From contig NZ_CP049616.1 in assembly GCF_011068285.1 (NCBI RefSeq), forward strand, positions 496,001-560,000: a stretch of DNA of 64,000 nt, written 5' to 3'. Shown one piece after another: positions 1-64,000 of the stretch (positions are counted from its first letter, which is position 1; each line of letters opens with the position of its first letter). The position numbers and the translations under genes were made by a program. The notes under the pieces are model-generated. The model was not told the origin of the DNA. It did no database searches and saw nothing but the letters and a program-made list of their open reading frames with translations. The stretch comes from Flagellimonas oceani (GTDB lineage Bacteria > Bacteroidota > Bacteroidia > Flavobacteriales > Flavobacteriaceae).

Positions 1-300
1 TGCAAAAATAACGCCTCCTTTTTCATGCACTGAATCACAAACTTTTTTCCAACCTTCTATTTGTTCTTTTGAATATATTCCTGGTGTCCAAGAATATCCC
101 TTTCCTCGTGGTTCGATTTGAGTCCCCTCGCTGACTATAAACCCTGCAGATGCACGTTGTTGATAGTATTTGGCCATTAAATCCGTTGCAATGTCACCTG
201 GTTGACCACTTCTTTGGCGCGTTAAAGGTGGCAAGACAATACGGTTCTTTAAAGTATGATTTCCTAATGTAATTGGTGTAAAAAGGGATGAATGTTTCAT
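1..300 (-). CDS. Old Yellow Enzyme family NADH:flavin oxidoreductase (N-terminal part, runs off the window)
   Basis: The minus-strand frame starts at the ATG complementary to 298-300 and stays open for 100 codons to the window edge, so the C-terminal two thirds lie outside. The visible part reads like the first strands of the FMN-binding TIM barrel of Old Yellow Enzyme and N-ethylmaleimide reductase. It has LKNRIVLPPLTRQR, then AKYYQQRASAGFIVSEGTQI and a GYSWTPGIY segment. These enzymes reduce activated alkenes and other electrophiles in the cytosol with NAD(P)H. It follows the aldehyde dehydrogenase on the same strand after 93 bases, and a NemR-type regulator sits upstream of both, which supports a NemA-like role. 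That role is inference because the catalytic core is not visible. Confidence 0.9.
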   Translation of the reverse strand, partial: MKHSSLFTPITLGNHTLKNRIVLPPLTRQRSGQPGDIATDLMAKYYQQRASAGFIVSEGTQIEPRGKGYSWTPGIYSKEQIEGWKKVCDSVHEKGGVIFA

Positions 301-354
301 ATTGTGTTTATTTTTTTAATAGAATTATAAGGGAGGTAAGTATAATACATGAAA

Positions 355-384
355 GACGGCTTTAAGGCTTTGCCCAAAGCCGCC
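355..384. terminator. Intergenic hairpin between the dehydrogenase and the oxidoreductase
   Basis: GACGGCTTT (355-363) pairs with AAAGCCGCC (376-384) with one mismatch and a 12-base loop. It lies directly after the dehydrogenase stop codon. The U-run on the minus strand is poor, so it may be an mRNA processing or partial-termination hairpin rather than a full terminator. Confidence 0.4.
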
Positions 385-393
385 TTCCAATAC

Positions 394-1854
394 CTATTTC
401 TTGATCAATATAGTTTTTGGGTTAGTAAATAGAAGTCTTCCTTCATGACCTTGTTCCGTCCCAAGTCCAGACTGTTTGTGTCCTCCGAATGGAATATCCA
501 CACCTTGTGTATGAATCTCATTGACCCAAACCATTCCGGTTTCAAGTCGGTTGGCAACATCCACGGCAATTTGTGTATCTTGTCCCCAAACAGATCCCCC
601 AAGTCCAAATGGACTGTTGTTTGCACGATTCACAACATCATCAATATCCTCATATTCAATTATGGGAACAATGGGACCAAATTGTTCTTCTTGAACGATT
701 TTGGATTCTTCTGCGGGGTTATCTACTACGGTAATTGGAATGAAATAACCCGGTTGACTATCATCTACATCCCCACCTAAGACGATGTTTTGGTCATTGG
801 CTTCGATATCCGCTAAAAAGGTTTTTACCTTTTCATATTGCATTTTGTTTTGCACCGGTCCTAGGACTACGTCAGAATGTAATCCATTCCCCTGTTTTTG
901 TTTACGTGCATAATCCACAAAATCTTTTACAAAGTCTTTGCGGAAAGATTTGTGCACATAAAGACGTTTTATCCCGACACACCATTGCCCCATATTTCCT
1001 AGTGCTCCCCAAAATAATTGAGGAATAATGGATTTCCAATCCGCATCGGGCAACACGATGGCCGCATCATTACCTCCCATTTCCAAAGTCAGCCGTTTAA
1101 CCGTTGATGCAGCCGATCTGATGACATGCTTACCTGTTTCAGTAGATCCGGTAAAGCTTATTTTTGCTATGTCTTTATGTTCTGTGATCTGAGGTCCAAG
1201 TTTATCCTCGCCGGTAATTACAGACATCACACCTGCAGGTAATACTGATTGTGCTATCTGGCCTGCGCGTAGCAGAGAAAGTGGTGTAAAAGGGGAGGGC
1301 TTAATAACTATGGTATTTCCCGTTATAAGTGCAGGGGCAACCTTCCAAAGGGTTAACAAAACTGGAAAGTTCCATGGTGTAATAGCCCCAATAACTCCTA
1401 AAGGAGTGTGATGAAGCTCTACAATATGGCTATCATTTTCCTCAACAATCTCAACGGGAATACGTCGCGCAGCTATTTCACGAATATATCTAATTGCTTG
1501 GTCAATCTCAGCACTTGCTTCCGTGGCAAAGGGTTTTCCTTGCTCCATAGTGAGCAGCCGTGCCAATTCATCTCTGTGTGAGTCCAATGCATCAGCATAG
1601 GCTTTTAAGTAACGTTCACGCTCATCATAACCGAGTTGGGACCAACTTTTGAAGGCTCTCTTGGCAGCGTCAATAGCTTGGTTCAATTGTTCTGGGCTTG
1701 CAGATGGTGCCTTTGCGAAAACCTTACCTGTAGCCGGGTTTTCAACATCGAAACTATCTGTTGTTTGGACCAATTGTCCGTCAATGTTCAGGTAGTATGG
1801 ACCATCAAAAATATTGGTACCATACTCTTCCTTAGTTTTCAAATTTGTAATCAT
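394..1854 (-). CDS. NAD(P)-dependent aldehyde dehydrogenase (succinate-semialdehyde dehydrogenase-like)
   Basis: This is a full-length member of the aldehyde dehydrogenase superfamily, 486 residues from the chosen start. It oxidises an aldehyde to the acid with NAD(P)+ in the cytosol. Visible landmarks are the ITPWNFPV segment, the cofactor-loop FTGSTETGK motif, the general-base Glu258 in LEMGGND and the catalytic Cys292 in MGQWC. An in-frame start 21 codons upstream (1917) would place the coding sequence right at the operator, so I prefer the ATG at 1854. The gene is divergent from the NemR-type regulator and its predicted promoter overlaps an operator half, so it is probably derepressed by reactive electrophiles. 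The substrate cannot be told from sequence. Confidence 0.9.
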   Translation of the reverse strand: MITNLKTKEEYGTNIFDGPYYLNIDGQLVQTTDSFDVENPATGKVFAKAPSASPEQLNQAIDAAKRAFKSWSQLGYDERERYLKAYADALDSHRDELARLLTMEQGKPFATEASAEIDQAIRYIREIAARRIPVEIVEENDSHIVELHHTPLGVIGAITPWNFPVLLTLWKVAPALITGNTIVIKPSPFTPLSLLRAGQIAQSVLPAGVMSVITGEDKLGPQITEHKDIAKISFTGSTETGKHVIRSAASTVKRLTLEMGGNDAAIVLPDADWKSIIPQLFWGALGNMGQWCVGIKRLYVHKSFRKDFVKDFVDYARKQKQGNGLHSDVVLGPVQNKMQYEKVKTFLADIEANDQNIVLGGDVDDSQPGYFIPITVVDNPAEESKIVQEEQFGPIVPIIEYEDIDDVVNRANNSPFGLGGSVWGQDTQIAVDVANRLETGMVWVNEIHTQGVDIPFGGHKQSGLGTEQGHEGRLLFTNPKTILIKK

Positions 1855-1917
1855 GATTTTCAATTTTAAATACCTTATTACTTCAGTTTTGGTATTGTTT
1901 TTATTAATATAAGTCAT

Positions 1918-1999
1918 TAGACCGACCAGTCTAATACAAAAGTAATAGGTTTTATGGGAATGGCAAATTGTTTTACGATATTTTTAGACGACCGGTCTA
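1918..1999. promoter_or_regulatory. Two NemR-type operators in the divergent promoter region
   Basis: Two near-identical palindromes are present: TAGACCGACCAGTCTA at 1918-1933 and TAGACGACCGGTCTA at 1985-1999. Both share the TAGAC...GTCTA arms and a G/C-rich centre. They bracket the space between the dehydrogenase and the TetR gene, as expected for an autorepressing TetR regulator. The match of arms and regulator type to the E. coli NemR system is from memory and was not searched. Confidence 0.8.
1937..1967 (-). promoter_or_regulatory. Flavobacterial promoter for the aldehyde dehydrogenase
   Basis: On the minus strand a -33 box TTTG (complement of 1964-1967) is followed after 19 bases by a -7 box TACTTTTG (complement of 1937-1944). 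This matches the Bacteroidota TTTG-N19-TAnnTTTG pattern. The predicted transcription start falls inside the operator at 1918-1933, so repressor binding would block initiation. Confidence 0.65.
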
Positions 2000-2006
2000 T
2001 TTTTTG

Positions 2007-2014
2007 TACTTTTG
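2007..2014 (+). promoter_or_regulatory. -7 box for the NemR-type regulator
   Basis: TACTTTTG at 2007-2014 matches TAnnTTTG. It ends only four bases before the ATG at 2019, so the transcript would be leaderless or nearly so. The operator at 1985-1999 covers the place of the -33 element, which is consistent with autorepression. No clear -33 TTTG is seen. Confidence 0.45.
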
Positions 2015-2018
2015 ACCT

Positions 2019-2633
2019 ATGGGAAATGAAACTATAAATAGGAAAAAAGGGGTGAACGTACCTGAAAAAATACTTGGTGTAGGTAGAAGCTTAATGTCTG
2101 TAAAAGGCTTTTCGGCGGTTGGGTTGAATGAAATTTTAAAGGAGGCCAATGTTCCTAAAGGGTCCTTCTATCACTATTTTGGTTCTAAAGATGCTTTTGG
2201 AGTAGCAGTTTTGAACAGTTATTTTGAAGACTATTTGGCCGAAATAGATAAAATTTTAAATCAAAAGGAAGTAACCATGGCCGATTGTTTACTAATGTTC
2301 TTTGTACGATGGCAGGAAAGGCAGGCTTTTCTCGAATGCAAAGGAAAATGTCTGGTTGTGAAGCTGGGAGCAGAAGTAGCCGATTTATCGGAGCCAATGA
2401 GATTAACACTTCAGCATGGTACTGTAGAGATAATTAAACGAATAGCCAAAGCAATAAATAATGCTGTTAAGGAAGGTACACTTGAGGATAAGGGAGATTC
2501 ATATACAGTTGCAGAGAGCCTTTTTCAAATATGGTTGGGTGCAAGTGTAATGGTTAAACTTGATAAAAACATACAACCCTTTGAATCAGCAATGCTTACA
2601 ACTCGGCAGTTATTGGGCTTATCCGTTTCATAA
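2019..2633 (+). CDS. nemR: NemR-type TetR/AcrR repressor with conserved redox Cys-Lys pair
   Basis: This 204-residue protein is a DNA-binding repressor with an N-terminal helix-turn-helix (about residues 16-60, KEANVPKGSFYHYFGSKDAFG). The C-terminal part resembles E. coli NemR: CLVVKLGAEVADLSEPM, then IWLGASVMVK. Recalled E. coli NemR senses bleach and electrophiles through Cys106 next to Lys175. Here Cys111 and Lys180 fall at the same relative positions (both shifted by five), so the redox switch appears retained. A second cysteine, Cys107, lies nearby. It is divergent from the aldehyde dehydrogenase and the Old Yellow Enzyme gene, and two TAGAC-type palindromes lie in between. The target genes are therefore inferred to be this detoxification pair plus itself. 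Confidence 0.85.
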   Translation: MGNETINRKKGVNVPEKILGVGRSLMSVKGFSAVGLNEILKEANVPKGSFYHYFGSKDAFGVAVLNSYFEDYLAEIDKILNQKEVTMADCLLMFFVRWQERQAFLECKGKCLVVKLGAEVADLSEPMRLTLQHGTVEIIKRIAKAINNAVKEGTLEDKGDSYTVAESLFQIWLGASVMVKLDKNIQPFESAMLTTRQLLGLSVS

Positions 2634-3224
2634 CGTAAGATATTTATAAATAATGACCGGCATTGCCACTTTTAGTATATGAAGGCTTTGTGAATAAAAG
2701 TGCGGTAATGTCATATGATAATTCCAGTAGTAGTGAATATTCAGGTTCATTGCTGTTTCAATTTGATGGAGGTTCGCACAGGAAGGTGTTTAAGATTTTT
2801 CTTCTGCCATTTTCAGTAGAATAGATTGCAAAAAGCATACATAGGTTTTACCGATCGAACCATAAGAAGAATCCATGGATTCCGAAAAAGGAATCGACTT
2901 GAATGGAGACAAATGCTACATACAAATAGTTGGACCATTTCCCGTTAATAGAAAGGCATGAAAGCACAGGAGAAACTTATTGGGACTAAACAGGTAAAGC
3001 GCTATGGGCCGCAGATGGTCAATGCGCGTAAGGTAAATGACATAGTGTAGAATTGCCCTCGCCCTGTAGTGTTCTGGATTTTTATGAACTATTTGAACTA
3101 CTGTTTCATTAAATGCCCATGACCTTCTCAAATTAGCTTTTGTTGCTCGTTGGGAAAGCTTTCTTTTAGCGAATCGATAGGTGCACGGGGAATGTTTTAA
3201 GAATAGCATTAATCTATAACCAAA
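2634..3224. other. Intergenic region, no convincing gene
   Basis: No convincing gene lies in these 591 bases. CACTTTTA near 2666 and TAAAAGTG near 2695 can pair and may end the nemR transcript. The only long frame, on the minus strand, runs into the antiporter gene in antisense and has no recognisable domain. Confidence 0.5.
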
Positions 3225-5051
3225 ATGGAATATAATTTCTTTTTTCAGGTGTTTGTTTTTTTGTTGGGAACTGTAATCATGGTACCCATAGCAAGGTTTT
3301 TCAAACTTGGATCGGTATTGGGTTACCTGTTGGCGGGCATATTGATCGGGCCTTCTGCACTGGACCTGATCGCCTATGAGGGACATACTGTCATGCAAGC
3401 TGCAGAGTTTGGTGTGATTATGATGCTTTTTGTCATCGGATTGGAATTGGAACCCAGCAAAATGTGGCGAATGAGAAAATCGATACTGGGTCTTGGTGGT
3501 GCCCAATTAGTGGTAACGACAGTCCTTGTATTATGTATTGCCATGGGGCTGGGGTTTCATTGGAAAGTTGGCTTGATTCTCGGCTTTGTCATGGCCACCT
3601 CTTCCACCGCCATGGTCATGCAGATTTTTTCCGAGAAGGGTTGGAAGGACACTTCTGCGGGCACAAATGGCTTTTCGGTGCTTTTGCTCCAGGACATGGC
3701 CGTCATTCCGATTATGGCTATTATCCCTTTGCTTTCTGATGTACCTATGGAACCCAATAAAGATATCCCAACTTTCTTCAATGACCTTTCCAGTACGGGG
3801 CAGACCCTTCTGTTGATTGGCTCGGTAACAGCGATTATTTTGATGGGCCGATATGTACTCTATCCGTTGTTTAGGCTGGTGGCCAGGTTTCGTTTAAGGG
3901 AGGTTTTCACAGCAACGGTATTACTTTTGATCATTGGTGTAGGACTTTTGATGGACATGGTCGGCTTAAGCCCGGCACTGGGTGCTTTTCTTTCTGGGGT
4001 ACTTTTGGCCAATAGCGAATACAGACATGAAATAGAAACAGCCATAGACCCATTCAAAGGCCTACTGCTGGGTCTGTTTTTTATCGCGGTTGGCACCTTG
4101 ATCGACTTTGGCCTAATCTATGAGAACCCTCTCTTGATTATAGGATTGGTAGTGTCCATTCTCATCCTAAAGGGATTGGTTATTTTTCTCTTGGGGAAAC
4201 TGTTCAAAATGAGCAATTCACAAAACTTTCTGTTCAGCACAGGACTTTCACAAATTGGGGGTTTTGGGTTTGTGCTTCTGAGCATAAGCTATGCGACCGG
4301 AGCCCTTTCAAGGTATATAACGGATATATTGATGGTCGTCGTTGCCATAACCATGGCCGCCACACCATTCATCATGTTGCTAAGCGAAAGGATGGTCAAA
4401 TTTTTGTTTTGCCCGGTACAGATTGAAGAAAAGCCGTCTGCGCACGATGTAATGCCTGAAGCAAACAAGGTTATCATTGCTGGGTTTGGCCAATTTGGAA
4501 ATATCATAGGCCGATTTTTGAACGCCCATGATGTAGGGGTTACAATTTTGGATAATGATAGCGATAGGGTAGATTTCTTCAGAAAAATAGGTATCAAGAT
4601 ATACTACGGTGATGCCAGCCGCCATGATTTATTGGAGATAGCCGGGGCCAAGGATGCGGAGGTCATTATCGTTGCTTTGGGGGATAGGGAAAAACGAATG
4701 GAGGTCATTGAAATGGTAAAAAAACATTTTCCGCACTTGTACATCCTGGCCCGATCGGAGAGCAGGTATGATGCCTATGACCAAATGAATGCAGGAATCA
4801 TGCATATATACAGGGAAACCTTGGATACCAGTCTAAGATTGGGGACAGATGTTTTGAAAATTCTAGGGTTTGATGAAAATCAGGCCAAAAAAGCGGCAAA
4901 TACCTTTTTGTCCCATGATGAACGGACATTAAAGCACCTTTCCAGCATTAGGAATGACCAAGAATACATAAAAGCAGCCAGGGAAGTCGTCAATGAATTG
5001 GAAGTCATTATAAAGGCTGATAGCCAAGCTTATGAAAAAGATTCAGATTAA
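3225..5051 (+). CDS. Kef-type monovalent cation:proton antiporter (CPA2) with RCK/TrkA-N domain
   Basis: This 608-residue inner-membrane protein has about 12-13 hydrophobic segments in the first 390 residues, beginning with LGSVLGYLLAGILIGPSALD as in KefB/KefC/YbaL antiporters. The cytosolic C-terminal half has a Rossmann RCK domain (KVIIAGFGQFGNIIGRFL, then YGDASRHDLLEIAGAKDAEV) that binds nucleotide or glutathione-type ligands in the family. Kef systems export K+ in exchange for protons and acidify the cytosol to protect against electrophiles. That fits the NemR/Old Yellow Enzyme genes just upstream, but 591 bases separate them and joint regulation is inference. The KefF ancillary protein is not present in the window. 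Confidence 0.9.
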   Translation: MEYNFFFQVFVFLLGTVIMVPIARFFKLGSVLGYLLAGILIGPSALDLIAYEGHTVMQAAEFGVIMMLFVIGLELEPSKMWRMRKSILGLGGAQLVVTTVLVLCIAMGLGFHWKVGLILGFVMATSSTAMVMQIFSEKGWKDTSAGTNGFSVLLLQDMAVIPIMAIIPLLSDVPMEPNKDIPTFFNDLSSTGQTLLLIGSVTAIILMGRYVLYPLFRLVARFRLREVFTATVLLLIIGVGLLMDMVGLSPALGAFLSGVLLANSEYRHEIETAIDPFKGLLLGLFFIAVGTLIDFGLIYENPLLIIGLVVSILILKGLVIFLLGKLFKMSNSQNFLFSTGLSQIGGFGFVLLSISYATGALSRYITDILMVVVAITMAATPFIMLLSERMVKFLFCPVQIEEKPSAHDVMPEANKVIIAGFGQFGNIIGRFLNAHDVGVTILDNDSDRVDFFRKIGIKIYYGDASRHDLLEIAGAKDAEVIIVALGDREKRMEVIEMVKKHFPHLYILARSESRYDAYDQMNAGIMHIYRETLDTSLRLGTDVLKILGFDENQAKKAANTFLSHDERTLKHLSSIRNDQEYIKAAREVVNELEVIIKADSQAYEKDSD

Positions 5052-5263
5052 TACCCAGCTCTTTAATGTTGAAAGTTTCCATTGCTTATTCAATAAAAAA
5101 CATTCATGGATTGGGCAATAGAAAAATCAAATCAACCATACAGTCAAATCGTCCGATTTTTAATGCCAAAATTTCATGTTGACGATTTAAAAATCTTATG
5201 TTGACGATTTGTGAACTCTTTTAAACCATTTTATATCAAATTAAATGATATGCCAAAAAATGC

Positions 5264-5297
5264 AAAATCCTGTAAATCAGTTAGATTACAGGGTTTT
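5264..5297. terminator. Hairpin, possible bidirectional terminator
   Basis: AAAATCCTGTAA (5264-5275) pairs with TTACAGGGTTTT (5286-5297), 12 pairs with one G-U and a 10-base loop. The A-run before and T-run after the stem suit termination in either direction, although the antiporter stop lies 210 bases upstream. Confidence 0.45.
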
Positions 5298-5314
5298 GAT
5301 ATCTTATGGTTTGT

Positions 5315-5639
5315 TAAAAAGTGACCTGACTGGGGCTTAAATCCTAATTATAATCACTTGATATTCAAAAAGTTGAAATCATTTTTCTTAACCTGTGCAC
5401 CGAATCGTTCACCAGTACACAATTACCATATAAAATGAACTTAATTGCCGATAAATGGTACCTAATAATTTAATGGCTAAAGTTATACTTTTTTTTGTTT
5501 TAATCCGGGATTTTATGCCTTTCAAGAAGTACTTTTAGCTATTAAACCGGAGGGACTAGAATCCATCTCTGGAAGGCCCAATAAATAAAGGGTTTCAAGC
5601 TTTCTAAAATTTTATGCTCACCGAATAGGTCACTTTTTA
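5315..5639. repeat. 325-bp non-coding segment bounded by 13-bp inverted repeats
   Basis: TAAAAAGTGACCT at 5315-5327 recurs in perfect inverted form at 5627-5639. The enclosed segment has no gene. The right end belongs to the dispersed repeat described separately. This is what a small non-autonomous element would look like, but no target duplication was identified. Confidence 0.4.
5555..5633 (+). repeat. Dispersed repeat, copy A
   Basis: The unit starts with ACTAGAA at 5555, reaches TTTTATGC at 5610-5617 and continues into TCACC-G-AATAGGTCAC up to 5633. Its first 63 bases align without gaps to 8337-8399 (44 of 63 identical, most differences transitions). Its last 24 bases match 27786-27809 with one mismatch. 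A further TTTTATGC lies at 5511-5518. Confidence 0.6.
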
Positions 5640-6018
5640 CTAAATGGATATTAATGCATTGAAGCACAATTATATACGATTAAATTCTTGGGTAAACAAG
5701 ATTATGCTGATTTTTGAATAAAAAGTCCAAAGAATACTGGGAATTCGCCATAGAAACAAGTAAGTCTTAAAGGGAACCAAACAAAAGTTAAAGAAGGATG
5801 GACAAATATACAGAAGCCCAAAGGAGGGCTTTTCTTTGAAATGACCAAATTTGTCATATTAATTCGGTTCCCAACTCAGATTATATACAGTACCTTACCT
5901 ATGCTCAAATCTTTCCGGTGGAAGTGGTATACTATGTATGCCCGGTGTTCCCAGTTATGCTATGGAATTTTGAACATATTAAGGAATTAACGCTTCATTG
6001 AAAAATCAATTATGATTG

Positions 6019-6065
6019 TTATATTAAACATTTTAGCCATTTATATGTATATTTGTTTAATATAA
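6019..6065. promoter_or_regulatory. hipB promoter with paired inverted operators
   Basis: TTATATTAAACA (6019-6030) recurs as its exact reverse complement TGTTTAATATAA (6054-6065), 23 bases apart. A -7 box TATATTTG (6048-6055, TAnnTTTG type) sits between them and overlaps the second arm. This is a strong candidate for the autoregulatory HipB operator. Confidence 0.7.
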
Positions 6066-6075
6066 TAAACTAAAA

Positions 6076-6339
6076 ATGATTGATTCAGTTTCAATTGGGG
6101 AGGTTAAAAAACTTTTGGGGAGCCTTTGTAGGCAGCAACGCCAAAGGTATGAAATGTCACAGACGGAACTGGGTAAAGCTTTGGGTATATCCCGTTATAC
6201 CATCCAAAATTTTGAAAGTGGAAAAAATTCCACCTTGGATACCTTCCTGAAAATTGCCAAACACTTTGACCTGATGGACGATTTTTACAGGGCATTGAAT
6301 AGTATCGCTGACACCAATAACAAGGAATCAATGTATTGA
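6076..6339 (+). CDS. hipB: HipB-like antitoxin, Xre-family helix-turn-helix
   Basis: The 87-residue protein is almost entirely an Xre-type helix-turn-helix domain (residues 10-70: QRQRYEMSQTELGKALGISR, then a recognition helix followed by ESGKNSTLDTFLKIAKHF). It is one base from the downstream kinase gene (TGA then ATG at 6341), the standard hipB-hipA order. In the family it binds operator DNA upstream of its own promoter and holds the HipA kinase inactive. The perfect inverted repeat around the -7 box just upstream is its likely binding site. Confidence 0.85.
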   Translation: MIDSVSIGEVKKLLGSLCRQQRQRYEMSQTELGKALGISRYTIQNFESGKNSTLDTFLKIAKHFDLMDDFYRALNSIADTNNKESMY

Positions 6340-6340
6340 T

Positions 6341-7612
6341 ATGGCAAAGAACGATATTATAAGGGTTTGTCTTTTTGGTTCAGAGATCGGAAGATTGGGA
6401 TACGATGTTGACAAACGTGCTTCCTTTTTTCAATACAGTCCCAAGTTCTTGGATGCCAATGTTTTTTCCCGAGTTTTTCCCTACATCTTCAAACGAATAA
6501 AACCGGTCCAAGTATTTACCAAATATCAAGGGGAAACCTTTCGCGGACTACCTCCCATGATCGCGGATTCATTGCCGGATATGTTCGGCAACATTATTTT
6601 CAAAGAGTGGCTGGAATCCACCAATCGGGATTTTCAAAAGATAACACCGTTGGAGCAGCTTACTTATGTTGGTAACCGGGGTATGGGGGCCTTGGAGTAT
6701 AAGCCCATTGAGGAGATTCCAGATTCGACAACCATCGATATAGCGGAAATCGTTGAAGTGCTCCGAGAGGTTTTGGAATTGAAAAAGGGAACTTCTGGAA
6801 GGACGCTTGATGAAACATCACTTTTGAACATATTTAAAATCGGTACATCTGCTGGGGGGGCAAGACCCAAGATCTTGATATCGGAACACAAGAAAACAGG
6901 TAAGATTGTTCCCGGAGATATTCACCATAGCGAGGATTACCATCATTACCTTGTCAAATTAAACCTTAACGAAGATGCTCCGAAACAATACAATCGGGAG
7001 AAAGTCGAATATGCCTACTATTTAATGGCCAAAGAAGCCAAGATACATATGATGCCCTCCAAAATGATTCAGGGCAGGCACTTTGCTACCCTGAGATATG
7101 ACCGCCAAGCGGGCTCAAAGCAGCATGTACTGACCGCAAGTGGCCTGACAGGGTGGGATTTCAAAAAACCAGAGGATTCAAGTTATGAAAACCTTTTCAA
7201 GCTGGCCCTCGACCTAAAGGTGCCGTATCGGGATATTGTTCAGTTGTTTCGAAGAATGGTATTTAATGTCATCTATGCCAATACTGACGACCATTTGAAA
7301 AACCATAGCTTCATCTACCAAGAGGAAAATGACTCGTGGGAATTGGCTCCTGCCTACGATTTAACCTATCCCCTTAACGTAAATTTGAATTATAGCAATG
7401 TGTCCAGAGCCCTTTCAATTAATGGTAAGCGTTCTGAAATACTGTTGGAAGATTTAATGTCTGTTGCCGAGACCCATGCCATCCGCGATGCTAAAGGTAT
7501 CATAGAAGAAGTCCAACTCGCTGGTAGCGATTGGGAAGAAATAGCTGATGATTTAAAAATTCCAGTGGATGTTACTGAGGCCATATTAAGGGAGTTTTCT
7601 GAATTAATTTAA
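6341..7612 (+). CDS. hipA: HipA-family serine/threonine kinase toxin
   Basis: This 423-residue protein has the two-domain layout of HipA toxins. HipA kinases phosphorylate a translation factor (GltX in E. coli) and cause growth arrest or persistence. The phosphate-loop motif TSAGGARPK has Ser170 in the position of the autophosphorylated serine. The catalytic loop reads NTDDHLKNHS (Asp316, Asp317), and the metal-binding APAYDL follows (Asp340). All key residues are present, so the kinase looks active. A run of seven G residues lies in the phosphate-loop codons (6854-6860), a possible slippage site. The locus appears intact, unlike the second hip locus at 28181. Confidence 0.88.
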   Translation: MAKNDIIRVCLFGSEIGRLGYDVDKRASFFQYSPKFLDANVFSRVFPYIFKRIKPVQVFTKYQGETFRGLPPMIADSLPDMFGNIIFKEWLESTNRDFQKITPLEQLTYVGNRGMGALEYKPIEEIPDSTTIDIAEIVEVLREVLELKKGTSGRTLDETSLLNIFKIGTSAGGARPKILISEHKKTGKIVPGDIHHSEDYHHYLVKLNLNEDAPKQYNREKVEYAYYLMAKEAKIHMMPSKMIQGRHFATLRYDRQAGSKQHVLTASGLTGWDFKKPEDSSYENLFKLALDLKVPYRDIVQLFRRMVFNVIYANTDDHLKNHSFIYQEENDSWELAPAYDLTYPLNVNLNYSNVSRALSINGKRSEILLEDLMSVAETHAIRDAKGIIEEVQLAGSDWEEIADDLKIPVDVTEAILREFSELI

Positions 7613-8336
7613 ATTCGGTCTAACCTATCAGGATGATAGCCTTACGTTAATCTATAATCTACTTTTATTGGTTCTAGCTTCTTCAAGTTGTCTTTTTATC
7701 ATTTTGGTGAATTAATACACTCTAAAGCAATTGGAAGATAATGGTACCAGCTACATTTTATGTTCATTGGGAGAAGCAGCTATTAATACCGATTAAATAT
7801 GGGAATCAAGGTAATAAACAACTCTTGTAATTTTCTAAATTGATGATATCGATGGGCAAAAGTATTCCTTTGAAATCTTTTTATTGAAAAGCGATTTCTC
7901 AATCAACCACTTCAAAGAAAGTGATGTTTGTAAACCCGGCGCATGATGAATAAGAAAATGTATGCGCCCTTTTTTTTTGAGTATTCCAGCTTTTGGGGTA
8001 GAAGGTCAAATCCTATTAAAATGCTATTTGTCTTGAGTGACTCCAAATATGATGGCTGCATGGCCGCAGATGATACCTTCTTCTGGAAGAACCATACCCT
8101 TAAAACGGGTGTAACAAATGAAAACTGGGCGCTTTTTGTCATTATTTAAAAAATATAGGTGCGAGTTATATTGAATATAAGTGCGCCACATTAAAAATTA
8201 GTGCAAATACAATGGTCATACAAAAAGCGAGAGCGAGCACAAAGCTATTTGAACCTACATCATTTGTAAATACTATTGTGAAGAATCAAAAATTAATACG
8301 ATTTGCTCAAATTTTTTAAATTGTCATTGCTGAGGC

Positions 8337-8399
8337 ACTAGAACCTATTCTTGGAAATTCGAATAAACAAATGGTTTTGGGGTTTTCGAGATTTTATGC
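8337..8399 (+). repeat. Dispersed repeat, copy B
   Basis: This copy has ACTAGAA at 8337 and TTTTATGC at 8392-8399, the same 55-base spacing as the copy at 5555. It aligns ungapped with about 70 percent identity, and most differences are transitions. No coding potential is seen. Confidence 0.55.
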
Positions 8400-8433
8400 C
8401 AGCTGAATTGTACGACCTGTTAAATGAACTTGA

Positions 8434-8451
8434 GCGGCTTTAAAGAGCCGC
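8434..8451. terminator. Terminator-like hairpin
   Basis: GCGGCT (8434-8439) pairs with AGCCGC (8446-8451) across a six-base loop, and AAATTTTT follows on the plus strand. No plus-strand gene ends nearby, so its transcript is unknown. Confidence 0.4.
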
Positions 8452-8682
8452 AAATTTTTGTCCTAGGTGATAAGGATTGATAATTTAAAATTGCAGTTTT
8501 TTCTAAGTAGATGAATGATAACTCTTCTTTCAAACGGTTCGGTTTCCAATTGCTAAAGGTCCTAAACGATGAGTCCTCGGCTCCTGGGGAACAAATACTT
8601 ATCCAAAGACAATGCCCTTAAATTAATGGTCTGCGTGGCCAAAGAGAATGTATGATTGATAAGACCTTTGATGGCATAAAAT

Positions 8683-8712
8683 AAAAAACACCCTGCGCAG
8701 AGGGTGTTTTTT
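8683..8712 (-). terminator. Terminator of the type IX secretion module
   Basis: AAAAAACACCCT (8683-8694) and AGGGTGTTTTTT (8701-8712) form a 12-bp perfect stem with a six-base loop. It lies 34 bases beyond the PorP/SprF stop codon. It is symmetric and could work in both directions. Confidence 0.8.
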
Positions 8713-8745
8713 ACTTAAATCAAGGTAACCTAGGTATGCAATTGA

Positions 8746-9636
8746 TCACATCTTTAACCGCATAAAAAGTTCATGGGTATTGTGGTCCAAGCCGTCAATG
8801 GGATTTTGAATGGAGGTTTCATAGGCATATCCCAAATTGAATCCATTGCTAACGTTGAACAGGAACAGTCCGCTGATGCTCTCGTCATACCTGTAGCTTG
8901 CCCCGAACTCAAAGCGCTGGCCAAAGTCCAGGATTCCCGTCACTTCGACGGATAGGGGCGATGCGTCCACATACCGTAGCATCCCCATGGTCTTGAGGTC
9001 CAAGGTTTTTCCCAGCAGAAAGGTGTATCCCCCGCTCAGGTAGGCGTGCATTCGGTCCGTGCCCAAATAGGCATTGCCCTCACGTTCTTGCAAGCGGTCG
9101 GGGGTCAACAGCTTTGGTGCTGACAGGGATGCGAAATACCTGTCGTGCTTCAAATAGACCCCGGCCCCCACATTGGGGGTAAAACGGCTATCGTATTCCA
9201 TCAATGATCCGTCCTGGCCCACACCATAGGTCACAAGACCTTGGGTGTTGGCTTCATAGGAGTTGGCACTTCCCTTGATGCCAAAGTAGAGCATATGTTC
9301 GTAATCCAATTGAATGTGGTAGGACACATCGATCGCCACCCAGGTTTGCTGCTCAATAAAGGTCTTGTCATTGAGGATGGAGGCGCCAAGTCCTATGTTT
9401 TTGCCCACGGGCATCCCAAAGATGGCACTCTGGCTTTCTGGAGCCCCTTCGATTCCCGCCCATTGGCTACGAATCCCCAAAGAGAATTCCGCAGCCTCGG
9501 AACTTCCCACAAAAGCGGGATTGTAAATGTTCATATTGTAGCGGTAAAAGGTGTAGTTGGGGTCCTGTTGTGCACTTGCCCACATGGAAAGTCCAAGGAA
9601 CAGGGCCATTAGCTGTATTTTATTGATACGTTTCAT
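8746..9636 (-). CDS. PorP/SprF family type IX secretion membrane protein
   Basis: This 296-residue protein has a signal peptide ending near AQQDPNYTFY and a beta-rich body of the PorP/SprF family. Typical features are the YNMNIYNPAFVGS start and a C-terminal beta-strand ending in MRLKM. Members sit in the outer membrane and work with the type IX machinery. SprF-like paralogs usually lie directly downstream of a large substrate with a gliding-motility C-terminal domain and are needed to secrete or attach it. That is the arrangement here: it follows the 1714-residue protein after 33 bases, and a terminator closes the unit. Confidence 0.9.
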   Translation of the reverse strand: MKRINKIQLMALFLGLSMWASAQQDPNYTFYRYNMNIYNPAFVGSSEAAEFSLGIRSQWAGIEGAPESQSAIFGMPVGKNIGLGASILNDKTFIEQQTWVAIDVSYHIQLDYEHMLYFGIKGSANSYEANTQGLVTYGVGQDGSLMEYDSRFTPNVGAGVYLKHDRYFASLSAPKLLTPDRLQEREGNAYLGTDRMHAYLSGGYTFLLGKTLDLKTMGMLRYVDASPLSVEVTGILDFGQRFEFGASYRYDESISGLFLFNVSNGFNLGYAYETSIQNPIDGLDHNTHELFMRLKM

Positions 9637-9669
9637 CTGTCTTGAATGGTGTTTTTTGTTTTATTGGTG

Positions 9670-12600
9670 TTAATAGTTGATGAAAATCCAGCCTTGCAAG
9701 GGTGCGCTTCCATCTCCCAGGTTGATGATGTACATGTACGATCCCGCGGGTAGTTTCTCGTTCCTGTTCTTATAGAAGCCTTCCCAGTTGTTTCGGTACG
9801 ATCTGGTGCCGAACACTTCATGACCCCATCGGTTGTAGACTTTGACCACATTGTTGGGGTAGTTGTCTATTCCCGGGATGACCCAGGCATCGTTGTTACC
9901 GTCGCCGTTAGGGGTAAAGGCCTGTGCAGGGACCAATGAGGGCTCCTCACTTGTTGGGAAAGCATCATCTGCATCCGGAACACCATCATTGTCGTCATCC
10001 TCATCAATGCTGTCTGGAATACCATCTCCATCGGTATCCAATGGCTTGCTGGATGCATCGTAAGGGTCGCTTCCTTCGGTCAATTCCATTTCGTCAGAAT
10101 AGCCATCATCATCATCATCGGTATCTGCATTGTCGCCTATTCCGTCTCCATCGGTATCTATCGTCTCGGAAGCATCATTCGGGAAATCATCTTGATCATC
10201 CGGTATACCGTCGTTGTCATCATCGTTGTCAACGTTATCACCAAGACCGTCTCCGTCCGTATCGGTATCGGTAACCCCGTCATTGTCATCGTCCGTATCG
10301 GAATTGTCGCCAACACCATCACCATCAATGTCGGAATCCTCTTTCGGGTCATAGGGGAAAGCGTCCTCATCATCCGGGGTACCGTCATTATCTGCATCAT
10401 TGTCGGCATTGTCGCCTGTTCCGTCACCATCGGTATCGGTATCCTCCGAATCATCCTTCGGGAAGGCATCCTCGGAATCAGGGGTGCCGTCGTTGTCATC
10501 GTCTTCATCGGCATTGTCTCCTTTTCCGTCGCCATCGGTATCGGTATCCTCGGAATCATCCTTCGGGAAGGCATCCTGGGAATCGGGAGTACCGTCGTTG
10601 TCGTCGTCTTGGTCTGCATTGTCGCCAGTTCCGTCTCCATCGGTATCAGTGTCCTCGGAATCATCCAATGGGAAGGCATCCTGGGAATCAGGGGTGCCGT
10701 CGTTGTCATCGTCATCATCGGCATTGTCGCCAGTTCCGTCGCCATCGGTATCGGTATCCTCGGAATCATCTTTCGGAAAGGCATCCTCGGAATCAGGGGT
10801 GCCGTCGTTGTCATCGTCATCGTCTGCATTGTCGCCAGTTCCGTCGCCATCGGTATCGGTATCCTCGGAATCATCCTTCGGAAAGGCATCCTGGGAATCG
10901 GGAGTACCGTCGTTGTCGTCGTCTTGGTCTGCATTGTCCCCGGTTCCGTCGCCATCGGTATCGGTGTCCTCGGAATCATCCTTTGGGAAGGCATCCTCGG
11001 TATCTAGGGTTCCGTCATTGTCATCATCCTCGTCTGCATTGTCCCCGGTTCCGTCGCCATCGGTATCGGTATCCTCGGAATCATCCTTCGGGAAGGCATC
11101 CTGGGAATCGGGAGTACCGTCGTTGTCGTCGTCTTGGTCTGCATTGTCCCCGGTTCCGTCACCATCGGTATCGGTGTCCTCGGAATCATCCTTCGGGAAG
11201 GCATCCTGGGAATCGGGAGTACCGTCGTTGTCGTCGTCTTGGTCTGCATTGTCCCCGGTTCCGTCACCATCGGTATCGGTGTCCTCGGAATCATCCTTAG
11301 GGAAGGCATCCTCGGTATCAGGGGTACCGTCGTTGTCATCATCGTCGTCGGCATTATCTCCTGTTCCGTCTCCATCGGTATCGGTGTCCTCGGAATCATC
11401 CTTGGGGAAGGCATCCTGGGAATCAGGGGTACCGTCGTTATCATCGTCTTCGTCGGCATTGTCGCCAGTTCCGTCTCCATCGGTATCGGTATCCTCGGAA
11501 TCATCCAATGGGAAGGCATCCTGGGAATCAGGGGTACCGTCATTGTCATCGTCTTCATCGTCTTTGTCAGGTACGCCATCCCCATCGGTATCCTGGGCCG
11601 CATTGATACCCGCTGTGTGCGTGGTCGAGCTTAGTGCATCATCTTCATCCTTTACCTTAAATGAAAAGGAGGTATACGATGAACCATATTCTCCGTCTGC
11701 TGTTGTAAAGACGAGCAATGTCACATCGTCAATCATATCATTGGGCTTTACGGGAGAGCCGTTGTATTCCAATGTGCCTTTCGTCGGAAGTGAAATCACT
11801 TGTATGCCATTGAAGGTATCGCTCGGGTCAACATCAGAGAAGGTAAAATCAGTAGGTTTGAAAGCGTATCCTACATCTTGGGTTACGTCCAAGGTAATGT
11901 CGCCGCCTGCTGGAGCATCGTTCACATTGGTAATGTTCAATGTGGCCGTAACGGTTTCCGAGAAGGAAACGGCATCCTCAAAATTGTAGGTAAAGCTATC
12001 TGTTGCGGATTCATCGCCATTATGCTCGTAGCTGAATGTACCGTCAGCATTAAAGGTAAAAGCGCTTGCATGGGATGGATTTGAAATGATGTGATAAATT
12101 CTATCATCACCATCCACTTCCATGTCGTTTGTGGATACATCATCGCTCAAGGTGGCGTTTTCATCCAAAGTGAAGGAGTCTGCTACAGCTGTTGGTGCGT
12201 CATCCACTGCGGTAATGGATAAGGTAAGGGTTGCGGTTACCTTGGTGCCCGCATCATCCAGTTCATAGATGACGGCGTCACTTCCAAATTCATTCGCATT
12301 TGGAGTGTAGACAATTTTATTGTTTTCGTCCACCACGGCTGAACCTTTGGTTCCTTGTGTCGTAATGCTAACAGTTGGAGTGTTGTTGGTATCGTACACA
12401 TCGTTGTACAACACATCGACCGGGTCGGATACGGTATCCTCATCCAATACGGCCAAGTCGTTCTTTGCACCGACCACCAAAGCAAGATCAAAAGGGCCAA
12501 AAGAGGCGGTTCCCGTGTTTCCGGCATTGTCCTTCGCCTCTCCATGGATGTACCATCCCGTACCGCCGCTGGAAAACGAGGTGGTCTTGGATTGACTGTT

Positions 12601-14814
12601 GCTCCAAGAGGACCATAGGCTGCTATCCGTTGCTGGAGGATTGCTGTCCTGAACCAATGCATAGCGTTGAACATCAAACCCACTTCCGTCATTTTCATCT
12701 TGAAAGGTCAACAGAATGTCGGTGTCGGTATCAATGGAGCCATTGTTCGGGGTGGCCGATAATGTAGGTTCGGTAACATCGTGAGTTATGGTCAATGTTC
12801 GGAAAAAAGGTTCTGACCAAACACCGGTACTGGTCTGTACACGCAGACTAATGATGTATTCTGCGGTTAGATTGTTATAACTTGAGAAATCCGTCATCTG
12901 GGTGGTGGAGTTGTGAATTTCCGTATCCGTTGGATTTCCTTCACTATCGTATACTCTTTGCGTCACAATCCATTCTTCATTGGAAAGCGTTCTTCCATAA
13001 GGGTCGATGGAGTTGTTCTCTATATTGATGTTCATCGAACCTGAGTAGGTAAACAGTGCATCAGGTTGAATGTTGAACTGTGCCACTGGCAAGTCTTCGT
13101 TGGTGGAAGAACTACTGCTGTCCACTAGGATATAGGCACTGGAAGGACTGCTCCAAACCCCCTGATGGTCTTGTACATTGAGCATCACCAAATATTCTCC
13201 ATCCCCAACGGAATTCTTGTCGAACATTCCAGTATTCCAGTCTGCAGTGGATGCCGCATCCACGGGTTTCCATTTCCATTCGGTCTGGGCTATTCCATTG
13301 TTGGCACCACCATCCAAATCGTAAGAGGTGTCGTTGAACACGCCTGTGTCCGAACTGTAGGAGAAGCTAGCCACGGGCTTCCTGTGAAAATAAAGGGTGG
13401 TGGGGGAGGTGGGCAGGTCTTCGAAGGTAAAGGAGTATTTCCCGGGCTTTTCATAGAATTCCGGAACATCCTCCAGATAAAGATCGTTCCAGGAAACCCT
13501 TCCCTGGTTGTTGGGGAAGAAGGTCTCGTCATGTGTGATTTTCCATCTCCCGCTTGGGTAGCTTGCATTGGCGGTACTCGTTTTCATCTCAGAAGGGTCG
13601 ACCGCTATCTCAACACTTGTTCCCGCAATGAAATAGTCGCCTTCGGTCACCGTAAGGAACTGGTATTGTTCATAAATATATTGGGCCATATCGTCCATCC
13701 AACTCGACCAGCTGCCCATATCTCGATTTACAAAAGTTCCTTGGTTGTTGTTTTGCTGTACAAAACGCTCGAACTGCACTTGGTTGCCGTTCAACCCCCA
13801 CCCGATGTAATGGATGTCTTCGTTGATGGTTCGCATCAATATTTCGGCCAGATCCTGGTCGTTGTCAAAGTCTGCCACCTCTTGATCATCAAGGTTCACG
13901 TTGAATCGCATGGCACTGTTCCTCCATTGCGGCTCCCGAAGCACATCCTTGAATTTTTTAAGGCTCAATGAGGTCACTTCGATGTTCTTGAATGTGGCAT
14001 AGGGCTGACTGTTGGAGAAGAATCCATAACTGCCTCCGATTTCCTCGGTTGCGGTGTAGTCGATGATCAATGCATCATCCATATAAATTTTTACGTTTTT
14101 ACCGCTGACCACGATTTTAAAATGATACCAAGTCGTGGTCGAGTTGGGATTGAAAATAGTGCTTGAGGCATCTTGTAGTCCCTGAACATAGTGTTGCGGG
14201 TTGGCATTGCCATCGTCCCTTGTAATTTTGTACAAGCCCGATGCAAAACCGTGACCTGGAATGAACTCACTGGTGGTGAAGCCCCTTACGGCTCCCGATA
14301 GATTGAAAAGATAGGAACCCACAGGGCCATTTTTCATTCCGAAGGTTATCCCCATGTCATCGTTGTCGGAGCCAGAGGTAAAGGCAATGTCAGCTTCCAA
14401 GGTATAATTGGACGAATCAAAAACAGGATCGTAAAAACCCGCCATGTAGTCATTGTTGATTCTGCGGATGAATTTTTCTGCATCCACAAACTCCCAGGTC
14501 TCTGGGTTGTAGCCCCATCGTACCCAGTTATTGAAAATATCGGCAGCATCTTCCGAGTTGGAGGAAATGGTGGTTCGTTCAAAACCTTGCACGTAGAGTT
14601 TGTCGGCTGGGATACCCTTGCTCTCCAAGGCAGCACCTAGGTCTTCTTCGAAGGTATCTATATTTTGGTCGGTGATTCCCACGGTAAGTACCACATCAAT
14701 GTTGGGGCCTTGTTGCACTTCCATATTGACCGTTTGGCCAAGCATGGAGTTCCATCCTAACCCAAAGAACAATAGTACTATGATATATGAATGGTGAAGG
14801 TTGATTTTCTTCAT
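9670..14814 (-). CDS. Giant type IX secretion substrate with thrombospondin type 3 repeats and gliding-motility-type C-terminal domain
   Basis: The 1714-residue protein begins with a signal peptide ending near SMLGQT. An N-terminal region of unknown fold with a LamG-like stretch spans about residues 115-275. PKD-like segments follow (about 480-720), then cadherin-like repeats (about 875-1060: DDAPTAVADSFTLDENATLS and NITNVNDAP). Calcium-binding thrombospondin type 3 repeats cover about 1070-1620, with a 35-residue unit repeated about 12 times. The last 85 residues (AFTPNGDGNNDAWVI, VYNRWGHEVF, LPAGSYMYIINLGDG) are a type B sorting domain of type IX secretion. The protein is therefore predicted to be surface-exposed or released. 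Its role may be adhesion or polymer binding, but no catalytic domain is seen. Confidence 0.92.
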   Translation of the reverse strand: MKKINLHHSYIIVLLFFGLGWNSMLGQTVNMEVQQGPNIDVVLTVGITDQNIDTFEEDLGAALESKGIPADKLYVQGFERTTISSNSEDAADIFNNWVRWGYNPETWEFVDAEKFIRRINNDYMAGFYDPVFDSSNYTLEADIAFTSGSDNDDMGITFGMKNGPVGSYLFNLSGAVRGFTTSEFIPGHGFASGLYKITRDDGNANPQHYVQGLQDASSTIFNPNSTTTWYHFKIVVSGKNVKIYMDDALIIDYTATEEIGGSYGFFSNSQPYATFKNIEVTSLSLKKFKDVLREPQWRNSAMRFNVNLDDQEVADFDNDQDLAEILMRTINEDIHYIGWGLNGNQVQFERFVQQNNNQGTFVNRDMGSWSSWMDDMAQYIYEQYQFLTVTEGDYFIAGTSVEIAVDPSEMKTSTANASYPSGRWKITHDETFFPNNQGRVSWNDLYLEDVPEFYEKPGKYSFTFEDLPTSPTTLYFHRKPVASFSYSSDTGVFNDTSYDLDGGANNGIAQTEWKWKPVDAASTADWNTGMFDKNSVGDGEYLVMLNVQDHQGVWSSPSSAYILVDSSSSSTNEDLPVAQFNIQPDALFTYSGSMNINIENNSIDPYGRTLSNEEWIVTQRVYDSEGNPTDTEIHNSTTQMTDFSSYNNLTAEYIISLRVQTSTGVWSEPFFRTLTITHDVTEPTLSATPNNGSIDTDTDILLTFQDENDGSGFDVQRYALVQDSNPPATDSSLWSSWSNSQSKTTSFSSGGTGWYIHGEAKDNAGNTGTASFGPFDLALVVGAKNDLAVLDEDTVSDPVDVLYNDVYDTNNTPTVSITTQGTKGSAVVDENNKIVYTPNANEFGSDAVIYELDDAGTKVTATLTLSITAVDDAPTAVADSFTLDENATLSDDVSTNDMEVDGDDRIYHIISNPSHASAFTFNADGTFSYEHNGDESATDSFTYNFEDAVSFSETVTATLNITNVNDAPAGGDITLDVTQDVGYAFKPTDFTFSDVDPSDTFNGIQVISLPTKGTLEYNGSPVKPNDMIDDVTLLVFTTADGEYGSSYTSFSFKVKDEDDALSSTTHTAGINAAQDTDGDGVPDKDDEDDDNDGTPDSQDAFPLDDSEDTDTDGDGTGDNADEDDDNDGTPDSQDAFPKDDSEDTDTDGDGTGDNADDDDDNDGTPDTEDAFPKDDSEDTDTDGDGTGDNADQDDDNDGTPDSQDAFPKDDSEDTDTDGDGTGDNADQDDDNDGTPDSQDAFPKDDSEDTDTDGDGTGDNADEDDDNDGTLDTEDAFPKDDSEDTDTDGDGTGDNADQDDDNDGTPDSQDAFPKDDSEDTDTDGDGTGDNADDDDDNDGTPDSEDAFPKDDSEDTDTDGDGTGDNADDDDDNDGTPDSQDAFPLDDSEDTDTDGDGTGDNADQDDDNDGTPDSQDAFPKDDSEDTDTDGDGKGDNADEDDDNDGTPDSEDAFPKDDSEDTDTDGDGTGDNADNDADNDGTPDDEDAFPYDPKEDSDIDGDGVGDNSDTDDDNDGVTDTDTDGDGLGDNVDNDDDNDGIPDDQDDFPNDASETIDTDGDGIGDNADTDDDDDGYSDEMELTEGSDPYDASSKPLDTDGDGIPDSIDEDDDNDGVPDADDAFPTSEEPSLVPAQAFTPNGDGNNDAWVIPGIDNYPNNVVKVYNRWGHEVFGTRSYRNNWEGFYKNRNEKLPAGSYMYIINLGDGSAPLQGWIFINY
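10300..11565 (-). repeat. About twelve 105-bp tandem coding repeats
   Basis: Within the giant substrate gene, a 105-base unit encoding DDDNDGTPDSQDAFPKDD followed by a DTDTDGDGTGDNAD segment repeats about 12 times. Identity between copies is high at both DNA and protein level. Copies differ mainly at Q/E/D and S/T positions. The repeat keeps the antisense strand free of stops, which produces long false frames. Confidence 0.9.
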
Positions 14815-14847
14815 TTTGGTTGAATTTGTATTTGGAAATTGAAAAGG

Positions 14848-15384
14848 TTATTCAAAAAGGTTGCTGGTAATAGTCAATGGTCTTACCGAGTAATCAAACT
14901 TGAATTCTTCGTTGAGCTCTTTGCAAGAGGCACAAGAGGCTACATTGAAACCAGTTTTGGAGGATATGTTTTCCAAAAGAGATATCCCTGAAGGGTTTTT
15001 GGCCAATGTACAGGAGTACACATAAAGGGTTATGTCCCTGTTGGTGCTGAAATCAGATGAGGTCAGCTGCTGGTCCAGGACTTCGGCCGTGTACGCCATT
15101 TCCCCCATACTGATCGATGTCTCCGTGGATGGTGCAAAAAGATGGATGTTCTTTACACTGGGGTTCTCGGCCATCGCCTGCTTTAGGGTTTCGGCCAGGT
15201 TGGCAGCGGCATCGCTCTCGATCATTGTGACAGCAACGGGTAGGGACGCTATGAGTCCTGCGCGATTGGGAAAATCGGAATCCACGATCACCGCCTCGTC
15301 GGTTTGGGCAATGGATACGCTTAGCGTTAGCAAAAAGAAGAGCACGAAGCTCAACCGGATTTTTTGTTTAAAAAGATTTTTCAT
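14848..15384 (-). CDS. Small secreted protein resembling DUF4347
   Basis: From the ATG at 15384 (MKNLFKQKIRLSFVLFFLL) the protein has 178 residues and a signal peptide ending at SIAQ. An upstream in-frame ATG at 15432 would bury the signal peptide and is less likely. The rest (AVIVDSDFPNRAGLIASL, then LAETLKQAMAENPSVKNIHL, an LYVYSCTLAKNPSG segment and GFNVASCASC) follows the outline of DUF4347. That domain usually forms the N-terminal part of giant adhesins. Here it stands alone, 33 bases upstream of the type IX substrate gene. Its function is unknown, and the family assignment is by eye. Confidence 0.7.
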   Translation of the reverse strand: MKNLFKQKIRLSFVLFFLLTLSVSIAQTDEAVIVDSDFPNRAGLIASLPVAVTMIESDAAANLAETLKQAMAENPSVKNIHLFAPSTETSISMGEMAYTAEVLDQQLTSSDFSTNRDITLYVYSCTLAKNPSGISLLENISSKTGFNVASCASCKELNEEFKFDYSVRPLTITSNLFE

Positions 15385-15836
15385 GGGTACGTTTGTTTTT
15401 TTTTGTGATTTGATTCGGTTCGGAAAAGGCACTAAAATTCCTGTCCGCTTGGATGCAGCTAATTTCCTTGCCTTGGACCTAGCTTTGGCTAGCTCCGGTT
15501 ACCGAGGCTTGTCTGTAATGAATAAGTGAATGGAAAAGTATTTTTCTATGTCATGGGGCTAGGGAAACTTTTGTTGTTATGTTGAGAAAATAGTTCATCT
15601 TTTTGTGGGAACCTGAAATAAAAGCCGTATTATTTTTCTTTCATATGTGTAAGAAACGGCAATTCATTTTTCCTAGTATAAAAAAAAGTTTCAGAAATTG
15701 ACATATGTCAATTTGATGTTATTTTCTTACATAAATTGCAGGACAACCGTAGAAAACACACCGGGAAAGATGAAAAAAATTCTTCTTATCCGAATCTGTT
15801 TCGGGGATATGTTGGGGGTGCCACAGGGGCGAAGGA
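15385..15836. promoter_or_regulatory. Upstream region of the type IX module with a 20-bp perfect palindrome
   Basis: The perfect palindrome AAATTGACATATGTCAATTT lies at 15695-15714. Its TTGACA...TGTCAA arms resemble Crp/Fnr-type sites, and a Crp/Fnr regulator is encoded next to it. It is about 310 bases upstream of the DUF4347-like start. No gene is seen in these bases. Confidence 0.6.
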
Positions 15837-16433
15837 CTAATCTATTTCCTTCAATAGTCTGGATAAAGTCTCAGGTCTTATGGCCAGATAGGAGGCCAGG
15901 TGTTTGCGTGGGATTCTCTCGACAATTTGGGGTTTCATCTTTTCCATATAGTAGGTCAATCTTTTTTGGGCATTGGGGATCCTGGCCAAATACACCCTTT
16001 GTTCCGCAAGTATGTAATATTCCTCCAAAAGTATACGGTTAATGTGCCGCATTTCTGGAAAATTGTTCAAGCAATACTTATAGTCTTCATACTCCATATA
16101 ATCACAATGGGTCTCTTCCAGGCTTTGGATGTTTTCTTGGCAAGGTTGATTTCTGAAGAAACCGGTAATCGAGGTGAAAACTTCGTTTTCGGTGTCCACC
16201 CAGGTCGTCAATTCCATCCCGTCGCTTTCAAAATAACCGCGAACCATACCTTTTTTGATAAGATAGAGACGATCGCAGACTTCTCCAGCTTTGCAAATGA
16301 ACTGGTTTTTCTCGAAGTAACAACTTTTGATATGCTCAACCAGGTAGTTTTTTAAACTAGGGCTTAGGGGGTAAATGGAGTTGAGGAACAAAATGATGAA
16401 AAGATTTCCCTCTTTATGTTTATTCGGTAACAT
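15837..16433 (-). CDS. Crp/Fnr family transcription regulator
   Basis: The 198-residue protein has an N-terminal cyclic-nucleotide-binding-like beta barrel (about residues 25-120, with FICKAGEVCDRLYLIKKGMVRGYF). A dimerisation helix follows, then a short C-terminal helix-turn-helix (RKHLASYLAIRPETLSRLLKEI, residues about 176-197). No Fnr-type iron-sulfur cysteine cluster is obvious. Flavobacterial proteins of this kind often regulate neighbouring genes with unknown ligands. The adjacent palindrome at 15695-15714 is a plausible binding site, which would tie it to the type IX module downstream on the same strand. Confidence 0.88.
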   Translation of the reverse strand: MLPNKHKEGNLFIILFLNSIYPLSPSLKNYLVEHIKSCYFEKNQFICKAGEVCDRLYLIKKGMVRGYFESDGMELTTWVDTENEVFTSITGFFRNQPCQENIQSLEETHCDYMEYEDYKYCLNNFPEMRHINRILLEEYYILAEQRVYLARIPNAQKRLTYYMEKMKPQIVERIPRKHLASYLAIRPETLSRLLKEID

Positions 16434-16454
16434 TTGATCAATTCGTTAGGTTTT

Positions 16455-16462
16455 CAAAAATA
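16455..16462 (-). promoter_or_regulatory. -7 box for the Crp/Fnr gene
   Basis: The complement of 16455-16462 reads TATTTTTG, a match to TAnnTTTG, about 22 bases upstream of the start codon at 16433. TTGATCAA at 16434-16441 directly abuts the start and could be a half-site for autoregulation. Confidence 0.4.
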
Positions 16463-17055
16463 AGATTTATACTAAAAAATGAGCCATCTCTCATCTGGAA
16501 TTCCTTTGAAGTATATGTATCGCAATATTAACTTTTGTAAGAAACCTTATCCTGACCGTAACCATCCGGTAAGCTCTTCGGTAAAAAAAACATTTTCTCG
16601 TGTTCACACGCAAAAAGATTGTATTGTTGGGAAGGGGCTCCATCCCATATGCTGTTTTGGTAAGCTCCAACAATGCCTTGGCTTTGGTGGTCAAAGAGCC
16701 CAGATCACCAATGTCCTGCTAAAGGAAACGTTTTGGGCGATAGGTGATATTTTTGGAACATCAAAGTATCCGATAATCCTTTAGAAATACCCAGGGTTTG
16801 AGAAATGACAAATACTTCTTGCAGATTTGCCATTCACCTTGACAATCTTTTCAATTTTCCATTAAGTCTTCATAGGCCATCAACCACTTTTCAATAGGTG
16901 CCAGCCATGACAATGATTCCTCGAAGGCCAAATTTCTGAACATCCAAGTTTATTCGGTCCATATTGTGCCCAGAAATACAATAAGAACGAGGTGGTGATG
17001 ACATTTTTAAAAGGGTTCGATATATGGGTATATATGAAACCTTAAACCATCGATT
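16463..17055. other. Intergenic region, possibly gene debris
   Basis: Short frames exist on both strands at about 16479-16784. The minus-strand reading around 16600-16694 (MTTKAKALLELTKTAYGMEP) looks protein-like but is broken, and no family is recognised. The next gene starts at 17056 with no clear TAnnTTTG box immediately upstream. Confidence 0.4.
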
Positions 17056-18288
17056 ATGAGAACACCGTCTTTTTTTGGGTATAGTCGGCTGATGTCCATC
17101 CTGTTCCTTTCATTATTAATCTCCTGTAGTTCTGGGGATGGAGAGGCACCACCCGAGCCCAACAGCAATCCAAATCAAAACCTAGATCTTGAACCGGAGC
17201 TCGAACCCGAACCGGAACCCGTAACACAAAATGATATCGGTGTGGTCGATGACGCAGTATCCGGATTTATGGCCCAGTATGGGGTTCCCGGGGTCGCCTT
17301 GGCCGTCAGCGTGGACGAAAAAATGGTCTATTCCAAAGGATACGGCAAGGCCAATGTGGAGAACGATATCGATGTGTCACCGGACCATCTTTTTCGGATA
17401 GCCAGTATCTCAAAGGTGTTTACGGCAACGGCCATACTAAAGCTTGTAGATGATGGTTTGGTGTCCCTGGATGAACCTGTCTTCGGCCCTGATGGCATAT
17501 TGGGAGGTGATTTTGGTACAGCGGTGCTCACCGAGGATGAACTCGACATCACCGTGGATGACCTCTTGTTGCATGCTTCGGGCGGTTGGGGCACATCCAC
17601 TGGGGGAGATCCCATTGATTACCAACCCAATCTTGGGGCTTCCGATTTTATCGAATATGTATTGAACAACTGGTCGCTGAGCAATGCCCCGGGAGAAGTG
17701 TTCAGCTATAGCAATATGGGATACTGGCTTTTGGCTCGAATCATTGAGGAAAGGTCCGGTGAACCCTATGAAGCATACCTCAAAGGGCTGCTTTCACCCT
17801 TGGGGATAAGTTCGTTCCGGGTAACGACCTTTCGGGAGGATGACCTCGGGGCAAATGAAGTACATTATTATGGCGCAGAGGGCGATGCACCATACATTTT
17901 CACGATTGCCTCGAGAAGGGATGGAGATGCCGGGGTTGTCATCAGTGCGCCCGATTTGCTCCGTTTTTTGTGCGCCATCGATGGGGCACCGGAGAGACCC
18001 GATATATTGACCCCTGGTTCGATCGCATTGTTGTCCGAGACCACCGAACTGTCCAATCTGGGAAGGGGTCTGGCCGTATGGCCGGAACAGCAATTGACCT
18101 ATTTTACGGGAAGTCTTCCGGGAAACCGTTCGTGGATGATGATCGCTGAAAATGGACATACCGCCACCATTGTTTTGAACATGAGAAGGACGGATACCTC
18201 GGCTTTCGATAACGACCTGCAATCCCTTCTATTGAATATCGTGAAGGATGGAAACATTCCATGGCAAACCGATTTGAACCAGTTCTAG
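17056..18288 (+). CDS. Serine hydrolase lipoprotein of the class C beta-lactamase family
   Basis: The 410-residue protein has a lipoprotein signal with lipobox LISC (Cys24) and a Pro/Glu-rich linker (residues 30-57). The beta-lactamase/penicillin-binding-like domain follows. The catalytic SxxK motif is SISK (Ser117, Lys120) and the second motif is YSN (Tyr218 to Asn220). Members hydrolyse esters, D-amino-acid peptides or beta-lactams, and the substrate here is unknown. It is predicted to be anchored in the outer membrane or periplasm. It opens a plus-strand series of secreted proteins that ends in the ECF sigma/CHAT genes. Cotranscription is inferred from strand and short gaps. Confidence 0.88.
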   Translation: MRTPSFFGYSRLMSILFLSLLISCSSGDGEAPPEPNSNPNQNLDLEPELEPEPEPVTQNDIGVVDDAVSGFMAQYGVPGVALAVSVDEKMVYSKGYGKANVENDIDVSPDHLFRIASISKVFTATAILKLVDDGLVSLDEPVFGPDGILGGDFGTAVLTEDELDITVDDLLLHASGGWGTSTGGDPIDYQPNLGASDFIEYVLNNWSLSNAPGEVFSYSNMGYWLLARIIEERSGEPYEAYLKGLLSPLGISSFRVTTFREDDLGANEVHYYGAEGDAPYIFTIASRRDGDAGVVISAPDLLRFLCAIDGAPERPDILTPGSIALLSETTELSNLGRGLAVWPEQQLTYFTGSLPGNRSWMMIAENGHTATIVLNMRRTDTSAFDNDLQSLLLNIVKDGNIPWQTDLNQF

Positions 18289-18311
18289 GTGGTTCGTTCA
18301 AAACAAATATT

Positions 18312-19571
18312 ATGACTACAAAAACCTTAAAAATTAAACACAGCCTTATGAAAAGACCAATGCTAGTGGTGATTTCCTGTCTCTTGATTGTATTCTGTTG
18401 GGGAAGATCCAGTTCCAGAGCAGACGAAGTGGATGCCGAAGAAACCGGATATTCCGATCGGACCATTGATGAGGAGTTGGAAGATGATACGCTGGATGGC
18501 CGGGAATATGGGTTGTCTTCAGCGCTTGCACCTTCAAGCTCCACCAAAACACATCAACTAATAGATGCCCGGACAGGCCTTGTAGTGAACAGTACCGAAT
18601 ACCCCTCCAATTGGAATGTGATTTCCAAGCCTTCCTATACCATTGATCAAAAGCTGCCCACTTTTTTGATACAGATCACGGGCCCGGACCATTTGAATAG
18701 TTTCAATACCCCCATTGCATATCATGTCGATTACCAAGACCCACAGATGGCACAATTGATGTACAATACCCCCTATGGTAAAATGATCAGACCCTTGGCC
18801 GGTCCCCAACAGATTTTCAACGAGGAGGTAAAGGGCCGTATGGCCAAGAGTGGTTTTGAATATCTCGGGGAGCGTGAACAGCCCGAAGTGACCCGGTACC
18901 TCAGGAACAAGATCGCCTCCAAATCAGGGATGGACACCGCTCTATCGATCTACAATACCGAGTGGAAAAATTCCAAGGGCCAAAAGGCCATGGCAAGTGT
19001 ATCGGTCATAAGCATGGAACAGCCGACCGTATCCGGCAACATGATGGTCTGGTTCTATACGGTCAATTACACCTTTGTGGATGAATCCGCATATGAAAAG
19101 ACACTTGAACTGATGAAGGAGGCCACCTTCAGCTATAGGGAAAACCCACAATGGGAAGAATATGTGAACCGATTGGGGCAGCAAAGGGCACGGGAAAATC
19201 AAAGAAGGGCACAATTGGCAGCCGCCCAGCATCAAAACAGGATGCAGGCAAGGTGGAGCGCTTTCAATGCACATCAGGACAAAATGAAGGGGATTTGGGC
19301 CGCCCAGGATGCCAACCATGCTTCCTTTATGAACCGGAATTTCGGTGCAGGCAGCGATACGGGCCAACGCCAGTTCATCAATATGATCAATGAAGAGGAA
19401 ACGGTGTACAATCCGCTTACCGGAAACAATTATCAAGTGAACGCAGGCTCCACGGAGTATTGGATGGACAGTGATGGGAATTACATCCGCAACGATGATC
19501 TATTCTATACCCCAAATGGGGACATCAATCTCAATAACCGCGAATGGGTCAGGGTCGAGAACGCCCATTGA
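18312..19571 (+). CDS. Secreted protein of unknown function
   Basis: The reading frame is open from 18261, but that start would overlap the hydrolase gene. The ATG at 18312 (420 residues) or at 18348 (MKRPMLVVISCLLIVFCWG) fits better. A hydrophobic signal segment is followed by an acidic stretch and a globular region (about residues 90-290). A Gln/Ala/Arg-rich probable coiled coil with QQRARENQRRAQLAAAQ follows, then a C-terminal part rich in Asn and Tyr. No known domain is recognised. It lies 23 bases after the serine hydrolase and is probably in the same operon. Confidence 0.75.
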   Translation: MTTKTLKIKHSLMKRPMLVVISCLLIVFCWGRSSSRADEVDAEETGYSDRTIDEELEDDTLDGREYGLSSALAPSSSTKTHQLIDARTGLVVNSTEYPSNWNVISKPSYTIDQKLPTFLIQITGPDHLNSFNTPIAYHVDYQDPQMAQLMYNTPYGKMIRPLAGPQQIFNEEVKGRMAKSGFEYLGEREQPEVTRYLRNKIASKSGMDTALSIYNTEWKNSKGQKAMASVSVISMEQPTVSGNMMVWFYTVNYTFVDESAYEKTLELMKEATFSYRENPQWEEYVNRLGQQRARENQRRAQLAAAQHQNRMQARWSAFNAHQDKMKGIWAAQDANHASFMNRNFGAGSDTGQRQFINMINEEETVYNPLTGNNYQVNAGSTEYWMDSDGNYIRNDDLFYTPNGDINLNNREWVRVENAH

Positions 19572-19621
19572 TGACATTTTTGAATAACCACGATATGTAA
19601 TAAACCTCTAAACTCAAAGCA

Positions 19622-20002
19622 ATGAAACAAGTTAAAATAATTTATGTGATCCTTGTCCTTGCTGTTGGCCTATCCTGTTCAACTGATAACGGCAATGAAT
19701 CCCAAGAACAGGCCATCTTCGCAGGAAATTGGTCAGGAACCTATACGGGGGGCGACAGCGGAACTTGGACCGCAACCATCGACTCAAACGGCTCGGTGGA
19801 GGGGGAGGCCTTTTCCAATAATCTGCAACAATCCCTTCCCTTGAACGGCAGTATTGATACCTCTGGGGATTTCAGGGCCACGGTGGGTTCGGCGATGAAT
19901 GGTGCAACATTTAAAGGTGCCTTTGCCTCAGATCAGGGCAGTGGCACATGGGAGAACAGCACGGACCAAATTTCAGGTAGTTGGACAGGAACCAAGGATT
20001 AA
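19622..20002 (+). CDS. Small lipoprotein of unknown function
   Basis: The 126-residue protein has a lipoprotein signal with lipobox VGLSC (Cys19). A Gly/Ser/Thr-rich body follows, with repeated GxWxGT-like strands (GNWSGTYTGG, GTWTATIDSNG, GSGTWEN, GSWTGTKD) that suggest a small beta barrel. No enzyme motif is seen. It sits between two larger secreted proteins on the same strand and is probably cotranscribed. Confidence 0.75.
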   Translation: MKQVKIIYVILVLAVGLSCSTDNGNESQEQAIFAGNWSGTYTGGDSGTWTATIDSNGSVEGEAFSNNLQQSLPLNGSIDTSGDFRATVGSAMNGATFKGAFASDQGSGTWENSTDQISGSWTGTKD

Positions 20003-20036
20003 TTTAAAAACGAGAACCGAATATAATACACCAAAT

Positions 20037-22277
20037 ATGAAAATTCCATATCAAAAAATTGTAATTGCATGGTTTGTTTTGGCGCTAACCATGGCTTGTA
20101 GCTCCAATGACAACGGGACCGACCCAATGACCGATGATGATTTCTCACAGACCGATGACGATCCTACACCTACAGACGATGATCCTGGCAGCGATGAAGG
20201 CTATGAAATGGCGGATGTTCAAGTGTTGTTGCCCGAAAATGCGGATGTAGATCTTACCAATGCCACATTGGCATCAATGGGTGCCGATTCCGATGTAGAT
20301 GCCAGTGGGATGGGGAAATTGCCGTTCAACAGTGGTTCCGTTGAATCGGGATATCTGCTGGATGCGGACAACCACGTTTTACTTGCAGGTTTTATTTCGG
20401 GAGACAGGAAGGAAGTCTCTGTCGAGACCACCGCCGAACTGATGGTATACTATGCACTGGGTTATCACTTATTGCCCGAGAGTGGAAAAAGTGCTTTTTT
20501 GAAAAGTATAGGGCAAGTTCCTGGATTCCCAAATTTTGTGGGAGAAATTCGAACATTGTTCGAGAACAACCCACTTATGTACAGCGAAGGGGGTTATGAA
20601 GCCTCATTGCAGGCTTTCTTGGATCAAATAACGGCAAAACATTCGGTGGGCCTCGAAAACCGGATTTTTTTCAATGATGAAAATACCAAAAGCGGAGTGA
20701 CTTTGTCAAGTGTCGATTCCACTAGGATAAAGTTGCAAAATTCCCTGGCAAGAAAGTCCAGGGTCGTCATTTACAAGAAGAGCTACAAGAATAGAAGCGG
20801 AGATCTTTTTGAGATACCAAATTATACCTCAAGTACCTTTGCCAATTTTAAATTGGAGTCGGGCGGCTCCAACGCCATACAGGAACTGGAAGTGGGGAAC
20901 TCGCTCCAACAGATAAATGCGCAACAGGCATCTATAGACAATGCGATAGCAACAGACCCCATCCTTTTGCCGGTAGACCCTGACACTGAATTGGTGGCCG
21001 AATATGAAGTGGTCGTCATCGGTTCTGGTCAACGCAACACCGAAGTTAGGGGCATGACCGCCGAAGAACTGGAAATCTATACCGAAATCAATAAGGAGAC
21101 CTATGTCATCGATTATTTTTTGCCCACCTTGCTTGATGTGGGCGGCAACAAATCATTGTTGCCACCATTTGGAAGTGACAAGGAAAATGCGCTTTACAAT
21201 GCGGTACTTCCTGTTCTTGAACAATATCCCGATGTGATTGATGCGGTGGTGGAGAACGAGTTCAAGGAAGCCACTGAAATCTTTCTTCCCGCTCTGTATG
21301 AAGATGTCCGTTTGAGCAATGACCTAAGGGCCCTACTAACGGATGTGTACGCCATATTGTCCGGCAACGGAGACTTTCCGAATACGTTTATACAGACCCA
21401 AGAGTTGATCGAAACAGGTTATGAACGAACAAAGTACATTTTGGCCACAATCGATAAAAATATCAAGGCAACCAATTATTACGCCAATTTCAACGGTCTA
21501 CGTACGACAGCCTTCAATTTTGAAAGTTGGGAGGTCAAGTCCATCGATGCCGTGGTGGAGCTGCAACAGGACAACGTTTCGCTCTGTCTGGGCGAGGCAA
21601 CGGAACTGCGTGCAAGCGCAATTACAGATTATGACCCGGAAGTGGAGGACTTTGAATTCCATTGGAGCACTTCGAACGATTTTGGGGGAAGGGTCCAGGA
21701 CATTGGCGGCGACCCCAACAATTTTGGAGTCTCCATTGTCACGACCAATAATTATGTGTCCTATATCAGTACCGCACTTGATTCCGAATTGGGCGGCGGG
21801 GACAACCTGGAGACCGTCACCGTGATATTGTATTTCCGAAACAAGAATACGGACGAACTCACCGAGGCCGGGAGGGACACTATGACCGTAAACAACAAAA
21901 AGGGCTGTGAGTCCTTTACGGTATCCATTGAGCGACAGCCCAATTTTAGGGAAACCTCAAGCTCAAGTCTCCTTTGTTCTGGCGGTCCCGAGTACCAAGC
22001 TTTTAGTCCGGTCCCATTTGCCGCTGAATTTGCCGCCGTGGATGGAGCGATTGGGTATAGGGGAGTCATAACCTCCAACAATGGCAACAAGAGCCCGGAG
22101 CAGGTTTTGAATACCGCAGATATTGGAGGAGGCATGTTAAGACTCAATCTGGGTGTGGGCAGTATCATTATTTATAACAGCTGCAATGAAACGGAGGCCC
22201 AGGCCTATGCTGAAGAGATTGTGGACAATTTGAATTCGCAGCCCGTAAGCGTTGAAATCACACCCATTTTTAATTAG
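20037..22277 (+). CDS. Large lipoprotein of unknown function
   Basis: The open frame begins at 19899, but the ATG at 20037 gives a proper lipoprotein signal (MKIPYQKIVIAWFVLALTMA before Cys21) and avoids overlap with the preceding gene, leaving 746 residues. A low-complexity Asp/Pro/Thr linker follows the lipid cysteine. The rest has no recognised domain. A C-terminal part from about residue 510 (VVELQQDNVSLCLGEATELR) looks like an Ig-like domain with a few cysteines. It immediately precedes the ECF sigma gene and may belong to the same transcription unit. Confidence 0.75.
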   Translation: MKIPYQKIVIAWFVLALTMACSSNDNGTDPMTDDDFSQTDDDPTPTDDDPGSDEGYEMADVQVLLPENADVDLTNATLASMGADSDVDASGMGKLPFNSGSVESGYLLDADNHVLLAGFISGDRKEVSVETTAELMVYYALGYHLLPESGKSAFLKSIGQVPGFPNFVGEIRTLFENNPLMYSEGGYEASLQAFLDQITAKHSVGLENRIFFNDENTKSGVTLSSVDSTRIKLQNSLARKSRVVIYKKSYKNRSGDLFEIPNYTSSTFANFKLESGGSNAIQELEVGNSLQQINAQQASIDNAIATDPILLPVDPDTELVAEYEVVVIGSGQRNTEVRGMTAEELEIYTEINKETYVIDYFLPTLLDVGGNKSLLPPFGSDKENALYNAVLPVLEQYPDVIDAVVENEFKEATEIFLPALYEDVRLSNDLRALLTDVYAILSGNGDFPNTFIQTQELIETGYERTKYILATIDKNIKATNYYANFNGLRTTAFNFESWEVKSIDAVVELQQDNVSLCLGEATELRASAITDYDPEVEDFEFHWSTSNDFGGRVQDIGGDPNNFGVSIVTTNNYVSYISTALDSELGGGDNLETVTVILYFRNKNTDELTEAGRDTMTVNNKKGCESFTVSIERQPNFRETSSSSLLCSGGPEYQAFSPVPFAAEFAAVDGAIGYRGVITSNNGNKSPEQVLNTADIGGGMLRLNLGVGSIIIYNSCNETEAQAYAEEIVDNLNSQPVSVEITPIFN

Positions 22278-22369
22278 AATATGTACTTTGTCGATGAAAC
22301 CGTGCACCGGACTTTTAAATTACCCAAAAAGATGAATTTTTGTAAATTCCCCATACTTTCAATTGAAGT

Positions 22370-22936
22370 ATGGGGAAAACCTTGCAGACAAAAGATAACC
22401 CACAGGTCACCGCATTCAAAAAAAATGACAGGCAGGCCATGCAAGAGGTATATGAACATACGTTTCCAAAATTTAGGAGCCACGTCTTCAGGAACAGTGG
22501 GAATGAAGCGGAGGCGAAGGATGTTTTTCAAGACGCCTTTGTTGCTTGCTGGAGAAATATCAAGGATGACAAGTTTGATGGCGCAGGAAGTGTTGAGGCC
22601 TACCTGTACACCATAGCCAGGAATAAATGGACCGACCACCTGCGTTCCGCACGGTTCAGAAAAACGGTGGGAGCGGAGGGCCTTTCCAAAGTGGTGCAAG
22701 AAGCGGGCGATGATTCCGGTGGGGAGCTGGACGATAAAAGGGAAACAATGCTTAAGGCATTGGATCAACTGGGAGATGCCTGTCAACAGCTTTTGGGTCT
22801 TTTTTATTACGAGAGAAAGACAATGAAGCAGGTGGCCAAGGACCTTGGGATTGCGGCCACATCTGCCAGAAATAAAAAATATAGGTGCATGGAACGTTTG
22901 CGTTCGCTTGCGGAACATATAACAAGGAATGGATAG
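22370..22936 (+). CDS. ECF-type RNA polymerase sigma factor
   Basis: The 188-residue protein has sigma region 2 (about residues 20-85: EAEAKDVFQDAFVACWRNI, then a YLYTIARNKWTDHLR helix). Region 4 is at about residues 125-185 (QQLLGLFYYERKTMKQVAKD, with a SARNKKYRCMERLR recognition helix). It would direct RNA polymerase to a small regulon. The next gene overlaps it by eight bases and encodes a membrane protein in the anti-sigma position, so control by sequestration is likely. Its target promoters are unknown, although the lipoprotein genes just upstream are natural candidates. Confidence 0.9.
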   Translation: MGKTLQTKDNPQVTAFKKNDRQAMQEVYEHTFPKFRSHVFRNSGNEAEAKDVFQDAFVACWRNIKDDKFDGAGSVEAYLYTIARNKWTDHLRSARFRKTVGAEGLSKVVQEAGDDSGGELDDKRETMLKALDQLGDACQQLLGLFYYERKTMKQVAKDLGIAATSARNKKYRCMERLRSLAEHITRNG

Positions 22937-23666
22937 GGAAGAAGCATATTGGACAAGGGAGGAGCAAGAGCTGTTCGAAAGTTGTCTTTTGGACCAGATG
23001 ACACCTGCGGAAAAAGCCGGTTTTGAGTCAAGGATGGCCTCGGATCCGACGCTCAAGGCCAAGTTTTTGGAATTTAAGGCCCTTTTCGGAGCCATTGAAG
23101 AGGCTGGACTCCGCCTTGCCATGGACCATTTTCACGAGGGAGTTCAAGACGATGGAAAAGAAAGGCGACTTTCCACTGCCTCTAGAACGGTATATCGCAT
23201 GGCAGCAGCAATAGCTGTGTTAATGACCTTGGGGGGCATATGGTATTTTTATTATCCCAATGACAATGAAAGGCTCTTTGCTGCATATTACACCCCCGAC
23301 CCGGGACTGCCAACGGTCATGGGCAACAGTGACAACTATATGTTTTACGAAGCCATGGTGGACTATAAACAAGAGGATTATGGTACCGCCCTTCAAAAGT
23401 GGAAAGGCCTATTGCCGGGGAAAATGGACAATGACACGCTCAATTATTTTATGGGATCGGCCCATTTGGCCAAGGGTGAGGCCGATAAGGCCATCAGTTA
23501 TTTTGACCGTGTGCTGGTGCACGACAGCACGCCCTTTCGGAGCGAGGCGGCTTTTTACAAAGGCCTGGCCCACCTTAAAATGAACGAGGTACGGGAGGCG
23601 CTCAAAAGTCTGGAGCATACCTCGGATGACAGGGCAAGGGAATTGGCACAAAAACTAAAGGACTGA
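22929..23666 (+). CDS. Single-pass membrane protein with periplasmic TPR domain, putative anti-sigma factor
   Basis: The 245-residue protein overlaps the sigma gene by eight bases, indicating translational coupling. Residues 1-85 are cytosolic and carry a motif typical of anti-sigma-like starts (LDQMTPAEKAGFESRMASDP). Residues about 91-109 form one membrane helix (MAAAIAVLMTLGGIWYFYY). Residues about 135-240 are TPR-like repeats (YGTALQKWKGLL, KGEADKAISYFDRVL, EVREALKSLEH) predicted to be periplasmic. No zinc-binding anti-sigma motif is visible, so the anti-sigma role rests on position and topology. The following TPR-CHAT protease gene starts seven bases later. Confidence 0.8.
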   Translation: MDREEAYWTREEQELFESCLLDQMTPAEKAGFESRMASDPTLKAKFLEFKALFGAIEEAGLRLAMDHFHEGVQDDGKERRLSTASRTVYRMAAAIAVLMTLGGIWYFYYPNDNERLFAAYYTPDPGLPTVMGNSDNYMFYEAMVDYKQEDYGTALQKWKGLLPGKMDNDTLNYFMGSAHLAKGEADKAISYFDRVLVHDSTPFRSEAAFYKGLAHLKMNEVREALKSLEHTSDDRARELAQKLKD

Positions 23667-23672
23667 TCTGGC

Positions 23673-26600
23673 ATGGGCAAAGGGTTGGTATATATTTTTG
23701 TTGGGGTTGCCCTTTTCTTGCAGACGGGCCTATATGCGCAACATAGGCATCCGGTGCTCAAACAGCTGGACAGCCTTATCTCAGTGGATGGGTTTGACGC
23801 TGCACAGCATATCATTGGAGAGGTCATTTCGGGGGAAACAACATACCCGTTCCTCAATGAGGGCCGATTGGTCTATCCCCTTGCCAAGTCGGAATTTTTA
23901 TTGGACCCGGAGACGGAATTCCCAAAGGCACAGGAACTGTTGAAAATGATCCGATCGAACCATGAGGGGGATTCCATAGCGTATGAGGCACTCTTGGGAC
24001 TGGGGCTGGCGCATATCGATCAAGGGAGCGCGGTTCAGGCCAAAGCGTACATCACACAAGCCAATCGATTGGCCGATGGCCTTGAGGATGCACAAAGAAT
24101 GGTGGCCTCGGAATTTCACCTGAGCGAGGTGGGCTTGAAACTTGGGGACATGAACCAATTGATGAAACGGACCAACAGGGCCCTGCAGTTGATGGGGGAA
24201 CATCCAGGAACACAGTTCCCTTTGGCACCCAGGATATTGAATTACAAGGGATCGCTGATGTACTTTACGGCGAAACCCGACAGTGCCGACTATTATTTTG
24301 AAAAGGCCATCCAGAGCATTGACACTTTGAACACCGATCCGGAACAGCGGTATTACCTGCCCGGTACCATTTATGGCAACTGGACCATGGTCAAACAGAG
24401 CGAGAATGATTTGGAGAAGGCGATGGCACTTACCTTAAAGAGCATTGCAAGTTTCAATGCATTCCTGGAAGGGACCCATAACCATCCTTTGACGGAAAAG
24501 GTACGCTTCAACCTATCGATCTCCTATCGAAATTTGGGCAGTCTGTACAATGATTTCGGCGACAAGGAAAAGGCCATCCAAGTGGCCACTTTGGGATATC
24601 ACCATTCCAAAAAGCACTTTCTTCCCAACACGGTACAATATTTCAGTGCCGTATTGATGATGGGGGAGGCACACCTCTATGGGGAAGACCTGCAAAAGGC
24701 TCGAAAGTATCTCCAAGAGGCTGAGGCGTCACTGCAGGAGATACCGGGGGACAACTGGGCCTATGCCGCCAACCTGTATTACACCATTGCGGATCTTGAT
24801 AAAAGAACGGGGGATCTCCTAAGTGCCATTGCGCACTACGAAAGAACATTGGAGGCCTACGGCAACAGCAATTCCGAGGAGTTTAGCCAGAACAGTATCT
24901 ACGCCAGGGCGAATTTGGCCCAAAGCCTTGCCGAGAACGGACAGTTTGGCAAAGCGCAGGACCTTTTGGAAGAAACGTATGCCAAGGTGCTCGCCAGCTA
25001 TGGGCAGCGGAGCCATCTGTCCAAAATGTTACAGCTTACCAAGGTGAGGATGTTCTTTTTAAAGGGTGATTTCGAACAGGCCATCCAGCTCTGTGAGGGT
25101 TTGTTGGAGGCACGTGGCGATCAGGACCTGCAGAACAGGCCCTATCTATGGGGTGAACGGACCGAAATTCTTTTATATCTGGCCAAGTCGAAATTGGGAT
25201 TGGGGTCCCATTCCCAAAACCAGCTTGAGGCAGTGGCGAAAATCCTTGATCGGGCCATATCCCTGGTGGAAAAGCGAAAATCCCTGGTCACCTCCCAGGA
25301 AGGGGTGGCCAATTTGATCGAAAGCAGTCGCGAAGCCTTCGATCTGGGTAAAAAGGTCTATCTGAAGCTATATGACCAAACCGGGGACAAGGCCCATCTT
25401 GAAAAGGTCATGGCCCTTCATGAGTCCTCGATTTACAACCGTATCAGGGCGCGCTTGAACCTAAGGGGGGATGACATGATCCCCAAAGAAGTTCGGGAAC
25501 GAGAAGGTCGGTTGCGAGAGGAAATAAATACCTTTTTTGATGTTGAGGATGACGAAACTCAGTTCAATGTGGCCATCTGGGATTCCCTCAGCAGAGGATG
25601 GCAGGACCATATGCGTTTCCTTCAAAAGGAGTATCCAAAGTACTATGGGATGCGGTACGCTTCCATAGTGGAACCCTTGCGGGACTTGGGGCGGCAAGTT
25701 CCGCCGAACACCACACTGGTGCGTTACTTCTCGGATGGTGATGATCGTTATGCCTACGTTTACCATAGGGGGGAGGCCGAGTTGGTGGCATTGGGGCAAT
25801 CGGACGCAGCTTGTATATCCACCATTTCGGACTACGGGGCTGTCGGGGAAGAGCTTTTTGATTGCCTTTATGAGCTCTACCAAAGATTATGGAGGCCCTT
25901 GGAAGGTGTTGTCCGGACAGAACAGGTCATCATCTTTCCCGATGGGGAGCTCTTCAACCTGGCCTTTGAACTGCTCACACCAAAAAGGATACAATCCTAT
26001 GCGGAACTGGCAACGGGCAGTTTGCTGGCCGAACATATCCTTTCATACAACTACAGCCTGTTCATGCTGGGCGAAAACAAGAAGGTCGTGGGGTACAAGG
26101 ACGACTTCATTGCCTTTGCCCCTGAGTTTGACCAAGAAATGAAGACCCGGTATCAAATGTCGATTTCCGATTCGTTGTTTTTGGACAAAACCTATCTGAC
26201 CCTGTTGCCGCAACCGTTCAGTACCGCATTGGTGAAAAAATTCAGCCGGAGATTCGATGGAAGTTCATTTTTGAACGAAAGGGCCTCCAAACCCTTGTTT
26301 ATCCAAAATGCCAATGAACACAAGATCATCCATATTGGCACCCATGCCGAATCCAATAATGTGAGTCCCGAACTTTCACGCCTGGTATTCGCCAAGAATG
26401 TGTCAAACCCTTCGGATATCAACGACAATTACCTATACACCTATGAGATCTACAACCAAGACCTCGGGTCCAACTTGGCCATACTGACGGCCTGTGAGAC
26501 AGGAAAGCCGACCTACCAGCCCGGGGAGGGGATGATTTCATTGGCGCATGCGTTTAACTATGCGGGCAGTGAAAGTGTGTTGACAAGCCTTTGGCAAATC

Positions 26601-26903
26601 GATGAAGAATCGAGCAGCCAATTGTTGGAAAGCTTTTACCGCCATTTGATGGAGGGCAGGCGCAAGGACGAGGCCCTTCGCTTGGCCAAACTGGAGTATC
26701 TGGCCCATGCGGAAGGTCGTACCCTGCATCCACAATATTGGGCGGGACTGGTCTTGATGGGGGACACCTCACCCATACACTTTACCCAAGGCAAACTTTG
26801 GCCTTTTGGAATCTTGGCGGGCTCATTGCTATTGATTTTGTTGGTTTTTTTCCTGGTAAAAAAGAAAAGCTCCCCAAAGGGAGCTGATCCAAACAAGAGC
26901 TAA
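23673..26903 (+). CDS. Membrane-anchored TPR-CHAT caspase-like protease
   Basis: The 1076-residue protein starts with a signal peptide (MGKGLVYIFVGVALFLQTGL). A long TPR region follows (about residues 80-470) and a coiled linker. The C-terminal CHAT peptidase domain spans about residues 680-1040. The predicted catalytic dyad is His891 in HIGTHA and Cys941 in LTACETG. A single C-terminal membrane helix (about 1045-1066, LWPFGILAGSLLLILLVFF) and a Lys-rich tail close the protein. This topology places the TPRs and the protease in the periplasm, anchored to the inner membrane. The gene is the third in a tight set with the sigma and anti-sigma-like genes. CHAT proteases cleave specific partner proteins, so the TPR anti-sigma is an attractive substrate, but this is inference. 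Confidence 0.9.
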   Translation: MGKGLVYIFVGVALFLQTGLYAQHRHPVLKQLDSLISVDGFDAAQHIIGEVISGETTYPFLNEGRLVYPLAKSEFLLDPETEFPKAQELLKMIRSNHEGDSIAYEALLGLGLAHIDQGSAVQAKAYITQANRLADGLEDAQRMVASEFHLSEVGLKLGDMNQLMKRTNRALQLMGEHPGTQFPLAPRILNYKGSLMYFTAKPDSADYYFEKAIQSIDTLNTDPEQRYYLPGTIYGNWTMVKQSENDLEKAMALTLKSIASFNAFLEGTHNHPLTEKVRFNLSISYRNLGSLYNDFGDKEKAIQVATLGYHHSKKHFLPNTVQYFSAVLMMGEAHLYGEDLQKARKYLQEAEASLQEIPGDNWAYAANLYYTIADLDKRTGDLLSAIAHYERTLEAYGNSNSEEFSQNSIYARANLAQSLAENGQFGKAQDLLEETYAKVLASYGQRSHLSKMLQLTKVRMFFLKGDFEQAIQLCEGLLEARGDQDLQNRPYLWGERTEILLYLAKSKLGLGSHSQNQLEAVAKILDRAISLVEKRKSLVTSQEGVANLIESSREAFDLGKKVYLKLYDQTGDKAHLEKVMALHESSIYNRIRARLNLRGDDMIPKEVREREGRLREEINTFFDVEDDETQFNVAIWDSLSRGWQDHMRFLQKEYPKYYGMRYASIVEPLRDLGRQVPPNTTLVRYFSDGDDRYAYVYHRGEAELVALGQSDAACISTISDYGAVGEELFDCLYELYQRLWRPLEGVVRTEQVIIFPDGELFNLAFELLTPKRIQSYAELATGSLLAEHILSYNYSLFMLGENKKVVGYKDDFIAFAPEFDQEMKTRYQMSISDSLFLDKTYLTLLPQPFSTALVKKFSRRFDGSSFLNERASKPLFIQNANEHKIIHIGTHAESNNVSPELSRLVFAKNVSNPSDINDNYLYTYEIYNQDLGSNLAILTACETGKPTYQPGEGMISLAHAFNYAGSESVLTSLWQIDEESSSQLLESFYRHLMEGRRKDEALRLAKLEYLAHAEGRTLHPQYWAGLVLMGDTSPIHFTQGKLWPFGILAGSLLLILLVFFLVKKKSSPKGADPNKS
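26858..26885 (-). terminator. Terminator for the convergent lipoprotein gene, inside the CHAT coding end
   Basis: AGCTCCC (26868-26874) and GGGAGCT (26879-26885) form a perfect 7-bp stem with a four-base loop. On the minus strand the stem is followed by TTTTCTTTTTT. It lies within the last codons of the CHAT gene and fits termination of the minus-strand gene that stops at 26928. Confidence 0.7.
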
Positions 26904-26927
26904 TTACCATTGCTGAAAGAATAGATT

Positions 26928-27698
26928 TCATCCCTGGTTGTTGGGGACATTGGGATTGTTGTCGTCAGGATCCTCGTTGGCGGGGACCCCGTCATTGTCA
27001 TTGTCCACAAACGTGCCGTCCCTCCCCACGAAGAGCTGGAAATTTATGGGCAGGAAAGTGTCCATGACCTGATCATTGTATTCATTGCTCGGGGCCGAGG
27101 TGACCGAAATGGCGGAAAATGTGCCGCCGGCAAGATAGGTGGACCTTACCCAGACCTGGGCGGTTATGCCATTGAAACGGAGCAAGCGGGCCTCAAATTG
27201 GGAGGGTATCCCCTCGAAGGAGTTGTTGGCCGAGCTGATGCACAATACATTGGGGGTGCCATTGAAACCGTAGTGGGCGAACACCCCATTGATTTCATTG
27301 GCTATGATGGACCTGGCAGCGACCTGTCCTTGGAGTTGTGTGTTCGGAATCCATCGAAATACAACGGCATTGTCGTTGCGTACGAGATTGACACCAAGTG
27401 TCCCAGTCTGCGTGTCGGTCAGCTCAAAGGCAGAAAACCCTTGGGGATAGACAAATCCGATAAGGGGGTGTAGACTATGGACAAACTGTCCGCCCGGATT
27501 GTTCACTGTTGGCACTTGGGACAAGGGGGCCGGAATGGAATTGGCAAACTCCCAATAGATGCCGGTGAGCCCGGGGGCATTTTCACAAAGGCCCTGAGGC
27601 TCGGCATTGGCCAGGCCATTGTTGGAATCTGAATCCGAACTGCAGCCAAATAGGCATAGGGCAATCGTTGATAGGAATAGGGTTGGAATACGCTTCAT
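26928..27698 (-). CDS. Lipoprotein of unknown function with Asp/Asn-rich tail
   Basis: From the ATG at 27698 (MKRIPTLFLSTIALCLFGC) the protein has 256 residues and a clear lipobox ending at Cys19. The upstream in-frame start at 27743 would disrupt the signal. The body has no recognised domain. The tail (FVDNDNDGVPANEDPDDN) is Asp/Asn-rich like a calcium-binding thrombospondin type 3 unit. The gene converges on the CHAT protease gene, and its terminator lies inside that gene. Confidence 0.75.
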   Translation of the reverse strand: MKRIPTLFLSTIALCLFGCSSDSDSNNGLANAEPQGLCENAPGLTGIYWEFANSIPAPLSQVPTVNNPGGQFVHSLHPLIGFVYPQGFSAFELTDTQTGTLGVNLVRNDNAVVFRWIPNTQLQGQVAARSIIANEINGVFAHYGFNGTPNVLCISSANNSFEGIPSQFEARLLRFNGITAQVWVRSTYLAGGTFSAISVTSAPSNEYNDQVMDTFLPINFQLFVGRDGTFVDNDNDGVPANEDPDDNNPNVPNNQG

Positions 27699-27757
27699 GA
27701 TATGTTTCTTTTTCCTAGTATCGAGGAAAAGGGGAAATGTCATCAGGATAGCTTTGG

Positions 27758-27809
27758 ACTAGAAGAAATGGGGCGGGATGATGGATTTTATGCTCACCAA
27801 ATAGGTCAC
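27758..27809 (+). repeat. Dispersed repeat, copy C (shortened)
   Basis: ACTAGAA at 27758-27764 and TTTTATGC at 27786-27793 match the ends of the copies at 5555 and 8337, with 27 bases fewer between them. The 24 bases at 27786-27809 match 5610-5633 with one mismatch. As at 5610, a hip-type toxin-antitoxin locus lies a few hundred bases downstream. Confidence 0.55.
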
Positions 27810-28018
27810 CTAATTGTTAGGAATATGATTGTTGAACAGTTATTAATTTCATTGATTGCATAAGTCATGTTAAGCATAAGTATTACTATGTTCATCATAG
27901 ATTTAATTGTTCAAATAATCTGTTCAAAAGTCAGCTTTGGTTGGAGGTACGATTATACCGTATATTGCCTCTGGTCAACATTTCAAATAGGAATCTAGAA
28001 AGATAAGTATACCACATA

Positions 28019-28177
28019 TTACTGTTTTAGCAGTGATTTTTAATTATTGTACTAGTTTAACTAGAGAGCTCGGTAATAACAATTAAAATTACTGTTATAG
28101 CGGTAAAATTAATAATATTAATCACTTTTTAAACCTATTTGATAAATAAAACACTATATTTACCGCTAAAACGGTAA
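28019..28177. promoter_or_regulatory. Three operator-like palindromes upstream of hipB-hipS-hipT
   Basis: The 18-base palindromes TTACTGTTTTAGCAGTGA (28019-28036), TTACTGTTATAGCGGTAA (28089-28106) and TTACCGCTAAAACGGTAA (28160-28177) share TTACyG-N6-CrGTrA arms. The last one ends three bases before the hipB start codon at 28181. This arrangement fits cooperative HipB binding and autorepression. Confidence 0.75.
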
Positions 28178-28180
28178 TAT

Positions 28181-28390
28181 ATGGTTGATTTAGGTTTGCT
28201 GGTCAAAAAGCATCGCAAGAAAGCGGGGCTGACACAGCTTGAACTGGCCAATTTGGCCGGTATAGGCAAGACAACCGTCTTTGATATCGAAAAAAACAAG
28301 GAGACTGTTCGTTGGAGCAACATCCTTGCCGTGCTCCAGGTATTGAACATAGAAGTGGAATTTAAAAGCCCATTGACTGAAAACGGATGA
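28181..28390 (+). CDS. hipB: HipB-like antitoxin, Xre-family helix-turn-helix
   Basis: The 69-residue protein is a single Xre helix-turn-helix domain (residues 5-60: KKHRKKAGLTQLELANLAGI, then GKTTVFDIEKNKETV) of the type found with HipA kinases. It overlaps the next gene by four bases (ATGA). Three palindromes upstream are its probable operators. It differs clearly from the 87-residue HipB at 6076. Confidence 0.88.
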   Translation: MVDLGLLVKKHRKKAGLTQLELANLAGIGKTTVFDIEKNKETVRWSNILAVLQVLNIEVEFKSPLTENG

Positions 28391-28701
28391 GAAAGGCAGT
28401 GGTATATGCCCATGGAAAAAGGGCGGGTGTTTTAACGGAATTGTCCCAATCGAAATATAGGTTTGATTATGATGATGATTACAGTGGTCAGGCGATTTCA
28501 TTGACCATGCCCGTTAACGAAAAGGGATTTGGTTTTGATGGGTTTCCTCCCTTTTTTGAAGGGTTGTTGCCCGAAGGTATCATGCTGGAAGGTCTACTTA
28601 GGATTTCCAAAATCGATCAAAAGGATTATTTCTCCCAATTAATGGCCACCGGTGCTGATTTGGTAGGCGCCGTAACTGTAAAACCTCTGGAATATGAATA
28701 G
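28387..28701 (+). CDS. hipS: HipS-like protein (separate HipA N-terminal subdomain)
   Basis: The 104-residue protein corresponds to the N-subdomain-1 of HipA (KRAGVLTELSQSKYRFDYDD, then GFPPFFEGLLPEGIMLEGLL) as a stand-alone product. In the tripartite HipBST systems described in enteropathogenic E. coli, HipS neutralises the HipT kinase. It overlaps hipB by four bases and the kinase gene by eight, so the three genes were translationally coupled. The gene itself looks intact even though its kinase partner is interrupted. Confidence 0.82.
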   Translation: MRKAVVYAHGKRAGVLTELSQSKYRFDYDDDYSGQAISLTMPVNEKGFGFDGFPPFFEGLLPEGIMLEGLLRISKIDQKDYFSQLMATGADLVGAVTVKPLEYE

Positions 28702-28967
28702 GTGCCCTATCACATATGAACCCTGTGGTACGGCTAAGTACAGCGCGAAAGGTCTTAAAATGATAGCGCCTAAATTAATAGGATTGAATGATTTGCCCTA
28801 TACGGCATCCGAATTACGGAGAGAGGCGGCAAACAGGGCGAAGAAATTATCCATACAGGGGGTACAGCCTAAATTGAGTGCTAGTATTTCCGTGGTCGAA
28901 CAAGAGTTTAAAATAGTGGATCAATTCGGAACCTACATCTTAAAACCCCAAAATGATATTTTTCCAG
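28694..28967 (+). pseudogene. hipT: HipT kinase, truncated by an IS3 element
   Basis: The frame starts with MNRCPITYEPCGTAKYSAKG and keeps the phosphate-loop segment KKLSIQGVQPKLS (Ser53, Gln55). It reads into the conserved GTYILKPQNDIFP and then enters the IS3 left end at 28968, and the open frame stops in IS sequence at 29011. The kinase catalytic loop and metal site are absent, and no continuation is found beyond the element, so the toxin must be inactive. About 91 codons of a normal 300-330 remain. Confidence 0.85.
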
Positions 28968-29012
28968 TGTACGTCTTCAAACGAATTAGGACTGTCCCGA
29001 TCCAAAGTTAAG

Positions 29013-29990
29013 TCATAGTTTCAACTTTTGAATTAGGTGCTCTTTCCTTCTTTTGAGCATCGTTCTTTTCTTTATCGATTTACGTTTTTCCAATATCTTT
29101 TTGTCCCTTCCGAAATATACGGCTGCCGGTGTCAGGTTGTCCAATGATTCGTGGTATCTCCTGTTGTTGTAATAGTCCACGAACTCTTCCAACCTTTCCT
29201 TGAGTTCCCCCGGCATATAGTAGTTGTCCAGTTTGATGATGTTCTTCATCGAACGGTGGTAACGCTCTATCTTGCCCTGCGTCTGTGGATGGTTCGGTTT
29301 TCCCCGGATATGCTCCATCTCCCTTTCCTTTATGAACTCCTTCAGTTCGCCACTGATGTAACAGGGCCCGTTGTCCGACAGGAGCCTTGGCATTTGCCCT
29401 TTGGGCAGCGATACCTTTTCCAATGCCCTTCCCACTGTTTTCTTCACATCCCCTGCGTTCATCGAGGGACAGAGTTCCCAATGGATAATATATCGGCTGT
29501 AATCGTCCAGAATGGTCGAGAGATAGTACCAGCCCCACCCGACGATCTTCAGATAGGTGAAGTCCGTCTGCCACATCTGGTGAACCCTTATGGTCTTGTC
29601 CCTGTACTCCTGTGAAGCGGCCATGGTATCAAAAGCAGGGGATGTCACCAGTCCACGTGACTTAAGTATGCGGTAGACACTGCTCTCCGAGATATAGTAT
29701 TCCCGCTCATCGGTCATCTTACAGGCAAGTCCGCGACAGGATTCCTCCGGGAAGTCCAGGGCCATCTCCACGACCTCCGACCTAATCTTGTCGGGTATCC
29801 TGTTCCAATAGGTATTGCGTGCCCTATGGTTGGGCGCAAGTCCGTCAAAGCCACCTTCGAGGTACTTACCGTACCAGTTGTAGAAGGTGCTCTTGTTTAT
29901 CCCTATTTCCTTCAATGTCCTGTTCACGCCTATTTCAGATGTCTCCACAAGCCTTATGATCTCGTATTTCTCCTGTTGGGTAAATCGCAT
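29013..29990 (-). CDS. IS3-family transposase OrfB (DDE integrase core)
   Basis: The 325-residue frame has an HTH-like start and then a retroviral-type integrase core: WQTDFTYLKIVGWGWYYLST (first Asp), LLSDNGPCYISGELKEFI (second Asp) and the KIERYHRSMKN segment (Glu). The production form is probably the OrfAB fusion made by -1 frameshifting at the A7G run complementary to 30024-30031. In that frame the codons between orfA and this start are open (KYQWLRVKWRKYM). The copy looks intact and may be active. Confidence 0.9.
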   Translation of the reverse strand: MRFTQQEKYEIIRLVETSEIGVNRTLKEIGINKSTFYNWYGKYLEGGFDGLAPNHRARNTYWNRIPDKIRSEVVEMALDFPEESCRGLACKMTDEREYYISESSVYRILKSRGLVTSPAFDTMAASQEYRDKTIRVHQMWQTDFTYLKIVGWGWYYLSTILDDYSRYIIHWELCPSMNAGDVKKTVGRALEKVSLPKGQMPRLLSDNGPCYISGELKEFIKEREMEHIRGKPNHPQTQGKIERYHRSMKNIIKLDNYYMPGELKERLEEFVDYYNNRRYHESLDNLTPAAVYFGRDKKILEKRKSIKKRTMLKRRKEHLIQKLKL

Positions 29991-30004
29991 GTACTTCCTC
30001 CATT

Positions 30005-30349
30005 TTACCCTAAGCCATTGGTACTTTTTTTGAGCACCCGGTTCTGGAGCAACAGTTCGGCCACCGTTTCCTTAAGCTGGGAGTTCTCCCCACGGAGTTC
30101 CTTTACTTCACTGGTATTGGCCTCGCGCATGGTGTCACCCATCAGGCGCTTCTTCCCAGCTTCCAGAAAATCCTTGCTCCAACGATAGTACAGTGCCGGG
30201 GCAATGCCCTCACGCCTGCAGATGCCGGATACCGATTCCTCGCCCTTGAGACCTTCCAGCACGATACGGATCTTTTCCTCTGCAGAAAACTTCCTCCTTG
30301 TATTCCTTTTAATGTCCTTTACGATTGATTCCGTGTTCTTCTTTGTCAT
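30005..30349 (-). CDS. IS3-family OrfA (helix-turn-helix)
   Basis: The 114-residue protein has the usual IS3 OrfA layout: RRKFSAEEKIRIVLEGLKGE, then SVSGICRREGIAPALYYRWS as the helix-turn-helix, and a C-terminal leucine-zipper-like helix (ELRGENSQLKETVAELLLQN). It ends shortly after a slippery AAAAAAAG (complement of 30024-30031), the classical signal for -1 frameshifting into OrfB. Confidence 0.9.
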   Translation of the reverse strand: MTKKNTESIVKDIKRNTRRKFSAEEKIRIVLEGLKGEESVSGICRREGIAPALYYRWSKDFLEAGKKRLMGDTMREANTSEVKELRGENSQLKETVAELLLQNRVLKKSTNGLG

Positions 30350-30541
30350 TTTAAGTGATTTAAATGGTTAATGAATCCATCTTCAAGGCTAGCCTTGAAG
30401 ATAACAAAACCATCACTTATCTTTAGACCAAGATCAGTCCACTTTTAGTTGAAGATTTACAAAATATAAGACCGTTTGTGATAAACAAATATCATAGAAA
30501 TATAAAAAACGATGTTATAGTCCAATTTTGACCAAGAGTTA

Positions 30542-30709
30542 TATGATCTAAGATATGGCGTGGAACGAACCAACGCGTGGATGGACAGCTACCGTTCGCT
30601 TCTGAACAGATTCGACACAACCCCCGAGAGCTGGAAAGGATTCAACTATCTCGCTTTCATGGTCATAGCACTGAAAAAATTCAACAAAAAGAAAAACGAA
30701 AAAGTTTAA
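30542..30709 (+). pseudogene. C-terminal remnant of an IS5/IS4-type DDE transposase
   Basis: The plus-strand frame reads YDLRYGVERTNAWMDSYRSL, continues with RFDTTPESWKGFNYLAFMVI and ends in KNEKV. This is the conserved end of an IS5-type transposase with the catalytic Glu region (ERTNAW). A stop codon lies just upstream in frame and the N-terminal part is missing. A matching N-terminal piece lies at 31345-31622 in the opposite orientation. Confidence 0.75.
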
Positions 30710-30720
30710 ACCATTTCAAT

Positions 30721-30772
30721 GATTACCAAAAGGTAACTGATTACCAATAGTAATCAAAAATAGTTAAATTTG
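30721..30772 (+). promoter_or_regulatory. Promoter and tandem palindromes of the DoxX-like gene
   Basis: GATTACCAAAAGGTAAC (30721-30737) and GATTACCAATAGTAATC (30739-30755) are two palindromes 18 bases apart. A -7 box TAAATTTG (30765-30772) follows, and the start codon is 29 bases further. Tandem palindromes of this size suit a HxlR- or MarR-type repressor, but no such gene is in this part of the window. Confidence 0.6.
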
Positions 30773-30800
30773 TTGTGCCATCAATAAAACCTATCGCAAA

Positions 30801-31220
30801 ATGAAAAACAAGATTCTTACAGTATTATGTATCCTATTCGGATTAATGATGATTAATTCAGGTTTAAACAAATTCTTCAACTATATGCCTATGCCCGAAA
30901 TGTCTGAAGAAATGATGCAAATTATTGGCAGTTTTATGGCAATAAAATGGATTTTTCCGCTTGTTGCAATTATTGAAATCATTGGAGGAGCTTTAACAGC
31001 AATCCCGAAAACAAGAGCATTGGGAGCGTTAGTAATTCTACCTGTTATGGTAGGGATAATTGTCCATCATTTAGTACACGACCTATCAGGTATTGGAATC
31101 GCATTAATATTATTCGCAATCAATATTTGGGTCATTGTTGCCAACTGGAATAAATACCAGCCAATCATAGAAAGCGAAAAAAACCAAATAAAAGAAAAGT
31201 CCGAACCAATAAATAGTTAG
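30801..31220 (+). CDS. DoxX-like small integral membrane protein
   Basis: The 139-residue protein has four predicted membrane helices (about residues 5-25, 44-66, 73-93, 97-117) with LFGLMMINSGLNKFFNYMPM, GGALTAIPKTRALGALV and IVHHLVHDLSG. This outline is common in DoxX/DoxD-like proteins of Bacteroidota. Family members are often linked to redox or thiol stress, but the function is not settled. The gene is an island between two transposase remnants. Its promoter carries tandem palindromes, so its regulator was probably encoded next to it before rearrangement. Confidence 0.75.
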   Translation: MKNKILTVLCILFGLMMINSGLNKFFNYMPMPEMSEEMMQIIGSFMAIKWIFPLVAIIEIIGGALTAIPKTRALGALVILPVMVGIIVHHLVHDLSGIGIALILFAINIWVIVANWNKYQPIIESEKNQIKEKSEPINS

Positions 31221-31344
31221 TAGAGAATCCTTTGCAAAAACCCCTTTTCGATCTTGACTTGCTTTGATATACTATGGTTATCTTAATGTTGTCGACAAAA
31301 ATCGCTTAATAATAGGGCAGTTGAGTTTTTCGGACATCGATCAA

Positions 31345-31622
31345 AGAGCCTTTACCCCAGGCCCTCGCCTACCAGAGCTTCCTTGAAGTGCCATATTGTC
31401 GTGAAGTCCAGCACCGTGGTAGTGTTGCTTTCATCTGCCCGCGAAGTGCTAGAAGCTGAGCCGGTCGTTGACTTGGTTCCCGAGTTCCAGGTCGCTCAGG
31501 TCATAGAGGTGCTGCTGGAAAAGTATCTTGACCTTGACCGAAAGGTCGCGGTGCGTTGCACCGCCGGTCCTGGGACTCGCCCTGTCGACCACCTTGACCT
31601 GAATACGGGAGGAGGTCAACCT
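31345..31622 (-). pseudogene. N-terminal remnant of an IS5-type transposase (frameshifted)
   Basis: The minus strand reads VKVVDRASPRTGGATHRDLS, then KILFQQHLYDLSDLELGNQV and NDRLSF followed by a stop. After a frame change it continues as TTTVLDFTTIWHFKEALVGE. This is the DUF772-type start of IS5 transposases. It is broken by at least one stop and one frameshift. It points opposite to the C-terminal remnant at 30542, so the original element was rearranged or two copies decayed. Confidence 0.75.
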
Positions 31623-31636
31623 TTTATTTTCAAGTG

Positions 31637-32452
31637 TTATTCTATTGGAATTGACAATAATGGTATGTTTATACCTGAAGCCATAACTCTTGTTTTACTT
31701 CTATGGACTATAGATTCCCAAAAACCATATTTTTTTGGCATCATCACTAACATATCAAAACTTGATTTGACAATCTCTTTTTCAATTACTTTTATTACAG
31801 CATCTGAGTTCACTTTCTTATAAAAATACGTAACATTTTCTAGACCTTTTTCAATATTCTCATAAGCTTTGTTTTCTGATTTTAGTTCATTTATTTTTTT
31901 CTCTACATAAAACACAGTGACTTCAGATTTAAGCTGGATGGCAACTCTCCTTAATTTTGCCAAAGTTCGTAAAGGTACGTCACTCATTACATCACAGGCA
32001 AAAAGAATCTTGTGTATTCCCGAAAATTTAGCATTTACAGGAATAGCCAATACTGGAAAATTTTTCATGCTGATTAAGGTTGTTGTTGGATTTCCCACTA
32101 AATTTTGTTCTAGTGATTTGGCTGACATTCCCATAACTAAAAATTTTGAGTTATATAATTTCAATATAGAATCTATTTCAAGTTCAAAATCCAAATAACT
32201 ACATTGATACTCAACTTCAATTTTGAATTTATCGGATAATTTTAAAGCTTGTTTTCTTAATTTCTCTTTGGTGCTTTCAATTAAGGCGTCCATTGAGGTC
32301 GCCGATATACGCGCGTTAGAGGCGTGAATAGGCAACTTAAAAGCATTAAAAAGCACCAATTTTATATTTAATAGTTGAGCTAATGATGCTGAATACAGTA
32401 CAGCATTATCTGATGTTCTGGAAAAATTTGTTGCAACTAAAATTGAGTACAT
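31637..32452 (-). CDS. Universal stress protein (two UspA domains)
   Basis: The 271-residue protein has two tandem UspA-like domains. The first starts MYSILVATNFSRTSDNAVLY and includes FLVMGMSAKSLEQNLVGNPT. The second starts HKILFACDVMSDVPLRTLAK and ends with DMLVMMPKKYGF. The nucleotide-binding GxxGS-like signature is degenerate. It probably binds nucleotides or partner proteins during stress. It is flanked by transposase and efflux-gene debris. Confidence 0.85.
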   Translation of the reverse strand: MYSILVATNFSRTSDNAVLYSASLAQLLNIKLVLFNAFKLPIHASNARISATSMDALIESTKEKLRKQALKLSDKFKIEVEYQCSYLDFELEIDSILKLYNSKFLVMGMSAKSLEQNLVGNPTTTLISMKNFPVLAIPVNAKFSGIHKILFACDVMSDVPLRTLAKLRRVAIQLKSEVTVFYVEKKINELKSENKAYENIEKGLENVTYFYKKVNSDAVIKVIEKEIVKSSFDMLVMMPKKYGFWESIVHRSKTRVMASGINIPLLSIPIE

Positions 32453-32481
32453 AGTTTTGGTTAATAATGTTTAGTATGTAA

Positions 32482-32536
32482 TTAATATTATCTCCACCAC
32501 CAAGTGCTTCATATAAATCTACAACAGATATTAATT
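32482..32536 (-). pseudogene. C-terminal scrap of an outer-membrane efflux (NodT/TolC-type) gene
   Basis: The minus strand reads ISVVDLYEALGGGDN directly beside the IS3-end remnant at 32539. The segment VDLYxALGGG is the usual C-terminal signature of NodT-type outer-membrane factors. Only about 15 residues are left. The full efflux operon was presumably lost by a deletion next to the IS end. Confidence 0.5.
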
Positions 32537-32538
32537 AT

Positions 32539-32592
32539 AACCATCACTTATCTTTAGACTAAGTTCAGTCCACTTTTAGTTGAAGATTTACA
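32539..32592. mobile_element. Solo right end of the IS3 element
   Basis: These 54 bases match the right end of the IS3 copy (30408-30461) with two mismatches, and both end in GATTTACA. The rest of the element is missing, and the inner side is joined to the efflux-gene scrap. This marks an old insertion followed by a deletion. Confidence 0.85.
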
Positions 32593-32627
32593 TCTCCGGA
32601 AAGAATGCATAAAGTCAATAACGGAAA

Positions 32628-32876
32628 GTGAAAATTTTTAACAAGTACGCAGCTAAAATTGCTGCACTTGCTGGAATAGAAAAAAAATTGCAACCTATAC
32701 CCTTCGGGATACGTGGACAAATATCGGCTTGGACATGGGGTATCGATATCCGAAAAATCTCATCGGGACTTGGACATTCCACTGTTCAGGTAACTGAAAA
32801 ACACTATGGCAAAAGTGTTTCCGAGAAAATATTGGATGAAATCAAGGCCAAGATTACAAAAGTTCAAAGCCCTTGA
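32628..32876 (+). pseudogene. C-terminal fragment of a tyrosine recombinase with two compensating frameshifts
   Basis: The frame reads FNKYAAKIAALAGIEKK, then changes frame for TYTLRDTWTNIGLDM, then returns for GIDIRKISSGLGHSTVQVTE. The last segment holds the LGH box and the Tyr (EKHYG). Two single-base changes, near the A8 run (32683-32690) and the GGGG run (32738-32741), account for this. The N-terminal two thirds are absent. It is the end of a Bacteroidota-type integrase and marks a former mobile element. Confidence 0.75.
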
Positions 32877-33067
32877 CCAAAATCACTTTGGGAAGTACAA
32901 ACCCCTACAGCTGTAATCGTCACTATTTAATCACACAGTTAGGGAGTACTTAAAATTGTCAGCCATGCTTTCAAGCACTAAAATCATATCCCTAAAGCGG
33001 CTTTTTTGTTCCTTGATTGGGACGGCTACATTTCGTGTGTCTTTAAATTGAAATCGTTTTATAGAAA

Positions 33068-33268
33068 TTAAGGGTCTTTTTTTCCAATACCGAGATGATC
33101 TCTTTGCAAATATATCAATTCAATAAGCCCGATTTCCGGGTCTGTTCCACGTTCGAGTACCCTTACAATGATAAAGTCCCTGTCCTTTTCAGCATCCAAA
33201 AGGTTAATGTCCACATCCCAAAAGGTAGCAGGGTTTAAATGATCTTTGTTGAGCCTTTGCCTTTCCAT
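33068..33268 (-). CDS. Small protein resembling DUF6922
   Basis: The 66-residue frame (LNPATFWDVDINLLDAEKDR, then DFIIVRVLERGTDPE) resembles DUF6922, small proteins often encoded beside nucleotidyltransferase (AbiEii-type) toxins. The C-terminal half is less typical and may be degraded. No such partner gene is seen next to it. It lies in the toxin-antitoxin and IS-debris island. Confidence 0.5.
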   Translation of the reverse strand: MERQRLNKDHLNPATFWDVDINLLDAEKDRDFIIVRVLERGTDPEIGLIELIYLQRDHLGIGKKDP

Positions 33269-33506
33269 ATCTTATAATTCTAACAAAAATTTACTGATTT
33301 TTTAAGTGTTTGGCAATCCTGCTGCCCTGATTGAACATTGATTTTCTCGCTGTTCTTTTCTATCCCTTTCCACAAAAGAGCACCCCAAGGGTGCCAAAAT
33401 CCCTAACTGTAATGCAAATAACGTGGGGTCGCCGTAGGAAAGTTGGTTTTTAGGCAAGAAAAAAAGAGGCTGGTTGTCCCTTTGTTCCTTGTTCTGGTGT
33501 TCCATA

Positions 33507-33812
33507 TTATTTCTCTTTCAATCTTTTAAACCATTTCCTTGGGCTTCTGGACTGATGGAAAACGGAAATTACCGTAATCATGTCATCCTCGACCATATAA
33601 TGGATCCCATAGGGAAAACGCCTGATGAACTTTATCCGAACGTCCCTGTATCTGACCTGATAACCAAGGGGTGTATTCAATATATCCGAATACCCTTCCT
33701 CCAGGCAAAGTTCAAAATCTACGGATAGACCCTTGCGGATATCCTCATACTGTAGAATCGCCTCTGCAATATCCTGATCGGCGGCTTCAAGAATCTGGAA
33801 CTTATAGGTCAT
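33507..33812 (-). CDS. RelE/ParE-family toxin
   Basis: The 101-residue protein has the RelE/ParE fold pattern: YKFQILEAADQDIAEAILQY, a helical part, then VRIKFIRRFPYGIHYMVEDD and VISVFHQSRSPRKW. The C-terminal basic RSPRKW is typical of ParE/RelE toxins, which act on gyrase or on ribosome-bound mRNA. It overlaps its antitoxin gene by 11 bases and appears complete. Confidence 0.88.
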   Translation of the reverse strand: MTYKFQILEAADQDIAEAILQYEDIRKGLSVDFELCLEEGYSDILNTPLGYQVRYRDVRIKFIRRFPYGIHYMVEDDMITVISVFHQSRSPRKWFKRLKEK

Positions 33813-34020
33813 TCCTCAATTTGGCATTTCGTTTCCTTGATTCCTCCAGGGAATAATACTTGGCCCCTCCGCTCTTATGGTGGTCGATACGGCTATCGAG
33901 TTCCGTTTTCATTTCATCGCTCAACTCTATGGAGTCCTTGTCCTCTATTGAGTCCCAAATGTCCTGAGCAATCAAAATACGCTTGGCCACTGGCATTTTT
34001 TTAATATCCTGAATATCCAT
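33802..34020 (-). CDS. Addiction-module antitoxin (TIGR02574-like)
   Basis: The 72-residue protein (VAKRILIAQDIWDSIEDKDS, then LSDEMKTELDSRIDHHKSGG) follows the pattern of the small addiction-module component family that pairs with RelE/ParE toxins. It is the first gene of the pair and overlaps the toxin. It probably binds its own promoter, but no strong palindrome was identified upstream. Confidence 0.85.
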   Translation of the reverse strand: MDIQDIKKMPVAKRILIAQDIWDSIEDKDSIELSDEMKTELDSRIDHHKSGGAKYYSLEESRKRNAKLRNDL

Positions 34021-34490
34021 AACCTGATGTTTTATTGTCCTGTTTTCCCTTCATCCGTTGCCCCGCTTATCCGTACTTACCTGTAAAAATAATCCCCTGG
34101 ATGCATTTGGGAATTTAGTGAGTTCCCCTTTTTGGTGACGTCGGAAACCTCTTTGACAGACAAATACTTGACAATAGCCCAAAGTTAAGCAATTAATGTT
34201 TTGGATACTTGTGTGTCGATAATTTAGACAATTAAGCAATTCTAAACTGAGGTAGCTTACAATAGGACCAAAATATTTTTAATAATGACCAACTATTACT
34301 GTTAGATTAAGAAACATCCAGTCTTTTAAAACTATAGTAAATACATTGACGCTGTTTCCATAAAAAATAGTTTACCGGTTTATGATATAAGAATATTGAT
34401 AATCTCCTCCGGATAGGATTTTTGTGGGGTTGAAACAAAGCAATGTCCGGTAAATATTAATATCTCCCAAGAATTTAATACCTCAGACTT
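34021..34490. other. Intergenic region, no gene seen
   Basis: These 470 A/T-rich bases lie between the antitoxin start and the mutarotase stop codon. No frame with recognisable content and no strong hairpin was found. Confidence 0.5.
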
Positions 34491-35492
34491 TTAAGGGTTT
34501 TGGTCTATTTGTATTAAAAAATAATATTTAACGGTTTCGCCCGGTTTCAATGTGACGAGGTGTGACTTTTTTTCGATATCTTTTGGAGAATCTTCAAAAT
34601 CGTGGTGTGAGGCCATAGGTTCAATGCACACAAACGGATATCCTGGAGGGCTCCAAATATTGACATTCGGAAAATTCCCCAAAATCAAACTTATGTATGG
34701 TTTTTGGCCAGATTTGGCCAGACCAATTTTATTGATAACTGAGTCTTTGATGAAAATTCCAGTATTGGGAACCCTGTCATCATCAAGTCCAAGAGTCGTC
34801 TCATCTTGTAAAAAGGGGGCTACCGAATCTTTCAGAAGACTATTTTTAATTAGTTCTCTTTTGGCAGAAAGGGATTTATAAAAAAATAACTCATGTGTTT
34901 TTCTATCATTTGGTTGACCAAGTGACAGATTAAACCCAGGATGCCCACCGAGTGCAAAATACATGCTATGAGTACCGTTATTTGTGATGATATATTCGTT
35001 CAAGATGGTATTATCCGTCAATTTATATCGAACCGAAATTTTGAACAAAAATGGGTAGTTTTCGTGCAAAACCTCTTCATCGGGGACAAAACTTAATGTT
35101 GCCTCATTTTTAGATTTGTGCTTTAGGGCCATAAGACTCTGTTTTATGATTCCCATTTTTGGCATCTCGTATTTCACATTCCGAAAATAAAACTCATCGT
35201 CCTTGAATCTGACATTTACTGGAAACATTATAGGAGCCCTGTCGGTCCAATATTCACCATTGCCCTGCCATAGGTACTCAAACTCGCTGATTTTGCCTTT
35301 TATGCTTTGAAGTTCAGCCCCTTTTTTGCTAATTGATACTCTAATCGAATCATTTTCGAGCCAAAATACCTCAGAATCTTGGCCATAGACTGGAAAGAAA
35401 AATGTCAAAAAAATAAGTAAAAAACCCAATACTTTCAGGTGTGGTACTTTGCAATCCCACTTAACAGCCCTTTTTGAATTTGTTAGTTTCAT
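34491..35492 (-). CDS. Periplasmic aldose 1-epimerase-like protein (mutarotase, LacX type)
   Basis: The 333-residue protein has an N-terminal signal segment (KVLGFLLIFLTFFFPVYGQ) and a galactose-mutarotase-like beta-sandwich. Key segments are the SKKGAELQSIKG start, the catalytic His in ALGGHPGFN and the Glu in PFVCIEPMASHHDF. It would interconvert sugar anomers in the periplasm. It lies downstream of the SusCD operon on the same strand, but a strong terminator (35562-35580) separates them. It may therefore have its own promoter. Confidence 0.85.
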   Translation of the reverse strand: MKLTNSKRAVKWDCKVPHLKVLGFLLIFLTFFFPVYGQDSEVFWLENDSIRVSISKKGAELQSIKGKISEFEYLWQGNGEYWTDRAPIMFPVNVRFKDDEFYFRNVKYEMPKMGIIKQSLMALKHKSKNEATLSFVPDEEVLHENYPFLFKISVRYKLTDNTILNEYIITNNGTHSMYFALGGHPGFNLSLGQPNDRKTHELFFYKSLSAKRELIKNSLLKDSVAPFLQDETTLGLDDDRVPNTGIFIKDSVINKIGLAKSGQKPYISLILGNFPNVNIWSPPGYPFVCIEPMASHHDFEDSPKDIEKKSHLVTLKPGETVKYYFLIQIDQNP

Positions 35493-35549
35493 CGTGTGAA
35501 TGTATTAGTTCATAATAAGAAATTTAGCATAAGGACTGGAATTGGAAGC

Positions 35550-35580
35550 AAAAAGTAAAAAAGCGCAGACAAGCTGCGCT
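35550..35580 (-). terminator. Terminator of the SusCD-sulfatase-esterase operon
   Basis: AGCGCAG (35562-35568) and CTGCGCT (35574-35580) form a perfect 7-bp stem with a five-base loop. On the minus strand it is followed by TTTTTTACTTTTT. It lies 35 bases beyond the esterase stop codon. Confidence 0.85.
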
Positions 35581-35614
35581 CTCATAAAAAACTAACTCAA
35601 AATCAACCTACGTA

Positions 35615-36721
35615 TTATTTTTCACCATTTAAGTATTCAGACATTGCCGGAAATACCTCATTCATGAGTTGTTCACTCACCTTATCTGTATGATTACCGG
35701 TGTACCAGCATGTGCTATGTGGTATTTTTTCCTCTTTCAGCAATGTAGAGAAATAAACTGAACCTTCGAATAATCCGGGCATTTCGTCCTGATATCCACA
35801 GCTCAGCGCAAATTTTTTGAATTGGATTAAATTGTTTCTATATTTTTTTATTTTTTCTTCCAAATTTCCAAAACCAGCTACCCATTTCTTATGGATTTCT
35901 TCTACCTTAGTAAAATTACCATCAGGATTCCTTTTAAAAGGGAATGCGATTTTTAAAGGTTGTGAGAGATCGGGTGAGAAAGCTGACCCAAAGGCGAGAA
36001 TACCAAATATACTCGTTACCTTTCGGTCATAGGATTTTAATTCTAGTTGCAAGGTTTCGGCAAAATCCTCATCCCTCACCTTTGCCATTTTTTTGGATAA
36101 ATTCTGAACATGCACCAAGATTGAATCGTTCTGAAACATACCATTCAATAAAATATCATTTGCTAAAACGGCAGGGCTCATGGCATAGACCACAGAAAAC
36201 ACATCAGGATGCTTCAAACTGATGTTGATTGTGCCACCTCCCCCCATTGAATGACCAGTTATACCACGAGATTCCCGTTTTGCCAAAGTTCTATAATGGC
36301 CGTCAACATATGTCACGACATCTCTTACGATAAAATCTTCCCAATTTCCCGAAACCGGTGAATTGGTGTACATTGACCCTTCGAACAGGTTATGACCGTT
36401 CAGTTCTATTAAGATGAACTCTCGCTTTTCGCTATTTTTCATATAGCTGTAAAAAGCTTCCGTTTTGGGATATTCGCCAGCCTCAACAGTATATCCGTTC
36501 AAAAAATAGACCACTGGAAATAGTTCGCCCGAGCCTGAATAGGAAGGTGGTAAATAAACACCTATCTTTTGGATGTCATTTGTTCCTATTAAATTATCCT
36601 TGAGTGATGGGGCGGGAATTTCTACAAGTGAATAGCTACTATCTTGGTCCTGGGCTGCAAGGATACCGCTGACAAATAGGAATAGAATCAACAAACTTTT
36701 AATTTGATGTCGATTTTTCAT
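35615..36721 (-). CDS. Secreted Fes-like esterase (alpha/beta hydrolase)
   Basis: The frame is open from a GTG at 36772 that overlaps the sulfatase stop. The ATG at 36721 (MKNRHQIKSLLILFLFVSG) gives a clean signal peptide and 368 residues. The body follows the esterase D/enterochelin-esterase-like fold: IGVYLPPSYSGSG, PVVYFLNGY and the nucleophile elbow GHSMGGGGT. It likely removes ester groups from a glycan in the periplasm. It is the last gene of the operon before the terminator. A second esterase of the same type is at 48276. Confidence 0.85.
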   Translation of the reverse strand: MKNRHQIKSLLILFLFVSGILAAQDQDSSYSLVEIPAPSLKDNLIGTNDIQKIGVYLPPSYSGSGELFPVVYFLNGYTVEAGEYPKTEAFYSYMKNSEKREFILIELNGHNLFEGSMYTNSPVSGNWEDFIVRDVVTYVDGHYRTLAKRESRGITGHSMGGGGTINISLKHPDVFSVVYAMSPAVLANDILLNGMFQNDSILVHVQNLSKKMAKVRDEDFAETLQLELKSYDRKVTSIFGILAFGSAFSPDLSQPLKIAFPFKRNPDGNFTKVEEIHKKWVAGFGNLEEKIKKYRNNLIQFKKFALSCGYQDEMPGLFEGSVYFSTLLKEEKIPHSTCWYTGNHTDKVSEQLMNEVFPAMSEYLNGEK

Positions 36722-36768
36722 ATATCTTAAAATTAAGCGCATTTTAAATTTCAATGATAATTCAAAGG

Positions 36769-38199
36769 TCACCCCCGGTCTTTCAACTGGTCTTTCCCTT
36801 TGACCAAATCTGAATTATGTTTCTTTACCAAGGCTTGAATTTGTTCGATGATATCAAGATTGCTATCGGCAACATTAAATTTTTCAGACGGATCCACTTC
36901 AAGATTGTAGAGAAGTGGGGGATTATGTTCTTCTCGAGCAGGTGGGCCATAGGCACCTTCGGTAATGAAATGTGCTTTGAAGGCGCCCAATCTAACCGCA
37001 TAGAGCTCATCGCCCCTATAATAAAACACTTCTTTTCTTATGCTGGGCATTTTTTCGAAAAGCGTTGGGCCCAGGTCTGTTCCGTCTATTTTTCGATCAT
37101 CGGGCAATGGCACATTTGCCAATTTACTGAAGGTCGTAAACAAATCCATGGTGGTACCTATTTGTGTCACCAAACCAGGTTGTATTCGGCCGGGACCCCA
37201 AAAAATACATGGTTCACGCATACCTCCTTCCCAAGTTGAGCCTTTTCCTTCTCGCAAAAGTCCTGCACTTCCACCTTCTTCGTTCATGATGAGCCAAGGC
37301 CCATTGTCAGAGGTGAAGACCACAATGGTGTTTTCATCGAGGCCGTTTTTTTTCAGTTCGGCCAATATCTGCCCGACCCCGTGGTCAATCTCTTCAACGA
37401 CATCCCCATAGATGCCCCTATTACTGGTACCCAAAAAATCCTTCGAGGCAAAAAGAGGTACATGTGGAAGATTATGGGCCAAATAAAGAAAAAATGGTTT
37501 TTCCTTGTTTTGCCGGATGAACTGAACAGCCTCTTCATTATAACGTTTTGTCAATGTGTTCTGATCAGCTGGTCGTTCCACTATCTCGGTATTGCGCATG
37601 AGGGGAACGTTGAAAGTGTTTATATCCTTTCTTTCTTCTGACTTCCAAAAATCAATATATCCATGAGCAGACCTAAATGGTATGATATTGTCCATGTCAT
37701 TGCTGTAAGGAATTCCAAAATAGTAATCGAACCCTTGGTTTGTTGGTAGATACTCTTCTTTATGGCCCAAATGCCATTTACCTATACAGGCCGTTCTGTA
37801 ACCGACTTTTTTTAATTGTTCCGCCATGGTTACCTCATTCTGCGGCAATCCATTGTGGGAATCGGGAAAAAGGACGCGGTTTACCCTGCTTGTCATCCCA
37901 TTTCTGATGGGCAACCTCCCTGTCAACAATGCTGCCCTACTGGGGGTACATACGCTGGATCCAACATAGAAGTTCGTCCACTTTTGGCCTTCTACCGCCA
38001 TTTGGTCCAGATTTTTGGTATGTATGGTAGGATGGCCGTATGAGCTCAGATCGCCATACCCAAGATCATCGGCAAAGATGACCACAAAATTCAAAGGCTT
38101 ATCTTTCCCTTTCGATTCTTGGTCTTTCTCAGTTTGTTGTTCTGTACACGCTATTGTGAACGACAAGACTGAAAGTATAATAAAAATGTTTTTGCTCAT
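36769..38199 (-). CDS. Sulfatase lipoprotein (family S1)
   Basis: From the ATG at 38199 (MSKNIFIILSVLSFTIAC, lipobox Cys18) the protein has 476 residues. It shows the arylsulfatase pattern: FADDLGYGDLSSYG with metal-binding Asp pair, the formylglycine signature CTPSRAALLTG (Cys84), GKWHLGH, and FTSDNGPW with the metal-binding Asp-Asn. All key residues are present. Cys84 must be converted to formylglycine, and a matching enzyme is encoded at 51035. It follows SusD on the same strand and would remove sulfate from the imported glycan. The subfamily and the sugar are not identified. Confidence 0.92.
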   Translation of the reverse strand: MSKNIFIILSVLSFTIACTEQQTEKDQESKGKDKPLNFVVIFADDLGYGDLSSYGHPTIHTKNLDQMAVEGQKWTNFYVGSSVCTPSRAALLTGRLPIRNGMTSRVNRVLFPDSHNGLPQNEVTMAEQLKKVGYRTACIGKWHLGHKEEYLPTNQGFDYYFGIPYSNDMDNIIPFRSAHGYIDFWKSEERKDINTFNVPLMRNTEIVERPADQNTLTKRYNEEAVQFIRQNKEKPFFLYLAHNLPHVPLFASKDFLGTSNRGIYGDVVEEIDHGVGQILAELKKNGLDENTIVVFTSDNGPWLIMNEEGGSAGLLREGKGSTWEGGMREPCIFWGPGRIQPGLVTQIGTTMDLFTTFSKLANVPLPDDRKIDGTDLGPTLFEKMPSIRKEVFYYRGDELYAVRLGAFKAHFITEGAYGPPAREEHNPPLLYNLEVDPSEKFNVADSNLDIIEQIQALVKKHNSDLVKGKDQLKDRG

Positions 38200-38410
38200 G
38201 AATCTAATTATTTTTTCATTCAAATTGACTTTTTTATCTTCAATATTCCTACCTAAAGTTTGGGGTATTCGCTAAAATTTACTGACGAAGAAGCCTTTCA
38301 GCTGATTGTTAAAGATGGAAGAAAGCTTAGGTAGGCTGCCCATTAAAGTTGTCCACCGTTGCTTTTCTATTTTAACCTTTATTATAACATTCTGAAGACC
38401 CTTAAAATAT

Positions 38411-39838
38411 TTAATACCCAGCATTTTGTTCCAGATTGGAATTGGCATCCAGCTCTCTTTGCGGAATTGGATAGAGCACATGAAATTCTTGGGCATTTTT
38501 TCCCCTTGCTTGAGCCCTAGAGATCATAACCCCGTGCCTAATCTGGTCTTCCCTTGCATTTCCTTCAAAATAGAATTCCCACTCCCTTTCACGTAAGATG
38601 GCATCCCGCAATGAGTCTTTGTTGAAACTTCCCAAAATCAAGGGAGTGGCCCCGGCCCGATTTCTGACCTCATTAATAAGGTCAATGACCTCTTGAGTGG
38701 GCCCGTTGAGCTCATTAAGCGCTTCAGCCCTTGTCAACAATATGTCGGCATACCTGATGACCACGATATCATTGCCAGCAGAAGGTCCTACCGCATTAGG
38801 GTCAAAAGGCAATTTATAGGGGTGTGATTGGTCATTGCCCAATCCCATTACAAGTTGACCTGTTGCTGTACTTTCCCATTCCGTTATTATGCGGCTGCTT
38901 CGTGTGTCTGTCGCCTCAAAGGAGTTTACAAAATCATCGAAGAGGTATGTGCGTGCCGCAAACACCGAATTGTTGGGAAAAGGCCGGGGATAATCAGGAG
39001 GAAAAATCAATGCATTCATGAACTGGCCTGCCCCGGCGGCATTCTTGGGAAGTGCCCAAATAACTTCAGCATTGCCCTCGTTCGATATATCAAAGACATC
39101 AGAGTAATTGGGCAATAAACTATAAAGCCCTAGATTCATGACATGTAGAGACATATCGGCCGCTTTTTGCCATTGTTTGGTATTTAGATAAAATTTTGCC
39201 AGGACCGACATGGCCACTCCCTGGGACGCCCGACCAAAAGCCATAGGCTCGGTCGGCAAAGTTGCAATCGCCTCTAGAAGTTCTTGTTCTATAAAAGCCC
39301 GTGTTTCTTCATCGCTAGAGCGTGGCAACAAAGGATCGTCAGTTGAAGACTGATAGAGCGGCAACCTGCCGAAAAGCTTGTAGAGCTCAGAATAGGCCCA
39401 GCCCCTTAAAAAATGGACTTCGGCCTCAGTTCTTTGCTTGTAATCATCCGAAAAAGAATCATTGTCCAAATTATCCAAGACTAAATTCGCATCACGAATG
39501 GAGCTAAAGTACACTATCCATACAGGAATTAACTGTCCATGGTTACTGTCCCAAGTGTAATCGATCAATGATTGCCATGCACTTTCAATCGACCCGCCGG
39601 CACCCCAGACTTCCCCAGCCGGCATGGTTCCCAAATAATAGGGGGACCAAGATTCATCATCCCCTGACCTGTGTGAATAACTATAAGCTGCATTCAACAG
39701 AGAATTGAGTCCTTGCTCAGAAGTAAAAAGTGTAGAGGGTGAGAGCTCAGAGAATACCTCCTCCTCCAAACGTTCTTCACAGCCCATCAAGCTTGTCAGC
39801 ATTAAAATAAGGACTATTTTATAATGATAAGTTTTCAT
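38411..39838 (-). CDS. susD: SusD/RagB family nutrient-binding lipoprotein
   Basis: The 475-residue protein has a lipobox at Cys20 (LTSLMGC). It continues with the standard SusD start (EEEVFSELSPSTLFTSEQGL), TPR-like helices and a C-terminal part with ADILLTRAEALNEL and LRDAILREREWEFYFEG. SusD proteins sit on the cell surface and cap the SusC porin, binding the incoming oligosaccharide. It lies 26 bases downstream of susC. Confidence 0.93.
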   Translation of the reverse strand: MKTYHYKIVLILMLTSLMGCEERLEEEVFSELSPSTLFTSEQGLNSLLNAAYSYSHRSGDDESWSPYYLGTMPAGEVWGAGGSIESAWQSLIDYTWDSNHGQLIPVWIVYFSSIRDANLVLDNLDNDSFSDDYKQRTEAEVHFLRGWAYSELYKLFGRLPLYQSSTDDPLLPRSSDEETRAFIEQELLEAIATLPTEPMAFGRASQGVAMSVLAKFYLNTKQWQKAADMSLHVMNLGLYSLLPNYSDVFDISNEGNAEVIWALPKNAAGAGQFMNALIFPPDYPRPFPNNSVFAARTYLFDDFVNSFEATDTRSSRIITEWESTATGQLVMGLGNDQSHPYKLPFDPNAVGPSAGNDIVVIRYADILLTRAEALNELNGPTQEVIDLINEVRNRAGATPLILGSFNKDSLRDAILREREWEFYFEGNAREDQIRHGVMISRAQARGKNAQEFHVLYPIPQRELDANSNLEQNAGY

Positions 39839-39864
39839 AATTGTAAATATTTTAATTGTTAGAC

Positions 39865-42800
39865 CTAAAAGTTGGCAGTAAGACCCAACATGTAGGTTCT
39901 CGCCAAAGGATAACTACTATAATCAATCCTTACGTTACTTCTACCAAATGAATTTGCCTCTGGATCAAAACCTATATAATCAGTAATTGTAAATAGGTTC
40001 TGGCCAGTCACATAGACTTGAAGTGCATTTAAAAAATCAATATTCTGAACTGGCACGTTGTACGATAGCCGAACATTTTTCAATCTTAAATAAGAAGCAT
40101 CTTGAATGGTAAGTGTATTGACTTTTCCTGCCCCGTACGCATTAGGATTTACCCCTGAAGGCCATTTTGTATTTGTATTTTGAGGTGTCCACCGATTCAA
40201 TATTTGATTCGCCAGTCGGTTTCTTCTGAAATTTGCAGGATAAAGAGACTCTATTACATTAATGTTCAATAGGTCGACGCCGGCCTGGCCCTGAAAAAAG
40301 AAATCCAGCTTCAAATTTTTGTAAGAAATTGAATTTTGTATGCCATAGGTAAAATCAGGATAAGGCGTACCAATAATGCTCTGGTCTGCAGGTGTGATGG
40401 CACCATCTCCATTTCGATCTTCAAAAATTGGAAAACCGGGCTGGGCTGTCGGCTGCGCCGAATTGGCAATGTCGTCGCCTTCTTGAAAAATGCCGGTGAC
40501 CACGTACCCATAATAGGAGGCAAGGGGGTCACCTTCTTGGATAATCGCCGTATTGCCCACTGCCTGAACACCTCCTGTAACGATACTTTCAATACGGCCC
40601 AAATCCACCACTTCATTCTTAATGGCAGAAAAATTCAAAGAAGTGTCCCATTTGAAATTATCGGTTACTATATTGGTCGAGTTGAAAAGAAACTCGAACC
40701 CACTGTTCTTAACCTCACCTACATTTGTCAATATTGAAGCATAACCAGACGCAAATGGCAAGGGAAGATCGAATAACAGGTCTTTCGATTCTTTTGAAAA
40801 ATAATCCAAGCTTCCACTGAACCTGCCACCAGAAATGCCAAAATCAAGACCAACATTTAGCTGTTCGGTGGTTTCCCACTTAAGGTCAGGATTTGCAATA
40901 CGCTGCGGGACGACACTGCCCGAAATCGTGCCACCAAACACCACGTTGGGTCCAGTGCCAAAGGTCAATTGCGATGCGTAGTTGCCAATTTCCTGGTTAC
41001 CTGTCTGGCCCCAACTTGCTCTCAGCTTAAGCTGGCTGAAACTATCGGGAATAAATTCTTCTTGGTCTAGCTTATAGCCCAAGGCAAAGGAAGGAAAATA
41101 GCCCCATTTGTTGTTCTCTCCGAATCTTGATGATCCATCTGCCCGTATCGAGGCGGTCAACAAAAATTTGTCGAAAAGGTTATAGTTAACCCTCCCCAAA
41201 TATGACAACAAAGTATTTTCTTCCTTGCCACTGGAGAGTACATCCGTATTGGTATCACCCAGGGCCAAATTGTTCGTTTTGATATCATCTGTCGGAAAAC
41301 CACTGATATTACCCGAAAAGAACCTTGAACTGAACTTTTGAAAGGTGATACCGCCCAATACCGTAAGCGCATGATCTTCGTTAAAAGTTTTGTCATAGGT
41401 CATCGTATACTCGAACAGATAATTTGAACGTTCCAATACGTTGATGTTCGCAATACCACCAGCTGCTCCACCACGTATGGTCTGTGTGGTATTGTAAATG
41501 TCACGTCTTGATGTTTGCCTGTCGGTTCCGAAATTGAACTTTCCCGAAAGGTCTTCTGTGAAATCGTAGTTCAAAAAAGCACTACCGAAAGTTCTATTTG
41601 TCTCGCTCTCACTGATAATGGCGTTTATCAAGGTGACAGGATTGTTGACCGTAAGATTCGCGGATTGGCTAAAAGTACCATCGTCATTTAATATGGGTTC
41701 GGTAGGGTCATATAACAACGAAGAGTAAATGGGCCCTGCTTGCTCATTGGTATTGACGCCATCGACATTGTTGTTATCCTTGATCAAGCTTGTGTTGAAG
41801 TTTAGGCCAATCTGGGTCTTGTTCCCAATTTTTGTCTCTAGGTTTATTCTTCCGGTATATCTTTTTATACCAGAATTTTTGACAACACCTTCTTGGTCAA
41901 AATAGTTGAATGAGGCATAATAATTTGTGTTTTCGCTGCCCCCGCTCACGGCTAAGTTATGGCTAGTCAAAGGGGCCGAACGGAAGACCTCCTCTTGCCA
42001 ATCTGTTCCTCTGCCAATTCTTGAAATGTCGTCATCATTAAAAACTGCTTCATTTCCTTGTGCAATGGACAGATCGTTTATGGCATCGATGTATTGGGAA
42101 GTAGACAACACATCAATTTTTTCGGCGACCGATTGAATACCGGCATAAACATCATAAGTAACATTTACCTTGCCCTTGCCTCCCTTTTTGGTGGTAATCA
42201 AGATTACCCCATTCGCACCTCTTGAACCATAGATTGCTGTTGCCGAGGCATCCTTTAAAATCTCTATGGATTCCACATCAGCTGGGTTCAGGGCATTCAA
42301 CGGGTTTCTTGGGCTCAGGTTTTGGCTTACTTCGGCCACTCCGCCAGAACCAAGGTTGGGACTGTTATCAATCGGGAACCCATCAATTACATATAAAGGT
42401 TCATTGCTGGCATTCAAAGAGTTAGAACCCCTGATCCTAATTGCCAGTCCCCCACCGGGCGCTGAACTGGCCTGGTTTATCTGTACCCCGGCCGCCCTAC
42501 CGAGCATCATCTGGTCGACCGATACGTTTGCCCCTGGGTTCATGTCATCTTGGCTCAATGATGCGACAGATCCTGTTAAGTCACTTTTCTTTTGCGTTCC
42601 ATAGCCAACGACCACAATTTCATCAAGTGCAGCAGCGCTTTCTTGTAAGATGATGTTCAGGTTAGATTGTCCATTGACAGGTATTTCCTTGGTAGTAAAC
42701 CCTATATACGACACAGTCAATACGGCATCACTGTCAGTCACTCTAATTGAAAAATTACCGTCAAAATCAGTCTGAGTGCCATTCGTGGTCCCTTTTTCGA

Positions 42801-43272
42801 TAATATTGGCTCCCGCCAAAGGAACTCCTGAATCATCCGCTACAGTTCCGTTGACCGTAAGATCTTGAAATACAACAGTACTGGTGTCCAGTGACATATT
42901 GGTCGGGTCTTCAAATACTGTAACTTGTCTGCCTATGATATTGTAGCCTAGACCGTATTGTGCCAGAAAAGAATCCAGAATATCCGGCAACGTTACATTG
43001 TTCCGCTTAAGGGTAATCGAATTTTCGTTGGGCAAAATACCATCTTTATAAAAAAAGATGTACTCGCTATCCTCTTGTATTTCATCAAAAAGTGTCTCTA
43101 GATTTACCTTTTTAAGATTAAGGTTAAGTTTTGTCTGTGCATAGGTGTCATTTGCATTAAGGGCCGTTAATCCTATCAATATGTAGCAAAGAAATGACCT
43201 CATGAGGTTAGATGAAATGGACTGGTTATTTAATTTCTCCAAGGCATATGCAATTCTTGAGTAATTATTCAT
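39865..43272 (-). CDS. susC: SusC/RagA TonB-dependent receptor with STN signalling domain
   Basis: The 1135-residue protein starts with a signal segment. An STN domain follows (about residues 50-105: LNLNLKKVNLETLFDEIQED, ILDSFLAQYGLGYNI). A carboxypeptidase-like regulatory domain spans about 130-215 (GTVADDSGVPLAGANIIEKG). The plug starts with DEIVVVGYGTQKKSDLTGSV, and a long beta barrel ends in YMLGLTANF. The STN domain indicates transduction of substrate binding through the FecR protein encoded just upstream. It imports oligosaccharides across the outer membrane with SusD. Confidence 0.95.
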   Translation of the reverse strand: MNNYSRIAYALEKLNNQSISSNLMRSFLCYILIGLTALNANDTYAQTKLNLNLKKVNLETLFDEIQEDSEYIFFYKDGILPNENSITLKRNNVTLPDILDSFLAQYGLGYNIIGRQVTVFEDPTNMSLDTSTVVFQDLTVNGTVADDSGVPLAGANIIEKGTTNGTQTDFDGNFSIRVTDSDAVLTVSYIGFTTKEIPVNGQSNLNIILQESAAALDEIVVVGYGTQKKSDLTGSVASLSQDDMNPGANVSVDQMMLGRAAGVQINQASSAPGGGLAIRIRGSNSLNASNEPLYVIDGFPIDNSPNLGSGGVAEVSQNLSPRNPLNALNPADVESIEILKDASATAIYGSRGANGVILITTKKGGKGKVNVTYDVYAGIQSVAEKIDVLSTSQYIDAINDLSIAQGNEAVFNDDDISRIGRGTDWQEEVFRSAPLTSHNLAVSGGSENTNYYASFNYFDQEGVVKNSGIKRYTGRINLETKIGNKTQIGLNFNTSLIKDNNNVDGVNTNEQAGPIYSSLLYDPTEPILNDDGTFSQSANLTVNNPVTLINAIISESETNRTFGSAFLNYDFTEDLSGKFNFGTDRQTSRRDIYNTTQTIRGGAAGGIANINVLERSNYLFEYTMTYDKTFNEDHALTVLGGITFQKFSSRFFSGNISGFPTDDIKTNNLALGDTNTDVLSSGKEENTLLSYLGRVNYNLFDKFLLTASIRADGSSRFGENNKWGYFPSFALGYKLDQEEFIPDSFSQLKLRASWGQTGNQEIGNYASQLTFGTGPNVVFGGTISGSVVPQRIANPDLKWETTEQLNVGLDFGISGGRFSGSLDYFSKESKDLLFDLPLPFASGYASILTNVGEVKNSGFEFLFNSTNIVTDNFKWDTSLNFSAIKNEVVDLGRIESIVTGGVQAVGNTAIIQEGDPLASYYGYVVTGIFQEGDDIANSAQPTAQPGFPIFEDRNGDGAITPADQSIIGTPYPDFTYGIQNSISYKNLKLDFFFQGQAGVDLLNINVIESLYPANFRRNRLANQILNRWTPQNTNTKWPSGVNPNAYGAGKVNTLTIQDASYLRLKNVRLSYNVPVQNIDFLNALQVYVTGQNLFTITDYIGFDPEANSFGRSNVRIDYSSYPLARTYMLGLTANF

Positions 43273-43292
43273 AATTTTATGATTCAGTTAGT

Positions 43293-43343
43293 TATTACTT
43301 CGGTAATACATTTACAACCGGCAGATGCTCCAACATCTGTCGG
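43293..43343. promoter_or_regulatory. Two hairpins between FecR and susC
   Basis: One hairpin (43318-43343) has arms CCGGCAGATG and CATCTGTCGG with a six-base loop, and on the plus strand it is followed by TTTTT. A second small hairpin (TATTAC-TTCG-GTAATA) lies at 43293-43308, 21-36 bases upstream of susC. On the minus-strand mRNA they could act in processing or attenuation between the regulator genes and susC. Confidence 0.5.
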
Positions 43344-43365
43344 TTTTTGTTTAGTTGGTTTTAAT

Positions 43366-44439
43366 TCATTGGCTTGGCGTTTTATAAATTTGTTGAGTGG
43401 TTATTAGTATGATTTTATCTGCTTGGCGTTCCATAGTAAAGTGATATGCTTTGCCTAAAGTTTGAATAACACTATATACATCTTCCTTTAAGTCAATTTT
43501 TCCAGAATAAGTGTCCTTACTCAATTGTTCGCCCTTGACAATTATTTCAACCCCATAGTATCTAGACAATTTTGTTGCTATATACTTAAGATCATTTTTT
43601 TGAAAGCTGAAGAATCCTTTCCTCCATCCAAAATATTCATCCATATTTACTGCATACTGTATATCAATTTCCTTGGTTGTGCTATTATAACTTGAACGTG
43701 TGCCAGGAGTTATTTTAAAAGATTTCCCATCATCTTTGGCATATGTAACCAATACACTACCGCTTTTAAGGACTGTGCTTGTTTTTTCATCTTCCCTATA
43801 ACTACTAATGTTAAAAACAGTACCCAGCACCTCAACTTCCTGATTTGAAGAAAGCACTAAAAACGGTCTTTTAGGGTTATGAGATACTTCAAATATTGCT
43901 TCGCCTTCTAAATAAACCTCTCTTCTATCACCTTTAAAAACTACAGGATAAACCAATCTCGAGCCTGAGTTGATCCATACTTTTGTACCATCTGAAAGGG
44001 TCACATCTGTGCGCTTTCCATAGGGTACCAGGATAGTATTGAAAATAGGCTTGTCTTCATCTTTTAAGATTTGTCTATATTTTTCACCCGTTCCCACTTG
44101 TAGATCCTTTCCCGTTGGGGAATATTTTAATGTGTTGTTCTTTTCTTTTAGTTGTACTTTCTTTCCCTCGCCCAGCACCACAGTTACCTGATTACTCTTG
44201 CTAACGTCAATAAATGGCGCATCTTCATCAACAAAATCTTGTAAAGATTGTTCGCCGAGCATGTCAAAAACGCTGAAAACACCAAACAATATCACTATAG
44301 ACGCCGCTGCGCCGTACAATAACCTAGCCCTTTGTTTAATCTTTCGATTTTCTCTCAGAATCCTTGCCGACCTAATTATGCGACTTTTGAGCTTTTCCCG
44401 CTCCGTATCGGATAGGGTTCCTTTGTTATTCAATTTCAT
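43366..44439 (-). CDS. FecR-type anti-sigma/transducer protein
   Basis: The 357-residue protein has a cytosolic N-terminus, one membrane helix (about residues 43-65: LLYGAAASIVILFGVFSVF) and a periplasmic FecR domain (about 105-210: KRTDVTLSDGTKVWINSGSR, KGDRREVYLEGEAIFEVSHN). A DUF4974-like C-terminus contacts the STN domain of the receptor. It lies between the ECF sigma gene and susC, the standard order for trans-envelope regulation of SusCD loci. Confidence 0.93.
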   Translation of the reverse strand: MKLNNKGTLSDTEREKLKSRIIRSARILRENRKIKQRARLLYGAAASIVILFGVFSVFDMLGEQSLQDFVDEDAPFIDVSKSNQVTVVLGEGKKVQLKEKNNTLKYSPTGKDLQVGTGEKYRQILKDEDKPIFNTILVPYGKRTDVTLSDGTKVWINSGSRLVYPVVFKGDRREVYLEGEAIFEVSHNPKRPFLVLSSNQEVEVLGTVFNISSYREDEKTSTVLKSGSVLVTYAKDDGKSFKITPGTRSSYNSTTKEIDIQYAVNMDEYFGWRKGFFSFQKNDLKYIATKLSRYYGVEIIVKGEQLSKDTYSGKIDLKEDVYSVIQTLGKAYHFTMERQADKIILITTQQIYKTPSQ

Positions 44440-44533
44440 AATTGTTTGGATAATCGGCAGTGGAAATTACAGCCACTGTATATATGTAAGAGAACAATTT
44501 CTGTTGTTTATAGACAATGAAATCTAATTATTT

Positions 44534-45103
44534 TTAGAAAAGTATACTTAATGCGGTCTTCCGGATTGTTTTTAAAGTTCGGTAAAATAACGTTCTGGCA
44601 GAAGCAACTGAAAGACCCATTTCCCTAGAAATTTCTTCGTAACTTTTTTCTTGATTAAAACGAAGACGGAGTATCCTTTTTTGATGATTGGTCAAATTGT
44701 CCATTATTCTTCTTAACCTCATCAATTGGGCATTCTCATTTTCTTCTTCGATAATTACTTCTTCATGTGATGCGACAGTCAAATTGGTGTTAGCTGTCAT
44801 GTTGGTAATGTGTTTGAACTCGTTCTCTAGGCTCTTTAACCTATAATCATTGTGTTTATATAGATTTCTTTTAAGCGAAACGATTAAATAAGCCTCTATG
44901 TTGACCACATTTGACAATTTTTCACGGCACCTGTAAAGGTCTAGAAAAAGGTCGTGGATTTCATCTTGAATCAGCTCCCTGTCGTTAATGATTTTATACC
45001 CACAAGCAAATAGTTTGTCAACATGAAAGTTATATAGCGATTCTAGTGCCGATATGCTACCCTTCTTAAGATCATTCCAGATTTGAGTCTCTTCTGTTTT
45101 CAT
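44534..45103 (-). CDS. ECF sigma factor of the SusCD locus
   Basis: The 189-residue protein has region 2 (about residues 15-75: ISALESLYNFHVDKLFACGY, DEIHDLFLDLYRCREKL). Region 4 is at about 130-185 (LTNHQKRILRLRFNQEKSYE, then GLSVASARTLFYRTLKTIRK). With the FecR protein and the STN-bearing SusC it forms a FecI/FecR-type relay that would switch on the operon when substrate is present. A triple nonamer repeat lies directly upstream of the start codon. Confidence 0.92.
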   Translation of the reverse strand: MKTEETQIWNDLKKGSISALESLYNFHVDKLFACGYKIINDRELIQDEIHDLFLDLYRCREKLSNVVNIEAYLIVSLKRNLYKHNDYRLKSLENEFKHITNMTANTNLTVASHEEVIIEEENENAQLMRLRRIMDNLTNHQKRILRLRFNQEKSYEEISREMGLSVASARTLFYRTLKTIRKTALSILF

Positions 45104-45591
45104 TAGCGTTACTTTTCTTTAGTTTCTTTAGTTTCTTTAGTGGCAGAGTTACCATTTAATTTTCGAAACGGAAAATTTGAATTTTTGCAGATTACGCTTG
45201 TTTTTTTTGAAGTTTATCGACAAAAACTCAACTAAAGTATAAAATATTTAGCAAATTGATAATTCATACAATTAAATACCCAATCTTTTGAAAGAAATGA
45301 TATTCAGGCGTCAGCCTTCTTATAGGAAAATATGAGAAAAAGAATCAAGACTCCACTAAGCCAAATATACGACCTAATGCAGAGACATGTAAATGCAGTA
45401 ATAGCTGACAGAATTATCATAGCTGAGCCGATTCGTGCTGGTATTCTAATTTGAAACAACACTTTTAAAATTGGAGAAGTTGAGGCAAATAATGTAAAAA
45501 TCATTTATGTTAAAAATAAGCGCCAGAGTAAAAAAACTTAAAAGAATGTCTATAAAAACAGTTTTTCTTCCTCCTTATTAAAAGAGACAGT
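45104..45591. other. Intergenic region between sigma factor and divergent sulfatase
   Basis: It holds three perfect tandem copies of TTTCTTTAG (45114-45140). On the sigma factor mRNA these become CTAAAGAAA three times, 11-37 bases before the start. A 66-codon minus-strand frame at 45304-45504 encodes two hydrophobic stretches (VLFQIRIPARIGSAMIILSA and YIWLSGVLILFLIFSY). It could be a small membrane protein or debris, and I cannot decide. Confidence 0.45.
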
Positions 45592-47334
45592 ATGTTTAAA
45601 AGTCTGATCCCATGGAAAAATTATAGCAGGAGAATAAGGCGCGTATTGCTTTTGATTGTTATTTTAATAATCTTTTGTTTTTTTACAGCATCTTTTGGCC
45701 AAAAAAAGCCAAATATAGTTTGGATAGTATGTGAGGATATTTCTCCTTTTTTGGGGGCATATGGTGATTCAATCGTAAAAACTCCGAACATAGATAGTCT
45801 GGCACGTGAGGCAGTGCTTTTTACAAAAGCATATACCACAGCTGGGGTCTGCGCGCCGAGCCGATCATCGATAATCACGGGCATGCACGCCATTTCAATA
45901 GGAGCCCAACACATGCGCACTCTTTCAAGTTCCCCCTTTTTCATGCCTCAAGGCCTGCCAAGCTACTCAGCCGTTTTGCCCGATTATGTAAAGGCTTTTC
46001 CCGAATATCTAAGAGCCAAAGGCTATTATACAACAAACAACTATAAAGAAGATTATCAATTTGAAGAGCCTGTCACAGTTTGGGATGACAGTAGCCCTGC
46101 AGCATCTTACAAATACCGGCCCAAAAACACTCCGTTCTTCAGCGTGTTCAATTTGGCAATCACACACGAATCAAAGTTGATGGTCTCGCCCGATAGTATT
46201 CGGTATGACCCCAATGATATGAAATTGCCGCCTTATTATGTTGATACCGAAACCGCTCGAAATGACATGGCCGTCCTTTATACCCGTATCGAACAAATGG
46301 ATCGAGCTGTTGGCGAGATTGTTGGTGGGCTAAAAAACAATAAAGTATATGACGACTCTTATGTGATATTTTTTAGTGACCATGGTGGATGTATGCCCTG
46401 GACAAAGCGAGAAATTCTCGAAAGGGGCACACATATACCTTTGATCGTGAAATATCCCAAAAACCGTTTTGCGGGCACTAAAGATGATAGGTTGGTCAGT
46501 GCGGTGGACCTGGCGCCAACCATGCTTTCCATAGCGGGCATCGAGCCTCCCGACCACCTTCAGGGAACCGCTTTTCTGGGACCTTTAAAAAAAAAGGAAG
46601 AAAGAAAATATGTTTTTGCCGCTAGGGATCGAATGGCAAATAAATATGACCGGGTACGATCTGTAAGCGATGGGAATTTCAGATATGTGTACAACTTTAT
46701 GCCCGAACTGCCAAAATACCAAGACTTACAATACAGAAAGGGCATACCTACAATGAAAGAAATATTGGAATTGCACGAAATGGGACGTTTGGATAACCCA
46801 AATCTACTGGACTGGTTTGCAAAAAATAAGCCCACGGAAGAACTCTACCACACCAAAATGGACCCCAATGAGGTGCGCAATCTGGCAGATGAGCCCCAAT
46901 ATACGGCTAAAAAGAAAGAACTGAAAGAAGCACTTTTTGACTGGATAGCAGAAGTGGGCGACCTATCCTCGATACCAGAGAAAGAAATGGTATTCAACAA
47001 TTGGTGGAAAAACAAAAAAGGACCACCTAAAACATCACCACCTAAAGTAATAAGGAACAAAAAAGGGTACACAATAGAATGTGGCACAAAAGGTGCCTCA
47101 ATCGGTTATCGTATCGTTGAACAAAATAATCAAGCTTTAAATTCAAAACGTAGGACCGAAAGTTGGGATTTTGGTTTTACGATCGACCAAAATAAAACTG
47201 TTGCTTATGTTGATGTGCCCCAACCCTGGAAAGTCTATCAAGGTGAGACCATAAAATTGAAAAAGGGACAGACACTTTTAATCAATGCCCATAGAATAGG
47301 CTATTTGCCCAGTGAAGTAACATATACCCATTAG
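45592..47334 (+). CDS. Sulfatase (S1 family, heparan N-sulfatase-like)
   Basis: The 580-residue protein has a hydrophobic N-terminal export segment (about residues 17-36) and the sulfatase core. Landmarks are IVWIVCEDISPFLGAYGD, the formylglycine motif CAPSRSSIITG (Cys87), metal-site FFSDHGGCMPWTKRE and HIPLIVKYP. The SDHG form is typical of the sulfamidase/heparan-type branch, but substrate assignment by eye is not safe. The last 90 residues after GPPKTSPPKV may be a small beta domain. It is transcribed divergently from the SusCD operon and heads a plus-strand set with hydrolases and the activating enzyme. Confidence 0.9.
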   Translation: MFKSLIPWKNYSRRIRRVLLLIVILIIFCFFTASFGQKKPNIVWIVCEDISPFLGAYGDSIVKTPNIDSLAREAVLFTKAYTTAGVCAPSRSSIITGMHAISIGAQHMRTLSSSPFFMPQGLPSYSAVLPDYVKAFPEYLRAKGYYTTNNYKEDYQFEEPVTVWDDSSPAASYKYRPKNTPFFSVFNLAITHESKLMVSPDSIRYDPNDMKLPPYYVDTETARNDMAVLYTRIEQMDRAVGEIVGGLKNNKVYDDSYVIFFSDHGGCMPWTKREILERGTHIPLIVKYPKNRFAGTKDDRLVSAVDLAPTMLSIAGIEPPDHLQGTAFLGPLKKKEERKYVFAARDRMANKYDRVRSVSDGNFRYVYNFMPELPKYQDLQYRKGIPTMKEILELHEMGRLDNPNLLDWFAKNKPTEELYHTKMDPNEVRNLADEPQYTAKKKELKEALFDWIAEVGDLSSIPEKEMVFNNWWKNKKGPPKTSPPKVIRNKKGYTIECGTKGASIGYRIVEQNNQALNSKRRTESWDFGFTIDQNKTVAYVDVPQPWKVYQGETIKLKKGQTLLINAHRIGYLPSEVTYTH

Positions 47335-47373
47335 AATTCAAACCATAATTTTTACAAATAAATTAGTTTAATC

Positions 47374-48264
47374 ATGAAGACAACCAATCGCTTATTTTTT
47401 GGAACGACATTCTTGTCGTTGCTTATGTTCACCTCTTGCTCAGATACATCTTTTGATGAAGCAAACTTAAATACAACTGAAAGTCTATATGAATCAGATA
47501 AAATACCGTTGCTGTTCGGGGACGAGTCTGAAGACATTCAATTTGATGGTTATTATGTTGGTGCGGACACCTTGCTTTTTGACCACCAGACCACCAGTAT
47601 ATTGGATGTTCCCCCTGTATATCCTGACATTATAACAAATGATGAACCCATATGGTTTGTCAATGGTGCTGGTACTGATGTGGCCAAGCAATATAAGAAT
47701 ATGGTGGAGATTGCAGAATTTACTGGCCGACCAGTTGTGGGTATTCATAATGGTACCAAAGAAGGAATAGCAGATGTCATTGAAATTATTTTACCTACTA
47801 ATGAGACGGTGGAGGCAGCAATTGAAAAGAGCGTGCTCGAAATCATTGACACAGAGGAAAAGGTATTGTTGCTTGGGCATAGTCAAGGAGCCTATCACTT
47901 GGCAAGATCACTACGGTCATTGGAAAACCAGCTTTCTAACAACCAATTGGGACAACTAATGGTAGAGACTATTGGCGGTGCCGGTATGTGGTTCCCCAGA
48001 GGTCCACAGTATATCCACTATGCCAATCAAGGAGACAATGTACCAAAGTTTCATGGTGTGCTTACGCCTGGTGCTCTACCGGGAAATCGAAGTGTCATAT
48101 TCACTTTTGATGACGAATGGTATGATATTCCACCAGAAATAGATACACCATTTATAAGGGTACATGCCCAAATTGTTTATTTGCGAAATCGACTGACTTT
48201 TGCTGAGGCCCGGACGTATGCCCCATTGTTCGGTCATAAAAAAATCAATCTGGATAATCTTTAA
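47374..48264 (+). CDS. Lipoprotein with alpha/beta-hydrolase fold
   Basis: The 296-residue protein has a lipobox near Cys22 (LLMFTSC). The nucleophile elbow is GHSQGAYHL, preceded by IWFVNGAGTDVAKQYKNMVE and followed by a probable acid/His region (FIRVHAQIVYLRNR). It looks like a lipase- or esterase-type hydrolase, and its substrate is unknown. It lies 39 bases after the sulfatase gene and 11 bases before an esterase gene, so it is probably part of the same operon. Confidence 0.7.
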   Translation: MKTTNRLFFGTTFLSLLMFTSCSDTSFDEANLNTTESLYESDKIPLLFGDESEDIQFDGYYVGADTLLFDHQTTSILDVPPVYPDIITNDEPIWFVNGAGTDVAKQYKNMVEIAEFTGRPVVGIHNGTKEGIADVIEIILPTNETVEAAIEKSVLEIIDTEEKVLLLGHSQGAYHLARSLRSLENQLSNNQLGQLMVETIGGAGMWFPRGPQYIHYANQGDNVPKFHGVLTPGALPGNRSVIFTFDDEWYDIPPEIDTPFIRVHAQIVYLRNRLTFAEARTYAPLFGHKKINLDNL

Positions 48265-48275
48265 TTGACTGAGAA

Positions 48276-49166
48276 ATGAGACGATCAAAAAGTTTTATAC
48301 TTCATACCGCCGCAATTACCATAACTTTTTTAAGCTCGGTGTTTTGTTTTGGACAGGGGAAAGTATTGGAAGCACAATCGATAAAGAGTGCCATTTTGGA
48401 CAAAGAAATTGATTATACTATTTATTTGCCGGCCGGTTATGATGAATCAAAAAGAAGTTACCCTGTAATCTACCTGTTACACGGTTATGGGGGTGATGAA
48501 AATGTTTGGGTGCAATATGGTCTCATAGACCATTTCATGGATTCTGCCATTGAAAATGCCGAAATCCCCCCCTCGATTGTAATAATGCCTGATGGGGGGC
48601 AGCATTTTTACATAAACGATTTCCAGGGGTATTCAAAATTTGAAGATATGTTCTTTCAAGAATTCATCCCTATGGTCGAAAAAAACTATAGAATTAAAAA
48701 AACAATGGAGCATAGAGCCGTGGTTGGCAATTCAATGGGTGGCTATGGGGCCTTTCTTTATGGGGTGAAACACCATGATATGTTCGGCACCTGTGTTCCG
48801 CTCAGTGCTGCCATCATTTCGTTGGATCATCCGATGACCAAAAACCCTATGTGGAAGGGAATCGCGAAAAACCTATATGGAATGGATATGGATTCTCAAA
48901 ACCCCTCCACTGGTCATTGGGATGCCAATAACCCCTTGAAATTGATCCAAACAATACCAAAGGGTCAACTGAAAACAAGGTTTTACTTCGATATCGGTGA
49001 TGATGATTTTCTTTATTCCGGCAATGCCAAAGCCTATGTTGAATTACGAAATATGGAGGTAGAACACGAGTTCCGTATCCATGACGGTGGCCATGATTGG
49101 ACATTTTGGAGGTCATCGATACCGGGTTTTTTAAAATTTATAGGGCAGGGCTTTATGAGGCAATAA
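48276..49166 (+). CDS. Secreted Fes-like esterase (alpha/beta hydrolase)
   Basis: The 296-residue protein has a signal peptide (LSSVFCFGQG) and the esterase D-like core: YTIYLPAGYDESKRSYPVIY, LLHGYGGDEN, the nucleophile elbow GNSMGGYGAF and the catalytic-His region HDGGHDWTFW. It belongs to the same broad family as the esterase at 35615 but is shorter. It probably cleaves an ester (acetyl, feruloyl or similar) on the glycan degraded by this locus. Confidence 0.87.
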   Translation: MRRSKSFILHTAAITITFLSSVFCFGQGKVLEAQSIKSAILDKEIDYTIYLPAGYDESKRSYPVIYLLHGYGGDENVWVQYGLIDHFMDSAIENAEIPPSIVIMPDGGQHFYINDFQGYSKFEDMFFQEFIPMVEKNYRIKKTMEHRAVVGNSMGGYGAFLYGVKHHDMFGTCVPLSAAIISLDHPMTKNPMWKGIAKNLYGMDMDSQNPSTGHWDANNPLKLIQTIPKGQLKTRFYFDIGDDDFLYSGNAKAYVELRNMEVEHEFRIHDGGHDWTFWRSSIPGFLKFIGQGFMRQ

Positions 49167-49515
49167 TGCTATAGGGTTGAGAGGGAGTTAAGTCCCAATT
49201 GGGCGGGCACAATACGTAATCTTCTTTTTCTATTATGTTGGAAAAATAACGCTTTGCCCAGGGGGCTTACTCTTTTTCGTTTTGTTGTGTCAAACTGATG
49301 TAACGGATAAAGGAACTCGGTATAGCTATGGTAGTTTACCCTTTTTTGGAATATTATCGAAGTAAGATGTTTTTTGAAAAAATGATAATAAGTTACTTAC
49401 CGCAATCATATATACATTTCTTAATGGCCTCAACTAGTAGAATAAAGTTCAAAGTGTTCTATTACCTTTTTTGTTAAGTACCAACATTAGGAATTGATAC
49501 ATGACAAAAAAAATA
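49167..49515. other. Intergenic region without gene
   Basis: These 349 bases contain the palindrome CCCAATTGGG (49194-49203) and otherwise A/T-rich sequence. No convincing coding frame was found. Confidence 0.5.
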
Positions 49516-51009
49516 ATGGTTAAAAAATAAATTGTAAGGCAATTAGTATTTACTTCTTTTTCTCCTTTTTTGTCTTTTCACTATATGCAGAAAAGCAACA
49601 AGATTCGTTGATGGAAAAGAAACCCCGAAATGTGATTTTTATCCTGACAGATGACCATCATTTTGATTATATGGGTTTTACCGGTAAGGTACCATGGTTC
49701 GAAACCGCTAACATGGACAGATTGGCAGCTGAAGGCGCCTAATCTGCCCAATACTTTTGTTACTACTTCTCTATGTTCTCCAAGTAGAGCCTCAATTTTG
49801 TCCGGGCAATACTCACACACCCATACCATTGTTGATAATCAAGCTCCCAATCCTGGTAATCTAATCTTTTTCCTTACCTATCTTCAAGAAGCCAATTATC
49901 AAACAGCATTATTCGGGAGATGGCACATGGGCAGCCATACCGATGAACCTAGGCCAGGTTTTGACCATTGGGAAAGTTTTCACGGACAGGGAGTATACTA
50001 TAATCCTCAATTGAACATAAGTGGAAAACGAAAACAACATAAAGACTCGACCTATATTACAGATTTATTGACCGAACATGCCATTGATCGGTTAAAGCAC
50101 CGAGATAAGGACAAACCTTTCTTTATGTATCTGTCACACAAAGCGGTACATTCGGAATTTAAGCCCGCAAAATGGCACAAAGGTAAATATAAAGGCAAAA
50201 AAATTGATTTGCCTTCAACCTATGACCAAACCAAAACGGGTGAATGGAGGGATTTGAAATGGCCAAAATGGGTTGCCGAACAAAGAGTAAGTTGGCATGG
50301 GGTAGATTATACGTACCATACTAATATTGGTATACACGGATTTATACAAGCCTATTGTGAAACTTTATTAGGTGTAGATGGAAGTCTTGGTTCGGTCATG
50401 AAGTATTTGGAATCGGCAGGAATTGATGATTCAACGTTGCTCATTTATATGAGTGAATATGGATTCAGTTGGGGTGAACATGGACTGATAGATAAACGCC
50501 GTTTTTATGAAGAGTCGGTCAAGGTTCCTCTTTTGGTTAGATGTCCCGAACTTTTTCAAAAAGGAACTCAACCAAAAGCCATGGTTCAGAACATTGATAT
50601 TGCTCCTACTATTTTGGCCGAGGCGGTCAAAAAACCTGATTATATGCCCGGGGTTTCCTTTATGCCGGTTCTGACAGTTGATTACCCTGCCGCAAATCGA
50701 AAAGAGGTATTCTACGAATACCATTGGGAAAAAGACTTTCCCATGACACCGACTATGTTCGGTATGCGAACCGACCAGTATAAATATATACGTTACCAAG
50801 GAATTTGGGACAGGAATGAATTTTACGATTTGCTAAACGACCCAGATGAAAAGCATAACCTAATCGGTGACCCTACCAAACAGGGCACCAATAAAAATAT
50901 GCCTCAATCACTTTATGGATGGTTGGCAGAAACAGATTGAATGAAGATTCCTTTGAAACCGATATACAAACCGGCTTGGGGTGACTACAAGTACAAAAAG
51001 GAGGATTAA
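49516..51009 (+). pseudogene. Decaying sulfatase gene (frameshifts, stop and active-site changes)
   Basis: Four defects affect a recognisable sulfatase. A missing A in the A6 run near 49521 breaks the link between ATG 49516 and the signal peptide frame (ISIYFFFSFFVFSLYA). An extra T near 49740 creates TAA before NLPNTFVTTSLCSPSRASIL. A TGA at 50938-50940 cuts off the tail MKIPLKPIYKPAWGDYKYKK, which otherwise runs to 51009. The usual metal-binding DN reads SEYG in LIYMSEYGFSWGEHGL. The formylglycine motif CSPSR is kept. An intact core frame covers 49743-50940. Sequencing error could explain indels in runs but not the substitutions. Confidence 0.8.
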
Positions 51010-51034
51010 TAATTTTAAACTTTACCGAAGTCAT

Positions 51035-52165
51035 ATGATAAAATTAAAACAAAGTGTCTCTATCTGCCTCGTTTTGTCATTGGCTGGTTGCCAGAACAGG
51101 CATGAAACTAAAACCGAATTGTCCACAATCGGGACGGAAGAACCCTCAACAGTTACTACCAAGAAAGAACCAACAATGGACACCCCTGACGGAATGGTCT
51201 GGGTCCCAGGCGGGAACTTTAGGCAGGGAGCCGTTGCTTCAGACAAAATGGCAATGCCCCATGAGCGACCTGCACATCAGGTTTTTGTGGATGGATTTTA
51301 TATGGATATCCATGAGGTGACCAATGCTCAGTTTACCAAGTTCGCGGAAGCAACGGGTTACGTAACCGTCGCAGAAAGGCAGATCGATTGGGGGGAAATG
51401 AAAAAGCAGCTACCCAAGGGAACACTAAAACCACATGATTCCATTTTAAGGCCTGGATCGCTTGTCTTCAAAAAGATCAGGTCCACCCTGCCAAACCTGT
51501 ATGATTATTCTCAATGGTGGGAGTGGAAAATCGGGGCCAACTGGAAACATCCAAATGGCCCCGACAGCACTATCGAGGGAAACGAGAACAATCCAGTGGT
51601 CCACATAGCTTACGAAGATGCCATCGCCTATTGTGATTGGGCAGGCAAAAGGTTGCCAACAGAAGCCGAATGGGAATACGCGGCACGTGCCAATAATAAA
51701 GATCTCATCTTCTCTTGGGGAAATGAGATTGAACAACTTGGGTCATATGCCAATACGTGGGAAGGTGTATTTCCTGTCGATAACACCAAAAAAGATGGTT
51801 TTGAGAGAAGTGCACCAGTTATGAGTTACCCCAATAATGATTTTGGCCTATACGATATGGCAGGTAATGTTTGGGAATGGACTAGTGATTGGTACAATAC
51901 CAATTATTATAAGAGTTTGAAGGACAGCATTGTAATAAATCCCAAAGGCCCTCGGAGTGCTTACAACAAAAACAACCCCTATGCAAAGGAAAAGGTGATC
52001 AAGGGAGGATCTTTTCTTTGCAGTGCCTCGTACTGTGCCAGCTATCGAATATCTGCCCGGATGGCCACAAGCCCAGACTCAGGTATGGAGCACCTAGGGT
52101 TCAGGACGGTTTTATCCGCTGTAAAAACGAGAAAATCATCAATATATCATTCTAAAAAAAAATGA
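51035..52165 (+). CDS. Formylglycine-generating enzyme (sulfatase-modifying factor) lipoprotein
   Basis: From the ATG at 51035 the protein has 376 residues and a lipobox (LSLAGC). The FGE domain is complete: MVWVPGGNFRQGA, YMDIHEVTNAQFTKFAEATG, RLPTEAEWEYAAR, YDMAGNVWEWTSDWY, KGGSFLCSASYCASYRISAR and HLGFRTVL. Cys329 and Cys334 match the two active-site cysteines of aerobic FGE enzymes, which bind copper and oxidise the Cys of CxPSR to formylglycine. Its place right after a sulfatase suggests it activates the sulfatases at 36769 and 45592. An open frame upstream to 50981 would overlap the decaying sulfatase. Confidence 0.9.
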   Translation: MIKLKQSVSICLVLSLAGCQNRHETKTELSTIGTEEPSTVTTKKEPTMDTPDGMVWVPGGNFRQGAVASDKMAMPHERPAHQVFVDGFYMDIHEVTNAQFTKFAEATGYVTVAERQIDWGEMKKQLPKGTLKPHDSILRPGSLVFKKIRSTLPNLYDYSQWWEWKIGANWKHPNGPDSTIEGNENNPVVHIAYEDAIAYCDWAGKRLPTEAEWEYAARANNKDLIFSWGNEIEQLGSYANTWEGVFPVDNTKKDGFERSAPVMSYPNNDFGLYDMAGNVWEWTSDWYNTNYYKSLKDSIVINPKGPRSAYNKNNPYAKEKVIKGGSFLCSASYCASYRISARMATSPDSGMEHLGFRTVLSAVKTRKSSIYHSKKK

Positions 52166-52507
52166 TTAGAAGGGACTTAACGTAGGGATATTACGTTGAA
52201 CGCTGTATGGGAAGAACCATTACAAACGATAATTTGAGTCACTATAAAGCCATAAGAGTCTGTTTATTGGTGGCTTAAATACGTTTTGCTATGCTCTGTT
52301 TTTTCCGTTTTGTCTGGTGTACTATGCCCGTTTTTTTTGCATTATGATTCGTTCAAACGTGATGGGCCCACCATGTATAATGCCATCATAAATAATGTAG
52401 GCAAATCAATATTTCTGTTTATTTTTTTATTGAAGTGATTTAAACTTTTTTTGTACGAGAGATAGGGCTTCTGAGATTTGTGTTACCATACTCAAATTTC
52501 ATAGCCC
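52166..52507. other. Intergenic region without gene
   Basis: These 342 A/T-rich bases follow the FGE gene. No reading frame or clear hairpin was recognised. It leads into a transposase remnant. Confidence 0.5.
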
Positions 52508-52648
52508 ATGCACAAAGTACTCGATAAAGATACTATAGAAATGGAGATAGTTCCGTACATACTTCTTTCCCAACTTGGTTTTCCATCGATAGCCCCGATT
52601 TCTGAAATTATGAATGCCATCCTATTCAAGATGAAGAGCGGTGGGTAA
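52508..52648 (+). pseudogene. N-terminal remnant of an IS4/IS5-type transposase
   Basis: A 46-codon frame reads MHKVLDKDTIEMEIVPYILL, then GFPSIAPISEIMNAILFKMK and SGG before a stop. This is the usual start of a Bacteroidota IS transposase (KVLDKDTIExEI, EIxNxILxKLKxG). The remainder is not found downstream, so the copy is dead. Confidence 0.7.
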
Positions 52649-52967
52649 GGGAAGGAAGAGGCGCAAAAACAACCAATGTACTTTATCTGATCGATAGGCA
52701 GGTTTATGGGCTGGCTCGTCAAGTTTTTGTTTGTAATTCCCCTATTGTCAGGGGCGGACGGAAAAGTGACATAGGCATCCACAGATAGAAAATATATTCT
52801 TCCCTTTTAAAATGTGAACGGCATTATCGAATGTTTTTTGGGAATCCTTTGAATAATCCATTGGCAATAGAGGATATTTTTAATAGCAGTAGGCATTTAT
52901 ATTCGGTAGTTTTCGCTTCAACCTAATTTACCTTGAAATACTTTTTTACCAAATGATAGTTGTCGGT
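52649..52967. other. Intergenic region after the transposase remnant
   Basis: Reading on in other frames gives only short transposase-like or random pieces. No other feature is seen before the TetR stop codon at 52968. Confidence 0.4.
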
Positions 52968-53564
52968 CTATTTTTGGATAAACCTGTTGGTGTAATCCTT
53001 GGTCACAATACCTTTTATGGTGTTGATGATGAGATGTTGTAGAATCTCTTGCTGGGTATATTTATCAAAAAGACTGGATCTACCAAAAGCGATAGCGTTC
53101 AAATTCAAAAAATACAGTTCACAAACCAATCTCAAGTTTACCTCATTTTGAACACAGCCCAATTTTTGTGCGTCGACAAAAAGTTCATAAATGGTTTCAT
53201 TTACCAGGTCATTCCGAAAGCCGTTAAAGAGTTCATAGGCCTTGGGATAATATTTCCTTAGCCCAAATAGGAACGTGGGACTGAAATATTTTAAATGTTC
53301 GAAACCCTTTTTGTATATCAGTATGATCTTTTCCAGCGGATCTTTACATAACGCAATCTCCGGTCCTTGAATCTCCCTTGAATAACTTAGCAACAGATAG
53401 GCGGTACTCTCTTGAACCAATTCTTCTTTTTTGTTAAAATAATGGTAGATGGTCTTCTTTGATATGCCGAGCTGATTTGCCAACTCATCGAGTGTGAAGC
53501 GTTTGCTCCCAAATCGAGTGAAGTTTAAGGCGGAGCATGCGATAAGTTCGGATTTACTGATCAT
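52968..53564 (-). CDS. TetR/AcrR family regulator
   Basis: The 198-residue protein has an N-terminal helix-turn-helix (residues 8-55: RFTLDELANQLGISKKTIYH, YFNKKEELV). The helical C-terminal domain has many aromatic residues and no recognised ligand motif. It lies upstream of and on the same strand as the acyltransferase debris-free region, with 158 bases between it and the acyltransferase stop. Its target is unknown, but the RND efflux operon is a common target for this family. Confidence 0.88.
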   Translation of the reverse strand: MISKSELIACSALNFTRFGSKRFTLDELANQLGISKKTIYHYFNKKEELVQESTAYLLLSYSREIQGPEIALCKDPLEKIILIYKKGFEHLKYFSPTFLFGLRKYYPKAYELFNGFRNDLVNETIYELFVDAQKLGCVQNEVNLRLVCELYFLNLNAIAFGRSSLFDKYTQQEILQHLIINTIKGIVTKDYTNRFIQK

Positions 53565-53722
53565 TTGGGCAAATTATTAAGGCAATATAAAGTTTACATA
53601 TTTACGATGATAGCGGATATGATAAGGATCACCAAAATGATAAATGGTGCTAGGTCGTTAAGCCTTTTGTCTCGGTTCTTTCTAGACAAATATAATCGGT
53701 ATTAAATTTCAATAGCTTTTTA

Positions 53723-54637
53723 TTATATAGACCAGATAATGCCGGGAACCTTAAAATTCCATGTTCCGGCAGTTAACTTCCACCTTCTATGGCTCCATAG
53801 CCAAAGTTCCGGCGATTTCAAGATCACGTTTTCCAATGCCCCTGCATAGTCCTCTATAATCCCATTGGTTCTCATGGAAACGGGATTGTCCGTAATTAAA
53901 CTAAAACGCAGTCCATAGCACCCTCTTCTTATTTTTTTGAAAGAAGGAAACAGAACAACTTCACCGGTTTTTTTTGCAAGCTTTTCGGCCCCTACGAAAA
54001 AAGCCGTTTCCCGATTCAAAAAATGGCACCAATGTTTGGCACTGATCCTGACAGGGCTTTGATCACCGATAATGCAATTCATCATAATGACATTCTTTCG
54101 TTCAAGGTCTATAATGGTCCTATATCCCTTGTTGGATTCAATGCAATGGACACCAAATCGCTCTCTGATAATTTTAAATAGGCCATTGAAATAGTGGTTT
54201 TTGATCGGTTTGTAAAATGTATTCGATCGGTATGGAAAAAAAAGGGGCAGGAATATCATCCATTCCCAATTTCCCTGATGGGCCGTATAAAGCAAAATAT
54301 TCTTCTTCTCGCTTAAATAATGTTCAACCAAATCCGGATTCTCTATACGCAAACGTTTCATCGCCGACTTTTTACCGATGGTCAATGTCTTAATGGATTC
54401 GACAAGTATATCACAGAAATGCCGATAGAAGTCCTTTTCGATTTTTCTCCGAGTGATTGGTGGCTTTTGGGGAAAGGATTTTTTGATATTGTCCGATACT
54501 ACATTTCTTCTATACTTCATTAGGTAATAGACCACTATAAACAACAAGTCGGATAACAAGTACAGAACGGGCATCGGCAGGGCCGAGATTGCATAAAAAG
54601 GCAAATACCTTATTTTGGGCAGCATCTTGTTTTTCAT
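53723..54637 (-). CDS. LpxL/HtrB-like lipid acyltransferase
   Basis: The 304-residue protein has an N-terminal membrane segment (ISALPMPVLYLLSDLLFIVV) and the acyltransferase motif AHQGNWEW with His120 and Glu125 (HX4E). DLERKNVIMMNCIIGDQSPV and NRETAFFVGAEKLAKKTG follow. It resembles lipid A biosynthesis acyltransferases and related aminolipid acyltransferases of Bacteroidota and acts at the cytosolic face of the inner membrane. It is encoded 64 bases downstream of a TetR regulator on the same strand, which suggests joint control. Confidence 0.87.
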   Translation of the reverse strand: MKNKMLPKIRYLPFYAISALPMPVLYLLSDLLFIVVYYLMKYRRNVVSDNIKKSFPQKPPITRRKIEKDFYRHFCDILVESIKTLTIGKKSAMKRLRIENPDLVEHYLSEKKNILLYTAHQGNWEWMIFLPLFFPYRSNTFYKPIKNHYFNGLFKIIRERFGVHCIESNKGYRTIIDLERKNVIMMNCIIGDQSPVRISAKHWCHFLNRETAFFVGAEKLAKKTGEVVLFPSFKKIRRGCYGLRFSLITDNPVSMRTNGIIEDYAGALENVILKSPELWLWSHRRWKLTAGTWNFKVPGIIWSI

Positions 54638-54701
54638 TTCATAAAATTTATAATTTCACAGGCAACAAATAATTGGTTTCCTTTTTCTAAGGGCCCACAA
54701 T

Positions 54702-55310
54702 TTATTTTTTGATTCCTTTCATGAACATATTCAATGCGCTTTCATATTGTTTCTGCAATAAGGAATATTCGGTTTCCGTGATATTTATGGTGTCTTTTTT
54801 AATAATTACATCGTGCCGCAACCCTTGGAAGATTGCAATGAACAATTCGGAAAAATAAGCGATATCAAGATTTTGAAAATCTTGGGTGGCAATACCTTTT
54901 GCCAATATTTCACCCACAAGCCGTATTTCTGCTTTGCGAAAGTTTTCGAATAGGCGGGCGTAAACGGGCTTCAAACTGTTTATGGATTCCAGGTTCAAAG
55001 CATTGAGGTGCACAAATTCGCGAAAGTAGTTCAGTCGTTTTTCTAGGTAACCTTGTAATATTTCTTCTGCCGGAACACTCGAGGAAAGGAGTCCTTCAAA
55101 CTCGTTCAAAAGTGTTTTATGTCCTTGACTTACTACTTCTTTGAATAGTCCTTCCTTATTGGGGAAGTAGTAGTACAGGGATGCTTTCGACAGACCTATA
55201 TCCCCGGCAATCTCCGTCATGGTTGTTTTTTTAAGGCCATAACGGCAAAATCTTTTCTTGGCGGAATCAAGTATTGACAAAAAAATATCGGCGTCTCTAT
55301 TTTTGACCAT
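54702..55310 (-). CDS. TetR/AcrR family regulator, divergent to the thioesterase-efflux operon
   Basis: The frame is open from 55517, but those codons overlap the divergent thioesterase gene. The ATG at 55310 (MVKNRDADIFLSILDSAKKR) gives 203 residues with the helix-turn-helix at about residues 12-55 (TTMTEIAGDIGLSKASLYYY, FPNKEGLFKEV). The C-terminal ligand domain is helical. A 27-base inverted repeat overlaps its start codon and is a likely autoregulatory operator. It probably controls the divergent thioesterase and RND efflux genes and perhaps the acyltransferase. Confidence 0.88.
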   Translation of the reverse strand: MVKNRDADIFLSILDSAKKRFCRYGLKKTTMTEIAGDIGLSKASLYYYFPNKEGLFKEVVSQGHKTLLNEFEGLLSSSVPAEEILQGYLEKRLNYFREFVHLNALNLESINSLKPVYARLFENFRKAEIRLVGEILAKGIATQDFQNLDIAYFSELFIAIFQGLRHDVIIKKDTINITETEYSLLQKQYESALNMFMKGIKK

Positions 55311-55336
55311 TCGACTATTATAGTTATAAAGTCGAA
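55310..55336. promoter_or_regulatory. TetR-type operator in the divergent promoter
   Basis: TTCGACT (55310-55316) and AGTCGAA (55330-55336) form a perfect 7-base inverted repeat with a 13-base A/T-rich centre. It covers the start of the TetR gene and lies upstream of the thioesterase start at 55396, so it could repress both directions. Confidence 0.6.
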
Positions 55337-55395
55337 AATAGTGTTTATATTCGCAAAAGAAAAATATTATTCTTTTAAATTTTACAATAAGACCA

Positions 55396-55836
55396 ATGCA
55401 GGAAAAAGGGCAGGATGACCATTTGTTTCTAAAGCATGCCATTGAAAACATGATGCCGGCCAATAGAATATTGGGGCTGGAAATCATGGAGATCAAACCT
55501 CGGTACGTGAGCATCAAAGTCCCTTTTAAGAAAGAATTTATAGGAGATTATCTGCAAAAACGATGGCATGGAGGTATTTTGGCGGCTATCGCCGATACGG
55601 CGGGAGGGGCTGCCGGAGCGACGACCCTCGATTCCTTACAGGACAGGATAAATACCTTGGATATGCGGATCGATTATCTCCATCCTACCGTTGAAGGGGA
55701 TATTTTGGCCAAGGCAAAGATCGTTAAAAGTGGTAAGGCGACCGCCGTAGTGGACGTGGAACTTTTCCAAAGTGGACAAAAGGATCCAGTGGCTTTGGCA
55801 AGATGTATCTATAGCATATATAGAAATGGCTCCTAG
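55396..55836 (+). CDS. Hotdog-fold thioesterase (PaaI/4HBT type)
   Basis: The 146-residue protein has the hotdog pattern: LGLEIMEIKPRYVSIKVPF, the active-site-like RWHGGILAAIADTAGGAA and RIDYLHPTVEGDILAKAKIV. It hydrolyses acyl-CoA thioesters in the family and acts in the cytosol. It is divergent from the TetR gene and is followed after 96 bases by the efflux operon. The set suggests a response to fatty or aromatic acids, which is inference. Confidence 0.87.
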   Translation: MQEKGQDDHLFLKHAIENMMPANRILGLEIMEIKPRYVSIKVPFKKEFIGDYLQKRWHGGILAAIADTAGGAAGATTLDSLQDRINTLDMRIDYLHPTVEGDILAKAKIVKSGKATAVVDVELFQSGQKDPVALARCIYSIYRNGS

Positions 55837-55932
55837 ACTTTAAATGATAAAGAATTATGCATAAAAAAAGAGGTATCTTAAAAAGCCTATAGGACATCCA
55901 AAAATTTCTTCCCATTAAATACGTATCCGTTT

Positions 55933-57273
55933 ATGATCAAAAAATTTTTAAGCATTTCCCTTTTATGCCTTGTTTGCGTAGCCAATGCCCAAGAAATAAA
56001 ACAGCTTAGTTTAAAGGAGGCCGTCACCTATGCACTTGAGAACAAGGCCGATGCACAAAAATCGAAGCTGGCAATTGAAAATAGTGAGTACCAAATCCAG
56101 GAAGTTCGTTCGCGGGCATTGCCACAGATCACAGGGAACGGTAGTTTGGTCTATAATCCCATTCTACAGACCAATGTGATCGATGGAAGTTCCTTTGGGC
56201 AACCGGGCACCATTATACAGGCAACTTTGGGGCAAAAATGGAATTCGGTCTTTGGTGTTTCGTTGAACCAGACCATATTTGACCAATCGGTTTTCACGGG
56301 TTTAAAAGCCGCTAAAACTACCCGTGAGTTTTATCAGATCAATAATCTATTGACACAAGAGCAGGTAATAGAAAAGGTAGCCAATAGTTATTATCGGGTA
56401 TATCTACAGCGGTTAAACCTTCAAGTACTCGATAGTACGTTGGCAAATACGATCAAGGCAAAAAATATCATTGAGGGCCAGTTACAAAATGGGCTGGCGA
56501 AGAAAATCGATCTGGACAGGATCATTGTTAAAATTTCAAATCTCGAGACCCAACGGCTCCAGATAAACAATGCGTTACAACTTCAAGAAAATACCCTGAA
56601 ATTTTTTATGGGTATGCCCATAACCGCCCAAATCGAAATTCCGGAAATCGAGTTCGAATTCAGGCCAAGGGAGGTAGTTTCATCCCCGGATACCGAGAAT
56701 CGAACGGAGTATCTGCTTCTCAAAAAGCAGGAACAATTGCTGACCTACCAGAAAATGGCGGTCAAGGCGGAATATTATCCAACGCTTTCCCTGACAGGTG
56801 GGTACAACTATCTTGGCCAAGGCCCGGATCTTCCCTGGTTCAAAAAGCCGGAGGACAATGTATATTGGTCCGATTTTTCATCGATAGCATTGAGTTTGAA
56901 AATTCCCATTTTCGCTGGTTTTGGGACGCGTTCCAAAGTACGGCAGGCCGATATCGATCTGAAGATCTTACAAGAGGATATCAAGGATACCCAATTGGCC
57001 TTGGACCTTGATTACGAAAATGCCCGAACCCAAATAAACAATAGTGTTGCGACCATCGACAATCAAAACGAAAATGTCAGGTTGGCACAGGCAGTTTTGG
57101 ACAATACCAGAAACAATTACGTCCAAGGTTTGGCTCCGCTAACGGATCTATTGGATGCGGAAAACGCCTTGACCGAGGCCAGGAACAACTTTAACACCGC
57201 AATTTTACAATACAAACTGGCAGAAATTCTGTTGTTGAAGGCCATAGGGGAATTAAGGACATTAACAAATTAA
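55933..57273 (+). CDS. TolC-like outer membrane efflux factor
   Basis: The 446-residue protein has a signal peptide (MIKKFLSISLLCLVCVANAQ) and two repeated TolC halves. Each is a coiled-coil hairpin with terminal strands (SLKEAVTYALENKADAQKSK in the first, LDYENARTQINNSVATIDNQ in the second). It forms the outer-membrane channel of a tripartite pump. The next gene, the periplasmic adaptor, starts eight bases after its stop. Confidence 0.92.
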   Translation: MIKKFLSISLLCLVCVANAQEIKQLSLKEAVTYALENKADAQKSKLAIENSEYQIQEVRSRALPQITGNGSLVYNPILQTNVIDGSSFGQPGTIIQATLGQKWNSVFGVSLNQTIFDQSVFTGLKAAKTTREFYQINNLLTQEQVIEKVANSYYRVYLQRLNLQVLDSTLANTIKAKNIIEGQLQNGLAKKIDLDRIIVKISNLETQRLQINNALQLQENTLKFFMGMPITAQIEIPEIEFEFRPREVVSSPDTENRTEYLLLKKQEQLLTYQKMAVKAEYYPTLSLTGGYNYLGQGPDLPWFKKPEDNVYWSDFSSIALSLKIPIFAGFGTRSKVRQADIDLKILQEDIKDTQLALDLDYENARTQINNSVATIDNQNENVRLAQAVLDNTRNNYVQGLAPLTDLLDAENALTEARNNFNTAILQYKLAEILLLKAIGELRTLTN

Positions 57274-57281
57274 TAAGCACG

Positions 57282-58346
57282 ATGAAAAAGAACGTAATAT
57301 ACATACTTGTAATTGTAGTGGCATTGGCCTTGATCGCCTTTACCTTAATGAACAATAAACAGGAAAATCAAACAAAGACGGATATCGTTGCACAAAAAAA
57401 TGCTAGCGTCGCCGTAAAAGTGGATACGGTAAAAACGGAAACCAGTTCCCTCAATTTTACCGCCAATGGGAACTTCGAACCCTTTAAGGAACTGGATTTT
57501 TCTGCGGAAAAGCCAGGTAGGGTCGTTAGGGTTTTGGTAGAAGAAGGCGATCATGTCAGAGTGGGGCAAACTTTGGCAATTGTGAGAAGTGAACAGGTAT
57601 CGGCAGAACTGCACGCTGCTGAAGCTGCCTATCAGAATGCGGCCACAAATTATAAACGTTTTGAAAATGCCCTAAAAACCGGTGGAGTGACCGAACAACA
57701 AATGGACCAGGCCAAGCTGACCTTGGTTACCGCACAATCGAGACTGGAACAGGCCAAGGTAAATGCAGGGGATGTCAACATAAAAGCTACGATAAAAGGA
57801 GTTGTGAACAAACGTTATATCGAACCGGGTTCTGTTCTAGGAGCGGCAACTCCAATGTTCGACATTGTCGATGTCTCGAAACTGAAACTAAGGGTTACGG
57901 TCAACGAGTCCCAAGTGGCCAGTTTAAAAGTGGGCGACCCGGTAAATATAAAAGCCAGTGTTTTACCTGACAGGACATTCTCTGGAAAAATTACGTTTAT
58001 AGCACCGAAATCGGATAGCAGTTTGAATTTTCCGGTGGAAATCGAGATATCGAACAATCCGGACAATGCCCTGAAGGCGGGCATGTACGGAACGGCAACG
58101 TTCACCTCGTCGGACCGGGAAAGCGAAAAGATACTGGTGGCCCCTAGAAATGCGTTCTTGGGAAGTGTAAGCAGTAACCAGGTTTTTGTGGCCGAGGATG
58201 GAGTTGCAAAACTGACCGACGTAACGGCCGGAAGAATATTCGGTGATAAGGTCGAAATATTGGATGGTCTGGACAGCAATGAACTCGTAGTAGTTACCGG
58301 TCAGATCAATCTACAGGACGGTTCCAAGATAGATATCATCGACTAG
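57282..58346 (+). CDS. RND efflux periplasmic adaptor (membrane fusion protein)
   Basis: The 354-residue protein has an N-terminal membrane anchor (MKKNVIYILVIVVALALIAF) and a biotinyl-lipoyl-like segment (GRVVRVLVEEGDHVRVGQTL). A coiled-coil hairpin (about residues 105-160), a beta-barrel domain and a membrane-proximal domain (APRNAFLGSVSSNQVFVAED) follow. It connects the RND pump to the TolC-like channel. It lies between their genes with short gaps. Confidence 0.93.
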   Translation: MKKNVIYILVIVVALALIAFTLMNNKQENQTKTDIVAQKNASVAVKVDTVKTETSSLNFTANGNFEPFKELDFSAEKPGRVVRVLVEEGDHVRVGQTLAIVRSEQVSAELHAAEAAYQNAATNYKRFENALKTGGVTEQQMDQAKLTLVTAQSRLEQAKVNAGDVNIKATIKGVVNKRYIEPGSVLGAATPMFDIVDVSKLKLRVTVNESQVASLKVGDPVNIKASVLPDRTFSGKITFIAPKSDSSLNFPVEIEISNNPDNALKAGMYGTATFTSSDRESEKILVAPRNAFLGSVSSNQVFVAEDGVAKLTDVTAGRIFGDKVEILDGLDSNELVVVTGQINLQDGSKIDIID

Positions 58347-58382
58347 AACCGGACAATAACCTCTAACATTTTATTTCATACT

Positions 58383-61300
58383 ATGAAATTAGCTGAAATT
58401 TCCATAAAAAGACCTTCATTGGTCATTGTGCTGTTTACCATACTTACCCTCGGGGGCCTGTTCAGTTATAACCAACTGGGATATGAATTGATACCCAAAT
58501 TCGACCGAAATGTCATAACCGTCGCCACTATCTACCCCGGTGCCTCGCCCAACGAGATCGAAAATACCGTGACAAAAAAAATAGAGGATGCGGTTGCCTC
58601 TCTGGAGAACATCAAAAAAATAGAATCGCGTTCTTATGAAAGTCTTTCCACGGTTGCGATTACCTTGACGGATGATGCCAATGTTGATTTTTCCCTAAAC
58701 GATGCACAACGGAAGATCAACGCTATTATCAGTGATCTGCCAGATGATGCCAAAACACCCTCCTTAAGCAAATTTTCATTGAGCGACCTTCCGATCATGA
58801 CAATTGGTGCTAATGGCACGATGGATGAAATCAAGTTTTATGACCTGATCGATAAAAAAATTGCCCCTTTACTTTCCCGGGTCAATGGTGTTGCACAGAT
58901 AAATTTGATCGGGGGACAAGAAAGGGAAATCCAGGTAAATTTAGATGCCGACCGACTTCAGGGATATAACCTTTCCATACCACAGGTCCAACAGACCATC
59001 CTGGCCTCGAATTTGGATTTCCCCACAGGAAATATTCAGACCAGGCAGCAAAAAATATTGATCCGATTGGCCGGAAAATATAAAAGCGTTGAAGAGCTGC
59101 GTAATCTAGTGGTCGCGGATCAAGATGGCATCCAAGTGAGGCTCAGTGATATTGCGGATGTTCAGGACAGTCAAAAAACACCCGAAAAAATTGCAAGGGT
59201 AAATCAAAAAAGTGCCATCCTATTGCAGGTAATTAAGCAGTCCGATGCCAATGCCGTGGCCGTAAGCGAGGATATATTGAAACGGATAGCACAGCTCGAG
59301 ACCGATTATAAAGCCATAGACCTCAAGCTCAATGTCGCCAATGACAGTACTGTTTTTACCTTGGAGGCGGCCGATTCGGTAATCCATGACCTATTGATCG
59401 CTGTATTATTGGTAGCGATCGTTATGCTCTTCTTCTTGCACAGTTTAAGAAACTCGCTAATTGTAATGGTGTCCATACCCGCATCGTTGATAGCGACATT
59501 TATAGGGTTTTTGTTTTTGGACTATACCTTGAACCTAATGAGTTTATTGGGACTGTCTCTGGTGGTGGGCATCTTGGTGGACGATGCCATCGTTGTACTC
59601 GAAAACATTTACCGGCATATGGAAATGGGCAAAAACCGTGTCCGTGCGGCCTATGATGGTACCGCTGAAATAGGGGGCACGGTAACTTCGATAACGCTGG
59701 TAATCGTGGTCGTCTTTTTTCCGATCGCCATGAGCAGCGGTCTGGTGTCAAAAATCATTACCCAATTTTGTGTGACCATCATAATTTCGACTTTGTTGTC
59801 CCTGTTGGCATCGTTTACCATTATTCCTTGGTTATCGTCCCGTTTCGGAAAATTGGAGCATATCACTGGTAAAAACCTGTTCGGTAGGCTTATCATCAAA
59901 TTCGAAACACAATTAAAACGTTTCACGAATTGGATCTCCGGTTTATTGACTTGGTGCCTGGATCATTATAAGACCACGTTGTCCATCGTTTTGGTTATCT
60001 TCTTTGCTTCGATTGCCTTGGTAGGGGCAGGATTTATAGGAGGTGAATTCTTTGCCGCATCTGATAGGGGCGAATTTTTGGTGCAGATAGAACTACCGAA
60101 AGATGCCTCATTGGAACAAAGTAATTTTATGGCCCAAAAAGCAGAGGCCTTTTTGAATACCCAAGAAGAGGTCAAGAGCCTTATCACTACCGTAGGCCAG
60201 ACCAGCGAGGGCTTAGGTGCTTCACAGGCCACCGCTTACAAAGCGGAAATCAACGTTCAAATGGTAGATGAAAAGGAACGCGATGACGATTCTTATGTAT
60301 TTGCAGCCAAAACAAAACGTCGTTTAGAGAAAATATTGGTAGGCGCCAAGGTGAAGACCGTACCTATAAGTCTTTTGGGAGTGGCGGAGGAAGCCCCGTT
60401 GGCCTTGGTCGTGACCGGGCCTAGTTTGGATAGTGCCATGGTCTTTGCCAGAAAGGCCGAGGCGGAACTATATAAAATTCCCGGGGCCACGGAAATCGAA
60501 TTGTCCGTAGAAACGGGAAACCCTGAAATCAATGTTCAGGTAGATCGGGATAAGATGACCTCCCTCGGCTTATCGTTACAAACGGTAGGATTGACAATGC
60601 AGACCGCATTTAACGGCAATACCGATGGCAAATTCAGGGCAGGGGAATATGAATATGATATTAACATACGCTACAATAGTTTTGATAGAAAAAACATTGC
60701 CGATGTTGGGGATCTGATCCTTACGAACAATCAAGGACAAGAAGTAAAACTCTCACAATTCGCCGACATCACGGAAACGTTGGGCCCGAGCCAATTGGAA
60801 CGCCGGGACAAGACCGCGTCGGTTACCGTAAAAGGTCAGTCCGTAGGCCGGCCGGCCGGTACGGTCGCGGATGAATGGGAAGCTGCCTTTAAAGATGTCG
60901 AACGGCCTACGGGTGTCAATTATGTATGGGGAGGGGATAAAGAAAGACAATCGGAAGGGTTCGGAACACTGGGAATTGCCATGTTGGCGGCTGTTATATT
61001 GGTCTATTTGGTAATGGTTTCCCTGTACGACAGTTTTGTGCACCCGTTCGTAGTTCTTTTTTCCATTCCGTTATCGTTCATCGGAGCTTTGCTGGCATTG
61101 GCGTTAACGAACAATTCCCTGAACATCTTTACCATTCTTGGTATAATTATGCTGATCGGGCTGGTGTGTAAAAACGCCATCATCCTGGTTGACTTTGCCA
61201 ACGAAAGGGTCCGGTCGGGGGAAACGGTCAGGAACGCTTTGATACAGGCCAACCACGCACGTCTGCGCCCGATTCTGATGACCACCATTGCCATGGTTTT

Positions 61301-61553
61301 CGGGATGCTTCCCATTGCTTTGGCCTCAGGCCCGGGATCGGGATGGAAAAACGGTCTTGCATGGGTTATCATAGGGGGATTGATAAGTTCGCTTTTCCTG
61401 ACCTTGATAATAGTACCGGTAATATATAATTTAATGGAAAAATTAGTGCATAAGTTTACCAAGGGAACAAAAACTGATTATGAGGAGCTTATGGTGGCCG
61501 ATTACGAGCATAAAAAATTGGTAGATGGCTTTAACCCGGACCACACACTCTGA
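58383..61553 (+). CDS. RND efflux transporter (AcrB/HAE1 type)
   Basis: The 1056-residue inner-membrane protein has the standard RND layout: N-terminal helix (PSLVIVLFTILTLGGLFSYN) and two large periplasmic loops. The helix with VVGILVDDAIVVLENIYRHM carries the proton-relay Asp pair. The second half has LGIIMLIGLVCKNAIILVDF and IALASGPGSGWKNGLAW. It exports hydrophobic compounds using the proton gradient. It is the last gene of a probable TolC-MFP-RND operon. The substrate is unknown. Confidence 0.94.
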   Translation: MKLAEISIKRPSLVIVLFTILTLGGLFSYNQLGYELIPKFDRNVITVATIYPGASPNEIENTVTKKIEDAVASLENIKKIESRSYESLSTVAITLTDDANVDFSLNDAQRKINAIISDLPDDAKTPSLSKFSLSDLPIMTIGANGTMDEIKFYDLIDKKIAPLLSRVNGVAQINLIGGQEREIQVNLDADRLQGYNLSIPQVQQTILASNLDFPTGNIQTRQQKILIRLAGKYKSVEELRNLVVADQDGIQVRLSDIADVQDSQKTPEKIARVNQKSAILLQVIKQSDANAVAVSEDILKRIAQLETDYKAIDLKLNVANDSTVFTLEAADSVIHDLLIAVLLVAIVMLFFLHSLRNSLIVMVSIPASLIATFIGFLFLDYTLNLMSLLGLSLVVGILVDDAIVVLENIYRHMEMGKNRVRAAYDGTAEIGGTVTSITLVIVVVFFPIAMSSGLVSKIITQFCVTIIISTLLSLLASFTIIPWLSSRFGKLEHITGKNLFGRLIIKFETQLKRFTNWISGLLTWCLDHYKTTLSIVLVIFFASIALVGAGFIGGEFFAASDRGEFLVQIELPKDASLEQSNFMAQKAEAFLNTQEEVKSLITTVGQTSEGLGASQATAYKAEINVQMVDEKERDDDSYVFAAKTKRRLEKILVGAKVKTVPISLLGVAEEAPLALVVTGPSLDSAMVFARKAEAELYKIPGATEIELSVETGNPEINVQVDRDKMTSLGLSLQTVGLTMQTAFNGNTDGKFRAGEYEYDINIRYNSFDRKNIADVGDLILTNNQGQEVKLSQFADITETLGPSQLERRDKTASVTVKGQSVGRPAGTVADEWEAAFKDVERPTGVNYVWGGDKERQSEGFGTLGIAMLAAVILVYLVMVSLYDSFVHPFVVLFSIPLSFIGALLALALTNNSLNIFTILGIIMLIGLVCKNAIILVDFANERVRSGETVRNALIQANHARLRPILMTTIAMVFGMLPIALASGPGSGWKNGLAWVIIGGLISSLFLTLIIVPVIYNLMEKLVHKFTKGTKTDYEELMVADYEHKKLVDGFNPDHTL

Positions 61554-61686
61554 TATGCTGGCCGTGTCCGGCGGCTGAGCTTTATCGACATCTAAAATGC
61601 TATGCCATGGTAGTCCTTGGTGCCCGCTTGTCAGAGTAGTGACCTCCTCCTAACCACACTTTATTTAATAATTGTCTTAAGAAAGC

Positions 61687-61703
61687 CCAAAGCAGAGCTT
61701 TGG
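61687..61703. terminator. Hairpin near the IS3 fragment
   Basis: CCAAAGC (61687-61693) and GCTTTGG (61697-61703) form a perfect 7-bp stem with a three-base loop. It lies 134 bases after the RND stop codon and 28 bases before the transposase stop, so it could terminate either. No T-run follows directly. Confidence 0.35.
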
Positions 61704-61730
61704 ACTTGCAACAAAAAAACGGACAAAAAG

Positions 61731-62135
61731 TTAAGCCGCATTTTTGATTTTACTTAAATTTTCAAATTCGTCGATCGTCATGTTCCCCAATGCGGAGTGT
61801 GTTCTGCTTTTATTGTACCATGTCTCTATCCATTCGAATACCGAGAGTGCGGCCTCTTTCTTGCCGGCATGCCGTTTTCTATGGATCAGTTCCACCTTGA
61901 TGGACTTGAAAAAGCTCTTGGCAACGGCATTGTCCCAACAGTTGCCCTTACAGCTCATGCTCCGTTCGACACATCTGTAGCTTTCCAACAGGTCGACGAA
62001 CTCTTGGCAAGCGTACTGGATTCCCCTGTCCGAATGGAAGACCGACCTTTCGGACGGGGGCCTGTTGCCCACGGCCATTTTCCATGCCGCTATCACGGTA
62101 TTCCCCGCGCTCAGGTCGGTGCTCTGCGACCGGTG
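61731..62135 (-). pseudogene. IS3-family transposase OrfB, C-terminal fragment
   Basis: The minus-strand reading starts inside OrfB (HRSQSTDLSAGNTVIAAWKM) and continues through FHSDRGIQYACQEFVDLLES (second Asp) and SMSCKGNCWDNAVAKSFFKS (Glu). It ends with WYNKSRTHSALGNMTIDEFE. The first catalytic Asp, OrfA and the 5' end are missing. Its sequence is unlike the IS3 copy at 28968, so it is another IS3 subgroup (IS150/IS2-like, CWDN motif). Confidence 0.85.
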
Positions 62136-62258
62136 AAGATGCTTGGATTATACATCGTAATGGTCAATGACAATAATTAGCAATCAAATGACCTATATTG
62201 GTCATTGCGACCAAAACGAGGCTTCACTGGAATTCACCGACCCCACCTTGTTTTGATA

Positions 62259-63203
62259 TTATCTTGGGTCATTTGGGCTCTTCCGGTGCTGTTTACGGTA
62301 GGATGTTGGGGATACGGATGCATTGCGCTTAAAGAACTTACTGAACGCATAGGCGGTGTTGAACCCGAGCAGATAGGCAATTTCCTTGATGGATCTCGGG
62401 CCGTTTAACAGTACTTTGGCCTCTTGCGTCAAGAGCTGCTGGATATGGTCCTTGGCCGTTCGGCCCGTATTCTTTTTGATGACCCTGGAGAGGTGGTCCG
62501 GTGTAACCCGAAGACGCTTGGCATAAAAACCTACTTGGTGCTGAGAGCTGTAATGGCGGGCGAGCAATTCCATAAATTGCAATACCAAAAAATGTCCGGC
62601 GGTGTGCATGATAGATGTCACAGGTTTTTCTTTTTGAATCAAACGGTCCAGTTCCCACAATAGCATATGGAGTCCATAGCGAAGGACAATTCCATGGACA
62701 GGGGAGGGAGTAGTAGGATGGATCTTGGCCTTGAGGATTACGAAGAGTTTCAACAACCAATGCAGTTCTTTGGTTTTAAGGTCCAAGGTACGGGGCTGTC
62801 GCTCCCAATACTTAAATAAGCTCATGGGCAATGCCCTGGAGGTATCTACATGAATCTGTTTTGAATCAAGGCCAACAATGCCCATTTCAATAGGGGAAAG
62901 GGATTGCTGGAGGAACCAATTTCTCCCTTGGGGCAGTAAAAGGAGTCGGCCAGGATAAAGCATCCGGGCGACTTGCTCAATTACTATTTGGATCCGCCCT
63001 TTTTTGACAAGAAACAGCAGGGCGTGCAGCCTGCCAAATTGGGTATGTACCGTACTTACTTGCTTGCTCTCCTTGATAAAAAGGATAACCAGCCCCGCTA
63101 CCGGTTGCTTTCCATGGCTATCTGACCGTCCCAAAAGGTTCAGCGTTCTCCGATATCCATGAGCTTTGAAAACAATGTGCTGAGCGTTAGGAATAGGTTG
63201 CAC
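62259..63203 (-). CDS. AraC family transcription regulator
   Basis: The 314-residue protein has a long N-terminal part without a recognised ligand domain and a C-terminal AraC helix-turn-helix pair (about residues 215-305). Landmarks are FYAKRLRVTPDHLSRVIKKN, TGRTAKDHIQQ and SIKEIAYLLGFNTAYAFSKF. Its start overlaps the preceding small gene by 64 bases in another frame. No later ATG gives a better start, so the overlap may be real, or a non-ATG start further in is used. Confidence 0.82.
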   Translation of the reverse strand: MQPIPNAQHIVFKAHGYRRTLNLLGRSDSHGKQPVAGLVILFIKESKQVSTVHTQFGRLHALLFLVKKGRIQIVIEQVARMLYPGRLLLLPQGRNWFLQQSLSPIEMGIVGLDSKQIHVDTSRALPMSLFKYWERQPRTLDLKTKELHWLLKLFVILKAKIHPTTPSPVHGIVLRYGLHMLLWELDRLIQKEKPVTSIMHTAGHFLVLQFMELLARHYSSQHQVGFYAKRLRVTPDHLSRVIKKNTGRTAKDHIQQLLTQEAKVLLNGPRSIKEIAYLLGFNTAYAFSKFFKRNASVSPTSYRKQHRKSPNDPR

Positions 63204-63400
63204 AGCACACTGATGAACAAGAGCAGGGCCGGTTTTCCGGGATGAACACGTCTTGTGATACCTTCCGGATTAAAATGATCCACCAGTTGATCGTAACCGA
63301 ACAGCTTAATGACAATCCAAATGGCACAGAGGTTGATGGCCATTAGGGTCACGGGCCAAAGGAGCTGCCATTTTCGTTGTGCACGGTCACGGGATTCCAT
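63140..63400 (-). CDS. Small membrane protein of unknown function
   Basis: The 86-residue protein has two hydrophobic helices (about residues 13-33: LLWPVTLMAINLCAIWIVIK, and 56-76: KPALLLFISVLCNLFLTLST). No family is recognised. Its start codon overlaps the stop of the lipoprotein gene (TGATG), which indicates coupled translation, and it runs into the AraC gene. The three genes look like one transcription unit. Confidence 0.6.
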   Translation of the reverse strand: MESRDRAQRKWQLLWPVTLMAINLCAIWIVIKLFGYDQLVDHFNPEGITRRVHPGKPALLLFISVLCNLFLTLSTLFSKLMDIGER

Positions 63401-63696
63401 CAGTTTTCCAGGCTAAAGGGTTCGGCCTCTGGCATGGGAGCAATGGAATCGAAATCGAGATTGGTCCGTTGTCGTATGAGAACCTGTGGGTTCCCAACTG
63501 CGTTGGGGATCGACAGGTCCCAGTCCTCATCTTCGATGACGGGGTCGGTGTCATGGGCCATTGGTTGCAGTGGCAACTGTTGTTTTGATGGTGAGGCGAG
63601 GCTATCCCCTAGTGGATAGTCGTCATAAAGGGTATCGGGCGTGCAGGCCACAAGTGTTGCCATGGCTAGTGCAAAGGTGTAAATGGAATGTTTCAT
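63400..63696 (-). CDS. Small lipoprotein of unknown function
   Basis: The 98-residue protein has a lipoprotein signal (MKHSIYTFALAMATLVAC, lipobox Cys18). A polar, acidic body (HDTDPVIEDEDWDLSIPNAV) follows, with no recognised domain. It is the first gene of the short minus-strand set that includes the small membrane protein and the AraC regulator. Confidence 0.65.
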   Translation of the reverse strand: MKHSIYTFALAMATLVACTPDTLYDDYPLGDSLASPSKQQLPLQPMAHDTDPVIEDEDWDLSIPNAVGNPQVLIRQRTNLDFDSIAPMPEAEPFSLEN

Positions 63697-64000
63697 TGTA
63701 ATGGATTTTAATTGACCAATATTTGAATCGGTCCATGCTCACCCGGGTAATCTGAACCTTGTTGACCGCCGATGGTACGGAAGCCTTAAGGATTGAATTC
63801 GATGTAAAACTAGGGGTGATTCGGGTATCCGTGCAAGGGCTTGTTCGGTGATTTCCCGAAAAGGGCAGATGGTTTTCCTGAAATCGTCATGGTGGATTTT
63901 TAACAAGTATGTAAGTAAAAACGTACGTTTTATAGTATCTTAGGGAAATCCCGCTTTCATTTTTCATACTGGTAAAGAGCAGTAGGTACCAAAAGGATGG
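63697..64000. other. Intergenic region at the window end
   Basis: These 304 bases contain the perfect palindrome AAAACGTACGTTTT (63918-63931). No coding frame is supported. Promoters for the minus-strand lipoprotein gene should lie here, but no clear TAnnTTTG box was found. Confidence 0.45.

Follow-up and report, generated by a model that had tools for sequence, protein, structure and literature searches.

A putative proteolytic transmembrane signalling unit of an ECF sigma factor, an anti-sigma-like TPR protein and a TPR-CHAT protease in Flagellimonas oceani and related bacteria

Regulated intramembrane proteolysis of an anti-sigma factor is carried out by the DegS/RseA/RseP system, whose DegS-type site-1 protease consists of trypsin plus PDZ domains. 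A different protease serves type III-E CRISPR systems, in which the TPR-CHAT protease Csx29 cuts Csx30, an inhibitor of the ECF-like sigma factor CASP-sigma; Csx29 acts in complex with the RNA-guided Cas7-11 and is switched on by target RNA (PMC10028731, which also mentions DegS/RseA/RseP). A CHAT domain is also indicated for DdvA, which is represented in the PDB by entries 8rot and 8rw5. The title of 8rot names a transmembrane anti-sigma factor DdvA and its chain is called a CHAT domain-containing protein. We equate this protein by name only with the DdvA of the DdvS/DdvA pair of Myxococcus xanthus (PMC4374960); among the best matches listed in a literature search, no paper dealt by title with the structure or the CHAT part of DdvA. 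ECF54 sigma factors have CHAT, subtilase and carboxypeptidase genes nearby, and proteolysis was proposed for them (PMC8999054). Among the open-licence papers listed in literature searches, three bear on a link between CHAT and anti-sigma proteins (PMC10028731, PMC8999054, PMC9729208).

The Csx29/Csx30/CASP-sigma and DdvA systems are the closest precedents for the locus described here. The locus lies in a stretch of 64,000 nucleotides of the Flagellimonas oceani genome (the window), at positions 22370-26903 of the plus strand, where the open reading frame (ORF) list and Pfam place an ECF sigma factor, an anti-sigma-like membrane protein and a TPR-CHAT protease. Unlike Csx29, the CHAT protein is predicted to be secreted and anchored, and its partner spans the membrane. 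While anti-sigma factor and CHAT domain share one chain in DdvA, they are encoded by two separate genes in the window. The NCBIfam Csx29 model NF041237 scored 20.1 bits against the window CHAT protein, far below its cut-off of 300, and the sole PADLOC match was to Csx1/Csm6 at E 0.099. As in DegS/RseA/RseP, we propose a periplasmic first cut of an anti-sigma factor with one transmembrane segment, possibly followed by a second cut by an M50 protease, but with a caspase-like first protease whose gene sits with those of its sigma and anti-sigma proteins. In place of the trypsin and PDZ domains of the DegS type, Pfam identifies TPR and CHAT in the protease of the operon. In contrast to the FecR type, the periplasmic part of the anti-sigma-like protein is a TPR domain, and no FecR domain was matched by Pfam up to E 0.1. 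The earlier note had claimed a signalling route distinct from both the DegS/RseP and the FecR types; both distinctions would stand, but the proposed route has precedents in Csx29/Csx30/CASP-sigma and DdvA.

The three ORFs that had been read from the letters alone were recovered on the plus strand at exactly the same coordinates (22370-22936, 22929-23666 and 23673-26903), and Pfam assigned them the same domains (Sigma70_r2 and r4; TPR; CHAT and TPR). The first two share 8 bp and the third begins 6 bp past the end of the second. The first gene encodes an ECF sigma factor of 188 amino acids with sigma70 regions 2 and 4 only; both regions score above the Pfam cut-offs (r2, E 3e-14; r4, E 1.3e-5), as does the NCBIfam model TIGR02937.

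The second gene encodes the anti-sigma-like protein of 245 amino acids. Its AlphaFold model (mean pLDDT 82.6) begins with helices at residues 10-20, 26-38 and 40-70, which form a small domain (residues 10-70, positions 22956-23138) that is predicted to be cytoplasmic. A single hydrophobic stretch at residues 91-109 (23199-23255; Kyte-Doolittle 1.49) is the predicted transmembrane segment, and a TPR domain at residues 135-245 (23331-23663) is predicted to be periplasmic. In all 73 relatives the corresponding stretch scored 1.2 or more, and in 70 of these 73 K/R residues were commoner on its N-terminal side. The NCBIfam anti-sigma model NF052375 matched residues 20-108 at E 1.4e-4 with 22 bits against a cut-off of 100, and anti-sigma families matched 24 of the 74 members of this protein family at E 0.01. 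In a Foldseek search with the model, the top 50 matches were nearly all TPR proteins and the N-terminal domain was left unplaced.

The third gene encodes a CHAT peptidase (clan CD) of 1076 amino acids, for which proteolysis is predicted. The CHAT domain at residues 732-1031 (25866-26765) was matched by Pfam at E 4.2e-39 with 135.1 bits against a curated cut-off of 24, and the His/Cys dyad is present (His891, 26343-26345; Cys941, 26493-26495). It is preceded by a signal-peptide-like N-terminus (residues 1-22, 23673-23738; Kyte-Doolittle 1.76) and a TPR superhelix at about residues 25-600 (23745-25472), and followed by a predicted membrane anchor at residues 1044-1062 (26802-26858; Kyte-Doolittle 2.68) with a positive, K-rich tail. 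The C-terminal stretch reached at least 1.2 in 75 of 76 CHAT proteins of relatives, the tail was net positive in 75 of 75, and the N-terminal stretch reached at least 1.2 in 64 of 76, with starts taken as those of the longest ORF. The periplasmic placement proposed in the earlier note for the TPR half of the second protein and for the protease is upheld as a prediction by these hydrophobic stretches, and the dyad that it named is invariant in all 77 aligned CHAT proteins. The AlphaFold model of the protein (mean pLDDT 84.4) resembles separase. A phmmer search of the PDB with the full-length protein returned nothing useful; since full-length profiles were swamped by TPR matches, a profile of the CHAT domain was used instead.

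To examine conservation of the linkage, 249 Flavobacteriaceae genomes were searched with both window proteins, scoring at most three candidates per genome in the CHAT search. At E 1e-3, the anti-sigma query matched at least 116 and the CHAT query at least 111. Among the matches listed, with E at most 1e-5 for the anti-sigma and 1e-3 for the CHAT query, 81 genomes included both proteins, 3 the anti-sigma-like protein only, 30 the CHAT protein only and 135 neither; co-occurrence in this family exceeds chance. The window genome (one contig, 4.6 Mb) includes a single CHAT match, and its anti-sigma-like protein is identical to that of [Muricauda] okinawensis (locus L120).

Eighty regions of up to 20 kb were collected around top-scoring Flavobacteriaceae CHAT matches, a set that is neither random nor a complete list. 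Using a script based on ORFs and HMMs, a sigma and anti-sigma pair was found in 74 of them. In 43 the pair and CHAT converge, in 22 CHAT follows the pair on the same strand, in 7 the two diverge and in 2 CHAT lies upstream. The earlier note had proposed a search of other Bacteroidota genomes for the same three genes, and in these regions their linkage is conserved. Among the six others, L048 ends at a contig edge just upstream of CHAT, and L060 and L095 contain only fragments of CHAT. No pair was seen within the regions of L049, L063 and L103; L063 stops just past CHAT, and in the genome of L049 an anti-sigma match sits on another contig. A second set of 76 named loci was retrieved through the anti-sigma-like protein, whose ORF was called in 72 (the script missed four). 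CHAT was present in the region in 72 of 72, always on the same strand (68 downstream, 4 upstream), and a sigma gene lay within 300 bp in 68 of 72. Because the HMMs were built from the first locus set, these counts measure gene order and are not an independent identification. Outside the family, a phylum-wide search with PF12770 matched 148 of 296 genomes. In 40 non-Flavobacteriaceae regions a CHAT ORF was found in 39 (43 ORFs) and an anti-sigma match in 12, a few of them far from CHAT or doubtful, so the link reaches beyond Flavobacteriaceae but is not general to CHAT proteins.

Concordance of topology did not discriminate, because nearly all loci share one topology. In 39 of the 43 convergent loci (within L061-L118) the 3' ends of the anti-sigma and CHAT genes overlap or lie at most 26 bp apart, so that the two transcripts might be antisense to each other at their termini. 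In L051, L079 and L175, tandem CHAT genes adjoin one sigma/anti-sigma pair.

Between the transmembrane segment and the TPR domain, residues 121-134 of the anti-sigma-like protein form a coil in the AlphaFold model. Two types of coil were distinguished: the R-type has Arg-Gly/Ser, and the M-type, to which the window belongs (DPGLPTVMG, residues 124-132, 23298-23324), has DPGL-PT-x-Met-Gly/Ser. DPGLPTVM is invariant in 39 M-type homologues and is the most conserved octamer of the protein. In 18 M-type loci that were chosen through CHAT and not through the motif, inspection by eye gives DPGL-PT-[VTI]-M-[GS] for the coil. R-type loci have Arg in the aligned coil column, followed by Gly or Ser; the most conserved stretch of that group (43 convergent loci) is a TPR segment and not the coil. 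Over 74 aligned rows, the coil column holds 50 Arg, 19 Met (the window included) and 5 other residues, these five rows having, by eye, an Arg or Lys a few positions away.

The coil residue is matched by one residue of the CHAT domain. The column of Leu853 (26229-26231) is Glu in 49 of 49 Arg loci and in all five loci with another coil residue, and Leu, Val or Ile in each of the 18 Met loci. It is the only CHAT column found to be acidic throughout the Arg loci and never in the Met loci. In the named set Met was paired with L, I, V, T or A in 68 of 68 pairs; the pattern used for retrieval biases the number of Met in that set but not the CHAT residue. The phylum sample had Glu in this column in 43 of 43 CHAT ORFs, and of its 12 anti-sigma matches 5 had Arg in the aligned column and 8, by eye, had Arg followed by Gly, Ser, Ala or Thr in the coil. 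Glu paired with Arg thus looks ancestral. In the Csx29 sequence of 8d9g/7x8a the CHAT-domain profile also places Glu in this column, in a weak alignment. In a tree of 183 CHAT domains all 83 non-acidic sequences form one clade (support 0.907), requiring one change, so the residue match represents one event that was long kept rather than many independent ones. On these alignments, the pairing looks like a match of substrate and pocket (P1/S1) that arose once.

Clan CD peptidases read P1 with a residue that follows strand beta1 and lies at the beginning of helix alpha1 or within it: Asp163 in gingipain R, Asp365 in MALT1, Arg64 in caspase-3 and an acidic residue in separases (PMC4357240, PMC4626109). 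In the CHAT model, position 853 sits in helix 848-860, behind strand 810-816 and two short helices; we infer from the model that this helix would be alpha1 and 853 the P1-reading position. Separase differs in being a eukaryotic protease that cuts cohesin, and M-type CHAT proteins lack the acidic residue. Gene arrangement was considered as a mark of the Met type and was rejected: in L065, L072, L073 and L116 CHAT follows downstream on the same strand, yet its residue is Glu and the coil has Arg or Lys (L073 by eye).

We consider it probable that the three genes form a one-way proteolytic signalling unit across the membrane, in which CHAT acts as a periplasmic site-1 protease that cuts the anti-sigma coil, after which the sigma factor is freed. 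Residues 10-70 of the anti-sigma-like protein would retain the ECF sigma factor on the cytoplasmic side of the membrane, with the predicted periplasmic TPR half lying beside, and possibly touching, the TPR superhelix of the anchored CHAT protein. Upon an envelope signal CHAT would become active and cut the coil, which is exposed some 20 residues beyond the membrane, after Met131 (23319-23321) in the M-type of the window and after Arg in the R-type, as the P1/S1 match suggests. An M50 site-2 protease would probably remove the stub and free the sigma factor; the window genome has two M50-type ORFs. Cleavage of the TPR partner by the CHAT protease, with release of the sigma factor, was already suggested in the earlier note; the coil between membrane and TPR domain and its matched CHAT residue now support this idea, while cleavage itself stays putative. 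On a broader proposal we are evenly divided: that such separase-like periplasmic site-1 protease systems are widespread in Bacteroidota with two specificities, an ancestral cut after Arg and one lineage that switched pocket (Glu to Leu/Ile/Val/Thr/Ala) and site (Arg to Met) and kept the pair matched. If true, the system could explain part of the ECF sigma factors of the phylum that lack known anti-sigma genes. Cleavage of a TPR anti-sigma factor by CHAT would take caspase-like signalling proteases beyond CRISPR immunity and into envelope signalling, and the proposed cut site and pocket residue can be swapped and are directly testable.

Securin keeps separase off as a pseudosubstrate. The coil might likewise occupy the CHAT active site and keep the protease off until released CHAT cuts another envelope substrate, an event that the sigma factor would report. 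Conservation of the coil and a residue matched to the pocket would be expected of a pseudosubstrate as much as of a substrate, the CHAT model resembles separase and secreted proteins encoded next door are candidate substrates. We nevertheless regard this as unlikely, since a conserved sigma gene calls for an output step, which a pseudosubstrate by itself does not supply, and since Csx29 cuts its own anti-sigma partner Csx30 (PMC10028731).

The neighbours themselves may be considered as substrates. Upstream on the plus strand lie a beta-lactamase-fold hydrolase (17056-18288), a secreted protein of 436 amino acids (18261-19571) and two proteins classified by eye as lipoproteins, of 126 (19622-20002) and about 746 amino acids (about 20037-22277); a further such lipoprotein of 271 amino acids (26928-27743, minus strand) is convergent with CHAT. 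Pfam recognized one of the five, as a beta-lactamase-family protein, and left the four secreted proteins without a match. Neighbour families of about 401, 259, 819 and 126 amino acids, to which the window neighbours were assigned through L120, recur in 44, 32, 30 and 10 of 156 loci, predominantly of the M-type. Some R-type systems have a subtilase and OmpA-like proteins as recurrent neighbours, the subtilase, like the position of CHAT beside an ECF sigma factor, recalling ECF54. These neighbours may be sensors or targets of the system, and their recurrence would fit a CHAT that cuts a neighbouring secreted protein instead of the anti-sigma-like protein, with the sigma factor merely controlling expression of CHAT and its neighbours. 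However, no neighbour family matches the constancy of the anti-sigma cluster (145 of 156 loci, chosen through CHAT or anti-sigma), and the residue that tracks the CHAT position sits in the anti-sigma coil, which makes this reading improbable.

Cleavage of the coil is also preferred to a non-proteolytic role, in which CHAT would be a TPR sensor that binds the anti-sigma TPR domain and alters its grip on the sigma factor. TPR domains usually bind proteins and both partners have such repeats, but a pure scaffold would need neither His nor Cys, which are kept in 77 of 77 CHAT proteins and in 68 of 68 of the named set, and we find this very unlikely. The TPR membrane protein might instead be a membrane partner of another kind, with the sigma factor under different control. 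This would fit family matches below curated cut-offs and a PDB search topped by TPR-type folds, but it is the least credible reading, given a gene directly 3' of the sigma gene in most loci and often overlapping it, a helical N-terminal domain before one transmembrane segment, and anti-sigma family matches in up to a third of members.

Where CHAT lies downstream, the start codon of the sigma gene often falls within an inverted repeat. In the window the repeat lies at 22347-22377 (plus strand), has 12-bp arms and a 7-base loop, and spans the start codon at 22370. The 45 nt around the start folded with a mean z of -3.35 against mononucleotide shuffles in 67 CHAT-downstream loci (53 with z below -1.5), compared with 0.11 in 42 other loci (2 below -1.5). 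In an alignment of 40 hand-chosen stretches out of 64 from CHAT-downstream loci, 81.3% of cells pair, compared with 42 to 63% after a shift of 1 to 3 columns, and 25 cells are changed on both sides against a shuffled mean of 13.6. Two other measures showed no excess over shuffled alignments, namely pairs changed on both sides (3 against 3.8) and additional types of pair (16 against 16.4). The repeat may be an RNA hairpin over the start, acting on translation, or a DNA operator. No clear ECF motif emerged when a shared promoter was sought by a dyad search. Upstream of R-type sigma genes (L061-L119), GTTAAC or GTTTAC was often seen by eye 20-60 bp before the start and is perhaps an autoregulated promoter. 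Further along the window, at 28387-30349, two short ORFs that resemble fragments of a HipA-like gene abut a transposase-like element of two ORFs (29013-30349).
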